A stretch of 64,000 nucleotides of DNA from Aquabacterium humicola. Lineage in GTDB: Bacteria > Pseudomonadota > Gammaproteobacteria > Burkholderiales > Burkholderiaceae_C. The notes under the pieces are model-generated. The model was not told where the DNA came from and ran no database searches. It saw only the letters and a list, made by a program, of their open reading frames with translations. Shown piece by piece: positions 1 through 64,000 of the stretch. Positions within the stretch are counted from its first letter, which is position 1. Every line of letters starts with the position of its first letter. Made by a program: the position numbers and the translations under genes. The stretch is from the NCBI RefSeq assembly GCF_030167915.1, contig NZ_JARGNB010000011.1, positions 1 to 64,000 of the forward strand, given 5' to 3'.

Positions 1-184
1 AGCGGAGTCGGCCCCCCCGGGGCCGACCGCCGGACTCGGCCCGCTGTGCCCGCAGCCCGAGCCGCTCGGGCGCTCCGCTTTCGGAACGTCCAGCGGCTCG
101 ACATCGAATGACCGCAACGGGCCGAGACGCGTCAGTCGGCCGCAGTCGGGGCGCACGCCCATCTGCGCGCTGCCGCGGGCCACC
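1..184. other. window edge, no confident gene; one strong hairpin
   Basis: No recognisable gene is seen here. Positions 7-26 form a perfect inverted repeat, a 9-bp stem gtcggcccc/ggggccgac with a very short loop. A sensor kinase would be expected downstream of the response regulator at 185-895, that is, here and further left. A minus-strand frame is open from about position 160 to the window edge, but its composition (Arg/Gly/Pro/Ser) gives no family match that I recognise, so I do not call it. Confidence 0.4.
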
Positions 185-895
185 TCAACGCCCCGCCGCC
201 TCGGGCTCGAGCAGGTAGCCCAGCCCGCGCACGGTGCGGATCACGAGTCCCGATCCTTCGAGCTTGCGGCGCAGACGGTGGATGTAGACCTCGATCATCC
301 CGGGTGCGGCCGTCCCCTCGCCGGCGGCGCCGCCCCCCGTTCGATCAGCGGCGGCCCAGGCCGCGGTGATCTGCTCCTTCTGCACCACCTTGTTGCGCTG
401 GGACAGCAGCAGGTCCAGCAGTTCCCATTCGCGCGGCGACAGCTCCAGCAACTGGCCATCGATGCTGGCGCGGCGCGCGTCGCGGTCGAACGCGAGGCGG
501 CCCATGTCGGCGGGGGGTGTCGGCGCCGGTTGCGCGCGTGTGCGGCGCAGCAGCGCGCGCAGGCGCGCTTCGAGCTCGGGGAAATCGAAGGGCTTGGTCA
601 GGTAGTCGTCGGCGCCGGCGTTCAAGCCGGCGACGCGGTCGTCCAGCCCGTCCAGCGCGGTCAGCACCAGCACCGGCAGCGCGGGCTTGTCCTTGCGCAC
701 GTGCTTCAGCACCGTCAGCCCGTCGACCATCGGCAGCCCGATGTCCAGCACCGCGGCGTCGTAGTCGCGCTTCTGCATCAGGTACTCGGCGACCGCGCCG
801 TTCGGCGCGTGCTCCACACAAAAGCCGGCCTGCTGCAGCTGCGCGGTGAGCGCGTCCGCCAGGATGGCGTCGTCTTCGGCGAGCAGCAGGTTCAT
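185..895 (-). CDS. OmpR/QseB-family response regulator
   Basis: DNA-binding response regulator of 236 aa. Residues 1-115 are a receiver domain with the acidic pair D8/D9, the phospho-acceptor D51 (motif AVLDIGLP) and the conserved lysine in LTKPF. After a Pro/Ala linker, residues 130-233 are an OmpR-type winged helix ending in the usual VRGLGYLL wing. I chose the ATG at 895; a GTG two codons upstream is also in frame. The sensor kinase partner is not in the window and would lie to the left. The start region carries repeated CTTAAC/CTTGA elements (905-939) that resemble PmrA/QseB-type boxes, so autoregulation is plausible. The signal sensed cannot be told from sequence. Confidence 0.9.
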   Translation of the reverse strand: MNLLLAEDDAILADALTAQLQQAGFCVEHAPNGAVAEYLMQKRDYDAAVLDIGLPMVDGLTVLKHVRKDKPALPVLVLTALDGLDDRVAGLNAGADDYLTKPFDFPELEARLRALLRRTRAQPAPTPPADMGRLAFDRDARRASIDGQLLELSPREWELLDLLLSQRNKVVQKEQITAAWAAADRTGGGAAGEGTAAPGMIEVYIHRLRRKLEGSGLVIRTVRGLGYLLEPEAAGR

Positions 896-904
896 GGCCA
901 CCAG

Positions 905-939
905 CTTAACGCCTTGACGGTGGCTTAACGATCCTTGAA
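905..939 (-). promoter_or_regulatory. candidate response-regulator box (CTTAA/CTTGA repeats)
   Basis: Immediately upstream of the response regulator the plus strand reads CTTAAC (905-910), CTTGAC (913-918), CTTAAC (924-929) and CTTGAA (934-939). The pair at 924-938 is CTTAA-N5-CTTGA, one mismatch from the CTTAA-N5-CTTAA box used by PmrA/QseB-type regulators. Assignment as an autoregulatory site is inference. Confidence 0.35.
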
Positions 940-959
940 TACCCCGGTCGAAGCGAACC

Positions 960-3311
960 TCATTGGGGCCAGAGCGTGATGCTGGAGCGACCGACCGACC
1001 ACCATCGCGCGCCGTCGAAGCTGGTCAGCGTGGACGGGCGTCCGATCGGCGTCCAGGTGGCACCGTGGTCGGCAGACACCAGTTCGCCGTGGTCGCGCGC
1101 GTCGGCGGGCATCAGGTGCAGCGCGTCCCGCTCGCACCGCAAGCGCTGGATCACGGCCGGGACAACGATATGGCGCCAGGCCGACGCGGACGCCTCCCGG
1201 ATCCACAGTTCGCTGGCGCTCTCGCCGTACATCGCGGGGTCCTGCCGGCTGGCGTACAGCGCGCCATTGCACGACAGCGCTGCGCCCGTCCGTTTCACCG
1301 GTTCCGGCGCGGCCGTCCAGGTCCGTCCCTGATCGGCGCTCTGCCAGAGTTCGACCTTGCCGGTGAAGCAGCAGACAAGCTCCACGGTTTGCAGCGTCCA
1401 GTAGCTGGGCGTGCCGGCCACGGCATTCATCGAGCCGCTGATCGGCGGTGCATTGACGCGCACCCATTCGCGCCCGTCGCGGCTCGTGCGCAGGGCGCCG
1501 GTGCTGTCGCCGACGCCGAAACGATCGCCCAGCCAGCCAAGCGCCTGCCCGAACGTGTCACCGGCCAGCCGCAGACTCTCGGTCCAGGTCCGGCCGCCGT
1601 CGGTGCTGAGCAGCAGGCTGCGGCGCTCGTCGTTCTGCCAGCGCAGGATCGCCCCGCCGGGGGAGTGCACCCAGGCGGCCCGGCTGTCGGCGTCGGGCAC
1701 GCTCAGCCACTGCGCGCCGGCGTCGACGCTCATCTCCAGCGATCCCGGCCAGGACCCGCGCAGGCGCGTGTCGGCGCCGGCAGGCCGCCAGTCGCTGCCC
1801 GGCGTGATCGGCGCCTCGGCCCAGTGCTGCCCGTTGTCGTCCGATGCGAAGGGCGACTGATCGACCTCCGCATGCCGCACGACGAGCCGGGTGGGCGAGA
1901 CGCGGACCATGCGGTTGAACGGAATGTTCGCGAGAGGGCGCCATTGGGCCCCCTCCGCGCTCAGGGCCAGCGGCGCCTGGACGCCCGGAGAGGTCAGGCC
2001 GCGGGCCACCACCTCGCTGCTGCCGTTCAGCGGGAGCAGCATGGAGATCTGCCAATCGAGCGCGGGCGATTCCGTGCATTGCGTGCCGACGCAGGTGCGC
2101 ACGACATTCCAGTCGACCAGCGTGTAGGTGCGCGACGGCGGCTCGCCCGTCGGCCAGTCGACGGCACCGAACAGCTCCTGCGTCTCGCTCCACCCGATGC
2201 CGTCCGAGGTGACGAGCGTCGGCAGCGGCGTCTCGCAGGGGTGGCTGCAGCGACGCTTCAACCACAGCCGGCCGTCTGCGCTCAGGTCGAGGCCGAAGCC
2301 GACCGGCTGCGGAAGCCCGAGCGCCGACCCTTCGACCGCCAGTCCCCAGGTGCGGCCGTCGTCGACGCTGGCCCGCAGGCCGTCCGGGCCCAGTCCCCAC
2401 AGCCTGCCCTTGAAGCGCTGGGTGGCATATAGCAGCCGCGGCATCGGCTCCCAGGTCCGCGCGCCATCGCGGCTGGCGAAGGTGAGGTCGGTGCTCAGCG
2501 CGAACAGCGCCGCCGGGGTTCCTTGCAGCCAATAGAAGCGGCCGCGCACGGCCTGCGGTTCGACGGCGCCGACCCCCTGGACCGTGGGCAGGCCCAACGC
2601 AGCCCGGGCACTGCCGGCCGCCAGGGCTGCGCGGATGTCGGTGGGGCGGTCGCGGCGCGCCAACGCGTGCGACAACAGCGGTGCGCTGACGCCCTTGTTC
2701 GACAGGTCGTCCTGGAGTCGACCGTTGGCCAGCACCAGCGGGTCGGTGGCCACGGCGCCGGACACGGCAGTCGTGATCGGATGCGCCTCCGTGCCCAGCG
2801 TGGCGCCGCCGACGCTGGCGAGCAGGTCCGCATGCGCGGCGGCGATGGCCGGGGCCGAGAGGCGCCGCGCGAAGCCGGCATCCGCGTACAGGCTGCCGGT
2901 CGGTTGGCGCAGCGTCCGCGCAACGATCGCATCGCTGAGCGGCGTGACGTTGGCCGTGCCGGCGCCGGCGGCCGCCGACCACAACGTCCTGCCGTCCGAG
3001 GACTGGGCTTGCACGAGGCAAGGCAGTGCCGCGCCCGGCAACGTGAGCGCATAGCGGCCCTCTGTGGTCGAGATCGTGCTGCGTTCGCTGCCGTCGGCAC
3101 AGCTCAGCCGGATCGACGTCTGCGCCCACGCACTGCGCTCGCCCACCCAGCCACTGACGCTCACATCGGGCGCTGGCGGCGGCGGTGGGGGCGGGGCGTC
3201 GCCGCCGCCGCCGCCCCCGCAACCGGCCAGCGCGATCACGCCGCAGGCCAGCATCAGGGTTCCGCACCGGCGCAGCATCGCACCGGGCGTCGTATCCGGC
3301 ACATCGTTCAT
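960..3311 (-). CDS. Asp-box (BNR) repeat lipoprotein
   Basis: Predicted lipoprotein of 783 aa. The leader ends in a lipobox LAGC with the lipidated Cys at 31, followed by a Gly run and a Pro run that look like a flexible tether. The mature protein holds at least six Asp-box motifs of the S/T-x-D-x-G-x-T-W type (DGARTW, DDGRTW, DGGRTW, DQGRTW, DHGATW and variants), the signature of sialidase/sortilin/Ycf48-like beta-propellers. No sialidase catalytic residues can be assigned, so it is more likely a binding or assembly propeller at the envelope. The ATG at 3311 is preceded by AGGGAG at good spacing, which favours it over an upstream in-frame start at 3395. It is divergent from the DUF815 ATPase gene. 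Confidence 0.8.
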   Translation of the reverse strand: MNDVPDTTPGAMLRRCGTLMLACGVIALAGCGGGGGGDAPPPPPPPAPDVSVSGWVGERSAWAQTSIRLSCADGSERSTISTTEGRYALTLPGAALPCLVQAQSSDGRTLWSAAAGAGTANVTPLSDAIVARTLRQPTGSLYADAGFARRLSAPAIAAAHADLLASVGGATLGTEAHPITTAVSGAVATDPLVLANGRLQDDLSNKGVSAPLLSHALARRDRPTDIRAALAAGSARAALGLPTVQGVGAVEPQAVRGRFYWLQGTPAALFALSTDLTFASRDGARTWEPMPRLLYATQRFKGRLWGLGPDGLRASVDDGRTWGLAVEGSALGLPQPVGFGLDLSADGRLWLKRRCSHPCETPLPTLVTSDGIGWSETQELFGAVDWPTGEPPSRTYTLVDWNVVRTCVGTQCTESPALDWQISMLLPLNGSSEVVARGLTSPGVQAPLALSAEGAQWRPLANIPFNRMVRVSPTRLVVRHAEVDQSPFASDDNGQHWAEAPITPGSDWRPAGADTRLRGSWPGSLEMSVDAGAQWLSVPDADSRAAWVHSPGGAILRWQNDERRSLLLSTDGGRTWTESLRLAGDTFGQALGWLGDRFGVGDSTGALRTSRDGREWVRVNAPPISGSMNAVAGTPSYWTLQTVELVCCFTGKVELWQSADQGRTWTAAPEPVKRTGAALSCNGALYASRQDPAMYGESASELWIREASASAWRHIVVPAVIQRLRCERDALHLMPADARDHGELVSADHGATWTPIGRPSTLTSFDGARWWSVGRSSITLWPQ

Positions 3312-3424
3312 CGTTCGCTCCCTGGGGTCGGTCTTCTGTTCTGAAGAGCGCGCAGTATCGGCTTCGCGCCGGCGACGGCCTGTGACCGGCGTCACCGCCG
3401 CCCGGCCCGACCGGTGACGGCTCG

Positions 3425-3439
3425 TACACTTTCCCGATG
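3425..3439 (+). promoter_or_regulatory. -10-like TACACT six bases before the ATG of the DUF815 gene
   Basis: TACACT at 3425-3430 is followed by six bases and then the ATG at 3437. No Shine-Dalgarno sequence fits between, so transcription starting at or next to the ATG (a leaderless message) is a reasonable reading. No clear -35 element is visible. The same spacing occurs before hisI. Confidence 0.35.
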
Positions 3440-4378
3440 AGCCCGTCCTCCCTCGACAGCCTGGTGCAGCGCGCCGAGCACCTGCTGACCCGCCTCGAAG
3501 CCGTCCTGCCGCATCCGCTCGCCGCGCCCGACTGGTCGGCGTCGATCGCCTTCCGCTACCGCAAGCGCGGCGCCTCGGGCTGGCTGCAGCCGGTGGCCAA
3601 CGTCGCGCGCATCGCGTTGGCCGACCTGAAGGAGGTCGACGGGCAGAAGGAGCGGCTGGTGCGCAATACCGCGCAGTTCGTCGCCGGGCAGCCGGCGAAC
3701 AACGTGCTGCTGACCGGGGCGCGCGGCACGGGCAAGAGCTCGCTGATCAAGGCCTGCCTGAACGAGTACGCGCCCCAGGGGCTGCGGCTGATCGAGGTGG
3801 ACAAGGCCGACCTGATCGACCTGCCGGACCTGGTGGACCTGGTCGCCGGCCGTGACGAGCGTTTCGTCATCTTCTGCGACGACCTGAGCTTCGACGAGGG
3901 CGAGGCGGGCTACAAGGCGCTGAAGTCGATCCTCGACGGCTCGATCTCCGCAGCCGGCGACAACGTGCTGGTCTACGCGACCAGCAACCGCCGTCACCTG
4001 CTGCCCGAGTACATGAAGGAGAACCTCACCTACACCCACACCGACGACGGCGAGGTGCATCCGGGCGAGGTGGTCGAGGAGAAGATCTCGCTGTCCGAGC
4101 GCTTCGGGCTGTGGATCAGCTTCTACCCGTTCAGCCAGCCCGAATACCTGGTGATCGTCGCGCAATGGCTGCGTCATTTCGGCGTCAGCGAACCGGCGAT
4201 CGCCTCGGCGAAGCAGCCCTCGCTGGTGTGGGCACTGGAGCGCGGCTCGCGATCGGGGCGCGTGGCCTACCAGTTCGCGCGCGACTGGGCGGGGCGGGAC
4301 CACAGCGGCGACGACGCCCCGGCGCCGGCAGCGCGTGACGAGGACGACGCGGCACCCGAGGGACTCGACCGTGTCTGA
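3437..4378 (+). CDS. DUF815-family AAA-type ATPase
   Basis: 313-aa P-loop ATPase. The Walker A motif GARGTGKSS lies at about residues 94-102 and a Walker B-like stretch FVIFCDDLSF follows some 45 residues later. The tail from about residue 285 is acidic and low in complexity. The layout matches the DUF815 family, AAA ATPases of unknown cellular role common in proteobacteria. It overlaps the downstream Nudix gene, which implies translational coupling. There is no Shine-Dalgarno sequence in front of the ATG. Confidence 0.85.
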   Translation: MSPSSLDSLVQRAEHLLTRLEAVLPHPLAAPDWSASIAFRYRKRGASGWLQPVANVARIALADLKEVDGQKERLVRNTAQFVAGQPANNVLLTGARGTGKSSLIKACLNEYAPQGLRLIEVDKADLIDLPDLVDLVAGRDERFVIFCDDLSFDEGEAGYKALKSILDGSISAAGDNVLVYATSNRRHLLPEYMKENLTYTHTDDGEVHPGEVVEEKISLSERFGLWISFYPFSQPEYLVIVAQWLRHFGVSEPAIASAKQPSLVWALERGSRSGRVAYQFARDWAGRDHSGDDAPAPAARDEDDAAPEGLDRV

Positions 4379-4886
4379 TCCGGTGCGGGCGGCCACCGTC
4401 GCCGACGGCTCGGACGATGCCGAGACCGCCGCGCGCCGCGCATCGCGCGCGCTGGTCGACGTCGCGGTCGGCGTGCTCGTCGAACGCGACGACACCGGCG
4501 GCGAAGGCCGCTTCCTGCTGACCTCGCGCCCCGAGGGCAAGGTCTACGCCGGCTACTGGGAATTCCCCGGCGGCAAGTTCGAGCCGGGCGAGACGGTGGA
4601 CGAGGCGCTCCGGCGCGAGCTGCACGAGGAGCTCGGCATCGTCGTCGACGACGTGTTCCCGTGGCGCGAGGAGATCGTCGACTACCCGCACGCGCTGGTG
4701 CGGCTGCACTTCTGCAAGGTCTTCCACTGGCACGGCGACTTCGAGATGCGCGAGGGCCAGCAGATGGCCTGGTGCACGCTGCCGGTGAACGTGCAGCCGG
4801 TGCTGCCGGGCACCTTCCCGGTGCTGCGCTGGTTCGCCGCCGAGCGCGGCCACGACGGCGCGCTGGACGTCGCCGGCAACGCCTGA
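4371..4886 (+). CDS. mutT: MutT-like Nudix hydrolase (8-oxo-dGTP diphosphatase family)
   Basis: Nudix hydrolase of 171 aa from the GTG at 4371. The full Nudix box (GGKFEPGETVDEALRRELHEELGI split here as GGKFEPGE at its start and RELHEELGI at its end) fits GX5EX7REUXEEXGU. MutT enzymes hydrolyse 8-oxo-dGTP and prevent transversions. The GTG overlaps the ATPase stop codon and is preceded by GAGGG (4357-4361); an ATG at 4335 is also in frame but would add 12 residues inside the upstream gene. The core family is clear; mutT itself is the most likely assignment because of the WEFPGGK context. Confidence 0.85.
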   Translation: MSDPVRAATVADGSDDAETAARRASRALVDVAVGVLVERDDTGGEGRFLLTSRPEGKVYAGYWEFPGGKFEPGETVDEALRRELHEELGIVVDDVFPWREEIVDYPHALVRLHFCKVFHWHGDFEMREGQQMAWCTLPVNVQPVLPGTFPVLRWFAAERGHDGALDVAGNA

Positions 4887-4928
4887 GCCGGTCACTGGAC
4901 TGACTTCGACAGGACCTTCCTGCCGCAC

Positions 4929-4967
4929 TTGACGGCGCATCCCGTTGGCTATTAGAGTGATATCACT
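4929..4967 (+). promoter_or_regulatory. promoter with 12-bp operator-like palindrome ahead of the SPFH/RHH operon
   Basis: TTGACG (4929-4934) and TTAGAG (4952-4957) sit 17 bp apart as -35/-10 candidates. The perfect palindrome AGTGATATCACT (4956-4967) overlaps the end of the -10 and the expected start point. A ribbon-helix-helix protein is encoded third in this operon, and autorepression at such a site is typical of that family. This link is inference. Confidence 0.45.
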
Positions 4968-4991
4968 TTGAAAGCAGCGAGGAAACAGACC

Positions 4992-5888
4992 ATGGCCAGG
5001 CAGGCAGCGCAGGAATCCGGGGCCCGATCGCAGAACGGCTTTCTCAACATCGCGCTCGGGCTGCTGGCGGTGGCCGCGGGCATCTGGCTGGTCGCGGCGC
5101 GGCCGGCACCGAGCTCGGTGGGCATCGCGGTGCTGCTGTTCCTGGCCGCCGCGTGGTGCTGGGCCGGGCTGTACATGCTGCAGCCGAACCAGGCGGCGCT
5201 GCTGATGTTCTTCGGCAGCTACCGCGGCACCGACCGCTCGGAAGGCCTGCGCTGGGCCAACCCGTTCTATTCGAAGACCAAGCTGAGCGTGCGCGCGCGC
5301 AACTTCAACAGCGAGAAGCTGAAGGTCAACGACCTGCGCGGCAACCCGATCGAGATTGCCGCGGCCATCGTCTGGCGCATCGACGACACCGCGCGCGCGG
5401 TCTTCGATGTCGAGGACTATGAAGGTTATGTGCTGACGCAGGCCGAGGCCGCGGTGCGCCACCTGGCCTCGCGCTATGCCTACGACAACCTGCAGGTCGA
5501 CGAACATGGCGAGGCGCTGGCCGCCGAGATCACGCTGCGTTCGGCGACCGACGAGGTCAGCGCCGCGCTGCGCAACGAGCTGGGCGAACGCTTCGCGCAG
5601 GCCGGCATCGTGGTGGTCGACGCGAAGCTGACGCACCTGGCCTATGCGCCGGAGATCGCCGGCACCATGCTGCGGCGGCAGCAGGCGGAAGCCGTCGTTG
5701 CCGCGCGGACCAAGATCGTGCAGGGCGCGGTCGAGATGGTCGAGCACGCGCTGAAGGGGCTGGAGAGCCGGGGCCTCGTCTCGCTCGACGACGAGCGCAA
5801 GGCGGCGATGGTCAGCAACCTGCTGGTCGTGCTGTGCTCGGACCACGACGCGACGCCGGTCGTCAACACCGGCACCCTGTACAACTGA
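4992..5888 (+). CDS. SPFH/Band 7 domain membrane protein
   Basis: 298-aa member of the SPFH (stomatin/prohibitin/flotillin/HflK-C) superfamily. Residues from about 16 to 70 contain two adjacent hydrophobic segments, followed by the entry motif [16 protein letters not shown] and a canonical SPFH fold that contains [22 protein letters not shown]. The C-terminal third is helical with charged residues and is likely to oligomerise. The ATG at 4992 has GAGGA at proper spacing; a TTG at 4968 lies inside the operator palindrome and is unlikely. It heads a compact run with a small membrane protein and a ribbon-helix-helix regulator. The function of this SPFH subgroup is not established. Confidence 0.85.
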
Positions 5889-5924
5889 GGTCGTCGGTTC
5901 GGTGTTTTCGACAGGGAGGTCGAC

Positions 5925-6134
5925 ATGGCGCTTCGTCCCCTGCTGCTGATCTTCTGCGTGCTGCTGCTGGTGCTGGCCGGCGTGCTGGCCTGGCGGGGCG
6001 AGCGCGCGCTGGCGGGCTGGCTCGGCAGCGGGGCAGGGCTCGCGCTGCTGATCGTCGCCGCCTTCGGCCGCCGCGGCCTCAATGCCGACCTGCCGCCGGA
6101 AGCGAAGGCGCGCTGGCGCTCGCTGGACCTGTAG
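5925..6134 (+). CDS. small two-helix membrane protein
   Basis: 69-aa hypothetical protein with two hydrophobic segments (about residues 5-22 and 30-47) joined by a charged turn RGERALAG, and a basic tail. An excellent AGGGAGG Shine-Dalgarno precedes the ATG. Its position between the SPFH gene and the RHH gene suggests it works with the SPFH protein in the membrane. No family recognised. Confidence 0.7.
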
Positions 6135-6150
6135 ACGCCGCGATCCGCCG

Positions 6151-6363
6151 ATGGCCAGCCCGGGCAAGAAGTCCTTCCTGCTGCGCATCGATCCGGCGCT
6201 GTGGGCCGAGATCGAGCGCCTCGCCGCCGGCGAGCTGCGCAGCGCCAACGCGCAGGTCGAATACCTGCTGCGCGAGGCGCTGCGGGCGCGGCTCGGCGAC
6301 AAGTCCTCGTCTGCGCTGGGTGAAAACACGACGGCGATACTGCGCCGCACGAAGAACCCATGA
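6151..6363 (+). CDS. ribbon-helix-helix (Arc/CopG-like) DNA-binding protein
   Basis: 70-aa protein. The N-terminal stretch [19 protein letters not shown] followed by [14 protein letters not shown] matches the beta-strand/helix/helix of Arc/CopG-type repressors, with the strand residues S-F-L-L-R expected to read DNA as a dimer. The 3' end overlaps the next start region (ATGA at 6360). It is probably the autoregulator of this operon, acting at the palindrome at 4956-4967. No partner toxin gene of a known family is adjacent, so I would not call this an antitoxin. Confidence 0.75.
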
Positions 6364-6371
6364 GGAGAGCC

Positions 6372-7175
6372 ATGAGCAACAGCACCCCGCAGGACACCCC
6401 GCAGGACCAGGCCGGCCGCTTCCGCGCGCTGCACCAGGGCCCCGTCTTCGTCGTTCCGAATCCCTGGGACGCCGGCTCGGCGAAGGCGCTCGAGAAGATC
6501 GGCTTCCACGCGCTCGCCACGTCCAGCGGCAATGCCGCGATGGTGCTGGGCCGCCGCGACGGCCAGATCACCCGCGACGAATCGCTGGCCCATGCGAAGG
6601 CGATCGTCGAGGCGGTGGACATCCCGGTGGCCGCCGACCTGGAGAACGGCTTCGGTGCCGACCCGGCGCATGTCGCCGAGACGATCCGGCTCGCCGCGGG
6701 CGTCGGCCTCGCGGGCGGTTCGATCGAAGACGCTAGCGGCGATCCGGAGCGGCCACTGTATTCGTTCGAGCACGCGGTCGAGCGCATCGCCGCCGCCGCG
6801 CAGGCCGCACGCGCGCTGCCGGCGCCCTTCGTGCTGACCGCGCGCTGCGAGAACTTCCTGCGCGGCAATCCCGACCTCGACGACACCATCCGCCGCCTGC
6901 AGGCCTTTGCAGCGGCCGGCGCCGACGTGCTGTTCGCGCCCGGCCTGCCGACGCTGGACGCGGTGCGCACGGTGTGCACCGCGCTGGAGGGCAAGCCGGT
7001 CAACTTCATGGTCGGCATCAAGGGCAAATCCTTCAGCGTCGCGGAGCTCGAAGCCGCCGGCGTGCGCCGCATCAGCCTGGCCACCTCGCTGTACCGCGCG
7101 GCGATGTCGGGCTTCCAGCGCGCGGCGCGCGAGGTGTTCGACGCGGGCACGTTCTCTTACCTCGATACCCTCTAG
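6372..7175 (+). CDS. isocitrate lyase/PEP mutase superfamily protein
   Basis: 267-aa alpha/beta-barrel enzyme of the PEP mutase/isocitrate lyase superfamily. Diagnostic segments are [14 protein letters not shown] near the start, the strand-end acids in [13 protein letters not shown] and [10 protein letters not shown] that bind Mg2+, and [10 protein letters not shown]. Members carry out C-C or P-C bond chemistry on alpha-keto acids (2-methylisocitrate lyase, oxaloacetate decarboxylase, phosphonopyruvate hydrolase). The exact substrate is not clear: the lyase-type KKCGH loop is absent. The ATG at 6372 follows GAGGAGA; an overlapping ATG at 6360 is also possible. Closely follows the RHH gene and may be cotranscribed. 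Confidence 0.8.
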
Positions 7176-7235
7176 TCACAGCCTGCAAACGGGCACGGCA
7201 GTTGCCGGTGGCGGTTCCGATTCCAGGGGCCGCCC

Positions 7236-8804
7236 ATGTCACTGACCGTCGTGATTCCCGCGCTGAACGAAGAACGCCGCATCGCCGAGGTGGTGCAGGC
7301 CGTGCGCGCACAGGCGCCGCAGCTGCCGATCATCGTCATCGACGATGGCTCCGTGGACCGCACCGTGGAGCTGGCGCGCGGCGCCGGCGCGCGCGTGGTG
7401 ACCAGCTCGATGCTCGGCAAAGGTGCGTCGATGCAGGACGCGCTGGAGCTGGTGCAGACGCCGTGGGTGCTGTTCCTCGACGGCGACCTGACGGGCCTGC
7501 GGCCCGACCTGGTGCAGCGCATGACGCAGCCGCTGGCCGATGACACGGCCGATCTCGTGAAGGCGCGCTTCGGCCGCAGCGGCGGTCGCGTCACCGAGCT
7601 GACCGCCAAGCCGCTGCTGCGCGCGTTCTTTCCCGAACTGGCCATCTACTCGCAGCCGCTCGGCGGCATCGTCGCCGGCAGCCTGAAGCTGCTGCGTTCG
7701 CTGACGCTGGAGGACGACTACGGCGTCGATGTCGGCCTGCTGATCGACGCGCACCTGTGCGGCGCGCGCATCGCCGAGGTCGACATCGGCGAGCTCGCGC
7801 ACGACAGCCAGCCGCTGGAGCGCCTGAGCCTGATGGCGCAGCAGGTCAGCCGCGCGATCATGCAGCGCGCGAAAGTCTCCAGCCGCTTCTCGTTCGAGCA
7901 GTTCCTCGAGCTGGAAGAGCTGGAGCGCCAGTCGCGCGGCACCTTCGAGCGGCTGGCCGAGCGCCTGGCCGATGCCGAGCGCATCGCGCTGCTGTCGATC
8001 GACGGGCCCTTGAGCGACCACTCGTTCATGCACGAGCTCGCGCGCCAGACCGGACGCGAGGCGGAACTGACCAAGGCCATCGAGCTGAATGCCCCCGACG
8101 GCCCGGGCCAGCGGCAGGCGATCGCGCGCGTCTTCAAGTTCGTGCACCAGCGCGACTTCGAACGCGTGGCGCGCGCGCTGCCGCTGCATGGCGACGCGGT
8201 CGAGGCGATCAAGCGCCTGCGGCGCGCCGGCTGGCTGGTCGGCGTGGTCAGCGACGGCTTCTTCGTCTCCACCGACATCGTGCGCCGCCGCGTCTTCGCC
8301 GATTTCGCGATGGCCCACTTCATCGCCTTCGGCGCGCAGATCTGCACCGGCCTGGAGCGCCTGAACCCGGCCTTCGTGCACGGGGACCATCCGCAGCCCG
8401 ACGCGATCGACAAGGCCAACGTGATCCGCCACCTGCGCGACCAGGTGCCGCGTGCGGCGCGCATCGTGATGGTCGGCGCCGGCACGCACGACCGCGCGAT
8501 GCTGGCGCTGGCGGACCAGGGGATGATCGTCGACAGCCGCCATCCGGCCGCCGACGATGGCCGCTTCGAGCGCTTCAGCAGCCTCGCTGCCGTGGCCGAC
8601 CGCCTGCTCGCGGGCGACACCGGCCCGGCGCCGTCGCTCGACGGACCGGTGGCCGCGGCCATGGCCGTCGCCGCGGCCTGCGAGCGGCGCGGGCCGGTCA
8701 GCGCAGGCTCACCGTCTGACGCTTCCATGCCGGGTCCTGCCAGCGGGCGAACGCCGACAGCAGCTCCGGGGTGCTCGCCTGCTTCTCCATTTGCAGGGTC
8801 GTGA
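7236..8804 (+). CDS. glucosyl-3-phosphoglycerate synthase-like (GT81) enzyme fused to an altered HAD domain
   Basis: 522-aa two-domain protein. Residues 1-215 match GT81 glucosyl-3-phosphoglycerate synthases: VVIPALNEER, IDDGS, LGKGA, the metal-binding FLDGDL (80-85), GGRVTELTAKPLL, QPLGG, YGVDVGLLIDA and AHDSQPL with the His at 189. Such enzymes join a nucleotide sugar to 3-phosphoglycerate. Residues 245-455 have the layout of a SerB-like HAD phosphatase, with motif II Ser339 and motif III Lys393 in place. However, motif I reads S254-I-D-G-P where D-x-D-G-T is expected, and motif IV reads GAGTHD (414-419) where GDGxND is expected. The nucleophile Asp and one Mg2+ ligand are therefore missing and the HAD part may be inactive. 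The 3' end overlaps the convergent gene by 107 bp; the last 60 residues are low in complexity. Confidence 0.8.
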   Translation: MSLTVVIPALNEERRIAEVVQAVRAQAPQLPIIVIDDGSVDRTVELARGAGARVVTSSMLGKGASMQDALELVQTPWVLFLDGDLTGLRPDLVQRMTQPLADDTADLVKARFGRSGGRVTELTAKPLLRAFFPELAIYSQPLGGIVAGSLKLLRSLTLEDDYGVDVGLLIDAHLCGARIAEVDIGELAHDSQPLERLSLMAQQVSRAIMQRAKVSSRFSFEQFLELEELERQSRGTFERLAERLADAERIALLSIDGPLSDHSFMHELARQTGREAELTKAIELNAPDGPGQRQAIARVFKFVHQRDFERVARALPLHGDAVEAIKRLRRAGWLVGVVSDGFFVSTDIVRRRVFADFAMAHFIAFGAQICTGLERLNPAFVHGDHPQPDAIDKANVIRHLRDQVPRAARIVMVGAGTHDRAMLALADQGMIVDSRHPAADDGRFERFSSLAAVADRLLAGDTGPAPSLDGPVAAAMAVAAACERRGPVSAGSPSDASMPGPASGRTPTAAPGCSPASPFAGS

Positions 8805-10137
8805 GCTTCAGCACCTCGAAGCTGCGCTTGAAACGGCCATCGATCCGGCTCTCGCGCGCCACCAGCAGGCGATCGATGCCCGGGCCCCAGCCGGCGAACT
8901 CGACATAACCGAGCTCGGGGCCTTGCGCGGCCGGCGGCAGCACGTCGACCGACCACGTGCCCTGCGTGCGGCGGAACACCCAGAGCTCGCGCCAGCCGTC
9001 GAGCGGCTGCACGGCCAGCGTCAAGGCGGCCGCCTGGGTGTTCGCGCGTGCCGATGCGGTCCACACCAGACCGAAGGTGCAGTGGCGGGCGAGCGCGCGG
9101 GCCGGCGAGCTGCCGGGCGTCTTCGTGTCGACCAGCACGACGCAGGTCTCGCCCGGCTGGCCGGGTTCGGTTCGCACGGCCAGCCCGCTGGCGGTGGCCG
9201 CCGGCACCGGCTCGGCCGCCCACCGCGAGGCGCCCACGCGGATCGCCGCGTCGTTGTAGTCGCGCTGGTCTTCGTCGCTCAGCTCGGCCTTGTCGATCGC
9301 GGCCAGCTCGGCGATCGCACGCTGGGCCGCCGCGGCGGCGGCCGGCGCGTCCTCGCGGCGCGCCTGCTGGAAGGCCAGGCTCGCCCACACGCCGGCGCGG
9401 CGCAGCCGCAGCTTGTTCTTCGTGGTCTCGGGCAGCTGGACGAAGGCCGATGCATTCACCTGGTCGAGCACGTTCGCGCGCCACTGGTCCAGCGGCAGCC
9501 GCTGCACCGGTGACAACGCGGAATCGACGCAGTCGTGGCGCGTCAGCCCCAGCGCCGCGCGCGCGCGCTGCTCGGGGGTCGCGGGCAGAGCAAGCACACG
9601 GCGGAAGGCGTCGCCGTCGTAGCAGGGCTGCAGCGCGCCGTCGCGTTCGGTGCCGGCGATCTTCACGCCATAGTGGTTCACGACCTCCAGGTGCGCGGCG
9701 ACCGTCGCCGACGCCGCCTGCCCCGGCTTCAGCGCCGCGCGGCGCGCCAGCCGGTCGGCCAGCGTGCCGATGATGTCGAAGGGCTCGGCATCGAGCTTCT
9801 CGGTCGGCACCGCCTGCAGGTAGGCGGCGGCGTAGCCGATGCCCAGCGCTTCCGCGCCGGGCGTGTCGCGCACGAAGCGCATCACCGCGAGCAGGCCGTC
9901 GGCCTCGGCGGGCTTCAGCTCGGTGGTGCGCACCTGGCTTGCACGCACGAAGCCGGCGCGCTCGCGGCGGTGGTCCCAGACCTGCAGGTAGTCCAGCCGG
10001 CGGCCGCGCACCTCGAGCGCATCGCCCTGCCACAGCACGGCCTGCTGCGCGGCGGAGTCGCGCGGTGCGGCGCGCAGCGCGGTCTGGTCGGTGGTGACGA
10101 TGGCCATCGTGGCCAGTGCGGTCAGCAGCATGATCAT
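8698..10137 (-). CDS. secreted SH3-like hypothetical protein
   Basis: 479-aa protein with an N-terminal signal-like segment (MIMLLTALATMAIVTTDQ) followed by an SH3b-like stretch (TALRAAPRDSAAQQAVLWQGD, quoted in part, then GDALEVRGRRLDYLQVWDHRRERAGFV) at about residues 20-75. The rest is an alpha-helical region rich in Ala and Arg, with a beta-rich C-terminus. Not otherwise recognised. The start ATG overlaps the stop of the upstream SPFH gene as ATGA, so the two are translationally coupled and probably act together in the envelope. It converges with the GT81/HAD gene. Confidence 0.65.
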   Translation of the reverse strand: MIMLLTALATMAIVTTDQTALRAAPRDSAAQQAVLWQGDALEVRGRRLDYLQVWDHRRERAGFVRASQVRTTELKPAEADGLLAVMRFVRDTPGAEALGIGYAAAYLQAVPTEKLDAEPFDIIGTLADRLARRAALKPGQAASATVAAHLEVVNHYGVKIAGTERDGALQPCYDGDAFRRVLALPATPEQRARAALGLTRHDCVDSALSPVQRLPLDQWRANVLDQVNASAFVQLPETTKNKLRLRRAGVWASLAFQQARREDAPAAAAAAQRAIAELAAIDKAELSDEDQRDYNDAAIRVGASRWAAEPVPAATASGLAVRTEPGQPGETCVVLVDTKTPGSSPARALARHCTFGLVWTASARANTQAAALTLAVQPLDGWRELWVFRRTQGTWSVDVLPPAAQGPELGYVEFAGWGPGIDRLLVARESRIDGRFKRSFEVLKLTTLQMEKQASTPELLSAFARWQDPAWKRQTVSLR

Positions 10138-11351
10138 TGTTCCCCTGCGTTGTCGTCGCTGGCCGTGGCCACGCCCTTCGGCAGCTTGCCGATCAGCGCC
10201 GAGCCGATGAAGCTGCCGTCGGACGGCGGCGGCGCGATGATCACCGACACCTTGTCCGAGAGCTTGTCGGCCAGCGTCTTCTGGATCAGCAGCGGGTGCT
10301 TGCTGATCAGCGCGCCGTCGCGGGCCATCTGCTCGCTGGCGATCCTGCCGACGCGGTCGAGGCGGTAGCCTTCGGCATCGGCCAGCTTCTGGCGGGATTC
10401 GGCTTCGCCCGCGGCTTCGATGCGGCGCGCCTGCGCCGCGCCTTCGGCGGCCCGGATGCGCGACTGCTTCTCGGCTTCGGCCTCGAGCTGGCGCTGCTCG
10501 ATCTGCTTCTGCTTGAAGGGCAGCACGTGCTTCATCGCCTCTTCCTGCGCCTTCGCGGCGATCACCTGCTCGGTGGCGGCGGCCTGCGCGTTCTTCTCGC
10601 GGCGCACGCGCTCGGCCTCGCCTTCGAGCGCGGTCTGCTGCACATGCTTGGCCTTCAGCTCCAGCGTGTAGCGCATCTTCTCGGTCTCCAGCTCCTGCGC
10701 GAGCAGCCGGTCCATGCCCTGGCGGTATTCGGTGGGCAGGTCGACCTGGCCCATCTGCACGCTGCGCAGCAGGATGCCGTCGGCGGCCAGCCGCGGCTTC
10801 AGCTCGGCTTCGATCTGCGCCTGGATGTCGGCGCGCCTGGCCGAGAAGATCTCGCGCACGGTGTAGCGGGTGAAGGTCTTGTAGATCACGCCCTGCACCG
10901 CGGGGCGCACGACCTCGCCGCCGATGTCCTCGGGCAGGCTGCGCGACATCGCGAAGAGGCGGGCCGGGTCGAGCGCATAGCGGATCGTCAGGTCGACGCC
11001 CAGCGACAGGCCTTCGACCGACTGGAACGGCGCGTCGCCGTCGGCCTTCGCGCTGTCGAGCGGCCGGTAGACCTGGTCGCGCAGCGAGAAGCGGCGCAGC
11101 TCGTGCAGGCCGGGCACGCGCAGCAGCGAGCCTTCGTGGTGCAGGCTCGCGCTGCCGGTGAGCTGGTTGCTGCGCACGACCACCTCGCCGCGCTCCACCG
11201 TCTGCAGCGGCGGATTCAGCGCTACCGCGTAGCCGCCGACCGCGATCGCCGCGGTGCCGAGCAGCAGGCCCATGCGGCTGCGCAGGGCCAGGGTGGTGGA
11301 ACGGAAGGCCCGGGCCATCAACTGGGCGAGGGCATTCAGGCGGGGATTCAT
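10134..11351 (-). CDS. SPFH/Band 7 (prohibitin-like) membrane protein
   Basis: 405-aa SPFH protein. A single transmembrane helix at about residues 28-48 (GLLLGTAAIAVGGYAVAL) is followed by TVERGEVVVRSNQLTG and a prohibitin-type SPFH domain up to about residue 220, then a long charged coiled coil rich in Glu, Ala, Lys and Gln to about 345. This gives the look of a prohibitin/HflK-type ring protein facing the periplasm. The ATG at 11351 with GGAG upstream is preferred to the in-frame ATG at 11411. It forms a two-gene operon with the SH3-like gene and is divergent from a two-component system. Confidence 0.85.
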   Translation of the reverse strand: MNPRLNALAQLMARAFRSTTLALRSRMGLLLGTAAIAVGGYAVALNPPLQTVERGEVVVRSNQLTGSASLHHEGSLLRVPGLHELRRFSLRDQVYRPLDSAKADGDAPFQSVEGLSLGVDLTIRYALDPARLFAMSRSLPEDIGGEVVRPAVQGVIYKTFTRYTVREIFSARRADIQAQIEAELKPRLAADGILLRSVQMGQVDLPTEYRQGMDRLLAQELETEKMRYTLELKAKHVQQTALEGEAERVRREKNAQAAATEQVIAAKAQEEAMKHVLPFKQKQIEQRQLEAEAEKQSRIRAAEGAAQARRIEAAGEAESRQKLADAEGYRLDRVGRIASEQMARDGALISKHPLLIQKTLADKLSDKVSVIIAPPPSDGSFIGSALIGKLPKGVATASDDNAGEQ

Positions 11352-11520
11352 CGTGGTGCTCCGGGTGGTGGGTGGGTTGTCGCGCTGGTTGTTCGCGTCG
11401 ACGGAAGCCATTCTTCGAATCGGCCCCGGAAGCCGATAGCGGCGCGCGGGGCGACTGTCTTCCGGCCCCGGAAGAAAGCTTCACACCGGCTCGCGCGGGG
11501 CCGGTCGACAATCCGGCGCC

Positions 11521-12234
11521 ATGAACAGCGGGAATGCGCCGATCGTGGCGCTGATCGAGGACGATGAGCCGACCAGCAACCAGCTCAAGGGCTGGATCGA
11601 GGCCGCGCGGCCGGGCCTGCGCATCGAGCAGTGGTTCGACCGCGATGCCGCCGAAGCCGCGCTGGCGCGCACCCGCTACGACCTGGTGGTGCTGGACATC
11701 GAGCTCGGCCGCGAGCGCCATGCCGGCGTCGCGCTGATCAACACCATCAACCGGCTGCACCACGGCACGCCGGTGCTGGTGGTGTCGGCGATGCCGGCGG
11801 CCATCTACCGCGGCATCATGAAGGCGCTCGACGCCTGGGACTACCTGCAGAAGACGAGCTTCTCCGAGGCCGACTTCATCGACACCGTGCTCGAGATGCT
11901 GCGCGCCGTGCGCGACAGGGCGCCGGTCGCCGCGCCGGCGGGCCCCGCCAGCGAGCTGGCGATCGACCCGCTGCGCCAGAGCACGCCGCTGTGGCGTGGC
12001 CAGCGCCTGAACCTGCCGCTGACGGCGCAGCGCATCCTCGCGACGCTGTACCAGCGCCGCGGCGAGGTCGTCAGCTACGAGGCGCTGTTCGAGGTGGTCA
12101 AGAGCGGCCGCAACCGCGACAACGTGCGCAAGCACGTCAGCACGATCCGCGATGCGCTGCGCGAGATCGAGCCCGGCTTCGACGGCATCGAGAACGTGCC
12201 GATGCGCGGCTTCCGCTGGAGCGGCCCGAAGTGA
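11521..12234 (+). CDS. response regulator with winged-helix output domain
   Basis: 237-aa response regulator. The receiver domain has the acidic pocket EDDE, the acceptor Asp in YDLVVLDIELG and the lysine in YLQKTSF. A linker of about 30 residues leads to a C-terminal DNA-binding domain (about 145-237) with LTAQRILATLYQRRGEVVSY and a terminal FRW wing, an OmpR-like fold although divergent. Its stop overlaps the GTG start of the kinase gene. A GACAAT sequence lies nine bases before the ATG and there is no Shine-Dalgarno sequence. It is divergent from the SPFH/SH3 operon, a likely but unproven target. Confidence 0.85.
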   Translation: MNSGNAPIVALIEDDEPTSNQLKGWIEAARPGLRIEQWFDRDAAEAALARTRYDLVVLDIELGRERHAGVALINTINRLHHGTPVLVVSAMPAAIYRGIMKALDAWDYLQKTSFSEADFIDTVLEMLRAVRDRAPVAAPAGPASELAIDPLRQSTPLWRGQRLNLPLTAQRILATLYQRRGEVVSYEALFEVVKSGRNRDNVRKHVSTIRDALREIEPGFDGIENVPMRGFRWSGPK

Positions 12235-14483
12235 GGTCGTGGCGCCTGCCGCGTGCTGGTCTCGGGGGCTGGCGGCTGCCGCGCGCCGTGCCGCTGCGCC
12301 TGCGCATCTTCTTCCGCGCGGTGTTCGCGGGGCTGGCGCTGGCCACGCTGGCGATGGCGGTGGGCGTGCTGGTCGAGGAAAAGCAGCTCGCGCACCGCCA
12401 CTACCAGGCCGGATTGCAGAAGACCCAGGAGCAGATCGTCGCGCGGCTGCGCCACCCGACCGGCCAGCTGGCGCTGCTGAACCCGCGCATGGACCGGGAC
12501 AAGCCGGGCGATGTTGGCGGGCCGCTGCGGCCGCTGGTGCTGCCCTTCTCGGCGATCGATTTCGACGACAAGACCAAGGTGCAGCAGGCGGTCGAGATGG
12601 CCGGCTGCCTGGTGCAGTACCGCGACGGCGCGACGCTGTGCGTGGCGGTCGGCAACAACCCGTTCGCCGGGGGCTTCATCTACCTGGCGGGCAGCTTCGC
12701 CAGCGGCGCGCTGGTGCCGCATCTGCCGGGCGAGCTCGACTTCACGACCTCGCACCGCGTGCGCGTCTCGGTCGCGATGCGCGGCCAGACCTGGCGTTGG
12801 GTGGCGCCCTTCGAAGCGCTGGCCGATGGGGCGAACGTCGGCCCGTCCGGCGCGCCGGGATTGCGCGGTCGACTGACCGGTTATGTCGACGGCGTGCCGA
12901 TCGTGCACGGCACGAAGACCGTGCGCGACTTCCGCGGCTGGTTGTGGCAGGACGGCCGCTGCATCGACGAGCCGGCCGACCCGGCGCGGCACGCGAGCGT
13001 AGCGAGCCCATCGGGCCATGCGAGCGCAGCGAGCCCATCGGGCCATGCGAGCGCAGCGAGCCCCTCGGGCCACGCGAGCGCAGCGAGCCCATCGGGTGAT
13101 TGTGCGAAGCGCTCCTTCTTTTCGATCCGCCTGCCGGTCGAGGTCTTCCGCGACGCGCTGTTCCAGGCCGACCGGGGGCGCATCGTCTGGCCGCCGCCGG
13201 ACCTGGCGCAGATCCTCGTGCGGCTGCAGGTGCTGGCGCCGGGCGACGGCGCGCCGCTCTTCGACAGCGACAGCGAAGGGGCCGAGCCGCCGTTCGCGCT
13301 GGCCGACCTGCGCACGCTGCTGCTGCCGGGCGAGCGCCTGGCGCTCCGCCGCGAGGGGGCCACCGAGGATCTGGTCACGCTGGTCGGCGGCAGTGCGGCC
13401 GACGAGGCGCCGCGCGCACGCTGGATCGACGGCCTGGTGCGCCGGCTGCCGGTGGACGGCTACGACGCGCCGCTGCAGCTGCGCGGGGCGATCGCGACGC
13501 CGCTGGGCCGCTACCAGCTGGTGCTCGACGGCGACGTGCGCAGCGTCAACCGCACGCTGGCCGCGGTCGCCACGCGGGTGTCGGGTTACGTCGGCGCGAT
13601 GCTGGCCGCGGTGCTGGTCGCCTGGCTGCTGATCGAGCTGCGCATCATCCGCCGCATCACCGTGCTGACCAAGCGCGCGGCCAGCGTCTCGCAGGGCATG
13701 AAGTCGGCCGGCGGGCTGCCGCGCATCGACGTCGCCGACCTGCGCGGCAGCGACGAGCTGGGCGTGCTGGCGGGCGGCCTGCAGGATCTGCTGCAGCGCG
13801 TCGACGAGGACCTCAAGCGCGAGCAGATCCGCGCGCAGCAGGAGAAGGACCAGTGGCATGCGGTGGGGCACGAGATCGTCTCGCCGCTGCAGTCGCTGCT
13901 GGCGCTGCATGGCGACCCCGACGATCCGAGCCACCGCTACCTGCGCCGCATGCAGCAGGCGGTGCAGGTGCTGTATGGCCAGGCCTCGCCGAGCGAGGCC
14001 TTCGAATCGACGACCCTGCAGCTGGCGCCGATCGACCTCGAGACCTTCCTCGGCCATGTGGCGGCGAATGCCGACGCGGTGGGCATCCACCGGCTGCGCT
14101 ACGAGTCGCCCGGCGCGCGTGTGCTGGTGCGCGCCGACGAGTTCTCGCTGGAGGACGTGGTGACGCACGTGCTGCGCAACGCCGACCGCCACCGCACGCC
14201 GGGCAGCACGATCACGCTGCGGCTCGGTTTCGATGAGCGCGAGGCCCGCGTCGAGATCTGGAACGAGGGCGCGCCGATACCCGAGGCGATGCTGGAGAAG
14301 ATCTTCGAGTACGGCGTGTCCGACCTGGGGGACCAGGCCGGTGACGACGACCGCTCCGGCGAGGGCCACCGCGGCCAGGGCCTCTTCGTCGCGCGCACCT
14401 ACATGGCGAAGATGGGCGGCACGATCGCCGCGCGCAACGGCGACGGCGGCGTGACCTTCACCTTGCGGCTGCCGCGGGTGTGA
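12231..14483 (+). CDS. membrane sensor histidine kinase with 9-residue tandem repeats in the sensor region
   Basis: 750-aa kinase starting at the GTG that overlaps the regulator stop (GTGA). First transmembrane helix at about residues 25-47, a large periplasmic region, and a second helix at about 450-472 followed by a HAMP-like linker. The H-box is [10 protein letters not shown] with His547; the ATPase domain shows VLRNADRH (N-box), WNEGAPIP and [11 protein letters not shown]. The periplasmic part contains four copies of HASAASPSG (residues 254-289), encoded by a 27-bp minisatellite. This block looks like an in-frame insertion, since flanking sequence resumes ordinary composition. The sensed signal is unknown. 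Confidence 0.85.
12990..13097 (+). repeat. 27-bp tandem repeat, four copies, inside the kinase gene
   Basis: Four in-register 27-bp units at 12990, 13017, 13044 and 13071, differing by a few substitutions, each encoding HAS(A/V)ASPSG. The unit length is a multiple of three, so changes in copy number would alter the length of the sensor region without shifting frame. Each unit carries GCGAGCGCAGCGAGC, which could fold on itself. Confidence 0.9.
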
Positions 14484-14509
14484 TGCGGTTCGGCGCCGCG
14501 GCGCTGGCC

Positions 14510-14524
14510 TACACTGACCGCATG
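14510..14524 (+). promoter_or_regulatory. -10-like TACACT six bases before the hisI ATG
   Basis: TACACT at 14510-14515, then six bases, then the hisI ATG at 14522, with no Shine-Dalgarno sequence. The arrangement equals that at the DUF815 gene and suggests a leaderless transcript. No good -35 hexamer is visible. Confidence 0.35.
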
Positions 14525-14917
14525 GATTGGCTGGCAGAGATCAAGTGGGATGCCGACGGGCTGGTGCCCGTCATCGCGCAGGAAGCGTCCTCGGGCGACG
14601 TGCTGATGTTCGCGTTCATGAACCGCGAGGCGCTCGAGCGCACCTCGGCGATCGGCCAGGCGGTGTACTGGAGCCGCTCGCGGCAGAAGCTGTGGCACAA
14701 GGGCGAGGAGTCCGGCCACTTCCAGCAGGTGCACGAGATGCGGCTGGACTGCGATGCCGACGTCGTGCTGCTGAAGGTGACGCAGCTCGGCCACGAGCCG
14801 GGCATCGCCTGCCACACCGGGCGCCACTCCTGCTTCTTCCGCAAGCTCGACGAGCAGCGCACCTGGCAGACCGTCGAGCCGGTGCTCGAGGACCCCGAAC
14901 GCATCTACCGGAAATGA
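14522..14917 (+). CDS. hisI: phosphoribosyl-AMP cyclohydrolase
   Basis: 131-aa HisI, which opens the purine ring of phosphoribosyl-AMP in histidine synthesis. The family core is present: [26 protein letters not shown], and the metal-binding set LDCDADV plus [13 protein letters not shown]. The ATG at 14522 gives the expected N-terminus ([10 protein letters not shown]); an in-frame start at 14480 would lie in the kinase gene. The stop overlaps hisE as ATGA. In relatives hisI usually follows hisF; here the gene to the left is a sensor kinase, so the his cluster is interrupted or begins anew at this point. Confidence 0.95.
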
Positions 14918-15285
14918 ACGACCTGACGTCCCAGGACCTGCTCGCCCGCCTGGCCGCGGTGATCGAGTCGCGCAAGCCCGAAGCCGGCGGCGACCCGGAC
15001 AAGAGCTACGTCGCGCGGCTCTTCGCGAGGGGCCTGGACGCGATGCTGAAGAAGGTCGGCGAAGAGGCCACCGAAACGGTGATGGCCGCCAAGGACGGCG
15101 AGCCGCAGAAGGTGGTCTACGAGGTCGCCGACCTGTGGTTCCATTCGATGATCGTGCTGGCCGCCTTCGACCTGAAGCCGGCCGACGTGCTGAACGAGCT
15201 CGCGCGCCGCGAAGGCCTGTCGGGGCTCGAGGAATTCGCGCTGCGCCGCGTGCAGCAGCGCGAGCAACAGGAGGATCCCCGATGA
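14914..15285 (+). CDS. hisE: phosphoribosyl-ATP pyrophosphatase
   Basis: 123-aa all-alpha HisE of the MazG-like superfamily, the second step of histidine synthesis. Recognised by [24 protein letters not shown] and the acidic helix [14 protein letters not shown]. The start overlaps hisI (ATGA) and the stop overlaps the DUF4870 gene (ATGA at 15282), so the three are translationally coupled. Confidence 0.95.
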
Positions 15286-15677
15286 ACGAACAACCGTCTT
15301 CCGCGCTGACCGTCACCGACAGCCAGACCGACCAGTCGCTGCGTACCATCGGCCACATCAGCTACGCGCTGCACGCGATCGTCGCGGTCGGCGCGGTGCT
15401 GCCGGGCGCGCAGGGCAGCATCCTGCTGCTGATCGCCGCCTTCATCCTCGACCTGGTGAAGAAGGACGACGCCAAGGGCACCTGGCAGGAATCGCACTTC
15501 CGCTGGCGCATCCGCAGCGTGATCTTCAGCGCCATCGCCTACGTCGTGACGATCCCGCTGTGGCTGCTGCTGGTGGTGCCGGGCTGGATCGCGTGGATCG
15601 TCATCTCGATCTGGTTCCTCTACCGCGTGATCCGCGGCTGGCTGGCGCTGAACGATCGCCGGCCGATGCCCGTCTGA
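15282..15677 (+). CDS. DUF4870-family membrane protein
   Basis: 131-aa small membrane protein. Three or four hydrophobic segments are visible (about 27-42, 47-58 and 80-118), with the charged loop [20 protein letters not shown] typical of DUF4870/Tic20-like proteins. Role unknown. It is embedded between hisE and the HIT gene, a context often seen in this order of bacteria. Confidence 0.8.
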
Positions 15678-15693
15678 ACTTGCTGCAAACGCC

Positions 15694-16041
15694 ATGAACG
15701 CCGACCCCAACTGCATCTTCTGCAAGATCGTCGCGGGCCAGATCCCGTCGAAGAAGGCCTACGAGGACGACGACATCCTCGCCTTCCACGACATCCACCC
15801 GTGGGCGCCGGTGCACATCCTGATCATCCCGAAGCGCCACATCGCCAGCATGGTCGACGTCGGCCCGGACGACGCGGCGCTGCTGGGCAAGATGATGGCG
15901 ATCTCGCCGCGGCTGATGAAGGAGCTCGGCGTTACCAACGGATACCGCCACGTGATCAACACCGGGCGCGACGGCCTGCAGGAGGTGCCGCACGTGCACC
16001 TGCACGTCATGGGCGGTCCGCGGCCCTGGTTGAAGGGCTGA
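15694..16041 (+). CDS. hinT: HIT-family nucleotide-binding hydrolase (HinT-like)
   Basis: 115-aa histidine-triad protein. It starts CIFCKIVAGQIPSKKAYED and ends with the triad HVHLHVMGG. HinT enzymes hydrolyse purine nucleoside phosphoramidates such as AMP-lysine. Length and motifs are complete. It sits between DUF4870 and tatA, probably in the same transcript as hisIE. Confidence 0.92.
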   Translation: MNADPNCIFCKIVAGQIPSKKAYEDDDILAFHDIHPWAPVHILIIPKRHIASMVDVGPDDAALLGKMMAISPRLMKELGVTNGYRHVINTGRDGLQEVPHVHLHVMGGPRPWLKG

Positions 16042-16102
16042 CGGGCTCCGAGCGTCGAAATTCACGGCTGGCCGTGGAACCGAACTGTCAAATCCGCTCC
16101 CC

Positions 16103-16108
16103 TAGAAT
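16103..16108 (+). promoter_or_regulatory. -10-like TAGAAT upstream of tatA
   Basis: TAGAAT lies 28 bases before the tatA ATG, in the only gap of note (94 bp) within the his/tat run. A -35 element is not obvious. An internal promoter for tatABC is plausible. Confidence 0.3.
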
Positions 16109-16135
16109 CCTCAGATTCGTCTTCAGGAGCGTGTG

Positions 16136-16378
16136 ATGGGATCCTTCAGCATCTGGCACTGGCTGATCGTGCTGGTCGTGGTGGTGCTGATCTTCGGCAC
16201 CAAGAAGCTCAAGAACATCGGCAGCGACCTCGGTTCGGCCGTCAAGGGCTTCAAGGACGGCGTGCGCGACGGCACGTCCTCGGCCGACGCGGCGACGCCG
16301 CCGCAGCAGCAGGTCGGCACGACCCCCAAGGCGGCCGACGCGAACACCGTCGACGTCGAAGCCAAGCACAAGTCCTGA
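16136..16378 (+). CDS. tatA: Sec-independent translocase subunit TatA
   Basis: 80-aa TatA. A short N-terminal membrane helix ([17 protein letters not shown]) is followed by the [20 protein letters not shown] amphipathic helix and a polar tail. TatA oligomers form the conduit for folded proteins. ATG 16136 is preceded by AGGAG; a GTG one codon earlier is also in frame. First of the tatABC set. Confidence 0.95.
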
Positions 16379-16403
16379 TCCATCGGATGCCTGACCGCCG
16401 CCG

Positions 16404-16922
16404 ATGATCGACTTCGGTTTCGACAAGCTCGCCCTGATCGGCGCCGTGGCGCTGATCGTCATCGGCCCCGAGAAGCTGCCGCGGGTCGCGCGCACCGTCG
16501 GCACCCTGCTCGGCAAGGCACGGCGCTACGTGGCCGACGTCAAGGCGGAGGTGAACCGCTCGATCGAGCTCGAGGAACTGCAGAAGATGAAGTCGCAGTT
16601 CGAGTCGGCGGCGCGGGATGTCGAGGCCAGCGTGCACCAGGAGATGAACGCGGCCAGCGCGGCCTTCAACGACGCCACGCGCGAGTTGCAGACCGGCATC
16701 GACGGCGCCGATGGCCTGCCTTACAACGGTGATCACGCCGGCGATGCCTTCGCCGCGCCGCTGGCCACCCCGGTGCCGCAGTACAAGCGGCCGAACAAGA
16801 AGTGGCGCCTCAAGCGCAGCGCGGTACCGGCCTGGTACAAGCAGCGCAGCGGTGTGCGCACGCGGGCGCAGTCGGGCGCCGCGCGCGTCGCGCGCTTCCG
16901 CCCGCCGGCCTTGAAGAAATAG
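16404..16922 (+). CDS. tatB: Sec-independent translocase subunit TatB
   Basis: 172-aa TatB. N-terminus [21 protein letters not shown] then [13 protein letters not shown], the TatB signature, followed by a long charged helix that binds TatC and the twin-arginine signal. The basic, Pro-containing C-terminal tail is typical of beta-proteobacterial TatB. It abuts tatC directly. Confidence 0.95.
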
Positions 16923-17705
16923 ATGAACACCGCGCCCAAAGACGAGCTCGAAGGCACCGAGCAGCCCTTCGTCTCGCACCTCGTCGAGCTGCGCGACCGC
17001 CTGGTGAAGGCGCTGATCGCGATCGGCGTCTGCTTCGGCGTGCTGATGTTCTTTCCGGGGCCCGGCGCGCTGTACGACGTGCTGGCGGCCCCGCTGGTCG
17101 CCCACCTGCCGAAGGGCGCCACGCTGATCGCGACCAACGTGATCTCCCCGATCCTGGTGCCGCTGAAGATCACGCTGATGGCGGCCCTGCTGGTGGCGCT
17201 GCCGGTGGTGCTGTACCAGGTCTGGGCCTTCGTGGCGCCGGGCCTGTATTCGCACGAGAAGCGCATGGTGCTGCCGCTGGTGATCAGCAGCACGATCCTG
17301 TTCCTGATCGGCGTGGGCTTCTGCTACTTCATCGTCCTGCCCGGGATGTCGGCGTTCATCCAGTCCTTCGCGCCGTCCAGCATCACGGCGGCCCCGGACA
17401 TCGAGCAGTACTTCGGCTTCGTGCTGACGCTGTTCCTGGTCTTCGGCATCGCGTTCGAAGTGCCCATCGCGGTGATCGTGCTGGTGCGCATCGGCGTCGT
17501 GACGATCGATCAGCTGAAGAAGGTGCGCGGCTACTTCATCGTCGGCGCGTTCATCGTGTCGGCGATCGTCACGCCGCCGGACGTCATCTCGCAGCTGGCG
17601 CTGGCGGTGCCGATGTGCCTGCTCTACGAGCTGGGCATCTGGTCCGCACGACTCTTCGTGCGCCACACGCAGGCGCCGGTCGAGCCGGACGAGAAGCAGG
17701 CCTGA
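16923..17705 (+). CDS. tatC: Sec-independent translocase subunit TatC
   Basis: 260-aa polytopic membrane protein with six predicted helices. Family marks are SHLVELRDRLVKAL at the N-terminus, which binds the RR motif, YQVWAFVAPGLYSHEKR and FGIAFEVPIAVIVLVRIG. It completes the twin-arginine translocase. Its last codons and stop lie inside the first unit of a tandem repeat array. Likely clients here are the Rieske protein and perhaps EpsI. Confidence 0.96.
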   Translation: MNTAPKDELEGTEQPFVSHLVELRDRLVKALIAIGVCFGVLMFFPGPGALYDVLAAPLVAHLPKGATLIATNVISPILVPLKITLMAALLVALPVVLYQVWAFVAPGLYSHEKRMVLPLVISSTILFLIGVGFCYFIVLPGMSAFIQSFAPSSITAAPDIEQYFGFVLTLFLVFGIAFEVPIAVIVLVRIGVVTIDQLKKVRGYFIVGAFIVSAIVTPPDVISQLALAVPMCLLYELGIWSARLFVRHTQAPVEPDEKQA

Positions 17706-17951
17706 GGCGAAGCCTCAGGCCGTCGCCGAAGGCGACCGTTGCGCGGCAGCGCAACGAAAGGCGGACGCGCGAAGCGCAAAAGCAGGCCTGAGGCGAAGCC
17801 TCAGGCCGTCGCCGAAGGCGACCGTTGCGCGGCAGCGCAACGAAAGGCGGACGCGCGAAGCGCAATAGCAGGCCTGAGGCGAAGCCTCAGGCCGTCGCCG
17901 AAGGCGACCGTTGCGCGCCAGTGCAACGAAAGGCGGACGCGCGAAGCGCAG
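17694..17951 (+). repeat. 86-bp tandem repeat, three copies, built from stable mini-hairpins
   Basis: Three units with an exact 86-bp period (17694, 17780, 17866) and few substitutions; AAGCAGG recurs once more at 17952. Each unit has four consecutive inverted repeats: CCTGAGGC-gaa-GCCTCAGG, GTCGCC-gaa-GGCGAC, GTTGCGC-ggca-GCGCAAC and GCGC-gaa-GCGC. Three of the four have GAA loops. The third unit has substitutions in the GGCA-loop stem. The array fills the gap between convergent tatC and the degQ-like gene, where it could end transcripts from both sides. The stop codon of tatC is contained in unit 1. Confidence 0.95.
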
Positions 17952-17978
17952 AAGCAGGATTGACGGGCGCCGCGCCGG

Positions 17979-19139
17979 TCAGCGCCGCGGCTGCGACTGC
18001 TTCGGCCGTTGGCCCACCGTCAGCGTGACCTGCAGCGACTGGCTGCCGCGCTGCAGCGCGATGGCCGCCTCGCTGCCGGGCTTCAGCGCCGCGACGCGGT
18101 GCAGCAGTTGCGCGGTGTTGGCCACCGGCTGGCCGCCGACGGCGATCACCACGTCGCCCGGGCGCACCCCGCCCTTGCTGGCCGGGCCGTCCTGCAGCAC
18201 GCCGGTGATCAGCGCGCCTTCGCGGATCGGCAGCTTGAAGTTCTCGGCGAATTCCGGCGTCAGGTCGCGCGGTTCGACGCCGATCCAGCCGCGCGTGACC
18301 TGGCCGTCGCGCAGCAGTCCTTCCATCACCTGCTGCGCGACGTCCACCGGAATCGCGAAGCCGATGCCCATGCTGCCGCCCGAGCGCGAGAAGATGGCGG
18401 TGTTGATGCCGACGAGGTGGCCGCGCACGTCGACCAGCGCGCCGCCCGAGTTGCCCGGGTTGATCGCCGCATCGGTCTGCACGAAGCTCTCGAAGGTCGA
18501 CAGCCCCAGCCCCTGGCGGCCGAGCGCACTGACGATGCCCGAGGTCACCGTCTGGCCGACGTTGAAGGGGTTGCCGATCGCCAGCACGACGTCGCCGACC
18601 TGCAGCGCGTCGAGCCGGCCCAGCGTGATCGCCGGCAGCTTGTCCAGCGCCACCCGCAGCACCGCGAGGTCGGTCTCGGGATCGGTGCCGACGATCTCGG
18701 CGCGCGCCTCGCGGCCGTCCGACAGGCGCACCTCGATGTCGGTGGCGCCTTCGATGACGTGGTTGTTGGTCAGCAGGATGCCTTCGGGCGAGACGATGAC
18801 GCCGGAGCCGAAGCCGACCTGCTCGGGCACGCGGTCGCCGAAGAAGAAGCGGAAGCTCGGGTCCTGCGCATGCGGGTTGCGGCGTCCCGGCTTGCTGGCG
18901 ACGACGCTGACCACCGCCGGCGCGGCGGCGCGCGCGGCGCCGGCATAGCCGCTGAAGTTCTCCGTTCCCGGCACCACCGGCGCGGCAGCGGGGGAGGCGG
19001 TGCGCAGCGACACGACGCCCGGCAGCGGCCGCGTGCCATCGTTGCGCAGCAGCCATTGCGGCTTCAGCGTGACGACGACGAACAGCACCGCCAGCGCCAC
19101 GGTCACGGCCTGCGTGAAAATCAACCAGAGTCTGCGCAT
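17979..19139 (-). CDS. degQ: DegQ/HtrA-family periplasmic serine protease
   Basis: 386-aa trypsin-like S1C protease with one PDZ domain. An N-terminal signal anchor (FTQAVTVALAVLFVVVTL) is followed by a catalytic domain with His127 (LLTNNHVIEG), Asp157 (ETDLAVLR) and Ser231 (NPGNSGGALV). A single C-terminal PDZ (about 285-380) makes it DegS/DegQ-short-like. Members remove misfolded periplasmic proteins or act in envelope stress signalling. It is divergent from the Nif3 gene and converges on the repeat array behind tatC. Confidence 0.92.
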   Translation of the reverse strand: MRRLWLIFTQAVTVALAVLFVVVTLKPQWLLRNDGTRPLPGVVSLRTASPAAAPVVPGTENFSGYAGAARAAAPAVVSVVASKPGRRNPHAQDPSFRFFFGDRVPEQVGFGSGVIVSPEGILLTNNHVIEGATDIEVRLSDGREARAEIVGTDPETDLAVLRVALDKLPAITLGRLDALQVGDVVLAIGNPFNVGQTVTSGIVSALGRQGLGLSTFESFVQTDAAINPGNSGGALVDVRGHLVGINTAIFSRSGGSMGIGFAIPVDVAQQVMEGLLRDGQVTRGWIGVEPRDLTPEFAENFKLPIREGALITGVLQDGPASKGGVRPGDVVIAVGGQPVANTAQLLHRVAALKPGSEAAIALQRGSQSLQVTLTVGQRPKQSQPRR

Positions 19140-19181
19140 CGGCGGGGGCTCGAACGACGAGAAAGGGTGAAGGCTAAGCCG

Positions 19182-19931
19182 ATGGTTCAACGTGAGGAAC
19201 TCGAGCGCCACCTCGCTGCGCTGCTGGCGGTCGACCGCTTCCGGGATTATGGGCCGAACGGGCTGCAGGTCGAGGGTCGCGCCGAGGTGCGCACGCTGGT
19301 CTCCGGCGTCACCGCGAGCCGTGCCTTGATCGACGCGGCGATCGCGCGCGGCGCCGACGCGATCCTGGTGCACCACGGCCTGTTCTGGCGCGGCCAGGAC
19401 GGCCGGCTCGTCGGCTGGCTGCGCGAGCGCGTCGCGCTGCTGATGGCGCACGGCATCAACCTCTTCGCCTACCACCTGCCGCTCGATGCCCATGCCGAGC
19501 TCGGCAACAACGCGCAGCTCGGTCTGCAGCTGGGCCTGGTCGCCGACGCGCGCTTCGGCGAGCAGGACCTGGGCTTCATCGGCGAGGCCGCCGGCGTGGC
19601 CGATGCGCAGGCCCTGGCGCGGCTGGTCGGCCAGCGCCTGGGCCGCACGCCGACGCTGCTGCCCGGCGATGGCCGTGCGCTGCGCCGTATCGCGTGGTGC
19701 ACCGGCGGCGCGCAGGGCTACTTCGAAGGCGCGATCGCCGCCGGCGCCGACGCCTACCTGACCGGCGAGATCAGCGAGCCGCAGGCGCACATCGCGCGCG
19801 AGACGGGTGTCGCCTTCCTGGCCTGCGGCCACCACGCGACCGAACGCTACGGGGCGCCGGCCCTGGCCGCGCATGTCGCGGCGCAGTTCGGGCTCGAGCA
19901 CCAGTTCATCGAGATCGACAACCCGGCATGA
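19182..19931 (+). CDS. Nif3-like dinuclear metal-centre protein
   Basis: 249-aa Nif3/YbgI-family protein. Metal ligands expected for the family are present: LVHHGLFWRG, AYHLPLDAHAELGNN and ACGHHATERYG. The N-terminal RDYGPNGLQVEG is also diagnostic. Suggested roles include metal storage and GTP cyclohydrolase-like chemistry, but none is settled. Its stop overlaps the pdxA start as ATGA. Confidence 0.92.
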   Translation: MVQREELERHLAALLAVDRFRDYGPNGLQVEGRAEVRTLVSGVTASRALIDAAIARGADAILVHHGLFWRGQDGRLVGWLRERVALLMAHGINLFAYHLPLDAHAELGNNAQLGLQLGLVADARFGEQDLGFIGEAAGVADAQALARLVGQRLGRTPTLLPGDGRALRRIAWCTGGAQGYFEGAIAAGADAYLTGEISEPQAHIARETGVAFLACGHHATERYGAPALAAHVAAQFGLEHQFIEIDNPA

Positions 19932-20947
19932 CCGCAGGACCCGCAGCTTTGCTGGCGATCAGCATGGGCGATGCCGCCGGCATCGGCCCGGAGATCATCG
20001 TGCGCGCGCTCGCCGGCGGCGACGCGGGCCGCTGCGTCGTGATCGGCGACGTCGGCGTGATGCGGCGCGCGGTGCGCCAGTGCGGGCTGCTGCTCCCGGT
20101 GGCGCGACTGGACGAGCCGACCGATCCCACCCCACCCGATTGCGTGCCGGTCTGGCAGCCGCCCGGGCTGCCCGACGGCCTGGCCGATGCCCCGATGGGC
20201 GTGGTGCATGCCGCGGCGGGGCGCGCCGCGGCGACCTGCATCGAAGCGGCGGCGGCGCTGGCGCTCGACGGCCGCGCCGCGGCGATCGTGACCGCGCCGA
20301 TCCACAAGGAAGCGCTCGCCGCGGCCGGCGTGCCGTACCCGGGCCACACCGAGATGCTGCAGGCGCTGGCCGGCGGCCCGCCGGTGCGCATGATGCTGGC
20401 CAATCCGCAACTGCGCGTCGTGCTGGTGACGATTCACGTGGCGCTGCGCCGTGCGCTCGAGCTGCTCGATTTCGATGCCGTGCTGTCGACCCTGCGCATC
20501 ACGCACGCCGCGGCGCGCGCGTGGGGCCTCGCGCGGCCGCGCATCGCGGTCGCCGGCCTCAATCCGCATGCGGGCGAGGGCGGTCTCTTCGGCGACGAGG
20601 AGCAGCGTTTCATCGCCCCGGCAGTCGCCGCCGCCGCCGCCGAGGGCATCGATGCACGCGGTCCGTTCGCGCCGGACACGGTGTTCATGCGCGCGCGCCA
20701 TGCGCCGCCGGACCATCCGGGCGAGTTCGACGTGGTGGTCGCGATGACGCACGACCACGGGCTGATCCCGGTGAAGTACCTCGGCGTCGAGGACGGCGTC
20801 AACGTGACGCTGGGCCTGCCCTTCGTGCGCACCAGCCCGGACCACGGCACCGCGTTCGACATCGCCGGCCGCGGCGTGGCGGACGCCGGCAGCCTGCGGG
20901 CGGCGATCGGCATGGCGCGTGCACTGTGCGGCGCAGCCGCACGCTGA
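19928..20947 (+). CDS. pdxA: PdxA-family 4-hydroxythreonine-4-phosphate dehydrogenase
   Basis: 339-aa NAD-dependent, metal-dependent dehydrogenase. Motifs: MGDAAGIGPEI at the start, TAPIHKEAL and GHTEML for substrate/metal, MTHDHGLIPVKYLG, and NVTLGLPFVRTSPDHGTAFDIAG at the end. In vitamin B6 synthesis PdxA oxidises 4-phosphohydroxy-L-threonine. The HDHG-IPVK segment departs from the usual HDQGLPVLKY of classical PdxA, leaving open a relationship to the PdxA2 (4-phospho-D-threonate) group. Coupled to the Nif3 gene rather than to surA/rsmA. Confidence 0.85.
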   Translation: MTAGPAALLAISMGDAAGIGPEIIVRALAGGDAGRCVVIGDVGVMRRAVRQCGLLLPVARLDEPTDPTPPDCVPVWQPPGLPDGLADAPMGVVHAAAGRAAATCIEAAAALALDGRAAAIVTAPIHKEALAAAGVPYPGHTEMLQALAGGPPVRMMLANPQLRVVLVTIHVALRRALELLDFDAVLSTLRITHAAARAWGLARPRIAVAGLNPHAGEGGLFGDEEQRFIAPAVAAAAAEGIDARGPFAPDTVFMRARHAPPDHPGEFDVVVAMTHDHGLIPVKYLGVEDGVNVTLGLPFVRTSPDHGTAFDIAGRGVADAGSLRAAIGMARALCGAAAR

Positions 20948-23320
20948 TCAGTTCGGCTTCAGCTTGGCCAGCTGGCGGCGCGCGCGGGCGGTGGCGCGTT
21001 CGAGCAGGTAGGCACTTTCGAAGGCCCGCATGCGGCCGGTTTCGCACATGCGGCTGAGCATGCGGTAGGTCATCGACACGGTCTTGCGCTGCTTCGCGCC
21101 GTGCGAGAAGACGAAGAAGGTGCGCGCCGCGCTGACATGCTGCAGCTTCACCTTCTGCCAGCTGCCTTCGATGTGCATCTGGTACGCAAAGCCGATCTGC
21201 ACGTTGTCGGCCAGCGACTTGCCCCGGGTGGGCTCGATGCTGTCCGGCGCCGGCAGGCCGTCGATGTCGAGATCGACCGCGGTGATCTCCGGCTCCGCGC
21301 CGAGGTCGATGTCGACCGCGCCGTTCCAGTCGACCGCCGTTTCGTCGACGAGGCCCACCGCCTGCGCTTCAGCGGCGGAGAAGTCGGACTTCGACACCAC
21401 GTCGACGAGCACCGGCAGCGCCGCGATGTTGACCGCCGGCAGGTCGGCTGTCCTCGGCAGCGGCGTGGCCAACGCGCCGTCGACCTGCTTGGCCAGCAGG
21501 TTGTGCTCGAGCGTCGACAGCGCAGCGCCCTTCAGGGACTCGGCATGGGCCGGCAGCAGCTGGGCGAAGAAGTCACGCCGCAGCTCCTCGGTGCAGCGCA
21601 CGCGGTCGAGGCCGGCGTTGAGGTCCTTCATCAGCTGCGGCAGCATGCGCAGGAAGGCCTGGCGCTGCGCCGGCACGCCCTTGGGCTGCACGCTCATCAC
21701 CAGCTCGCGGCCGACCTCGCGCATGCGCTTGGCCAGCGCGCTGTCGGCGCCGTCGCTCTGCTCGGCCTGCGCGATCACCCGGCTCCAGGTGCGGCCCAGG
21801 AACTCGCGCAGGAAATCCGGCACGGGCAGCGGCTGCAGCGCGCCGTCGAGCTGCTGGGCGAAGCGCTGCTGCACGCGCAGCTCGTCTTCCTTCTTCGCCA
21901 GCAGCTCGTCGGCCGCGCCCTGCGCGTGGATCTCGGCCCTGGCCTGCTCGGCGATGAAGGCCTCGAGCTGGTTGAGCTTGTGCTCGTACAGCTCGATCTG
22001 GTCGAAGTCGCCTTCGACGACCTCCTGCACCAGCTCGCGCACCCGCACCAGCAGCGCGCGGCCGCTGTCGCCGTCGAAATCGTCGACCGCCGTGCCGAGC
22101 GACGCGATGCGGTTGATGAAGCGCCGCACCGGGTGCTTGCGCGACGAGAAGAAGCTGGGATCGCCGAGCGCCGCGCGCAGCACCGGCAGCTGCAGGCGGG
22201 CGATCTGGCGCGCCATCTGCGGCGGCACCTTCGGGTCCGACAGGATCTGGTCGAACAGGCTGCCGATGACGTCGATCACCATGTGATCGAGCGCGCCGGT
22301 GGCGGCCTGCCTCAGTTCCTCGCGGTGCGCGACGATCATGTTCGGCGCGACCAGCATGCCCAGGCCGGACTGGCCGGGCATGCCGCCGGCGCTGTCGTAG
22401 TGACCGTAGCTGCCGGCGCTGCCGGTGTCCGCGCCGGCGCTGAACGACAGGCGTCGCAGCAGCGACATCATCTCGCCGTCGACGCGGCCCATCGGCGTGC
22501 CGCGGCCGGCGACATAACCGCCGGTGCCGCTGCCGGTGCTCGGCCCGAAGCCGCTGCCCGGGCCGCCGCGCGGCGACAGCCGGCCCGACGCGGACAGCTC
22601 GTGCGTGCGGCTGTCGTGCAGATCGCCGTGCAGGCTGCCCGGCGCGGTGGCGCGGCCGCCGCCGCTGCCATCGTTCGGCGTCGGCCGCACCTGCAGGCCG
22701 ACCGGCTTGATGCCGGCCGCGCGCAGGTCGGCGACGATCTCCGCGTAGGTCTGCCGCATCAGGTTGGCGAGCGAGCGGCCGACCTCGGACCCCAGCACCT
22801 TGCGCGTCTCGGGCCGTTCGGCCACGGCCTCGACGGCGCGGATCATCGCCTGGCCGATCACCTCGGCGCGCAGCGGGTTGCGCTCGTGCTCGGCGCCGCC
22901 GAGCTTCAGCAACGTGCCCATGTAGGCATCGAGCTCGCGGATCTCCCATTCGCAGGCATGCGAGATCTCGAGCGCGAAGCGGTCGGCCGAGAGCTGGATC
23001 TCGATTTCATGGTCGGATACCAGGCTCAGTGCATCCCAGCTCGTCGGCGTCGGTCCGGCGTTCGGATCGAGCATGCCGGCTTCGCGCGCGACCCGCTGGT
23101 CCAGCGTCTCGTTGAAGGTCAGCGCGAAGATGGCCAGCTTGCGGTTGAGCTCGAACTGCGCGCCGAGCAGGCCGTCCCGATGAAACACATTGTTAGAAGA
23201 CAGCGCGGCGAGGCCGAGGCTGTCGACGGTGCGTTCTGCGGCGGAACGGGCGGCCATGCGCACCCGTTGGACGGCGCTTTCGAGGGCGGCAGGCAGTCGG
23301 GCGGGGGCGGTGAATGTCAT
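20948..23320 (-). CDS. DUF1631-family cytoplasmic protein
   Basis: About 790 aa. A large, mostly helical protein with no signal peptide or membrane segments. It has a disordered Gly/Ser/Thr segment near the middle (around nt 22450-22650), then long helices containing DFDQIELYEHKLNQLEAFI, and a beta-rich PilZ-like end (IGFAYQMHIEGSWQKVKLQHVSAARTFFVF, quoted in part). This corresponds to DUF1631, a family of unknown function in proteobacteria. The start is uncertain: ATGs at 23320 and 23368 and an upstream start at 23443 are in frame and none has a good ribosome site. It converges on pdxA. Confidence 0.75.
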   Translation of the reverse strand: MTFTAPARLPAALESAVQRVRMAARSAAERTVDSLGLAALSSNNVFHRDGLLGAQFELNRKLAIFALTFNETLDQRVAREAGMLDPNAGPTPTSWDALSLVSDHEIEIQLSADRFALEISHACEWEIRELDAYMGTLLKLGGAEHERNPLRAEVIGQAMIRAVEAVAERPETRKVLGSEVGRSLANLMRQTYAEIVADLRAAGIKPVGLQVRPTPNDGSGGGRATAPGSLHGDLHDSRTHELSASGRLSPRGGPGSGFGPSTGSGTGGYVAGRGTPMGRVDGEMMSLLRRLSFSAGADTGSAGSYGHYDSAGGMPGQSGLGMLVAPNMIVAHREELRQAATGALDHMVIDVIGSLFDQILSDPKVPPQMARQIARLQLPVLRAALGDPSFFSSRKHPVRRFINRIASLGTAVDDFDGDSGRALLVRVRELVQEVVEGDFDQIELYEHKLNQLEAFIAEQARAEIHAQGAADELLAKKEDELRVQQRFAQQLDGALQPLPVPDFLREFLGRTWSRVIAQAEQSDGADSALAKRMREVGRELVMSVQPKGVPAQRQAFLRMLPQLMKDLNAGLDRVRCTEELRRDFFAQLLPAHAESLKGAALSTLEHNLLAKQVDGALATPLPRTADLPAVNIAALPVLVDVVSKSDFSAAEAQAVGLVDETAVDWNGAVDIDLGAEPEITAVDLDIDGLPAPDSIEPTRGKSLADNVQIGFAYQMHIEGSWQKVKLQHVSAARTFFVFSHGAKQRKTVSMTYRMLSRMCETGRMRAFESAYLLERATARARRQLAKLKPN

Positions 23321-23474
23321 GAAGGCCGGCAGGCGCGGCGGCTGGCTCGCCGCCGTGGCGCCCGACATGGGCGCTGTCGTCAACGTCCCGAAGTATGCGG
23401 CCAAATATCGTGCCCGCGCCGCCCCGGGACTGCGGCGGCGCAAGCTCGGTGCACGCGGCGACGCCGCGCGAGGG

Positions 23475-23897
23475 TCAGCGCCGGTTCAGCGCGTCGCGGA
23501 TCTCGCGCAGCAGCACCACGTCCTCGGGCGGCGCGGCCGGTGCCGGCGGCGGCGCCTCGCGCTTGAGCCGGTTGATCTGCTTGACCATCAGGAAGATCAC
23601 GAAGGCCAGGATCACGAAGTTGATCGACACGGTGACGAAGTTGCCCCACGCGAACACGTTGCCGGCCTTCTGCGCCTCGGCCAGGGCCGCGCCGGGCGGC
23701 ACGGTGCCCGACAGCACGATGTACTTGTTCGAGAAGTCGATCTGGCCGCCGAGCAGCATGTTGACGATCGGCATGATCAGGTCCTTGACCACCGAGTCGA
23801 CGATCTTGCCGAACGCCGCGCCGATGATCACGCCGACCGCCAGGTCGACGACGTTGCCCTTCATCGCGAACTCTCTGAACTCGCTGGCGAAACCCAT
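23475..23897 (-). CDS. mscL: large-conductance mechanosensitive channel
   Basis: 140-aa MscL. The N-terminal helix and first membrane span read [20 protein letters not shown], followed by [17 protein letters not shown]; the second span is [19 protein letters not shown], with a charged C-terminal helix bundle. It opens under membrane tension during osmotic downshock. A strong AGGAGGG precedes the ATG at 23897. The periplasmic loop is of normal length. Confidence 0.96.
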
Positions 23898-23990
23898 GCT
23901 GTGCCCTCCTGTTGCGGCCGGCCAGTATTGCCGACCCATGCCCCGCGTCAACCCGGCAACAGGCCGGGCGGGGCGTGCTGCGCGCTCCGC

Positions 23991-23996
23991 TAGAAT
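23991..23996 (+). promoter_or_regulatory. -10-like TAGAAT upstream of petA
   Basis: TAGAAT lies 48 bases before the petA ATG in the divergent mscL/petA gap. The same hexamer precedes tatA and the tRNA gene in this window. The -35 region is G+C-rich without a clear hexamer. Confidence 0.3.
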
Positions 23997-24044
23997 GCCG
24001 GGTTGCCCCCAAGTCAACACTTCCAGAAACACTCGAGGAATCCC

Positions 24045-24671
24045 ATGAGCGACAGCCCCGCCAGTGATAGCCCAGTGGAGGGCCCCGTGGATCAGAGCCG
24101 TCGCACCTGGGTGGCGATCACCTGCGGTGCAGGCGCCATCGGCGGCGTGGCCGCGGCGGTGCCCTTCGTCAGCACCTTCATGCCCTCCGAGCGCGCGAAG
24201 GCCGCCGGCGCCGCCGTCGAAGCCGACATCAGCGCGCTGAAGCCGGGCGAGAAGATGACCGTCGAGTGGCGCGGCAAGCCGGTGTGGATCATCCGCCGCA
24301 CGAAGGAACAGCTCGAGACGCTGAGGAAGACCGAGTCGCAGGTCGCCGACCCGAAGTCGCTGCGCAACCCGGCCGAACTGACGCCGGCCTACGCCCGCAA
24401 CGAGTACCGCTCGATCAAGCCGGAGTTCATGGTCGCCGTGGGCATCTGCTCGCACCTGGGCTGCTCGCCGGTCGACAAGCTGACGCCGGGTGCGCAGCCC
24501 TCGCTGCCGGACGACTGGCAAGGCGGCTTCCTGTGCCCCTGCCACGGCTCGACCTTCGACCTGGCCGGCCGCGTCTTCAAGAACAAGCCCGCGCCCGACA
24601 ACCTCGAGGTGCCGCCGCACAAGTACCTGTCGGACACGACGCTGCTGATCGGCGAAGACAACAAGGCCTGA
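24045..24671 (+). CDS. petA: ubiquinol-cytochrome c reductase Rieske iron-sulfur subunit
   Basis: 208-aa Rieske protein of the bc1 complex. A twin-arginine leader/anchor ([17 protein letters not shown]) makes it a Tat substrate. The [2Fe-2S] site is CSHLGC (Cys135, His137) plus CPCHGS (Cys164, His167); the other two cysteines (Cys140, Cys166) form the family disulfide. It takes an electron from ubiquinol at the Qo site and passes it to cytochrome c1. GAGGA precedes the ATG. First of petABC. Confidence 0.97.
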
Positions 24672-24721
24672 TCCGCACTGCGCGCGGATCACGCAAAGCT
24701 CAAGAGCACTGAAGGGTCGAC

Positions 24722-26119
24722 ATGGCTGAATTCAAGGAAGCACCCGCCGGCGCACCGATCGGCGTGAAGCTCATGACCTGGGTGGACAACCGGTTCCCGG
24801 CCACCAAGATGTACAAGGAGCACATGTCGGAGTACTACGCTCCGAAGAACTTCAACACCTGGTACTTCTTCGGCTCGCTGGCGATGCTGGTCCTCGTGAT
24901 CCAGATCGTCACCGGCATCTTCCTCGTGATGCACTACAAGCCGGACGCGAACACCGCGTTCGCCTCGGTCGAGTACATCATGCGCGACGTGCCCTGGGGC
25001 TGGCTGGTGCGCTACCTGCACTCCACCGGCGCCAGCGCGTTCTTCATCGTCGTCTACCTGCACATGTTCCGCGGGCTGATGTACGGCTCGTACCGCAAGC
25101 CGCGCGAGCTGGTGTGGCTGTTCGGCTGCGCGATCTTCCTGTGCCTGATGGCCGAGGCCTTCTTCGGTTATCTGCTGCCGTGGGGCCAGATGTCCTACTG
25201 GGGCGCGCAGGTCATCGTGAACCTGTTCGCCGCGGTGCCCTTCGTCGGCCCGGACCTGGCGCTGCTGATCCGCGGCGACTACGTCGTCAGCGACGCGACG
25301 CTGAACCGCTTCTTCAGCTTCCACGTCATCGCGATCCCGCTGGTGCTGCTGGGCCTGGTGGTCGCGCACATCATCGCGCTGCACGAGGTCGGCTCGAACA
25401 ACCCGGACGGCATCGAGATCAAGGCCAAGAAGGACCCGAAGACCGGCATCCCGCTCGACGGCATCCCGTTCCATCCGTACTACACGGTGCACGACCTCTT
25501 CGGCGTCGGCGTGTTCCTGATGATCTTCTGCGCGATCGTCTTCTTCGGTCCGGAGCTCGGCGGCTACTTCCTCGAGTACAACAACTTCATCCCGGCCGAC
25601 CCGCTGAAGACGCCGCCGCACATCGCGCCGGTCTGGTACTTCACGCCGTTCTATTCGATGCTGCGCGCGACGACCGACCCGATGGTCAACGTGCTCGCCG
25701 TCGTCGTCGGCCTGGCCGGCGTCGTCTCGGCGCTGGCGCTGCCGGGGCGCGGCAAGATCATCGCGGTGGTCGGCGCGGTGATCGGCATCACCCTGCTGAA
25801 GTACTTCGACGCGAAGTTCTGGGGCGTGGTCGTGATGGGCGCCGCCGTGATCATCCTGTTCTTCCTGCCCTGGCTGGACCGCAGCCCGGTCAAGTCGATC
25901 CGCTATCGCCCGGGCTGGCACAAGGGGCTGTACGGTGTCTTCGTCGTGTTCTTCATCGTGCTGGGTTACCTCGGTATCCAGCCGCCGTCGGACGTCGGCA
26001 CGCTGATCGCGCAGGCCGGCACGCTGTTCTACTTCGCGTTCTTCCTGCTGATGCCGTGGTGGAGCACGATCGGCATGTTCAAGCCGGTGCCCGACCGCGT
26101 CACCTTCACCAAGCATTGA
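24722..26119 (+). CDS. petB: cytochrome b subunit of the bc1 complex
   Basis: 465-aa polytopic cytochrome b, somewhat longer than the usual 400-430 aa. Haem-ligand helices are seen in [20 protein letters not shown] and [17 protein letters not shown]. The Qo-site motif reads PVWY ([15 protein letters not shown]) instead of PEWY; I recall the same change in other beta- and gamma-proteobacteria. It is separated from petA by 50 bp and its stop overlaps a possible petC start. Confidence 0.97.
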
Positions 26120-26139
26120 TGCAGGAGCGATCGATCATC

Positions 26140-26907
26140 ATGAAAAGAATCCTCGCCTGCCTGCTGGTCCTGCTCGGCTTCGCGCAAGCGGCTTCGGCCA
26201 GCGGAGACACCCTGCCGCTGGACCGCTTCCAGAAGGAACGCGTCACCGACATCGCTGCGCTCCAGAACGGCGCCAAGCTGTTCGTCAACTACTGCCTGAA
26301 CTGCCACGCCGCGGCCTTCATGCGCTTCAACCGCCTGCGCGACATCGGCCTGGCCGACGAGCAGATCAAGAAGAACCTGCTGTTCACGTCCGAGAAGGTC
26401 GGCGACCTGATGACGGTGTCGCTGGATCCGAAGCAGGCCAAGGACTGGTTCGGCGCGGTGCCGCCGGACCTGTCGGTGATCGCCCGCTCGCGTGCGTCCG
26501 GCGGCGGCTCGGGGGCGGATTACCTCTACACCTACCTGCGCGGCTTCTACAAGGACGATACGCGCCCGACCGGCTGGAACAACACCGTGTTCCCGGCCGT
26601 CGGCATGCCGCACGTGCTGTGGGAGCTCGAAGGCGAGAAGCGCGCCGTCTTCGCCGAGGAGAAGGACGCCCACGACCCGAGCAAGACGACGCACGTCTTC
26701 AAGGGCTTCGAGACGATCAAGCCCGGCAAGATGACCAAGGCCGAGTACGACCAGGCGATGGGCGACCTCGTCGCCTACATGGTCTGGATGGCCGAGCCGG
26801 TGCAGAACCAGCGCGTGCGGCTGGGCGTGTGGGTGCTGATCGCGCTCGCCATCTTCACGCTGATCGCGTGGCGCCTGAACGCCGCGTACTGGAAGGACAT
26901 CAAGTAA
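26140..26907 (+). CDS. petC: cytochrome c1
   Basis: 255-aa c-type cytochrome. A Sec signal (MKRILACLLVLLGFAQAASA) precedes the mature protein, with the haem motif CLNCH at Cys52/Cys55/His56. The C-terminal helix GVWVLIALAIFTLIAWRL anchors it. The axial Met is probably in the PAVGMPHVLWE region. I chose ATG 26140 for the clean signal peptide; an ATG at 26119 overlapping the petB stop is in frame and would add seven residues. A hairpin terminator follows. Confidence 0.95.
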   Translation: MKRILACLLVLLGFAQAASASGDTLPLDRFQKERVTDIAALQNGAKLFVNYCLNCHAAAFMRFNRLRDIGLADEQIKKNLLFTSEKVGDLMTVSLDPKQAKDWFGAVPPDLSVIARSRASGGGSGADYLYTYLRGFYKDDTRPTGWNNTVFPAVGMPHVLWELEGEKRAVFAEEKDAHDPSKTTHVFKGFETIKPGKMTKAEYDQAMGDLVAYMVWMAEPVQNQRVRLGVWVLIALAIFTLIAWRLNAAYWKDIK

Positions 26908-26923
26908 GCCGCTCGAGCCGCTT

Positions 26924-26948
26924 GGGACCCGCCCCGCGGGTCCCCTTT
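26924..26948 (+). terminator. hairpin terminator after petC
   Basis: A 9-bp perfect stem gggacccgc/gcgggtccc with a 3-base loop (26924-26944) is followed by cttt. It lies 16 bp after the petC stop. Confidence 0.7.
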
Positions 26949-26983
26949 CGCGCAGTGGTAGCCTAGCGGGCTCCCACTGCGCG
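26949..26983 (+). promoter_or_regulatory. 10-bp inverted repeat in the sspA leader region
   Basis: CGCGCAGTGG (26949-26958) and CCACTGCGCG (26974-26983) form a perfect inverted repeat with a 15-base gap, directly behind the petC terminator and 46 bp before sspA. It may be an operator or a second hairpin. Purpose unknown. Confidence 0.4.
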
Positions 26984-27029
26984 CGCCGTTTTCAGAACCC
27001 CGCTTTCGCTTCACTGGGAGCCCGCCGCC

Positions 27030-27644
27030 ATGATGGTGCTTTACTCCGGAACCACCTGCCCCTACTCGCACCGCTGCCGCTTCGTGCTGTTCGAGAAGGG
27101 CATGGACTTCGAGATCCGCGACGTCGACCTCTTCGCCAAGCCCGAAGACATCGCGCTGATGAACCCGTACAACGAGGTGCCGATCCTCGTCGAGCGCGAC
27201 CTGATCCTGTACGAGTCGCACATCATCAACGAGTACATCGATGAGCGCTTCCCGCATCCGCAGCTGATGCCGGGCGACCCGGTGGCGCGTGCGCGCGTGC
27301 GCCTGTTCCTCTTCAACTTCGAGAAGGAACTGTTCGCCCACGTCAATACGCTCGAGGCCCGCAGCGGCGTCAAGGCCAACGACAAGCAGCTCGAGAAGGC
27401 GCGCTCGCAGATCCGCGAGCGGCTGACGCAGCTGGCGCCGATCTTCCTGAAGAACAAGTACATGCTCGGCGACGACTTCTCGATGCTCGACGTCGCGATC
27501 GCACCGCTGCTGTGGCGCCTGGACTACTACGGCATCGACCTGTCGAAGAACGCCGCACCGCTGCTGAAGTACGCCGAGCGCATCTTCTCGCGCCCGGCCT
27601 ACATCGAGGCGCTGACGCCGTCCGAGAAGGTGATGCGCAAGTAA
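27030..27644 (+). CDS. sspA: stringent starvation protein A
   Basis: 204-aa protein with a glutathione S-transferase fold. The N-terminal thioredoxin-like domain has LYSGTTCPYSHRCRFVLFEK and NPYNEVPILVERD; the C-terminal half is helical. SspA binds RNA polymerase and alters transcription under starvation or acid stress. It is paired with sspB 14 bp downstream, and the petABC-sspA-sspB order is common in beta-proteobacteria. The first two codons are both ATG. Confidence 0.93.
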   Translation: MMVLYSGTTCPYSHRCRFVLFEKGMDFEIRDVDLFAKPEDIALMNPYNEVPILVERDLILYESHIINEYIDERFPHPQLMPGDPVARARVRLFLFNFEKELFAHVNTLEARSGVKANDKQLEKARSQIRERLTQLAPIFLKNKYMLGDDFSMLDVAIAPLLWRLDYYGIDLSKNAAPLLKYAERIFSRPAYIEALTPSEKVMRK

Positions 27645-27658
27645 GCTCGCAATCCTCC

Positions 27659-28213
27659 ATGAGCCAACCGCCTGCCGCCGACGACCAGGGCACCTCGACA
27701 CGGCCCTACCTGATCCGTGCGCTGCACGACTGGTGCACCGACAACGGCTTCACGCCGTACATCGCGGTCTTCGTCGACCGGCAGGTGCAGGTGCCGATGG
27801 AGTACGTGAAGAACAACGAGATCGTGCTCAACGTCGGCTTCGAGGCCACCTCGGGGTTGAAGCTCGGCAACGACTTCATCGAGTTCAAGGCGCGCTTCGG
27901 GGGCGTGTCGCGCGACATCGTCGTGCCGGTGGACCATGTCGTCGCGATCTACGCGCGCGAGAACGGGCAGGGCATGGCCTTCCCGGTGCCCAGCGAGGGC
28001 AGCGGCGCCGCGACGCCCGGGGCCCCGGCGCCCGCGAAGGCCGAGGGGGATGCACCGCAGCGCGGCGGACTGCGCCTGGCCCGCAGCGACGAAGCGGCGG
28101 AACCGGCGGCCGAAGCGCCGGCGCCGCGCGCCGGCTGGACCGACGAGCAGCCGCCCGACGGCGCGCCGCCGGCACCCGGTGGCGGCCGGCCTTCGCTCAA
28201 GCGCATCAAGTAG
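27659..28213 (+). CDS. sspB: ClpXP protease specificity-enhancing factor SspB
   Basis: 184-aa adaptor that delivers ssrA-tagged proteins to ClpXP. The folded part (to about residue 105) carries YLIRALHDWCTDNGFTPYI, NVGFEATSGLKLGN and FGGVSRDIVVPVDHVVAIYA. A long disordered Ala/Pro linker leads to the C-terminal ClpX-binding tail PSLKRIK. The layout is complete and typical. Confidence 0.94.
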   Translation: MSQPPAADDQGTSTRPYLIRALHDWCTDNGFTPYIAVFVDRQVQVPMEYVKNNEIVLNVGFEATSGLKLGNDFIEFKARFGGVSRDIVVPVDHVVAIYARENGQGMAFPVPSEGSGAATPGAPAPAKAEGDAPQRGGLRLARSDEAAEPAAEAPAPRAGWTDEQPPDGAPPAPGGGRPSLKRIK

Positions 28214-28220
28214 CGCCGCC

Positions 28221-28226
28221 TAGAAT
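28221..28226 (+). promoter_or_regulatory. -10-like TAGAAT upstream of tRNA-Thr
   Basis: TAGAAT lies 45 bp before the mature 5' end of the tRNA. No convincing -35 hexamer is visible at the normal spacing. Confidence 0.3.
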
Positions 28227-28271
28227 CCGCGCTCACGCATCTCGACGCAAGCCCGCCCGGGCCCGTCCAGC

Positions 28272-28347
28272 GCCGGCTTAGCTCAGTTGGTAGAGCACCC
28301 GCCTTGTAAGCGGAAGGTCTTCGGTTCGATTCCGAAAGCCGGCACCA
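28272..28347 (+). tRNA. tRNA-Thr (anticodon TGT)
   Basis: A 76-nt cloverleaf. The acceptor stem is gccggct/agccggc, the D-arm contains AGTTGGTA, the anticodon loop is CTTGTAA (TGT reads ACA and others), the T-arm contains GGTTCGATTCC, and the discriminator A is followed by an encoded CCA. Confidence 0.97.
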
Positions 28348-28363
28348 GGCTCCTTGGCCGGCG

Positions 28364-29212
28364 TCATCCCGCCTCGACGAACTCCAGTCCGCGCTCGGCG
28401 AGTCCGGCGAGGTCGATGCGTTGTGCCAGCTCCGTCGTCTGGCTGGCCCACAGCGCGAGCGAGGCCTGATCGGTCTGGCCGCTGTCGAGCAGCGCGGTGT
28501 AGTGCTGCAGCTCGGCGGTGCCGGCCTCGTGTCCGGTGACATTGCGGTAGACCAGGCGCACGAAGTCGGCATTCGAGTGCGAGCCGGCGGCCGTCGCGAA
28601 CAGGGCGCTGTCGACCGCGACGCGTGCGAGCTGCGCGTCGCTGGCGCCGTCGTCCTTCAGCCGCAGGCCGAGGCCGACCAGCGCGGCGTCGTCCATGCCC
28701 TGCGGTCCGAACAGCGTGCCGACCAGGCGCGCGACGCTGCCGGCGTGGCCGTCGAGGTCGAGCGCGATGGATCGGTCGTCGAAGCGCAGTCGTTCGATAT
28801 CCTTCAGCGAGTCGCGGCCGTCGCCGCCGCTGCGCGCATCCTCCACGGTGACGGTGTCTCCGGAGGAGGCCAGCGCAAAGTGCGCGCGTTGGCCGTCGAA
28901 CACCGCGGTGTCGATGCCGTCATGGCCGTTCAGCACGTCGTTGCCGGCATGGCCTTCGAAGGTGTCGTCGCCGTCGGAGCCCTCGAACCAGTCGATCTCG
29001 TTGAACAGGTAGTCGAGCAGGCCGTCCTCGTCCCAGTGGTCGGTCAGCGGGTTGTAGTACGACAGGATGCGCAGCAGGTCCCAGACCACCTCGAGCACCT
29101 GCACCGCCTCGTCGAACGAATCGAAGAAGTCGTCCGGCGAGTTCGGCCGGTCGCCATCGAAGAAATCCAGCGACGACAGGTCGAGCGGGTCGAACAACGT
29201 CCAGCGGGCCAT
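28364..29212 (-). CDS. RTX-type and DUF4214 domain protein
   Basis: 282-aa acidic protein without a Sec signal. Residues 75-105 hold a short hemolysin-type calcium-binding stretch (EGSDGDDTFEGHAGNDVLNG). The C-terminal half (about 160-282) matches DUF4214, with NADFVRLVYRNVTGHEAGTAE. Such proteins are usually exported by type I systems via a C-terminal signal and sit on the cell surface. Only about two nonapeptide repeats are present, far fewer than in toxins. No type I exporter genes lie nearby. Confidence 0.75.
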   Translation of the reverse strand: MARWTLFDPLDLSSLDFFDGDRPNSPDDFFDSFDEAVQVLEVVWDLLRILSYYNPLTDHWDEDGLLDYLFNEIDWFEGSDGDDTFEGHAGNDVLNGHDGIDTAVFDGQRAHFALASSGDTVTVEDARSGGDGRDSLKDIERLRFDDRSIALDLDGHAGSVARLVGTLFGPQGMDDAALVGLGLRLKDDGASDAQLARVAVDSALFATAAGSHSNADFVRLVYRNVTGHEAGTAELQHYTALLDSGQTDQASLALWASQTTELAQRIDLAGLAERGLEFVEAG

Positions 29213-29233
29213 GGTTCGTCTCTCGATCCGCCG

Positions 29234-29641
29234 CTATCGCCGCGGCATCACGCGCACGCGGATCGGCCGCGGCGGCGCTCCGTCCTCGGCGAGCCGCGCC
29301 TGCAGAGCCGGCAGCAGCTGGCGCAGCTTGGCCGATACCGCCCCGGACTCGACCAGCAGCGCCCAGCCCTCGTCATCGATCGGACCCGGCCGGACCTGGG
29401 CCCGCAACCCGGGCGGCAGTAGCGGCGCGATACGCTCGAAACAGGCTTGTGACAGGGCCAGCCGCTGGCCCAGGCGCGCCAGCGCGTCGCAGTTGGCGAG
29501 GGCGCGGTCGATCGGCATCGAGGGGGCGGAAGTTGCGCCGGTGCCCGCCCGGCCGCCCGCAGGGCGCTGAGCGCCCCGCGATCCTGCAGGAGATCCTTCG
29601 GACCTCCCGGGCCGCGAACGGAGTGGGCTGGGGGCAGACAT
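29234..29641 (-). CDS. DciA-like (DUF721) protein
   Basis: 135 aa from the ATG at 29641, or 94 aa from the ATG at 29518. The DUF721/DciA domain spans the last 90 residues, with SGAVSAKLRQLLPALQARL as its best-conserved part. DciA proteins help load the replicative helicase DnaB in bacteria lacking DnaC. The 41 residues before Met 29518 are low in complexity and are encoded by hairpin-forming DNA, which favours the shorter protein. It is divergent from the M23 gene, in the usual DciA-M23-secA neighbourhood. Confidence 0.75.
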   Translation of the reverse strand: MSAPSPLRSRPGRSEGSPAGSRGAQRPAGGRAGTGATSAPSMPIDRALANCDALARLGQRLALSQACFERIAPLLPPGLRAQVRPGPIDDEGWALLVESGAVSAKLRQLLPALQARLAEDGAPPRPIRVRVMPRR

Positions 29642-29793
29642 GAGCTCGCAGTGTAGGGGTCGGCCGCCTTGATCGGGCATGCCCTTTGGCGTAGCCTCGC
29701 CCGCCTTCGTGACGCGTTGCGCCGTCCGGACATGCGACGGCGACGACGCGCCGCGGCCTGCAGGCCGCGGACCGAGGAGGAGGACCCTCGTCG

Positions 29794-30750
29794 ATGCAGA
29801 TCATGATCACCCATGGCAGCGTGGCGCGCACGCGCGTGCTGCATTTCAGCCGCCTTCAGCTGCTGGCGGCCGCCGGTGCGCTCGCCGGCCTGCTGGTGCT
29901 GCTGTCGGGCACCGTCTACCACTTCGTCTTCCTGAAGGCCGTGCGCGACGGCTGGCCGCTGGTCAGCCACCTGGTGCGGCCGATCGTCAGCGTGGAGCTC
30001 GCGCAGCGCGAGCGCTACATGCGCGACAGCCTCGACGCGATGGCGCAGCGGGTCGGCGAGATGCAGGCCAGGCTGGTGCGCATGGAAGCGCTCGGCGACC
30101 GGGTGTCGGGGCTGGCCGGCGTCGATGCGGGTGCGCTGAAGCCGGCCGCTCCGGCGGCCGGTCGCGCGGCCCAGGGCGGCCCCTACCTTCCGATCGCCTC
30201 GATCGGCCGCTCGCCGCTGAATGAGCTGACGCAGGCGCTGGCGCAACTGGACGAGCGCACCGAGCTCGGCACCGACCTGCTGACACTGGTCGAGTCGCGC
30301 CTGCTCGAGACGCGGCTGCAGACGCTGCTGGTGCCCAGCGTCGCGCCGGTCGACGGACCGGTCGGCTCCGGCTTCGGCGTGCGGCCCGATCCGATCACCG
30401 GCCGTGCCGCGCTGCATGCGGGCCTGGACTTCCCCGCCGACACCGGCACGGCGGTCGTCGCCGCGGCGGGCGGGGTCGTGCTGGCCGCCGAGTGGCATGC
30501 GCAGTACGGCCAGGTGCTGGAGATCGACCATGGCAGGGGGCTGGTGACGCGCTACGCGCACCTGTCCAAGCTGCATGCGAAGCAGGGCGACCTGGTCCGG
30601 CGCGGCCAGCGCATCGCGGACGTCGGCAGCACCGGCCGCTCGACCGGCGCGCACCTGCATTTCGAGGTGCTGGTCGATGGCGCCCCGCAGGACCCGGCGC
30701 GTTTCCTGACCGGTTCATCGCCGGCTTTCGGCGTCGCGCAGGCCCGCTGA
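29794..30750 (+). CDS. M23-family peptidase (LytM/peptidoglycan endopeptidase)
   Basis: 318-aa membrane-anchored metallopeptidase. A hydrophobic anchor at about residues 24-48 is followed by a periplasmic coiled-coil region and the LytM domain at about 190-305. Zinc ligands are in HAGLDFPAD (HxxxD) and HLHFEV (HxH). GSGFGVRPDPITGR is a family hallmark. It probably cuts peptide cross-links in peptidoglycan or activates amidases. It lies upstream of secA, separated by the secA leader. Confidence 0.92.
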   Translation: MQIMITHGSVARTRVLHFSRLQLLAAAGALAGLLVLLSGTVYHFVFLKAVRDGWPLVSHLVRPIVSVELAQRERYMRDSLDAMAQRVGEMQARLVRMEALGDRVSGLAGVDAGALKPAAPAAGRAAQGGPYLPIASIGRSPLNELTQALAQLDERTELGTDLLTLVESRLLETRLQTLLVPSVAPVDGPVGSGFGVRPDPITGRAALHAGLDFPADTGTAVVAAAGGVVLAAEWHAQYGQVLEIDHGRGLVTRYAHLSKLHAKQGDLVRRGQRIADVGSTGRSTGAHLHFEVLVDGAPQDPARFLTGSSPAFGVAQAR

Positions 30751-30801
30751 GTCCGGCCGCCAGCCGCGGCGGCGGCGTGCCGAATGCCGTGCTACCCCGG
30801 G

Positions 30802-30810
30802 TGATAGACT
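30802..30810 (+). promoter_or_regulatory. extended -10 element for secA
   Basis: TGATAGACT fits an extended -10 (TGn plus TANNNT). Initiation some seven bases later would give a secA leader of about 140 nt. A -35 element is not evident. Confidence 0.35.
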
Positions 30811-30812
30811 GA

Positions 30813-30937
30813 CAGGCTTTTCCGGCGGGCGCCGCCCGGCGCCAAGCCTGCGACACCCTGGACCCCCTGGAGATCTTGCGGTGAGCCGACCCGCCCCCAT
30901 GTGAGGCCGGTCCTTCGGCCGCAGCCGCAAGCCCTCC
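30813..30937 (+). promoter_or_regulatory. structured secA leader with a sequestered mini-ORF
   Basis: Two stems are visible. Stem 1 pairs CAGGCTT (30813-30819) with AAGCCTG (30844-30850) around a G+C-rich interior. Stem 2 pairs 30868-30872 and 30875-30881 with 30925-30931 and 30934-30938, 12 bp with one 2x2 internal loop; inside it GGCCG (30905) pairs with CGGCC (30916). The 5' arm of stem 2 contains GGAG, the ribosome site of a seven-codon frame (30881-30904). The 3' arm contains CCCTCC, complementary to ribosome-binding sites. Confidence 0.5.
30881..30904 (+). CDS. possible leader mini-ORF VSRPAPM upstream of secA
   Basis: GTG at 30881 with GGAG (30869-30872) eight bases before it; seven codons then TGA, overlapping the loop of leader stem 2. 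secA itself, 51 bp downstream, has no Shine-Dalgarno sequence. Coding status is unproven; it is listed because its ribosome site is better than that of secA. Confidence 0.3.
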   Translation: MSRPAPM

Positions 30938-30955
30938 ACCACGCCCCACACGCGC

Positions 30956-33700
<2,745 letters not shown>

Positions 33701-33975
33701 TCAAGCTGGCGCCGGCTGGTACCGCGCGTTACCGATCCTGGGGTTTGCCTGGGGTCGGACGCTGCGTCCCTAACGACCTAGGGATACCGAGGCCCCTTGA
33801 ACAAGGGGCGCGCTCGGGAATCGATCGCACCTGCACCGGACACTGCGCGCTTGCCTCGGCCGACCACCGTCGGTTGCGGCAAGCATGCCCGGTGGCCGCA
33901 CCTTTTCGGGACTAGCGTTCCGGAATCCGGGGTCGCGGACCCGCCGGACCCGCAATCAACACACAAGGTCGATCG
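33701..33975 (+). terminator. secA/PEP-CTERM spacer with two hairpins
   Basis: 275 bp without a gene. GGACG-ctg-CGTCC (33757-33769) and GCCCCTTG-aa-CAAGGGGC (33792-33809) are perfect stems, the second likely to end secA transcription although no T tract follows. The rest should hold the promoter of the PEP-CTERM gene; I see no clear sigma-70 or sigma-54 site. Confidence 0.4.
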
Positions 33976-34665
33976 ATGAGGAAATTGGGTCTCGCCGCGC
34001 TGGCAGGCGCGGCAATCATGGGCGCGCTGGCAGCGCCGGCCGCCCATGCGGGCGTGGTCACGTTCGATGACGGCGTCGTCGGGTTCTTCGGCGACGGCGA
34101 CAGCTTCACCAGCGGCGGCTATACGTTCACGCAGGGCGGCGGCAGCTTCGGCGGCGTCGCCGACGGCGGCACGTTCAGCATCTTCGCCAATGCGCCCACC
34201 GGCAACAGCACGCAGTTCTACGGTGGTTTCAACGACAGCTCGGTGACGATGACGCGCTCGTCGGGCCAGACGCACTTCAAGCTGTCCGGCCTCGACTTCG
34301 GCTTCATCTCGGCCATCGGCGGCATCTACAACCCCGGCGACGAACCCGGGGCGCTGATGGTCAGCGCCCACGGCCTCGACGGCAGCACCTACAGCCTGCT
34401 CGCATCCTTCGGCGGGGCCGACGGCAACGGCGAGTTCGGCTTCCAGAGCCTGGTCGGCGGTGACCTGTCGACCTGGGGTTTCGTCGACTCGGTGACCTTC
34501 TCCGCCTGCACGTTCGACGGCGCGGGCGGCTGCGCGACGCCGTTCTTCAACCTGAACCAGTTCGCACTCGACAACATCGGCGCGGTTCCGGAGCCCGGCT
34601 CCCTCGCGCTCGCCGCGCTGGCCCTCGGTGTCGCCGGCAGCCTGCGCCGCCGCTCGTCGCGCTGA
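33976..34665 (+). CDS. PEP-CTERM sorting-domain protein
   Basis: 229-aa secreted protein. A Sec signal ends near APAAHA (about residue 25). The mature part is rich in Gly, Ser, Asp and Phe, with NLNQFALDNIG just before the tail, as in a PEP-CTERM subfamily bearing a QFxxD-type motif. The C-terminus is the tripartite sorting signal: VPEPGSLAL, a hydrophobic span and RRRSSR. Exosortase (XrtB at 59.9 kb) is expected to cleave near PEP. An S8 protease gene starts 21 bp downstream, in the same orientation, so the two are probably cotranscribed. Confidence 0.9.
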   Translation: MRKLGLAALAGAAIMGALAAPAAHAGVVTFDDGVVGFFGDGDSFTSGGYTFTQGGGSFGGVADGGTFSIFANAPTGNSTQFYGGFNDSSVTMTRSSGQTHFKLSGLDFGFISAIGGIYNPGDEPGALMVSAHGLDGSTYSLLASFGGADGNGEFGFQSLVGGDLSTWGFVDSVTFSACTFDGAGGCATPFFNLNQFALDNIGAVPEPGSLALAALALGVAGSLRRRSSR

Positions 34666-34686
34666 ACGTCCAGGAGGAGCACACCC

Positions 34687-37600
34687 ATGAAGAAATCCCA
34701 TTCCCTGGCCCTGGGCCTGGCGCTGAGCGCGGTGGCCCTGGCCGCCGGCGCCCAGACCGGCGCCCGCAAGAGCTACGTCGTCCAGCTGGTGGACGCGCCC
34801 GCCGCGACCTATGACGGCACCGTCAGCGGCCTGAAGGCCACGCGTCCGACGGCCGGCGGCAAGCTCAACGTCAACGCCGCCGACGTGCAGGCCTACCTGA
34901 GCTACCTGGCGAACAAGCAGGCCGCCGTGACGGCGACCGTGCCGTCGGCCCCGGTGTTCTACCAGTACGGCGCGGTCTTCAACGGCTTCGCCGCGAAGCT
35001 CACCGACGCCGAGCTGCAGAAGCTCGCCGCCAACCCCGGCGTGCGGGCGATCACCGTCGACGAGGCGCGTCCGCTGAATACCAGCTACACGCCGGCCTTC
35101 CTCGGCATCAGCGGCCCGAACGGCGTCTGGTCGAAGACCGATGCCAATGGCCGCAACATCAAGGGCGAAGGCGTCATCATCGCCCACGTCGATGGCGGCG
35201 TCTGGCCCGAGGACCCGTCGTTCTCCGACAAGGTCGACGCGCAGGGCAAGCCGGTGCCCTCGCACATGCCCGGCACCGTGGTCTACGACCCGCTGCCCGC
35301 GGGCCGCTACAAGGGCATCTGCGAGGCCGGCGAAGGCTTCACCGCCGCGAACTGCAACAACAAGCTCGTCGGCGCGCGCCACTTCCGGGCCGGCTGGGAT
35401 GCCTCCGGCAACGTCATGTACGACACCGAGTACAAGTCGGCGCGTGACGACGGCGGCCATGGCAGCCATACGCTCAGCACCTCGGGCGGCAACGAGGGCG
35501 TGACCGGCAGCGTGCAGGGCACGACCATCACCGGCATCTCCGGCATCGCGCCGCGCGCCCGCGTGGCCGCGTACAAGTCCTGCTATTCGCCGAAGGCCGC
35601 CGACGGCAGCCGCGGCCAGGGCAGCTGCTTCCCGTCGGACAGCATCGCGGCGATCAACCAGGCGGTGGCCGACGGCGCCGACGTCATCAACTTCTCGATC
35701 GGCGGCAGCCAGACCAGTTTCCTCGACGGCGTCGAGGTGGCGTTCTACAACGCCAACGCGGCCGGCGTGTTCGTCGCGGCCTCCGCCGGCAACGCGGGTC
35801 CGGCCAACACCGTGGCCCACATCAGTCCGTGGGTCGCGACGGTCGGCAACTCGACGCACGACCGATACACCGTCGCCACCGTCTCGCTGGGTAGCGGCGC
35901 AACGTTCAGCGGCCCGTCGTTCCAGACCACCGGCCTGCCGTCCAAGCCGCTGATCGCGTCGACCGACGCCGGCCTGCCGGGCGCCGATGCGACGCAGCTC
36001 GCGCGCTGCTACGGCCCGGCCGATGGCGCCGGCTCGCTGCTCGACCCGGCTAAGGTCGCCGGCAAGATCGTCGTCTGCTACCGCGGCGGCAACGTGCTGG
36101 TGAACAAGAGCGCCAATGCCAAGGCCGCCGGCGCGGCCGGCATGATCCTGCAGAACATCCCGTCCGGCCCGCTCGCCTCGGCCAACACGGTGTTCAACAT
36201 CGCCCACTCGGTGCCGACCGTGCACCTGTCGGCCTCGGCCGCCAACGACGTGCTCTCGCATGCCGCCGGCGGCACCGGCACCGCCGCCTTCAGCGGCGGC
36301 GTGCAGGTGCCGGGGCTGGTGGCGCCGGTGATGTCGGACAGCTCCTCGCGCGGCCCGAACAAGGCCGATGCCAACGTGCTGAAGCCGGACATCACCGCGC
36401 CCGGCTCGGACATCATCGCCGCCTACGCCGACACCACGATCAGCGTCGCCGACCGCAACGCCATCATCGCCGGCACGCTGCGTGGCACGCCGCAGGCCAA
36501 CATGATCTCGGGCACCTCGATGGCCGCGCCGCACGTGGCCGGCGCTGCCGCGCTGCTGAAGCAAGCCAACCCGACCTGGTCGCCGGCGGCGATCAAGTCG
36601 GCGCTGATGACGAGCGCGACGCAGTCGGTGAAGCTGGCCAACGGGGCCGCGGACGCCAACGTCTGGGGTTTCGGCGCCGGCCACCTGAACCCGAACGGCG
36701 CGCTGGACACCACGCTGGTCTACGACGCGACGACGGCCGACTTCTTCGCGTACGCGACGAAGGCGATCAACGGCTGGGACCTGAACCTGGCCTCGATCAC
36801 CCGCGCGAACGTGATCGGCATCGGCACGGTCAAGCGCACGCTGAAGAACACCGGCACCAGCAGCGTGACCTACAACGCCTCCGCGGCGCTGCCCGGCTTC
36901 ACGGTCGCCGTGGCGCCGTCGTCGCTGACGCTGGCGCCGGGCGCGAGCGCGAGCTACACGGTCACGATGACGCGCAGCGGCGCGCCGCTCGAGGCCTGGC
37001 GCTTCGGCCACGTCACCTGGACCGGCGACGGCGGCAAGACGGTCCGCAGCCCGCTGCAGGCCAAGGCGTCGGAATTCGTCGGCCTGACCTCGATCACCGA
37101 CACCAAGGCGGTCGGCTCGAAGGTGTTCACCGTGGCCACCGGCTACGAGGGCACGATGAACACGACGGCCACCGGCCTCGTGGCGGCGACGGTCAACACC
37201 GGCACGTCGGTGAAGAACCAGGCCGACGTCTGCTTCCCGATCAGCGTGCCGGCCGGCGCGCAGATGCTGCGGGTGCAGATGTTCAACAGCGAAGTCGACG
37301 GCGGCTCGACCAGCGACATCGACGTGACCGTCTACCGCAACGGCAGCGCCGTCGGCGGCAGCTACTCGGGCACGTCGGACGAGCTGGTCACGCTGGCGAA
37401 CCCGGCGTCCGGCAACTACACCGCCTGCGTCGAGGCCTATGCCCCGGCCGGCGGCTCGGCGAACTTCAAGCTGAACCACTGGGTCGTCGGCCCGGCCGTC
37501 GGCACGCAGACGCTGAAGGCCTTCGGCCCGTCGAAGGTCTACCTCGGCGGCACCGCGTCGATCGGCATCAGCTGGAACGTGCCGGCCGGCCCGCGCTACC

Positions 37601-37734
37601 TGGGCAACGTGCAGTACCGCCAGACGGCGGGCGGCTCGGTGATCGGCTCGACGACGGTGTTCATCGACACCTCGGCGCCCGCGCCGGCCGGTTCGGCCGT
37701 CGCGCCGGTGCTGCGCATCAAGCCGCAGCTGTGA
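34687..37734 (+). CDS. secreted subtilisin-like S8 serine protease
   Basis: 1015-aa subtilase. Signal peptide (residues 1-21), inhibitor I9-like prodomain (about 28-125), and a catalytic domain with Asp169 (AHVDGGVW), His258 (DGGHGSH) and Ser611 ([12 protein letters not shown]). A protease-associated (PA) insert lies at about 420-500 and beta-sandwich domains follow from about 690 to the end. Domain order resembles plant-type subtilases found in environmental proteobacteria. There is no PEP-CTERM tail. Ribosome site AGGAGG. Strong terminator downstream. It may process the upstream PEP-CTERM protein or simply share its regulation. Confidence 0.93.
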
Positions 37735-37774
37735 ACGGCGGGCCGCCGCGAGGCGGCCCCCTTGCAGAAGTACC

Positions 37775-37800
37775 AAGGGGCCCGGTGGGCCCCTTTTTCT
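37775..37800 (+). terminator. rho-independent terminator after the S8 protease
   Basis: AAGGGGCCC-ggt-GGGCCCCTT (37775-37795), a 9-bp perfect stem whose 3' arm runs into a T5 tract. A second hairpin (gggccgcc/ggcggccc) lies just before it. This is the clearest intrinsic terminator in the window. Confidence 0.88.
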
Positions 37801-37819
37801 TGGGTGGAAGACCGCGCGC

Positions 37820-38215
37820 TCAGCGCACCGCCGCGGCGCCGCCCGGCGCACCGTCTGCGCGCAGGACGCAGCGCCCGGCCGGCAGCGCGCAGCGGGCGCC
37901 GGGGTCGGGCACGACTCGGCAGATCGACATCTCGCCGCGCTTGGCGATCTGCTGTTCGCGTTCCTGGCGCTGCTGCTGCACCGCCTGCATCAGCGCGGCT
38001 TCGTCGGTGCGCCGGACCGACCAGGCGCGGTACCCCTGCGGACCGCCGCAGGCCAGCGCGCCGATGCCGACGGTGCGGCATTCGGCATCGCCGGTGCAGG
38101 CGGCGTCGCCGATCAGCTCGTCGACGGTCGCCGGGGCGCTCGCGCAGGCCACCTGGACCGCGGTGGTCAGGACCAGCACCAGGATGCGGATCGCAGGCAG
38201 GGACATGCGGGCCAT
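37820..38215 (-). CDS. small cysteine-rich lipoprotein-like protein
   Basis: 131-aa protein with a hydrophobic leader ending VQVACAS, which fits a loose lipobox. The mature part contains six more cysteines ([22 protein letters not shown] and further on CRVV, RCAL, RCVL), suggesting disulfides. Not recognised. MARM start at 38215; MSLP at 38206 is an alternative. It is divergent from argJ. Confidence 0.6.
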
Positions 38216-38233
38216 TCTAGGCAGCGTGCTTCC

Positions 38234-38239
38234 TACAAT
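38234..38239 (+). promoter_or_regulatory. -10-like TACAAT upstream of argJ
   Basis: TACAAT lies 34 bases before the argJ ATG in the divergent gap. It is one of the best -10 matches in the window, but no -35 hexamer is clear. Confidence 0.4.
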
Positions 38240-38273
38240 GACCGCTTTCCCCTGTCCGCCGAAGGCCGCCGCC

Positions 38274-39503
38274 ATGCCCGTCAACCTCACCGCCCCGAAT
38301 CCCGCCGACCTGCTGCCGGTGCCCGGTGTCGAGCTCGGCGTGGCGATGGCCGGCGTGCGCAAGGCCAACCGGCGCGACCTCGTCGTGTTCACGCTCGCCG
38401 AAGGCAGCGCGGTGGCCGGCGTGTTCACGAAGAACCGCTTCTGCGCGGCGCCGGTGCAGGTCTGCCGCGAGCACCTCGCGATGGGCAGCGCGGTGCGCGC
38501 GCTGCTGATCAACACCGGCAATGCGAATGCGGGCACCGGCGCCGACGGGCTCGCGCGGGCGCGGCGCAGCTGCGAAGCGCTGGCCGGACATCTCGGTGTG
38601 CAACCGCAGCAGGTGCTGCCGTTCTCCACCGGCGTGATCATGGAGACCCTGCCGGTCGAGCGCATCGAGGCGGGCCTGCCGGCCGCGCTCGCCGCGCGTC
38701 AGGCTGCTGGCTGGGCCGAGGCCGCGCAAGGCATCATGACCACCGACACGCTGCCGAAGGCCGCCTCGCGCCAGGTGCAGATCGGCGGCCGCACGGTCAC
38801 GCTGACCGGCATCAGCAAGGGCGCCGGCATGATCCGGCCGAACATGGCGACGATGCTCGGTTTCGTCGCCACCGACGCGGTGATCGCGCCGGCGCTGTTG
38901 CAGCCGCTGGTCACCGAAGCCGCCGACGCGAGTTTCAACCGCATCACGATCGACGGCGACACCTCGACCAACGACTGCTTCATGCTGATCGCGACGCGGC
39001 AGGCCGGCCATGCCGAGATCACGTCGCTGGCCTCGGCCGACGCGCAGATCCTGCGCGACGCGCTGGTCTCGCTGGCGCAGCAGCTGGCGCAGGCCATCGT
39101 GCGCGACGGCGAGGGCGCGACCAAGTTCATCACCGTGCGCATCGACGGCGGACACGACGAGGCCGAGTGCCGTCGCGCCGCCTACGCGATCGCGCACTCG
39201 CCGCTGGTGAAGACCGCGTTCTACGCCAGCGATCCGAACCTCGGCCGCATCCTCGCGGCGGTGGGCTACGCCGGCATCGACGACCTCGACCAGGGGCTGA
39301 TCGACCTCTATCTCGACGACGTGCACGTCGCGCGCCAGGGCGGCCGGCATCCCGACTACCGCGAGGAAGACGGCCAGCGGGTGATGAAGCAAAGCGAGAT
39401 CGGCGTGCGCGTTCACCTGCACCGCGGCGCCGCCAGCGCGACGGTGTGGACCTGCGACTTCTCGCACGACTACGTCAGCATCAACGCCGACTATCGTTCA
39501 TAG
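38274..39503 (+). CDS. argJ: bifunctional ornithine acetyltransferase/N-acetylglutamate synthase
   Basis: 409-aa ArgJ. It recycles the acetyl group between N-acetylornithine and glutamate in arginine synthesis. The precursor cleaves itself in the segment [16 protein letters not shown] before Thr193, which becomes the nucleophile. Other marks are [29 protein letters not shown] and [15 protein letters not shown]. Length is normal. It stands alone between two S8 protease genes. Confidence 0.97.
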
Positions 39504-39540
39504 TCAGCGGCCACCGGACCGCCGTTCGAGCAGGAGAGAA

Positions 39541-39560
39541 ACGGGCCCCACGGGGCCCGT
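39541..39560. terminator. bidirectional hairpin between argJ and the second S8 protease
   Basis: A 9-bp perfect stem acgggcccc/ggggcccgt with a two-base gap, set between convergent genes. No T tract follows. Confidence 0.5.
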
Positions 39561-39607
39561 CGACGTTCGCGCGGCCGCGGGCTTCGCCGCGGCCGTGTTG
39601 CCGATGC

Positions 39608-42247
39608 TCAGGGACGCGCCAGCGTCACCGGCGGCAGCGTGCGCACGTCCAGGTGCGCCGGGTTCGCCGGATCGCCCAGCGGCTTCAGCGCCGCGATGCG
39701 GATCAGGTAGGTGCCGTTGGGCTGCGTGCCCATCGACGTGTCGCCGTTCCACGAGAACGAGAAGAAGCCCGACGGCGTGGTATTGCGGCCGAGGAAGGTG
39801 TCGTCGCTGATCAGGCCGCGCGACTGCGTGCCCGTCGAGTCGAAGACCTCCACCGTCAGCCGCTGCGCCTGGTGGGCCAGCTGGAACAGCACCCACGGCA
39901 CGTTGCCGCCGGCCATCGTGTAGCTGCAGCCGCCGGCCGGGCACTTGCTGAAGGTCGTGCCGGTCAGCGTCGCGAGCCACGGGAAGCCGTTGGCGCCCGC
40001 GCGCAGCACCTCGGTGGTCTGGTAGTCGCCCTTCAGGCCGCCGTAGGGCACCTGCAGCGGCATGCCCGCGCCTTGCGGCGTCAGCGTGATGTAGCCGCCG
40101 TAGAGGCTGCGGTCCGGCAGCGCAGCGTTGGCCGTCACCGTGGCGGTGACGGTGGCCGTGCCCTTGGCCGGCACGACGACGGGGTTGGCGCTGAAGCTCA
40201 CCGTCGCCGGCGCATCGAAGACGCCGCTCAGCGTCCAGGCGGTCGCGCCGGCCGCGTTCGGTCCGGCCTGCACGCCCGAGACGTGGCCCATCGTGTAGGT
40301 CACCGGCGTCGCCGCATCGTTGCGGATCGTCAGCTTCTGCACCTTCGGGCCGGCCTGGCTTTCGCCGGTGGAGAACTTGTTCGGCACGACGAACTGCTGG
40401 CTCTGGATCGCGGCGACGATGTCGACCATGCCCGCGCCCTGGCGGAACGAGTGGTCGAGGAAGCCGAGCCCCGGGTTGCCCGACCAGTTCTTCGGCTTCG
40501 CGGTGTTCATCATCCGCGTGATCATGTTGATCGGCGGCGGGGCGGTGCGGCCGACGACCGGGCTGGAATTGCCCAGCGCCGCGGTGGGCACCGCCTGCAG
40601 GATCAGTGCGGCCGCGCCGGCGATGTGCGGCGAGGACATCGACGTGCCCGACAGCGTGGCCGAGCCGCCCAGCAGCAGCGGGTAGGTGGAGACGATGCCG
40701 CCGCCCGGCGCGCCGATGTCGGGCTTGAAGCTCAGGTCGGCGCCGAGGCCGAACGAGCTGAAGCCGGAGATCAGGCCGCCGGTGCCGAACGGGAAGCCGA
40801 CGTAGTTGCCGGTCCAGGTCAGCTGCGTCGGGCCGGCGGCGATCAGGCCGTTGAGCGTCGCCCCCTGCGCCGCGGTGATCGCGACGACGGGGATCGTGAT
40901 CGGCGGATCGGCGCCGGTCGGCGGCGCCACTGTCGGATTGATCGCCCCGGCCGCGTTGTTGTAGAGCACGACGCCGGCGGCCCCCGCGTTCTGGGCGTTG
41001 AAGGCCTTGTTGTAGAAGCCGCAGGTGCCGCGGCGGATCAGCACGACGGTGCCCGCGAGGCTGCCGGCCGGCAGTGCATTGCAGCCGTCGTTGGCGACCG
41101 TCGTATCGCCGGTGCGCGACATCGGCGACGAGCCGCTGCTCGGCGCGGTCGGCGAGCCGGTGGCCTGGTTGAAACCGTAGGGCGTGCCGGCCACGGTGAA
41201 GGCGCGCTGCGCGTTGTCGAACGACGCGGTGCCGATCACATGCTCGCCGAGGCCCGGCGCACCGGCGGCGAACAAGGCGTCCGGCGCGGAGCCGCCGGGG
41301 CCGTTGTTGCCGATCGAGTTGGCCATCACGACGCCCTTCTTCGCCAGCCGCGAGGCGGCCTGCGCGGTCGGGTACTGCGGCCACTGGGCGCGCGAGCCGA
41401 TGCTCATGTTGATGACGTTGACGCCATCGAGCAGCGCGCGCTCCATCGCGGCGATCATGATGTCGGCGGTGGTGCTGCCGAAGCAGCCGAAGACGCGGTA
41501 GGCCGCCAGCTGGGCGCCCGGGGCCACGCCCTTGATGCCGCCGCCGTTGGCACCGACGATGCCGGCGACGTGAGTGCCGTGGCCACCCGAGGCGTTGGCG
41601 CCGGTAGCCGCGCAGTCGCGCGGGTCGCCGTCCGGCACCGGCGCGTTGCTGCCGTCGAAGGCATCGCCGACGAAGTCGTAGCCGGCGTAGATGCGTGCAT
41701 TCGGGAACGGCGTGGTGCCCAGCGCGCCGGTGCCGCCGAAGGCCGGGTGGTCGACCTCGATGCCCGAATCGATGATGCCGACCTTCACGCCCGCACCCGT
41801 GAGCCCGAGCACGTTCTGCGCCGTGGCGGCACCGCTGAGGTTCAGTGCGGCGACGAGGTCGGGCGAGCTCGGCTCGACCACCGGCTGCGGCGCCTGGATC
41901 ACCTCGACCGGATACAGCGCGCGCACGCCCGTCACCTTCGCAAGCTTCAGACGCTGGTCGGGCGACACCTCGACCGAGAAGCCGTTGAACAGCGTCTCGA
42001 AGTTGCGGCGTTGCACGAACTGAACGCCGGCGGCCTGCGCGGCCGCGAGGAACTTGGACTGTTCGGCGCGCACGCTGGTCTGCGTATTGCCGTCGGCGAC
42101 GGTCTTGCCCGTCAACTCGACGAACCACAGGCGGCTGTTCTCGGCCGCGTCGGCCGGCACGGACTGCGCCAATGCCGGTGTCCCGGACGTCAGCGCGACC
42201 AGCACGGCCAGAGCCATGCGCGTGTGAGCAACTTTCGAAACGGGCAT
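39608..42247 (-). CDS. secreted subtilisin-like S8 serine protease
   Basis: 879-aa subtilase. Signal peptide ending TPALAQ, an I9-like prodomain, and a catalytic domain with Asp160 (GIIDSGIEVDH), His223 (GGHGTHVAG) and Ser536 (SGTSMSSPHIAG). A PA-like insert (around residues 390-470, RRGTCGFYNKAFNAQNAGA) splits the catalytic domain. The C-terminal region is beta-rich. It belongs to a different subtilase subgroup from the protease at 34.7 kb. It is divergent from a second PEP-CTERM gene. Confidence 0.93.
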   Translation of the reverse strand: MPVSKVAHTRMALAVLVALTSGTPALAQSVPADAAENSRLWFVELTGKTVADGNTQTSVRAEQSKFLAAAQAAGVQFVQRRNFETLFNGFSVEVSPDQRLKLAKVTGVRALYPVEVIQAPQPVVEPSSPDLVAALNLSGAATAQNVLGLTGAGVKVGIIDSGIEVDHPAFGGTGALGTTPFPNARIYAGYDFVGDAFDGSNAPVPDGDPRDCAATGANASGGHGTHVAGIVGANGGGIKGVAPGAQLAAYRVFGCFGSTTADIMIAAMERALLDGVNVINMSIGSRAQWPQYPTAQAASRLAKKGVVMANSIGNNGPGGSAPDALFAAGAPGLGEHVIGTASFDNAQRAFTVAGTPYGFNQATGSPTAPSSGSSPMSRTGDTTVANDGCNALPAGSLAGTVVLIRRGTCGFYNKAFNAQNAGAAGVVLYNNAAGAINPTVAPPTGADPPITIPVVAITAAQGATLNGLIAAGPTQLTWTGNYVGFPFGTGGLISGFSSFGLGADLSFKPDIGAPGGGIVSTYPLLLGGSATLSGTSMSSPHIAGAAALILQAVPTAALGNSSPVVGRTAPPPINMITRMMNTAKPKNWSGNPGLGFLDHSFRQGAGMVDIVAAIQSQQFVVPNKFSTGESQAGPKVQKLTIRNDAATPVTYTMGHVSGVQAGPNAAGATAWTLSGVFDAPATVSFSANPVVVPAKGTATVTATVTANAALPDRSLYGGYITLTPQGAGMPLQVPYGGLKGDYQTTEVLRAGANGFPWLATLTGTTFSKCPAGGCSYTMAGGNVPWVLFQLAHQAQRLTVEVFDSTGTQSRGLISDDTFLGRNTTPSGFFSFSWNGDTSMGTQPNGTYLIRIAALKPLGDPANPAHLDVRTLPPVTLARP

Positions 42248-42615
42248 CGTCGGCTCCGGTAAGGAACGAAGTCACACATGTTGCCGAACGGGCCGGCGCT
42301 GGGATCGGTGCTTTCCCGACGCTCACGCGACGGCGCGACGGCCTTTACCTATGAAGCGCGCGTCCACGATCCCCCGCGAATGCGGGGACCGGTGCACCTT
42401 CGCCGACGACATTTCGGTAACAAACAGCGCTCGGCCGTTGCATGCGCATGGGCCGATACCCTGGGCAAACCCTTTGCGGGCAAGCCCTTCCACCGGTTCG
42501 CGGGGATTACTGAAGTGCAACACCTGCTGACACACTAGGCTTCTGGGCGGAGGCTGACAGCATCCGGTGATGCCTGGCGCGGCGGACGCTGACCTAACCA
42601 TTGGAGCAATTGCGC
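42248..42615. other. divergent control region between S8 protease and PEP-CTERM genes
   Basis: About 370 bp with no convincing gene. It contains a hairpin ccccgc-gaat-gcgggg near 42375 and two GG-N10-GC arrangements that resemble sigma-54 promoters (annotated separately). A+T content is higher than in the surroundings. Confidence 0.5.
42473..42488 (+). promoter_or_regulatory. candidate sigma-54 (-24/-12) promoter
   Basis: GGGCAAACCCTTTGCG: GG at 42474-42475, ten bases, GC at 42486-42487, with GGCA and TTGC cores that fit the TGGCAC-N5-TTGC consensus. It reads toward the PEP-CTERM gene, giving a leader of about 115 nt. A second, weaker GG-N10-GC site (TGGCGCGGCGGACGCT) is at 42575-42590. Confidence 0.4.
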
Positions 42616-43200
42616 ATGGGACTGGAAGCACTCAAGCGATCTGCGATCGGTGCGGCCCTGGCCGCGGCGGCCCTCGCGGCCACGCCGGCCCAGGCCGGCA
42701 TCGTGGTGGTCGATGTCAGCCTGATCTTCAGCAACGACGCGCTCGGCAGCGCCACCAACGAAGTTCTCTCGGTGGCCATCGGCGCCTGGCAGAACGTCGT
42801 CAAGGTGTCCTGGGACGTCGAGCTCTACGCCGACTCGCCGAGCTGGCTGTCGGAGATCTCGGTGGACATCTCCGGCGTCAACGGCAACGGCATCGCGCTG
42901 AGCCCCGGCGTCGGTGCCAACGTCTCGGGCGCGCAGGTCTTCGCCGGCAGTTTCGACCTGCTGGCCAATGCCCTCAACTTCCAGGCCGACGCGACGGGCA
43001 ACCTGCGCCTCGAGTTCTTCGAGTCGTTCGACGATTTCACCAACGCGCCCCCCGACAACTGGGACGGCATCTGGCGCTCGGGCAGCATCACGATCGAAAC
43101 CATCCCCGAACCGGCCACCTATGGCCTGATGGGCGTGGCCCTGCTGGGCGCGGCGTTCGCGTCGCGGCGCCGCCAGCGCGCGGACGCAGCGACCGCCTGA
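42616..43200 (+). CDS. PEP-CTERM sorting-domain protein
   Basis: 194-aa secreted protein. A signal peptide ends near ATPAQA, the mature part is acidic and beta-rich (DVSLIFSNDALGSATNEVLS, FFESFDDFTNAPPDNWDG), and the tail is IPEPATYGLMGVALLGAAFA then SRRRQR. ATG 42616 has GGAG ten bases upstream. It is expected to be a substrate of XrtB. Composition differs from the first PEP-CTERM protein and they share only the tail. A copy of an interspersed repeat begins just after its stop. Confidence 0.88.
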   Translation: MGLEALKRSAIGAALAAAALAATPAQAGIVVVDVSLIFSNDALGSATNEVLSVAIGAWQNVVKVSWDVELYADSPSWLSEISVDISGVNGNGIALSPGVGANVSGAQVFAGSFDLLANALNFQADATGNLRLEFFESFDDFTNAPPDNWDGIWRSGSITIETIPEPATYGLMGVALLGAAFASRRRQRADAATA

Positions 43201-43206
43201 GCCGCC

Positions 43207-43350
43207 GCCGGGCCGCCCCAAGGCGGCTGAGGCCTTGCAGACCGCGCCGGTCCTTGCGGACCAGCTGTTCGCCAGGCGAGAACAGTCCGCCGGACTGTTC
43301 TCGTCCGGGCTCACCCCCCTTGGGGGGCAGGAGCGAAGCGACGTGGGGGC
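43207..43350 (+). repeat. interspersed hairpin repeat, long form (copy A)
   Basis: 144-bp element that matches copy C (48393-48536) at all but three positions. It contains stems GCCGCC/GGCGGC, GGTCC/GGACC, GAGAACAGTCC/GGACTGTTCTC and CCCCCC/GGGGGG, and ends GAGCGAAGCGACGTGGGGGC. It occupies the gap after the PEP-CTERM gene. A GAA-loop hairpin (GCCGC-gaa-GCGGC, 43356-43368) follows directly. Confidence 0.9.
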
Positions 43351-43424
43351 CTCGAGCCGCGAAGCGGCCACAATCCCCTGACTGCACGCGCCCCCACGAG
43401 GGGCCGTCGCGGGAAGGGGACGAC

Positions 43425-44726
43425 TTGCACCACACCAAGACCACGAGCTGGCGAGACGCGCTGCGCACCTGGCTGCTGCCCGCGCCGAACGACCTGCTGC
43501 GCGACGGCACCTACCGGCGCCTGTTCTCGTCCATCCTGATCAGCTCGCTCGGCGGGCAGGTCACGATGCTCGCGCTGCCGCTGACCGCGGCGCTGCTGCT
43601 CGATGCGACGCCAACGCAGATGGGCTGGCTCACGGCGCTGGAGATCCTGCCCTTCGTGCTGTTCTCGCTGCCGTCGGGCGTCTGGCTCGACCGCGTGCGC
43701 AAGCTGCCGGTCTACATCGCCGGCGAGCTGACCATCGGCTGCGCGGTGGCCAGCGTGCCGCTGGCGTGGTGGATGGGCTGGCTGTCGATGGCCTGGCTCT
43801 ACGTCGTCGGGTTCATGCTCGGCGCGGTCAACACCTCGGCCGGCAGCGCGGCGCAGATCGTGCTGACGCAGGTGGTGCCGCGCGAACGCCTGGTCGAGGC
43901 GCACGCGAAGAACGCGCTTGCCAATTCCAGCGCCGAGGTGGTCGGCCCGGGTCTGGCCGGCGCGCTGATCAAGCTGGTGGGCGCGCCGGTGGCGCTGCTG
44001 GTCGATGCGACGATGCTGCTGCTGTCGGCCTTCATCCTGCGCGGCGTGAAGGTGCACGAGGTGCGCGAGCCGCATCCCGATCCCGATTTCTGGCGCGACC
44101 TGAAGCAGGGCGTGCAGTTCGTGCGCAGCCAGCGCCTGCTGATCGCGCTGGCCACCGCGGTGGGCTGCTGGCAGTTGTGCCACAACGCCGCGCTGGTGGT
44201 GCAGATCCTCTACGCGACGCGCGAGCTGGGCCTGGGCGAGAACGCCATCGGCCTGTGCTACGTGGGCCTCGGGCTGGGCACGATCAGCGCCAGCGTCTTG
44301 GGCCACCGCATCAGCAAGCGCCTCGGCTCGGGGCCGACGCTGGTGGCGGGCTTCGGCATCTGCGGCGTCGGCTGGCTGCTGCCGGCGCTGATCCCGCCCG
44401 GGCCCTGGGGCGTCGCGGCTTTCGCGGCGATGCTGGTGTGCTTCGGCATCGGCGCGGTGCTGGTGTTCATCAACTTCCTGTCGCTGCGGCAGGCGGTCAC
44501 GCCGGAGCCGCTGCTCGGCCGCATGACCAGCACGATGCGCTGGCTGATCCTGATTCCCGCCGGTCCTGGCGCGCTCTTCGGCGGCTGGCTCGGCGAGCAC
44601 GCCAGCCTGCGCAGCACGTTGCTGTTCTCGGGGCTGACCGCGCTGCTGCTGGCGCTGCTGGCCTGGCGCAACGACGTGATCCGCAACGTGCGCCAGCTGC
44701 CGAAGCCGGCGCAGGCGGCGGTGTAG
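43425..44726 (+). CDS. major facilitator superfamily transporter (drug/siderophore-type, MFS_3-like)
   Basis: 433-aa membrane protein with about 12 helices. Seen: FSSILISSLGGQVTMLALPL in helix 1, SLPSGVWLDRVRKLPVYI in loop 2-3 (the MFS motif A region), then LFGGWLGEHASLR near the end. Resembles the enterobactin-exporter/DHA3-like branch. Start is a TTG at 43425 with GGAAGGGGAC upstream; no ATG lies nearby in frame before the first helix. The substrate is unknown. Flanked on both sides by copies of the interspersed repeat. Confidence 0.85.
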   Translation: MHHTKTTSWRDALRTWLLPAPNDLLRDGTYRRLFSSILISSLGGQVTMLALPLTAALLLDATPTQMGWLTALEILPFVLFSLPSGVWLDRVRKLPVYIAGELTIGCAVASVPLAWWMGWLSMAWLYVVGFMLGAVNTSAGSAAQIVLTQVVPRERLVEAHAKNALANSSAEVVGPGLAGALIKLVGAPVALLVDATMLLLSAFILRGVKVHEVREPHPDPDFWRDLKQGVQFVRSQRLLIALATAVGCWQLCHNAALVVQILYATRELGLGENAIGLCYVGLGLGTISASVLGHRISKRLGSGPTLVAGFGICGVGWLLPALIPPGPWGVAAFAAMLVCFGIGAVLVFINFLSLRQAVTPEPLLGRMTSTMRWLILIPAGPGALFGGWLGEHASLRSTLLFSGLTALLLALLAWRNDVIRNVRQLPKPAQAAV

Positions 44727-44744
44727 TCGACCCGCTCAGCCGCC

Positions 44745-44804
44745 GCCGGGCCGCCCCAAGGCGGCTGACCCCCCTCGGGGGGCAGGAGCGAAGCGACGTG
44801 GGGG
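44745..44804 (+). repeat. interspersed hairpin repeat, short form (copy B)
   Basis: 60-bp version of the element at 43207: the first 24 bp (GCCGGGCCGCCCCAAGGCGG and following) and the last 36 bp (from CCCCCCTCGGGGGG on) joined, with the central 84 bp absent. It lies between convergent MFS and ugpQ genes, where its two stems could act as a bidirectional terminator. Confidence 0.85.
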
Positions 44805-44809
44805 TCCAC

Positions 44810-45546
44810 TCAGGCGGGTGCGAAGCGGTCGACGGCGTCGGTGATCAGGCCGTCGATGCCCAGGGCCTTCAGGCGCTCGGCCTCGGCCACGTCATTCACC
44901 GTGTAGCACAGCGCGCGCAGGCCAGCGTCCCGAAGCTGCGTGCGCAGCACGTCGTCCATCAGCGTGTGCTTGCTGACGACGGCGACGACGCCCAGCGCCT
45001 GCGCGACGCCGAACCAGCCGTCCCACAGCGTGTCGAGCAGCAGCGCGCGCGGCAGCGCGGGCGCGGCCGCCTGCGCGGCGGCGAGCGCTTCGGGGCGGAA
45101 CGAGCTCAGCAGCGGCGGCACCGGCTGGCCGGCCCACAGCCGCGTGGCGTGTTGCGCGACCAGCTCGCCGGTGCGCGCTTCCACGCCCGGCGTCGGCTTG
45201 ATCTCGATGTTCAGCACGAAGCGGTTGTGCTGCACGTAGGCAGCGATCGCGGCCAGGGTCGGCATCGGCTCGCCGGCATAGGCGCGGCTGTGCCAAGCGC
45301 CGGCATCGAGCTGCGACAACGCCTCCCAGCGCCGGTCGCCGGCGTTGCCGGTCGCGGGCGTCGTGCGTTCCAGGGTCGCGTCGTGCAGCAGGAACGGCAC
45401 CTCGTCGGCCGACAGCTTCACGTCGCACTCGAAGGCGCGGTAGCCATGCTGGGCGCCGAGCCGGAAGGCCGCCAGCGTGTTTTCCGGCGCCAGCTTGCCG
45501 GCGCCGCGGTGGGCGATCCACAGCGGGTACGGCCAATCGTCTCTGC

Positions 45547-45550
<4 letters not shown>
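44810..45550 (-). CDS. ugpQ: glycerophosphodiester phosphodiesterase
   Basis: 246-aa GDPD-family TIM barrel that cleaves glycerophosphodiesters to sn-glycerol-3-phosphate. Motifs: [18 protein letters not shown] with the catalytic His and Glu, [18 protein letters not shown], and IEIKP. No signal peptide, so it is the cytoplasmic UgpQ type. Its start overlaps the ugpC stop as ATGA, and it is the last gene of the ugp operon. Confidence 0.94.
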
Positions 45551-46614
<1,064 letters not shown>

Positions 46615-46626
46615 CTCTTTTCCTTG

Positions 46627-47475
46627 TTATTTTTCCGTATCGACCAGGCCCTTGACGAACCACTTCTGCATACCGATGACCACCAGCGCCGGCGGCAGCA
46701 TCGCCATCAGCGCGGTGGCCATGATCACGTTCCACTCGTTCTGCGCGTCGCCGCCGGAGATCATGCGCTGGATGCCCAGCACCACCGGGTACATGCTCTC
46801 GTCGGTCGTCACGAGCAGCGGCCACAGGTACTGGTTCCAGCCGTAGATGAACTGGATCACGAACAGCGCGGCGATCGAGGTCGACGACAGCGGCACCAGC
46901 ACGTCCTTGAAGAAGCGCATCGGGCCGGCGCCGTCGATGCGCGCGGCCTCGACCAGCTCGTCGGGCACCGTCAGGAAGAACTGCCGGAACAGGAAGGTGG
47001 CGGTGGCCGAGGCGATCAGCGGGATCGTCAGGCCGGCGAAGCTGTTGAGCATGCCGAGGTCCGACACCACCTTGTAGGTCGGCGCGATGCGCACTTCCAC
47101 CGGCAGCATCAGCGTGACGAAGATGGCCCAGAAGAAGACCATGCGGAACGGGAAGCGGAAGTAGACGATCGCGAAGGCCGACAGCAGCGAGATCGCGATC
47201 TTGGCGATGGCGATCACCAGCGCGGTGACCAGGCTCACGAACATCATGCGGCCCACCGGGGCCTTGCTGCCGGCCTGCGCGCCGCCGCCCCAGGCGGCGG
47301 CGATGCTGTCCCAGAAGTGGCCGCCGGGCAGCAACGGCATGGGCGCCTGCACGATGTCCTGCGCGGTGTGGCTGGTGGCGATGATCGTCAGGTACACCGG
47401 GAAGGCGACGATCAGCACCCCGATCAGCAGCACCGCGTGCGAGATGAAGCGCCCGACCTTGTCGCGTTCAACCAT
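46627..47475 (-). CDS. ugpE: sn-glycerol-3-phosphate ABC transporter, permease UgpE
   Basis: 282-aa inner-membrane permease with six predicted helices. The EAA loop reads ELVEAARIDGAGPMRFFKDVLVPL. Together with UgpA it forms the channel for glycerol-3-phosphate or glycerophosphodiesters. It lies 21 bp after ugpA. Confidence 0.94.
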   Translation of the reverse strand: MVERDKVGRFISHAVLLIGVLIVAFPVYLTIIATSHTAQDIVQAPMPLLPGGHFWDSIAAAWGGGAQAGSKAPVGRMMFVSLVTALVIAIAKIAISLLSAFAIVYFRFPFRMVFFWAIFVTLMLPVEVRIAPTYKVVSDLGMLNSFAGLTIPLIASATATFLFRQFFLTVPDELVEAARIDGAGPMRFFKDVLVPLSSTSIAALFVIQFIYGWNQYLWPLLVTTDESMYPVVLGIQRMISGGDAQNEWNVIMATALMAMLPPALVVIGMQKWFVKGLVDTEK

Positions 47476-47496
47476 GGAAGAGTCCTGCCGGTCGCA

Positions 47497-48384
47497 TCAG
47501 TAGTTGACCCGCCGTTCGACGTAGCGGAACTGGATCACCGTGAAGACCACGACGATGACCATCAGCACCACCGACTGCGCCGCCGAGCTGCCCAGGTCCA
47601 GGCCCTTGAAGCCGTCGTAGTAGAGCTTGTAGACGAGGATCTCGGTCTCCTTGCCGGGGCCGCCGTGCGTCGACGCGTCGACGATCGCGAAGGTGTCGAG
47701 GAACACGTAGACGACGTTGACGACGAGCAGGAAGAAGCTGGTCGGCGACAGCAGCGGGAAGACGATGCTCCAGAAGCGCCGCCACGGCCGCGCGCCATCG
47801 ATCGCCGCGGCCTCGATCAGCGACTTCGGGATCGACTGCAGCCCGGCCAGGAAGAACAGGAAGTTGTACGAGATCTGCTTCCACACCGCGGCCATCACGA
47901 TCAGCGCCATCGCCTGCTTGCCGTTGAGCAGGTGGTTCCAGTCGTAGCCCGCCGCGCGCAGGTACCACGCGACGACGCCGATGCTGGGCGCGAACATGAA
48001 CAGCCACAGCACGCCGGCCACCGCCGGGGCCACCGCATACGGCCAGATCAGCAGCGTCTTGTAGGCGGTGGCGCCCTTGATCACGCGGTCGGCCATCACC
48101 GCGAGCAGCAGGCTCAAGGACAGGCCGATGCCGGCCACCAGCACCGAGAAGATCGCGGTGGTCCAGAAGCTCTCGAAGTAGGTGGCGTCGCCGAACAGGC
48201 GCTTGAAGTTCTCCAGGCCCACCCACTCGACGCTGGTGCCGAAGGCGTCCTGCTGCTGCAGCGACTGCACCAGCGCCTGGCCCGCGGGCCAGAAGAAGAA
48301 CACCGCGATGACCGCCACCTGGGGCGCGAGCAGCGCCCAGGGCAGCCAGACCGACCGAAATCGAACGCGTTTTTCGGCGGCCAT
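47497..48384 (-). CDS. ugpA: sn-glycerol-3-phosphate ABC transporter, permease UgpA
   Basis: 295-aa permease with six helices. EAA motif: [20 protein letters not shown]. The start is separated from ugpB by a 144-bp copy of the interspersed repeat, which could lower expression of the downstream genes relative to the binding protein. Confidence 0.94.
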
Positions 48385-48392
48385 CAGCCGGC

Positions 48393-48536
48393 GCCGGGCC
48401 GCCCCAAGGCGGCTGAGGCCTTGCAGACCGCGCCGGTCCTTGCGGACCAGCCGTTCGCCAGGCGAGAACAGTCCACCGGACTGTTCTCGTCCGGGCTCAC
48501 CCCCCTCGGGGGGCAGGAGCGAAGCGACGTGGGGGC
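48393..48536 (-). repeat. interspersed hairpin repeat, long form (copy C), inside the ugp operon
   Basis: Second full-length copy of the element at 43207-43350, 141 of 144 positions identical by eye. It fills the space between ugpB and ugpA. The 11-bp stem GAGAACAGTCC/GGACTGTTCTC is preserved, with the only change in that region in the loop. Confidence 0.9.
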
Positions 48537-48549
48537 TGACATCAGCAGC

Positions 48550-49863
48550 TCAGCTCTTGTTCGCTTTTTCGAAGCGCTCGAGCAGCTCGTTGCCGCGCTG
48601 CATCGCCGCTTCCAGCGCTTCCTTGGGCTGCTTCTTGCCCGACCAGACCTGTTCCATCTCCTCGTCGATCACGGTGCGGATCTGCACCATGTTGCCCAGG
48701 CGGATGCCGCGCGACTTGTCGGTGGTCTTGCGGATCATCTGCGTCACCGCGACGTCGGTGCCCGGGTTCTTCTTGTAGAAGCCGCTCTTCTCGGTCAGCT
48801 CGAAGGCCGCCTTGGTGATCGGCAGGTAGCCGGTGCGCTGGTGGCTCTTGGCCTGCACCTCGGGGCTCGACAGGTAGTTGAAGAAGGTCGCGACGCCCTT
48901 GTACTCGGCCGGCTTCTTGCCCGACATCACCCACAGGCTCGCGCCGCCGATCACCGTGTTCTGCGGTGCGCCGGTCACGTCGGGGTAGTAGGGCAGCGGC
49001 GCCATGCCGTAGGCGAACTTGGCGTTCTTCGACACGTTGCCGTAGAGCGCCGACGAGCCGGTGTACATCGCGCATTCGCCCGACGGGAAGGTGGCGTCCG
49101 GCGCGTTCGAGCGGCCCTTGTAGACGAACAGGCCCTGCTTGGCCATGTTGGCCAGGTTCTCGATGTGGCGCACGTGCAGCGGGGTGTTGATCGCCAGCCG
49201 CGTATCGGTGCCGCCGAAGCCGTTGTTCTTGGTCGCGAACAGCGTGTTGTGCCAGGCCGAGAAGCTCTCCAGCTGCGTCCAGCTCTGCCAGCTGGTGGTG
49301 AACGGGCACTTGTGGCCGCTGGCCTTGAGCTTCGCGGCGGCAAGCGCCACCTCGGGCCAGGTGCCCGGGGCCTTCTCGGGATCGAGGCCGGCCGCCTTGA
49401 ACGCGTCTTTGTTGTAGTAGAAGATCGTCGTCGACGAGTTGAACGGCAGGCTCAGCATCTGACCGTTCGGCGCGGTGTAGTAGCCGGCCACCGCGGGCAC
49501 GTAGGCCGCCGGGTCGAACTTCAGGCCCGAGTCCTTCATCACCTGCCCGACCGGCACGATGGCGCCTTTGCTGGCCATCATCGTCGCGGTGCCGACCTCG
49601 AACACCTGCAGGATGTGCGGCGCGTTGCCGGCACGGAAGGCGGCGATCGCCGCGGTCATCGACTGGTCGTAGGTGCCCTTGAACACCGGCACGACCTTGT
49701 AGTCCTTCTGGCTGGCGTTGAACTCGTTGGCGAGGTCGTTGACCCATTCGCCGAGCGCGGCGCCCATCGAGTGCCACCACTGGATCTCGACCTGGGCATG
49801 GACGGGCAGGGCAAAGGCGGCCAATGCGGCAGCGACACCAACGAGGCGGATGCGAGTTTTCAT
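48550..49863 (-). CDS. ugpB: sn-glycerol-3-phosphate-binding protein
   Basis: 437-aa periplasmic solute-binding protein. Signal peptide MKTRIRLVGVAAALAAFALP ending near VHAQ; mature start VEIQWWHSMGAALGEWVNDL and GECAMYTGSSALYG are characteristic of UgpB. ATG 49863 with GGAG upstream is preferred to an in-frame start at 49941. First gene of the operon; in enterics ugp belongs to the Pho regulon, and a partial Pho-box-like sequence lies upstream. Confidence 0.95.
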   Translation of the reverse strand: MKTRIRLVGVAAALAAFALPVHAQVEIQWWHSMGAALGEWVNDLANEFNASQKDYKVVPVFKGTYDQSMTAAIAAFRAGNAPHILQVFEVGTATMMASKGAIVPVGQVMKDSGLKFDPAAYVPAVAGYYTAPNGQMLSLPFNSSTTIFYYNKDAFKAAGLDPEKAPGTWPEVALAAAKLKASGHKCPFTTSWQSWTQLESFSAWHNTLFATKNNGFGGTDTRLAINTPLHVRHIENLANMAKQGLFVYKGRSNAPDATFPSGECAMYTGSSALYGNVSKNAKFAYGMAPLPYYPDVTGAPQNTVIGGASLWVMSGKKPAEYKGVATFFNYLSSPEVQAKSHQRTGYLPITKAAFELTEKSGFYKKNPGTDVAVTQMIRKTTDKSRGIRLGNMVQIRTVIDEEMEQVWSGKKQPKEALEAAMQRGNELLERFEKANKS

Positions 49864-49907
49864 GATGAGTCTCCGACGGACACGGCGAGGATGAAGGCCG
49901 CGCAGTG

Positions 49908-49925
49908 TGTTCGAGTTTGATGACA
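49908..49925 (-). promoter_or_regulatory. weak Pho-box-like sequence upstream of ugpB
   Basis: On the minus strand TTGTCATCAAACTCGAAC fits about 13 of 18 positions of the PhoB box CTGTCATAAANCTGTCAC; the first half is good and the second is poor. The distance of 45 bp to the ugpB ATG suits a promoter. Confidence 0.25.
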
Positions 49926-50119
49926 ACCCTGTTTCTGTCATAAGCCCGCGCCCCCGGGCACCGGGGGAAACCCGTCGGAACCCGCGGCGACGCGCAAGGT
50001 CCGCGAGGCGGCTTCAGGGTTCGCCCGGGGTTGAATGCTGCGCTGCGGTACCATACCGCGCCAGATGCGGCCCCCAGGCCCACTGGACGACAGCAAGCAG
50101 CAGCCAGCGCCTGGAACCG

Positions 50120-53100
50120 ATGAACGCACCGCTCGTACTTCCCCCGACGACTGCCGGCGAACAGGACGCCGCCGCGCCGCGCCTGCGCGAGATCCCGTAC
50201 AACTACACGTCGTTCTCCGACCGCGAGATCGTCATCCGCCTGCTTGGGCCGCGCGCCTGGGAAGTGCTGAACTCGCTGCGCGACGAGCGCCGCACCGGCC
50301 GCTCCGCCCGCATGCTGTACGAAGTGCTCGGCGACATCTGGGTCGTGCAGCGCAACCCGTACCTCGAAGACGACCTGCTCGACAACCCGAAACGGCGCCA
50401 GCTGCTGATCGATGCGCTGAACCATCGCCTCAACGAGGTCGAGCGCCGCCGCACGCCGGACGTCGATCCCGCGCGCGACGCCAAGGTCGGCGAGCTGGTG
50501 GGCGCCGCGCGCATCGCGGTGCAGCAGTTCGCGACGCACTTCTCCACCGTGTGGGACCTGCGCCAGCGTGCGCGCAAGGTGCTGTCGAAGCACACCGCGA
50601 AGGACAACATCAAGTTCGACGGCCTGTCGCGCGTGTCGCACGTGACCGATGCGACCGACTGGCGCGTCGAGTATCCGTTCGTCGTGCTGACGCCCGACAA
50701 CGAGGCCGAGATGGCCGAGCTGGTGCGCGGCTGCGTCGAGCTTGACCTGACGATCATCCCGCGCGGCGGCGGCACCGGCTACACCGGCGGCGCAGTGCCG
50801 CTGACCTGGAAGAGCGCGGTGATCAACACCGAGAAGCTCGAGCAGATGACCGAGGTCGAGCTGGTCGACCTGCCCGGCGTCGCGCACCCGGTGGCCACGA
50901 TCTGGACCGGCGCCGGCGTCGTCACGCAGCGCGTGGCTGATGCGGCCGAACGCGCGGGTTATGTCTTCGCGGTCGACCCGACCTCGGCCGAGGCCTCGTG
51001 CATCGGCGGCAACATCGCGATGAACGCCGGCGGCAAGAAGGCCGTGCTGTGGGGCACCGCGCTCGACAACCTCGCCAGCTGGCGCATGGTGACGCCGGAA
51101 GCGAAGTGGCTGGAGGTCGTGCGCCAGGACCACAACCTCGGCAAGATCCACGACGCGCCGGTCGCACGCTTCGAGCTGCGCTGGTTCGACGCCACGGGCC
51201 AGAAGCTCGAGCGCAAGGAATGGCTGGAGATCCCCGGCTCGGTGTTCCGCAAGGAAGGCCTCGGCAAGGACGTCACCGACAAGTTCCTCGCCGGCCTGCC
51301 CGGCATCCAGAAGGAAGGCTGCGACGGCCTGATCACCAGCGCGCGCTGGATCGTGCACCGCATGCCCAAGCATGTGCGCACCGTCTGCCTGGAGTTCTTC
51401 GGCAACCCGAAGGAAGCGGTGCCGTCGATCGTCGAGATCAAGAACTTCCTGTTCGAGGACCAGAAGAAGGGCGGGGCGATCCTCGCCGGCCTGGAGCACC
51501 TCGACGACCGGTACCTGAAGGCCGTCGGCTACACGACCAAGAGCAAGCGCGGCGCGGCCAGCGGCGCGAACGTGCTGCCGAAGATGGTGCTGATCGGCGA
51601 CATCGTCGGCGACGACGAGAACGCCGTTGCGCGCGCGGCCAGCGAGGTCGTGCGCATCGCCAACAGCCGCTCGGGCGAAGGCTTTACCGCCGTGTCGGCC
51701 GACGCGCGCAAGAAGTTCTGGCTCGACCGCAAGCGCACCGCGGCGATCGCCAAGCACACCAACGCGTTCAAGATCAACGAGGACGTGGTGATCCCGCTCG
51801 AGCGCATGGGCGAGTACACGCTGGGCATCGAGCGCATCAACATCGAGCTCAGCCTGCGCAACAAGCTGCAGCTGCTGGAGCGGCTGGAGCAGTTCTTCTC
51901 GCGCGGCTCGCTGCCGCTGGGCCGCGCCGACGATGCCGGCGAGATCCCCAGCGCCGAGCTGCTGGAAGACCGCGTGCAGCAGGCGCTGGCGCTGATCCGC
52001 GAAGTGCGCGCGCTGTGGCAGCACTGGCTCGACAACCTCGACCGGCCGGCCACCGGTTTCGGCGCGGCCGAGGACAAGCGCAGCTACTTCGAGCAGCTGC
52101 AGGACAAGACGCTGCGCGCCAGCTGGAAGCTGCAGGTGCTCAAGCCCCTGCAGGGCCTGTTCGCCGGCGCCGCGTTCACGCCGATCCTGGACGAAGCCAG
52201 GCGCATCCACAAGGACGTGCTGCGCGGCCGCACCTGGGTGGCGCTGCACATGCATGCCGGCGACGGCAACGTGCACACCAACATCCCGGTCAACAGCGAC
52301 AACTACGAGATGCTGCAGACCGCGCACGAGGCGGTCGCGCGCATCATGGCGCTGGCGCGCAGCCTGGGCGGCGTGATCTCGGGCGAGCACGGCATCGGCA
52401 TCACGAAGCTCGAGTTCCTGACCGAGGAAGAGACGCGCGAGTTCACCGCGTACAAGGCGCGCATCGATCCGGAAGGCCGCTTCAACAAGGGCAAGCTGCT
52501 GCGCGGCGCCGCGCTGCGGGCCTTCGGCGACGAGGTGCACCAGGCCGACCTGTCGCATGCCTACACGCCCAGCTTCGGGCTGATGGGCCACGAGTCGCTG
52601 ATCATGCAGCAGAGCGACATCGGCGCGATCAGCGATTCGATCAAGGACTGCCTGCGCTGCGGCAAGTGCAAGCCGGTGTGCGCGACGCACGTGCCGCGCG
52701 CCAACCTGCTGTACAGCCCGCGCAACAAGATCCTCGCGACCTCGCTGCTGGTCGAGGCCTTCCTGTACGAGGAGCAGACGCGCCGTGGCGTCAGCCTGGC
52801 GCACTGGGAGGAGTTCGAGGACGTCGCCGACCACTGCACGGTGTGCCACAAGTGCCTGTCGCCGTGCCCGGTGAAGATCGACTTCGGCGACGTGTCGATG
52901 AACATGCGCAACCTGCTGCGCAAGATGGGGCAGAAGAGCTTCCGCCCGGCCGCGGCCCTGCAGTCCTTCATGATCGGGACGACGCAGCCGCAGGCGATCC
53001 GCATCGCGCATGCGGTCACCAACCTCGGCTTCAAGGCCCAGCGCCTGGGCCATGACGTGCTCAAGGTGATCGCGCGCAAGCAGACCCTGCTGCCGCCGGC

Positions 53101-54067
53101 GACGGTGGGCACCGCGCCGATCAAGGAGCAGGTGATCCACTTCGTCAACAAGAAGATGCCGGGCGGCCTGCCGAAGAAGACGGCGCGCGCGCTGCTCGAC
53201 ATCGAGGACCGCGACTACGTGCCGATCATCCGCGACCCGCGCACGACGACCAGCGAGACCGAGGCGGTGTTCTATTTCCCGGGCTGCGGCTCGGAGCGCC
53301 TGTTCAGCCAGGTCGGCCTCGCGACGCAGGCGATGCTGTGGCATGCCGGCGTGCAGACGGTGCTGCCGCCGGGTTACCTGTGCTGCGGTTATCCGCAGCG
53401 CGGTGCGGGACAGTTCGACAAGGCCGAGAAGCTCATCACCGACAACCGCGTGCTGTTCCACCGCGTCGCCAACACGCTGAACTACCTCGACATCAAGACC
53501 GTGGTGGTCAGCTGCGGCACCTGCTACGACCAGCTGCAGGGTTATGAATTCGAGAAGATCTTCCCCGGCTGCCGCATCATCGACATCCACGAGTACCTGC
53601 TCGAGAAGGGCATCCGGCTCGACGGCACCGGCGGCTACCTGTACCACGACCCCTGCCACAGCCCGCTGAAGCAGCAGGAGCCGATGAAGACGGTGAAGGC
53701 GCTGGTCGGCGAGGGCGTGATCAAGAGCGATCGCTGCTGCGGCGAGAGCGGCGGCCTGGCACTGAGCCGGCCCGACATCTCGACGCAGATCCGCTTCCGC
53801 AAGGAAGAGGAGATCCGCAAGGGCGAAGCCGCGCTGCGCGAGAAGGGCCTGGTGGGCACGTCCGCGAGCGAGCAGAACGTCAAGATCCTGACCTCCTGCC
53901 CGAGCTGCCTGATGGGCCTGTCGCGCTACGGCGAGGATCTTTCCAACGGCCTGCTCGAAGCCGACTACATCGTCGTCGAGATGGCGCGCAAGATCCTCGG
54001 CGAGGACTGGATGCCGCAGTACGTTGCGAAGGCCAACGACGGCGGCATCGAACGCGTGCTGGTCTGA
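50120..54067 (+). CDS. DUF3683 FAD-linked oxidase/Fe-S oxidoreductase (D-2-hydroxyacid dehydrogenase type)
   Basis: 1315-aa fusion enzyme. Order: N-terminal DUF3683 (about 1-170); an FAD-binding PCMH domain with [15 protein letters not shown] at about 214; FAD-oxidase C-terminal domain with [14 protein letters not shown] and GEHGIGITK; two 4Fe-4S motifs [11 protein letters not shown] (about 843) and [12 protein letters not shown] (about 905); and two CCG cysteine-rich domains ([12 protein letters not shown] and [11 protein letters not shown]). This is GlcD plus GlcF in one chain, expected to oxidise D-lactate or a related hydroxyacid and pass electrons to quinone. A GCGGTA-cca-TACCGC palindrome lies at 50045-50059, upstream. 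Confidence 0.9.
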
Positions 54068-54211
54068 CGCTGCCGGGCCGGCGCGCGACGGGCAGGGGCC
54101 TGTTCGCGCCCGCGCGGGCAAGCCGGATGCCGGGGTGAAGCCCGGCGTAAGCCGGGATGACAGCAGAAATTACACTGCTGGCCCCGGTTTCTACAAGGCA
54201 AAGGCGTCGTC
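54068..54211 (+). other. spacer with a GTAA-loop hairpin
   Basis: 144 bp. The hairpin CCCGGC-gtaa-GCCGGG (54141-54156), followed by ATGAC, resembles a short interspersed repeat found widely in beta-proteobacteria, and TACACT follows near 54171. No gene seen. Confidence 0.4.
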
Positions 54212-54628
54212 ATGGCCCGTGCGAGCACCCCCTCTCCACAACCCACCGCGCTGACGCTGCACCAGGCGTCGCGGCTGCTCGAGATCGCCTTCGACGACGG
54301 CTCGACCTTCCGCATTCCCTTCGAGCTGCTGCGCGTCTATTCGCCCTCCGCCGAAGTGCAGGGCCACGGCCCGGGCCAGGAAGTGCTGCAGACCGGCAAG
54401 CGCGACGTCGACATCGTCGCGATCGAGCCGGTCGGCAACTACGCGGTCAAGCCCGTCTTCAGCGACGGCCACGAGACCGGCCTGTACTCGTGGACCTTCC
54501 TGCACCAGATCGGCTCGCAGCAGGACGCTTACTGGCAGCGTTATCTCGATCGCCTCGCCGCGGCCGGCGTCGACCGCGACGCGCCGATGCCGCAGAAGGA
54601 CGCCGGCGGCGCCTGCGGCCACCACTGA
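54212..54628 (+). CDS. DUF971-domain protein
   Basis: 138-aa protein with a DUF971 (gamma-butyrobetaine hydroxylase-like N-terminal) domain: [31 protein letters not shown] (quoted in part), [21 protein letters not shown]. Such small proteins have links to iron-sulfur cluster metabolism in some bacteria. The tail GGACGHH could bind metal. It lies just before ubiE, as in many relatives. Confidence 0.85.
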
Positions 54629-54671
54629 TCCCCGCATTTACCCCTTTCCTTCCCCTGCAAGGAGGCCCGTG

Positions 54672-55403
54672 ATGGCCAAGACCCACTTCGGCTACGAAAC
54701 CGTCGACGAGGCGGACAAGGCGCGCAAGGTGCGCGGCGTGTTCGACTCGGTCGCCAGCCGCTACGACCTGATGAACGACCTGATGTCCGCGGGCATGCAC
54801 CGCGCGTGGAAGGCCTACACGATCGCCGTCGCGCAGGTGAAGCCGGGCCACCACGTGCTCGACATCGCCGCCGGCACCGGCGACCTGACCCGCGCCTTCG
54901 CGCGCCAGGTCGGCCCGCAGGGCCTGGTGGTGCACACCGACATCAACGAGACCATGCTGCGCACCGGCCGCGACCGGCTGATCGACGAAGGCCTCGCGCT
55001 GCCGACAGTGGTCTGCGATGCCGAGAAGCTGCCGTTCGGCAACGACCGCTTCGATCGCGTGTCGGTGGCCTTCGGCCTGCGCAACATGACACACAAGGAA
55101 CAGGCGCTCACCGAGATGGGCCGGGTGCTGAAGCCGGGCGGCCGCCTGCTGGTGCTGGAGTTCTCCAAGGTGGCCGAGCCGCTGCGTAAACCTTACGACT
55201 GGTACTCGATGAACGTGCTGCCCTGGCTGGGCACGCTGGTTGCCGGGGATGCGGGGAGCTACCGCTACCTGGCCGAATCGATCCGCATGCACCCAGACCA
55301 GCAGACCCTCAAGGCGATGATGAAGACCGCTGGTTTCGGCCATGTCGATGTGCACAACCTGACGGCCGGTGTCGTCGCGTTGCACGTCGGAATCAAGTGC
55401 TGA
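54672..55403 (+). CDS. ubiE: ubiquinone/menaquinone C-methyltransferase
   Basis: 243-aa SAM-dependent methyltransferase that adds the C2 methyl of ubiquinone. Motifs: [33 protein letters not shown] (SAM loop), [14 protein letters not shown] and VLEFSKV. GGAGG precedes the GTG/ATG pair and the ATG is chosen. Its stop overlaps the epsD start (TGATG), so the polysaccharide cluster is coupled to a quinone-synthesis gene here, instead of the usual ubiJ/ubiB. Confidence 0.96.
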
Positions 55404-56458
55404 TGCGTCGGTGCCGCATGTCCGCCGCCGCTGAATCCTCCGTGCGCCTCGGCGCTGTCGCCTTCGCCGCGTTGATGGCCGTCGCGCTGGCGACGGGCTG
55501 CGGCGAGAAGAAGGACCGCGCCTCGCAGACGGCCGCCCGCGTCGATCGCGAGGAGATCACCGTCCACCAGATCAACTATGTGCTGCAGCAGCAGCGCAAC
55601 CTCCGCCCCGAGCAGGCGGAGGCCGCCAGCCGCCAGGTGCTCGAGCGGCTGGTCGACCAGCAGCTCGCGCTGCAGAAGGCCGAGGAGCTCAAGCTCGACC
55701 GCGACCCGCGCGTGGTGCAGCAGCTCGATGCCGCGCGGCGCGAGATCGTGGCGCGCGCCTATGCCGAGAAGATCGGCGAAGCGGCGGCCCGGCCGACGCC
55801 CGAAGAGGTCAAGAAGTACTACGAGGACAAGCCGGCGCTGTTCAAGGAACGCCGCATCTACCAGCTGCAGGAGATCGTCATCGAGTCGCGGCCCGAGCAG
55901 ATCGGCCCGCTGCGCGAGGCGCTGGGGCAGGCCAAGACCACCACCGATTTCATCGAGCACCTGAAGGCCAATGACTACCGCTTCGGCGCCAACCAGGCGG
56001 TGCGCGCGGCCGAGCAGTTGCCGCTGCAGAGCCTGGACACGCTGTCGCGCCTGAAGGACGGCCAGGCGGTGCTGACGCAGACGCCCACCGGCGCGACAGT
56101 GGTCGTGCTCGCCAGCTCGCGCACCCAGCCCATCGACGAGGACCGCGCGCGCCCGCTGATCGAGCAGTACCTGCTGGCCGACCGCAAGCGCAAGCTGGTC
56201 GAAGAGGACCTGAAGGCGATGCGCGCGGCGGCCAAGATCGAATACGTCGGCAAGTTCGCCACGCCTGCTCCGGCGGGCGGCACCGCGGCCTCGGCCGCGA
56301 TGGCGGCGGAAGCGCCGGCGCCTGCGCCCGCCCTGACCGCGTCCGGCGCGGTCCCGGCGGTGGCGACACCGGCCGCGTCGGCCCAGGTGCTGCCGGCAGC
56401 CGCAAGCGGCGGCCTGTCAGACAGCGACATCAGCAAAGGCATGGGGTTGAAGAAATGA
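55403..56458 (+). CDS. epsD: EpsD-family peptidyl-prolyl isomerase-like lipoprotein
   Basis: 351-aa lipoprotein. Leader with lipobox ATGC (Cys at about 33), then a SurA/PpiC-like chaperone region containing ERLVDQQLALQKAEEL and KYYEDKPALFKERRIYQLQE. This matches the EpsD family in exosortase-associated polysaccharide clusters. The parvulin domain appears reduced. The C-terminus is Ala/Pro-rich. It overlaps both neighbours (ubiE upstream, epsE downstream). Confidence 0.85.
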   Translation: MRRCRMSAAAESSVRLGAVAFAALMAVALATGCGEKKDRASQTAARVDREEITVHQINYVLQQQRNLRPEQAEAASRQVLERLVDQQLALQKAEELKLDRDPRVVQQLDAARREIVARAYAEKIGEAAARPTPEEVKKYYEDKPALFKERRIYQLQEIVIESRPEQIGPLREALGQAKTTTDFIEHLKANDYRFGANQAVRAAEQLPLQSLDTLSRLKDGQAVLTQTPTGATVVVLASSRTQPIDEDRARPLIEQYLLADRKRKLVEEDLKAMRAAAKIEYVGKFATPAPAGGTAASAAMAAEAPAPAPALTASGAVPAVATPAASAQVLPAAASGGLSDSDISKGMGLKK

Positions 56459-57369
56459 AGCGCGTCTCCACCGGCGCCCTGCGAGGCGCCTGCATGCTGT
56501 GCATCCTCGCCACTGGCACCGGTGGTGTGCTGGCCGCTCCGGCCACCGTCACCTCCGGCGCCGCGCCGCCGCGCGCGACGGTGACGGCGGCCGCGCCCGC
56601 GGCCGTGCCGGCCGCGATGCCCACCGCGACGCTGTCGCCCACCGAGGAGTACCGCCTCGGCGCCGGCGACGTGATCCGCATCAACGTCTACCAGAACCCG
56701 GACCTCTCGGTCGAGTCGCGCATCACCGACGGCGGCATCATCAGTTATCCTCTATTGGGCAATGTACGCGTGGGTGGCCAGACGGTGACGGCGGCCGAGA
56801 AGCTGCTGGCCGATGGCCTGCGCGCCGGCCAGTTCGTCAAGCAGCCGCAGGTGACGATCTCGGTGATGCAGGTGCGCGGCCACCAGGCCAGCGTGCTCGG
56901 CATGGTCAACCGGCCCGGCCGCTATCCGATCGAGCTTGCCAATACGCGGCTGTCGGACCTGCTGGCGCTGGCCGGCGGGCCGGCCGCGGCCGGCGCCGAG
57001 ACGCTGGTGGTCACCGGCCAGCGCGGTGGGCAGCCGTTCCGCGTCGAGGTCGACGTGCCGACGCTGTTCACGCCCGCCGGGCGTGCGCAGGACATCCTGG
57101 TGCAGAACGGCGACACGGTGTGGATCGACCGCCAGCCGCAGGTCTACATCTACGGCGAGGTGCAGCGGCCCGGCCCGATGCGGCTGGAGCGCAACATGAC
57201 GCTGATGCAGGCGCTGGCCACCGGCGGCGGCCTGACCCCCCGGGGCACCGACCGCGGCATCAAGGTGCACCGCAAGAACGGCGACGGCAAGGTGAGCGTC
57301 GTGCAGCCGGGCATGGACTACCGCATGCAGGACGGCGACGTGGTGTTCGTGCGCGAGAGCCTGTTCTGA
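56455..57369 (+). CDS. epsE: polysaccharide export protein (Wza/EpsE family)
   Basis: 304-aa outer-membrane polysaccharide export protein. Sec signal (MLCILATGTGGVLAAP), Poly_export domain with YRLGAGDVIRINVYQNPDLS and GGIISYPLLGNVRVGG, then two SLBB domains (GMVNRPGRYPIE; GEVQRPGPMRLE). No lipobox Cys is evident, unlike Wza. ATGA overlap with epsD. Confidence 0.92.
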   Translation: MKRVSTGALRGACMLCILATGTGGVLAAPATVTSGAAPPRATVTAAAPAAVPAAMPTATLSPTEEYRLGAGDVIRINVYQNPDLSVESRITDGGIISYPLLGNVRVGGQTVTAAEKLLADGLRAGQFVKQPQVTISVMQVRGHQASVLGMVNRPGRYPIELANTRLSDLLALAGGPAAAGAETLVVTGQRGGQPFRVEVDVPTLFTPAGRAQDILVQNGDTVWIDRQPQVYIYGEVQRPGPMRLERNMTLMQALATGGGLTPRGTDRGIKVHRKNGDGKVSVVQPGMDYRMQDGDVVFVRESLF

Positions 57370-57393
57370 TCCCCTGACTCCGAGAGGCACGAC

Positions 57394-58821
57394 ATGACGC
57401 CGGCGCAGCTGCTTGCCATCCTCAAAGCCCGGCGCCGCATCGCGTTGTCGGTGTTCGGCCTGTGCGTGGTCGTCGCCGTCGTGCTGAGCCTGGTGCTGCC
57501 GAAGCAGTACACCGCGACCGCGTCGGTGGTGGTCGATCCGCGGCCCGATCCGGTCGCCGGCATGGCCGGCGGCCTGATGCCCAGCCTGGCGTTCATCGCC
57601 ACGCAGGTCGACGTGATCGGCAGCGACCGCGTCGCGTTCCGCGTGATCCGCAACCTCAAGCTCGCCGACAACCCGGCGATCCGCCAGGAGTTCGAGGACG
57701 ACGCGGACGGTCAGGGCTCGATCGAGGTGTGGCTCGCCAACCTCTTCCACAAGCGGCTGGACGTGCGGCCGTCGCGCGAGTCGAACGTCATCCAGGTGTC
57801 GTACACCGCGCAGGACCCGCGCTTCGCGGCCGGCATCGCCAATGCCTTCGTGCAGGCCTACCTCGAGACCGTGCTCGAGCTGCGTGTCGATCCGGCCCGG
57901 CAGTACGTCGGCTTCTTCGACACGCGCTCGAAGGAAGCGCGCGCGGCGCTGGAGAAGGCGCAGGCGCAGCTGTCGGCCTACCAGCAGAAGAAGGGCCTGA
58001 TCGCCACCGACGAGCGGCTCGATGTCGAGAACGCCCGGCTGAACGAGCTGTCGAGCCAGGTCGTGCTGCTGCAGGCGCTGTCGGCGGAGTCGTCGAGCCG
58101 CGCGACCCAGGCCCAGGGCGGCGCCGGCGAGCGCATGCAGGAGGTGCTGAACAACAGCCTGATCGCCAGCCTGAAGGCCGACGCGGCGCGCGCCGAGGCG
58201 CGGCTGCGCGAGCTGGGCGCGCGCTACGGCGACAAACATCCGCAGCTGGTCGAGGCGCGTGCGAACCTCGGCGAGCTGCGTTCGCGCATCGCCGCCGAGA
58301 CCGCGCGCGTGACGGCCGGCGTCACCGTCACCAATACCATCAACCGCTCGCGCGAAAGCCAGGTGCGCGCCGAGCTCGAGCAGCAGCGCGAGAAGGTGCT
58401 GCGCATGAAGGCGGTGCGCGACGAAGGCCAGGTGCTGGTGCGCGAGGTCGAGAACGCACAGCGGTCGTACGACGCGCTGCTGGCGCGCCTGAACCAGACC
58501 AGTCTGGAGAGCCAGACCACGCAGAGCAACGCCAACGTGCTGACGCAGGCGGTGGCGCCGAACGAACATTCGTCGCCGCGGCTGGCGCTGAACACGGCGC
58601 TGGCGGTGTGCGTGGGCCTGATGCTGGCGCTGCTGACGGCGGTCGGGCTGGAGTTCATCGACCGGCGCGTGCGTGCACCGGAGGACGCCGGCTGGGCGGT
58701 CGAGGCGCCGCTGCTGGGCGTGATGCCGCGACCGCTGGTCACGCCGCGCCTGATCGCCTTCGGACCGACGGTGGGCGACCGGGTTCTGCACCGGCTGACG
58801 ACGCAGCGCAAGGGGACCTGA
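57394..58821 (+). CDS. epsF: chain-length determinant protein (Wzz/EpsF family)
   Basis: 475-aa inner-membrane co-polymerase. Two membrane helices (about 17-34 and 402-425) flank a long periplasmic coiled coil (residues 175-360). Wzz domain with YTATASVVVDPRPDPVAG. It sets polymer length together with the EpsG kinase. Its stop overlaps the epsG start by one base. Confidence 0.92.
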   Translation: MTPAQLLAILKARRRIALSVFGLCVVVAVVLSLVLPKQYTATASVVVDPRPDPVAGMAGGLMPSLAFIATQVDVIGSDRVAFRVIRNLKLADNPAIRQEFEDDADGQGSIEVWLANLFHKRLDVRPSRESNVIQVSYTAQDPRFAAGIANAFVQAYLETVLELRVDPARQYVGFFDTRSKEARAALEKAQAQLSAYQQKKGLIATDERLDVENARLNELSSQVVLLQALSAESSSRATQAQGGAGERMQEVLNNSLIASLKADAARAEARLRELGARYGDKHPQLVEARANLGELRSRIAAETARVTAGVTVTNTINRSRESQVRAELEQQREKVLRMKAVRDEGQVLVREVENAQRSYDALLARLNQTSLESQTTQSNANVLTQAVAPNEHSSPRLALNTALAVCVGLMLALLTAVGLEFIDRRVRAPEDAGWAVEAPLLGVMPRPLVTPRLIAFGPTVGDRVLHRLTTQRKGT

Positions 58822-59819
58822 TGGCCAAGTTCAACGATTCCGTCGCCGTGGCGGACCGCAGCGACGAGGCCGTGCGCGGCGGCGTGCATGCCGAGGCCGC
58901 ATCGGGCCCGAGCCCCGGCGCGAACGGCACGCGCCATGAACCGCCGCGCTCCAGCGGCAGCCTGCACGACCGCGCCATCGGCGACATCCTGCGCGAGGTC
59001 GGCAAGCTCAAGGCCGAGCAGGTCGACGAAGTGCTCGCGCACCAGCGCAGCCATGGCGTGCGCTTCGGCGAATCGGCGATCGCGCTGGGCTATGCCAGCA
59101 GCGACGACGTGCTGTTCGCGCTGGCCCAGCAGTTCCACTACCCGTATGCGCCGCAGGAACAGGCCAATGCCTGCCCCGAGCTGGTCGCGCTGAACCGGCC
59201 CTTCAGCCACCAGGCGGAGGCCTTCCGTGCGATCCGCAGCCAGCTGATCATGCGCATGGCCGCGCCGCCCGCCACCGGTGCGACCGGCGCCACGCTGCGG
59301 CGCGCGCTGGCGGTCGTCAGCCCCGATACCGGCGACGGCAAGACCTTCTTCTCGGCCAACCTCGCGGTGGCGCTGGCGCAGCTGGGCGAACGCACGCTGC
59401 TGGTCGATGCCGATCTGCGCGGCCCGCGCCTGCACGAGGTCTTCGGCATGCCCAACAACGCCGGGCTGTCCGGCATCCTGTCCGGCCGCAGCGAGGCGCA
59501 GGTGATCCAGCAGGTGGCCGCGGTGCCCTCGCTGTACGTGCTGCCCGTCGGCGTGACGCCGCCGAACCCGCTCGAGCTGGTCGAGCGCCCGGCCTTCGGC
59601 CTGTTGATGCGCGAGCTGCTGGCGCGTTTCGACCACGTGGTCGTCGACACGCCGGCGGCAATCTACGGCGCCGACTCCTACGTCATCGCCGCGCGCTGCG
59701 GCGCCGCGCTGGTCGTCGCGCGGCGCCACGCGTCGCGCATCGGCGCGCTGCGGGAGCTGTCGGCCGTGCTGTCGGAGAGCCCCGCCCGGCTGGTCGGGGT
59801 GGTGCTGAACGAGTTTTGA
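58821..59819 (+). CDS. epsG: polysaccharide co-polymerase tyrosine kinase (EpsG family)
   Basis: 332-aa cytoplasmic BY-kinase. An N-terminal GspE/MshE-like segment (residues 50-115, DILREVGKLKAEQVDEVLA) precedes the kinase domain. Walker A is SPDTGDGKTFFSANLA, Walker A' is LLVDADLRGPRL and Walker B is VVVDTPA. The protein ends at VVLNEF without the tyrosine cluster that classical Wzc kinases autophosphorylate, as in other EpsG proteins. Confidence 0.9.
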   Translation: MAKFNDSVAVADRSDEAVRGGVHAEAASGPSPGANGTRHEPPRSSGSLHDRAIGDILREVGKLKAEQVDEVLAHQRSHGVRFGESAIALGYASSDDVLFALAQQFHYPYAPQEQANACPELVALNRPFSHQAEAFRAIRSQLIMRMAAPPATGATGATLRRALAVVSPDTGDGKTFFSANLAVALAQLGERTLLVDADLRGPRLHEVFGMPNNAGLSGILSGRSEAQVIQQVAAVPSLYVLPVGVTPPNPLELVERPAFGLLMRELLARFDHVVVDTPAAIYGADSYVIAARCGAALVVARRHASRIGALRELSAVLSESPARLVGVVLNEF

Positions 59820-59851
59820 CGCGTTGTCCCCGCGTTGCCCACGCGTTGTCC
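59819..59851 (+). repeat. three 11-bp direct repeats before xrtB
   Basis: ACGCGTTGTCC (59819), CCGCGTTGCCC (59830) and ACGCGTTGTCC (59841) follow with an exact 11-bp period in the epsG-xrtB gap. They would line up on one face of the helix. The first unit starts in the epsG stop codon. Confidence 0.6.
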
Positions 59852-59874
59852 ATCGGCGAGCAGTTGGCGCAGCG

Positions 59875-60780
59875 ATGAACTTCACCGAACGATGGCGTCC
59901 GACCGCGCTCGACCCGGCGCTGGCGAGCTACGCGCTGGTCGCCGCGGGGCTCGCGGCGCTGTTCGGCCCGACGGTCTACGATCTGGCGACCACCGTGTGG
60001 TCGACCGACGAGCAGGGCCATGGCCCGATCGTGCTCGGCGTCGTGCTGTGGCTGCTGGTGCGCAACTGGCGCGCCATGCTGGCCGTGCGCAGCGGGCCTT
60101 CCGCCGCCGGCTGGCCGCTGCTGGCCATCGGCCTTGCCTGCTATCTGCTGGGCCGCTCCCAGCAGATCCTGCTGTTCGAGGTCGGCGCCGTGCTGCCGGT
60201 GGTGATCGGCCTCGGGCTGCTGCTGTTCGGCGCGGCGGCGGTGAAGCGGCAGTGGTTCGCGCTGTTCTTCCTGCTGTTCCTGATGCCCCTGCCGGGCCTC
60301 GTCGTCGAGACGCTGACGATGCCGATGAAGATGGCCGTGTCGGTGGCCGCCGAGCAGGTGCTGTTCTGGCTCGGCTACCCCATCAGCCGCAGCGGCGTGA
60401 TCCTGCAGATCGGCCAGTACCAGCTGCTGGTCGCCGATGCCTGCGCCGGGCTGCACACGCTGTTCACGCTGGAGGCGCTGGGGCTGCTGTACCTGAACAT
60501 CGTGCGGCGGAACTCGGCCGCCCGCAACGTGGTGCTCGCGGTGCTGATCGTGCCGATCTCGTTCGGCGCCAATACGATCCGCGTCATCACGCTGGCGCTG
60601 ATCACCTACTACTTCGGCGACGAAGCGGGGCAGGGCTTCCTGCATGGCTTCGCCGGCATCGTGCTGTTCGTCAGCGCGCTGCTGCTGATCATCGGCGTCG
60701 ATTCGCTGCTGCACCTGGGGTTCAAGGTGAAGCGCGAGGAGCCGGTGGCGCCACCGTCTGCAACGGGGGCCGCATCGTGA
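59875..60780 (+). CDS. xrtB: exosortase B
   Basis: 301-aa membrane protease/transpeptidase with about eight helices. Catalytic residues of the family are intact: Cys190 in VADACAGLHTLFTLEA, Arg236 in FGANTIRV and His257 in GFLHGFAG. Exosortases cut PEP-CTERM tails and probably transfer the protein to an envelope partner. The cluster context (epsDEFG upstream, epsI downstream) is that of XrtB/EpsH. PEP-CTERM candidates are at 33976 and 42616. Start ATG 59875. Its stop overlaps an in-frame GTG of the next frame. Confidence 0.93.
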   Translation: MNFTERWRPTALDPALASYALVAAGLAALFGPTVYDLATTVWSTDEQGHGPIVLGVVLWLLVRNWRAMLAVRSGPSAAGWPLLAIGLACYLLGRSQQILLFEVGAVLPVVIGLGLLLFGAAAVKRQWFALFFLLFLMPLPGLVVETLTMPMKMAVSVAAEQVLFWLGYPISRSGVILQIGQYQLLVADACAGLHTLFTLEALGLLYLNIVRRNSAARNVVLAVLIVPISFGANTIRVITLALITYYFGDEAGQGFLHGFAGIVLFVSALLLIIGVDSLLHLGFKVKREEPVAPPSATGAAS

Positions 60781-60811
60781 AGCCCCCCGTCGACGCCGCA
60801 GCGGGCCGAGC

Positions 60812-60884
60812 GCCGGGCCGCCCCAAGCCGGCCCGCGATCCCCTCGGGGGATCGGCCGACGTACTCGTCGGACGAGGGGCCGAC
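60812..60884 (+). repeat. divergent interspersed-repeat copy (D) at the epsI start
   Basis: The first 17 bp (GCCGGGCCGCCCCAAG and preceding base) and a CCCCTCGGGGG core match the repeat family at 43207; the rest has diverged and holds hairpins GATCCCC/GGGGATC and CGACGTACTCGTCG-like stems. It separates the xrtB stop from the chosen epsI start. Confidence 0.6.
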
Positions 60885-61583
60885 ATGCCCCCGCCGCTGT
60901 CGCGCCGGCGCGCGTTGCTGCTGGGCGGACTGCTGGCCGGCACCGCTGCGCTGGCGCTGCCGCTGAAGCCCGAGCGGCTGCTGGCCGCCGACGTGCCGCG
61001 CATCGACCTCGACGCGCTGGTGCCGCGCCGCTTCGGCGCGTGGCGCGTCGACACCTCCCTCGTGCCGCTGCAGCCCAGCCCCGACGTGTTGCAGAAGATC
61101 GAGGCGATCTACGACGCGACGCTGGCGCGCACCTACATCGATACCCGCGGCCGGCGCGTGATGCTGTCGATCGCCTACGGCGGCGACCAGACCGGCCGCC
61201 TGCGCGCGCATCGGCCCGAGTCGTGCTACTCGGCGCAGGGCTTCGCGGTGCGCAAGCTGCGCGACGAGGTGCTGCACGTCGGCACGCACGCGGTGCCGAT
61301 GTCCCGGCTGAACGCGAAGCTCGGCACGCGCAGCGAGCCGATCAGCTACTGGATCCGCGTCGGCAGCCGCGCGGTGAGCGGCCAGATCGGCCAGCGCCTC
61401 GCGCAACTGCGCTACGGCCTGACGGGCGACGTGCCCGACGGGCTGATCTTCCGCATGTCGTCGATCGAGCGCCAGCCCGAAGTGGCCTTCCAGCTGCACG
61501 ATGCCTTCGTGGCGGACCTGCTCGGCGTGCTCGACACGGCATCGATCGAGCGGCTGATCGGCCGCCCGTCTGCCGCGGCGTGA
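60885..61583 (+). CDS. epsI: exosortase-associated protein EpsI
   Basis: 232-aa secreted protein. The leader LSRRRALLLGGLLAGTAALA is twin-arginine-like. The mature part carries DLDALVPRRFGAWRVD and RLRAHRPESCYSAQGF, the EpsI signature with a conserved Cys. EpsI proteins accompany exosortases; their role is unknown. ATG 60885 with GAGGGG upstream is preferred. A GTG at 60777 overlapping the xrtB stop is in frame and would add 36 residues encoded by repeat DNA. Confidence 0.88.
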   Translation: MPPPLSRRRALLLGGLLAGTAALALPLKPERLLAADVPRIDLDALVPRRFGAWRVDTSLVPLQPSPDVLQKIEAIYDATLARTYIDTRGRRVMLSIAYGGDQTGRLRAHRPESCYSAQGFAVRKLRDEVLHVGTHAVPMSRLNAKLGTRSEPISYWIRVGSRAVSGQIGQRLAQLRYGLTGDVPDGLIFRMSSIERQPEVAFQLHDAFVADLLGVLDTASIERLIGRPSAAA

Positions 61584-61585
61584 GG

Positions 61586-63112
61586 ATGCCGGTGAACACG
61601 GACGGCCGCATGCCCAGCGTCCGCGCCTTCCGCGCGAGCGCGCTGCACTACGCGTTCGGGCGCCTGCTCAACGCGGCGCTGTCGCTGTCGATCTTCGTCG
61701 CGCTGGCGCGCTGGCTGCCGGCGGCGGACTACGCCGCCTATGTCGTCGCCGTCGCGTTGATGGAGATCCTGCTGGTCGCCGCCAACCTCGGCATGGACTG
61801 GGTCACCGCGATCGAGATCCCGAAGCTGGCGCAGCGGGCGCCGACGGGCGTGCTGGCCGGCTTCATCCGGCGCTGCGTCGGCGTGCAGGCCCTGGCGCTG
61901 GTGCTGGTGGCGGTGCTGCTGGCGGCGGTGGCTGGCGTTGTGGCGCCGCTGCTCGGCCAACCGCTGCTCGACGGACTGCTGGGCTGGAGCGCGGCCCTGC
62001 TGTGCGTCGAGGGCCTGAGCCGCGTGCTGCGCGACCAGGTGCTGTCGAGCCTGCTGCTGCAGTGGGCGTCGCAGGCGGCGCAGACCTTGCGCAACCTCGC
62101 GATGCTGGCCGCGCTGGCGCTGCTGGCGGTCAGCGGCGGGCTGCACGTGCGGCAGGTCGTGCAGGCCGAGCTCGCCGCCAGTGCCGGCAGCCTGCTCCTC
62201 GGTGCCGCGCTGCTGCTGCGCGAGCTGCGCCGGCGCGCGCGGCAGGACGGGCCGTCGGTGCCGTCGGCGCCGGTGGTGGCTCCTTCGCTGTGGTCGCTGC
62301 GCGCTCTGGCGGCGAATGCGTGGATCGCGTCGCTGGCCTCGCTGCTGTGGGGCGGGCAGATGATCGTGCTGATCGTCTCGCGCACGCTGGGCGCGGAAGG
62401 GGCGGGCCTCGTGGGCTTCGGCCGCAACCTGGCCGAGCAGGTGCGCAAGCTGATGCCGCTGGAGTTCCTGTTCAACCTGGTGCGCACCTTCCTGGTGACG
62501 CGCCATGACACCGAGCGTGATGCGCAGCGCCTGCTCGCGCGCATCGCGCTGTTCGTCAAGGCCAACCTCTTGTTCGTGCTGCCGGTGCTGCTGTGCGCCG
62601 TGCTCTACGGCGCCGAGATCGCCGGCCTGGCCAGCGGCGGCCGCTACCGCGAGGCGCACTGGATCGTCGTCGGCTGGCTGTGCTGGGTCGTGGTGTGGTC
62701 GCACCACCGCCTGGCCGAGGCGCTGGCGCACCTGCTCGGCCGATCGGCCGAGATCGGCCGCAGCAGCCTGGCGCTGGCGGCGATGCCGCTGGCCTACCTG
62801 ATGCTGCTGCCGATGGGCGGCCTGCCGGCGCTGTTCGTGCTGCTGGTGCTGACGGAGCTGGCCTACATCGCCGTTGTGATCGGCCGCTCGGCCGGCGCGC
62901 TCGGCTACCCGTGGCGCGCGCTGGCGCTGCCGAAGGTGATCGGCGGCTTCCTGCTGGCCTGGCTGGTCGCGCTGGCGCTGCATGAAGGCTGGCCGAGCCT
63001 GCCGGCGCTGGCCGGCGTGCTGCTGGCGGTGATGCTGTTCGCCGTGGCCATGCTCGGGCTGCGGCCGCTCAGCGCGCATGAGCGGCGCTGGCTCGTCGGA
63101 GACTCGGCATGA
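61586..63112 (+). CDS. polysaccharide flippase (Wzx-like)
   Basis: 508-aa integral membrane protein with 12 or more helices, of the oligosaccharide flippase/MOP superfamily. N-terminal YAFGRLLNAALSLSIFVALARWLPA and the later LGAEGAGLVGFGRNLAEQVRKL are typical. It would move lipid-linked repeat units across the inner membrane. ATG at 61586 has TGAGG just before it; a second ATG is at 61610. The stop overlaps the next start (ATGA). Confidence 0.85.
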   Translation: MPVNTDGRMPSVRAFRASALHYAFGRLLNAALSLSIFVALARWLPAADYAAYVVAVALMEILLVAANLGMDWVTAIEIPKLAQRAPTGVLAGFIRRCVGVQALALVLVAVLLAAVAGVVAPLLGQPLLDGLLGWSAALLCVEGLSRVLRDQVLSSLLLQWASQAAQTLRNLAMLAALALLAVSGGLHVRQVVQAELAASAGSLLLGAALLLRELRRRARQDGPSVPSAPVVAPSLWSLRALAANAWIASLASLLWGGQMIVLIVSRTLGAEGAGLVGFGRNLAEQVRKLMPLEFLFNLVRTFLVTRHDTERDAQRLLARIALFVKANLLFVLPVLLCAVLYGAEIAGLASGGRYREAHWIVVGWLCWVVVWSHHRLAEALAHLLGRSAEIGRSSLALAAMPLAYLMLLPMGGLPALFVLLVLTELAYIAVVIGRSAGALGYPWRALALPKVIGGFLLAWLVALALHEGWPSLPALAGVLLAVMLFAVAMLGLRPLSAHERRWLVGDSA

Positions 63113-64000
63113 GCCCGAACGGCGGCTTCGCCTGGGCCGGCGCGCGCGGCCCCGGCCGCTCGGGTCTCGCGGTGGCGCTGCTCGGCGGCGCCGCGCTGCT
63201 GCTCACGCTGCTGTTCGCGTTGATGATCGGCGTCTCGGCCTGGCTGCCGATGCTGCTGCTGATCGCGCTGCCGCTGACCGGGGCGCTGGTGTGGATCGGG
63301 CTCGGCGAACCGTCGCCGGCGCTGATGCGTGCCGTGCTGGTGGCCGGGGCGCTGCTGGTGATCTCCGCGCCGGCGCTGATGCAGGCGCGGCTGCCGCTGG
63401 GCTATGTGTTCGAGCTGCTGCTGTTCACCTGGCTGGCCGGCGCGCTGGTGCAGGCCCGGCGGGCGATGCGGTCCGACCCGGCGCTGCGCTGGCTCGCGGC
63501 GCTGTTCGGCCTCTATCTGCTGCTGTCGATCGCCAGCAGCGTGCTGGGACGCTCCCAGCCGATGGCCGCGGCCTGGCAGTTCCAGTACAACCTGAAGTGG
63601 GCGGCCATGTTCCTCGTCGGCATGCTGCTGGTGTGGGACGTGAAGACCGAGCGCGTGCTGCACGGCCTGCTGGCGCTGCTGTGGCTGCCGCTGGCCGCGG
63701 CCGCGCTGCTGGAGCTGGCCGCGCCGGGCCTGCACCACCGCCTGTTCGGTCCCTACGTCGACTGGACGCCCAATCCGCTGCTGGGCGGGTTGCCGCGCCT
63801 GCGCGGCCCCTTCCTGCATTCGGGCTACCTGGCGCTGACGGCGGCCGCCTTTGCCTGGTGCTGCGTGGTGCTGGCGGTCTCGACGAAGCGCTGGCGCTGG
63901 GGCCTGCTCGCGCTGCCCTACCTCGCGCTGCTGCTGGCCAGCGGCCAGCGCCAGGAGTGCGCCGGCTTCGCGCTGGCGCTGGCCGGCCTGGCGGTGCTGA
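63109..64000 (+). CDS. O-antigen ligase/polymerase-like membrane protein (partial)
   Basis: Starts at the ATG overlapping the flippase stop and stays open for 297 codons to the window edge, so the 3' end is missing. At least eight hydrophobic segments are visible. The segment LRGPFLHSGYLALTAAAFAW followed by a membrane span and LLASGQRQEC resembles the periplasmic loop of O-antigen ligase/Wzy-type proteins (usually G-x-F-x-H-x-N-x-L and S/G-x-R-x). It is probably the polymerase or ligase of this polysaccharide pathway. Confidence 0.7.
   Translation, partial: MSPNGGFAWAGARGPGRSGLAVALLGGAALLLTLLFALMIGVSAWLPMLLLIALPLTGALVWIGLGEPSPALMRAVLVAGALLVISAPALMQARLPLGYVFELLLFTWLAGALVQARRAMRSDPALRWLAALFGLYLLLSIASSVLGRSQPMAAAWQFQYNLKWAAMFLVGMLLVWDVKTERVLHGLLALLWLPLAAAALLELAAPGLHHRLFGPYVDWTPNPLLGGLPRLRGPFLHSGYLALTAAAFAWCCVVLAVSTKRWRWGLLALPYLALLLASGQRQECAGFALALAGLAVL

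Follow-up and report, generated by a model that had tools for sequence, protein, structure and literature searches.

Question and locus

Can a synthase keep a fused phosphatase domain that has lost its nucleophile, and what would the domain then be for? A single gene in the window, the whole stretch of 64,000 nucleotides from Aquabacterium humicola that was analysed, raises this question. In mycobacteria, glucosylglycerate is made by GpgS and a separate GpgP (PMC4555173). In the window, one open reading frame with an ATG start, confirmed at 7236-8804 on the forward strand, encodes 522 amino acids with a synthase half and a phosphatase-like half:

7236..7940, forward strand: GT81/GpgS-like glycosyltransferase domain, residues 1-235 (profile, solved-chain alignment, predicted fold)
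7968..8621, forward strand: SerB-like HAD-IB domain without catalytic residues, about residues 245-462
8283..8306, forward strand: RRRVFADF motif, residues 350-357, after motif II; chosen after the alignment had been seen
8622..8804, forward strand: probable run-on tail, residues 463-522 (pLDDT, overlap, length of L034)

The C-terminus, some 60 codons past the aligned domain, is probably a run-on because L034, the closest relative, has a row of only 470 residues. The last 60 residues have a pLDDT below 50 in the AlphaFold model, and 107 nt of the tail are shared with the 3' end of a convergent ORF ending at 8698.

The synthase half

The first half, whose family we take to be GT81, matched the NCBIfam profile NF010496 (GpgS) over residues 2-243 with E 2.9e-53 and 180.9 bits. 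The family cut-off of 262 was not reached, nor was it by five relatives (176-192 bits). The domain is therefore labelled GpgS-like and not GpgS. In sequence, the half matched solved GpgS chains with an E value of 7.7e-29. In a comparison of predicted fold, the synthase model aligned with 7pdo at a TMt of 0.67 and 38% identity. The motifs are K62, DGD (82-84), GRVT (117-120), QPL (140-142), YGVD (162-165) and H189. Counting through a HMMER alignment to solved chains placed the role residues of Mycobacterium tuberculosis GpgS at K62, D82, D84, V119, T120, L142, Y162, D165, H189 and M200; their functions in donor, metal and acceptor binding are described in PMC2581804. The features of a GT-A enzyme are present: the DxD, the donor-network lysine with an acidic residue (D165) and the loop binding 3-PGA (R118-V119-T120). 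The preliminary description had called the GT81 motifs intact; K62, DGD, GRVT and H189 are indeed in place, and profile and fold matches agree.

The window protein thus resembles GpgS in fold, DxD, K62, acceptor loop, His189 and Met200. It differs by a start about 40 residues later than in mycobacterial chains, by the added C-terminal HAD domain and by Asp165 in place of Glu232 of the M. tuberculosis enzyme; mannosylglycerate synthase MgS also has Asp there. The window protein retains 96 of the 104 synthase positions that are conserved in at least 85% of the intact rows defined below (95/104 in its intact sisters). The synthase is likely to be active, judging from these residues. Its donor is probably NDP-glucose. 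Mannose is a possible donor sugar because Rubrobacter MpgS matches as well, in sequence and in fold comparison.

A HAD domain without catalytic residues

The second half matched the serB profile TIGR00338 over residues 248-429 (E 1.7e-8, 34.3 bits; cut-off 144). Its HAD-SF-IB score of 20.5 bits lies under the 45-bit cut-off. Among four intact fusions tested, L063, L018 and L020 reached this cut-off (48-50 bits) and L066 missed it (34 bits). Motif I reads SIDGP (Ser254-Ile-Asp256-Gly-Pro258), with Ser254 replacing the nucleophilic Asp. In motif IV, GAGTHD (Gly414-Ala415-Gly-Thr-His418-Asp419), the first Asp is replaced by Ala415. Ser339 of motif II and Lys393 of motif III are present. All of these had been noticed before and were confirmed in the translated ORF. 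The damage extends further: Pro258, Ser263, Gln292 and His418 stand where 97-100% of the 35 intact fusions keep Thr258, Arg263, Arg292 and Asn418. As far as residues can indicate it, there is good support for a loss of phosphatase chemistry, in the window clade and in other lineages of the family.

The AlphaFold model of the window protein has a mean pLDDT of 83.8 and a pTM of 0.81, with both domains confidently modelled, as in the intact fusion L009. Within the HAD domain, means over 10 residues are 86-96, with dips to 74, 60 and 63 near residues 281-290, 381-390 and 431-440. The domain superimposes with phosphoserine phosphatase of M. jannaschii (1l7o_B) at a TMt of 0.81. The model of the intact fusion L009 (mean pLDDT 90.5, pTM 0.89) reaches a TMt of 0.86 with Helicobacter pylori SerB (3m1y_B). 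The HAD-IB fold is predicted to survive in the window protein, an outcome towards which a predictor that draws on intact relatives is biased. Fold and motif layout are common to SerB and the window HAD domain, whereas the catalytic residues of SerB are gone. Other differences to SerB are features of the intact family: Arg at position 263 versus Glu in the alignment with M. avium SerB, and Ser-Asp versus Ser-Gly. Arg263 would be well placed to bind an acidic substrate, for instance a phosphoglycerate; the window clade is without it.

Intact and broken relatives

A homologue search gathered 25 related loci, and whole genomes were searched in addition. All fusion searches used the broken window protein as query, with a limit of 1e-40 outside the genus and at most three candidates scored per genome at family, order and phylum level. 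Within the genus, a match of some kind at 1e-3 turned up in 17 of 21 genomes, a fusion scoring better than 1e-100 in only seven (G000, the window genome, and G020, G007, G010, G003, G006 and G017). At 1e-40, fusions were found in 11/399 family genomes, in 13/399 order genomes and in 1/398 phylum genomes, the window's own. Both genomes in the genus of G096 had the fusion (2/2), as did 6/64 and 5/10 genomes in two further families; all of these are overlapping sets. The distribution is patchy, given the low tallies across the family, order and phylum sets. Plasmid records yielded no match at 1e-30.

Open frames with a BLASTP E value of 1e-30 or better entered the tree set; a frameshifted relative would thus have been shortened and not counted. 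Eight repeats of another locus's sequence (L003, L008, L009, L010, L011, L013, L016, L061), the window copies L001 and L033, and weaker partial matches such as L031, L032 and L040-L049 were left out. The deduplicated alignment has 49 rows, 46 with a HAD domain and three archaeal GT81 proteins without it, which form the outgroup and are excluded from the counts below. The archaeal GT81 proteins L025, L026 and L027 are 41-44% identical to the synthase half; where the fusions have the HAD domain, they carry a different C-terminal region that is hydrophobic.

A fusion was called intact when it had all five of D254, D256, S/T339, K393 and D415. This holds for 35 of the 46 distinct fusions. The 11 broken rows are the window protein, L034, L035, L082, L039, L051, L073, L074, L083, L084 and L085. 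Intact fusions occur in Burkholderiales and other phyla (e.g., L063/L009, L018, L020) and have the same architecture as the window protein; they keep D254, D256, K393 and D415, where the window protein has S254 and A415 at the first and last of these positions. The nearest intact relatives, L064 and L063, belong to another genus of the same family and are 63-65% identical to the window protein.

The differing damage in the broken rows bears on the suggestion in the preliminary description that the HAD domain has turned to altered chemistry. Ser254 might for example act as nucleophile, or the domain as a phosphotransferase, and Asp256, Ser339, Lys393 and Asp419 would still be at hand in the window protein. 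Asp415 is gone together with the substrate-side residues, position 254 is Cys, Ser or Asp in the remaining broken lineages with different damage elsewhere, and L035 has Glu for Asp256. Because the pocket is eroded so widely (Thr258, Arg263, Arg292, Asn418), altered chemistry is highly improbable.

Recurrent loss

The tree was built on the synthase part only (235 columns). The window protein, L034 and L035 form one broken group (support 96/83). The L034 sequence is that of L008 from Aquabacterium terrae, and the L035 sequence is that of L010 from a Burkholderiales MAG. Gene order is common to the three loci: all nine window genes tested, including the fusion, are present in both others. Intact L063 and L064 are the sisters of the broken trio (100/100 for all five); at the intact-sister loci L097 and L098 only the fusion matched, and L097 covers just 12 kb. 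A local mutation or sequencing error is ruled out, since two further genomes carry losses at the same locus. The earlier expectation was that Asp in homologues would reduce the change to a local mutation; 35 of the 46 fusions do have it, and the loss is nonetheless not local. As to S254/A415 as a clade-level trait, the loss is common to three syntenic genomes, and the sister genes are intact.

Further broken rows on the tree are L082, L039, L051 and the group of L073, L074, L083, L084 and L085. The fewest changes that explain the pattern are five (4-6 in bootstrap trees), and at least four are forced by well-supported, starred branches; of 46 inner branches, 19 are left open, and L039 pairs with L036 on a branch without a star (93/95). 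A single clade of all 11 broken rows was rejected by the AU test (p 0.00039; 0.00004 without L051 and L083), the constrained group being defined by the trait and some end branches being long. Phosphatase activity appears to have been lost repeatedly in the family, in apparently independent events and mostly with the domain retained. Loss would be the natural direction, rather than gain, because other HAD-IB enzymes have these residues.

Retained residues and constraint

A conservation threshold of 85% among the intact rows yields 47 HAD positions, of which the window protein keeps 33 and its intact sisters 46. Retention in the 11 broken rows is uneven. Ten columns (254, 256, 258, 263, 292, 339, 393, 415, 418, 419), which we take to be the pocket from known HAD motifs, phosphoserine phosphatase residues and the SerB alignment, are retained in 34/110 cells. 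The six RRRxFADF columns are retained in 65/66 cells and the other 31 conserved columns in 233/341. In a subset of six rows (window, L082, L039, L073, L083, L051, with L073 and L083 from one group), Fisher values for motif and pocket versus other columns are 8e-6 and 9e-5, respectively; these are descriptive and not tests, as the alignment guided the choice of motif and the cells are non-independent.

Nei-Gojobori estimates point to weakened selection on the HAD domain. Its omega is 0.36 (95% CI 0.24-0.53, dS 0.40) between the window protein and L034, compared with 0.12 (0.06-0.20, dS 0.37) for the intact pair L063-L064. For the synthase part, the same pairs give 0.12 and 0.16. Between the window protein and L035, the HAD omega is 0.69 (CI 0.48-0.98), close to neutral. 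In the broken pair L073-L085, HAD and synthase omega are both 0.04, with saturated dS. The median HAD/synthase dN ratio is 2.61 for the 22 pairs that include a broken row and 1.80 for the 83 intact pairs, with overlapping ranges (1.70-4.27 and 0.63-2.64); pairs had a synthase dN of 0.02-0.2, L051 was left out, and no p-value is given because pairs share branches. Constraint on the HAD domain is relaxed in several, not all, broken comparisons, and it is not absent.

Slow decay could produce part of this picture. A redundant phosphatase domain would then be on its way out without a new role, and the leftover conservation would serve folding or solubility of the fused chain. The raised dN ratios, the near-neutral omega within the window clade and a paralogue in the same genome with a much shortened HAD domain (L051) all fit. 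The upper bound of 0.53 for the window protein and L034 does not, and neither do the single open frames that span the HAD domain in broken rows, the almost complete retention of RRRxFADF or the pair L073-L085, whose HAD/synthase dN ratio of 1.72 is no faster than that of intact pairs. Slow decay is considered rather unlikely. Active retention is not proven, because the omega with L035 reaches 0.69.

The preferred reading, to which we give an even chance, is a glycosyl-3-phosphoglycerate synthase with a phosphatase-dead HAD-IB domain that would be retained for a structural or regulatory part. In the ancestral fusion, one polypeptide probably both made a sugar phosphoglycerate and removed its phosphate, as intact fusions may still do. 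The hydrolase step would later have become dispensable, in the window lineage and independently in several more. These lineages would then have lost the nucleophile, the Asp of motif IV and the Arg residues on the substrate side, and kept the fold and RRRxFADF. The HAD domain would now most likely stabilise or regulate the synthase, and the phosphate, if its removal is required, would be taken off in trans by a separate putative phosphatase. The 'regulatory or binding domain' of the preliminary description fits the omega values below neutrality and the retained motif; the role itself we infer.

Second copy and other phosphatases

Another fusion gene of the window genome, G000:C12:318507-319475 (L051; L096:8345-10204), is broken as well. 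Its synthase part is about 60% identical. Its HAD domain is shortened and degraded, with 14 of 47 conserved positions kept, and looks like decay. A convergent Na_H_Exchanger gene lies beside it. None of the matches of G000 to the intact HAD domain was an intact second copy that could supply phosphatase activity: they are the window gene, its shrunken paralogue on C12 and a SerB-like protein at 29% identity. No intact fused HAD domain was obtained from nine of the ten genomes with a broken fusion, two of which are 86-90% complete. The exception, G007, carries both types, one broken and one intact (L088, G007:C50; L087, G007:C70), and offers a natural comparison within one genome.

An MpgP-type HAD-IIB phosphatase (TIGR01486) exceeded the cut-off in none of 25 genomes, 15 of which have intact fusions only; G000 and G020 had no match at E 0.001. 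Histidine phosphatases (PF00300), the fold type of mycobacterial GpgP, were present in 21 of 21 genomes searched, with broken and intact fusions alike, and do not discriminate. The sugar-3-phosphoglycerate might itself be the useful product in these lineages, so that hydrolysis is no longer wanted. The recurrence of the loss, the lack of an intact fused HAD domain in nearly all genomes with a broken fusion and the MpgP result agree with this, although the latter includes carriers of intact fusions. Histidine phosphatases are abundant, however, and the phosphorylated form is not known to be put to use by these bacteria. A useful phosphorylated product is improbable. The losses leave these bacteria with a missing phosphatase or with some use of the phosphorylated product.

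Gene neighbourhood

Neighbours at the window locus are PEP_mutase, Band_7, NUDIX and DUF815 genes, the first of them directly before the fusion:

6360..7175, forward strand: PEP_mutase-family gene, 60 bp upstream of the fusion; syntenic in both other genus members whose HAD is broken at this locus

Elsewhere in the family, 20 of 41 loci scanned had an ion-transport gene within about 2.5 kb of the synthase (16/30 intact, 4/11 broken), counted for families that were chosen because they recur and with no formal background rate: ClC channel, MscS channel, Na+/H+ antiporter, Na+:solute symporter and Na+/Pi cotransporter. In seven loci (L088, L094, L095, L099, L100, L101, L106), the gene immediately upstream of the fusion, on its strand, is a ClC chloride channel gene, and a MarR-type regulator is close by. 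In L111 and L113, MscS and ClC are on the other side. ClC genes missed by the crude gene calls were recovered by tblastn. None of the ion-transport neighbours was found at the window locus. No phosphatase gene adjoining the fusion stood out among the recurrent neighbour clusters inspected, for which gene calls were crude, high-GC frames misassigned and annotation partial. The neighbour L018:3244-4695 matched no family in a Pfam scan. Farther downstream in the window, the ORF 11631-14483, behind a response-regulator gene, contains a tandem HASAASPSG-like repeat at about 12990-13100.

The neighbours favour a role of the fusion family in osmotic or ionic stress, because ion-transport genes recur beside the synthase. 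Glucosylglycerate is called an osmolyte in PMC11009771, and PMC2874817 assigns GpgS/GpgP to a predicted osmoregulation network.

Comparison with known systems

A fused synthase with a dead phosphatase half is known for sucrose synthesis; here it is found in a bacterial family outside that pathway. The phosphatase domain of sucrose-phosphate synthases (SPS) is of the HAD-IIB class, versus HAD-IB in the window protein. Inactive phosphatase-like halves may also occur in trehalose-phosphate synthases. Among the matches listed in the open-access literature, no title or opening of an abstract dealt with GT81-HAD fusions or their catalytic loss.

The closest parallel is the SPS of Synechocystis PCC 6803, a sugar-phosphate synthase for which PMC9971976 describes a fused, non-functional HAD phosphatase domain and functional bidomain relatives. 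The window domain is dead by sequence only, glycosyltransferase and product differ, and a separate SPP is mentioned for the Synechocystis enzyme. An inactive SPP isoform is reported from Arabidopsis (PMC5113954). In some Marinobacter, glucosylglycerol-phosphate phosphatase and synthase are fused (PMC10873239). Like the window protein, this fusion joins synthase and phosphatase for a glycoside osmolyte; its product is glucosylglycerol.

The parallel with sucrose-phosphate synthases allows a tentative extension of the preferred reading. The HAD domain may have a second, non-catalytic role in control or assembly of the synthase, involving RRRxFADF, that outlives the phosphatase, so that catalysis could be lost repeatedly, as in sucrose-phosphate synthases. 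For sucrose synthesis, PMC9971976 lists among open questions how forms that have phosphatase activity co-evolved with forms that lack it. With several apparently independent losses and intact relatives, the GT81-HAD fusions make the residual role of a dead domain testable by comparison.
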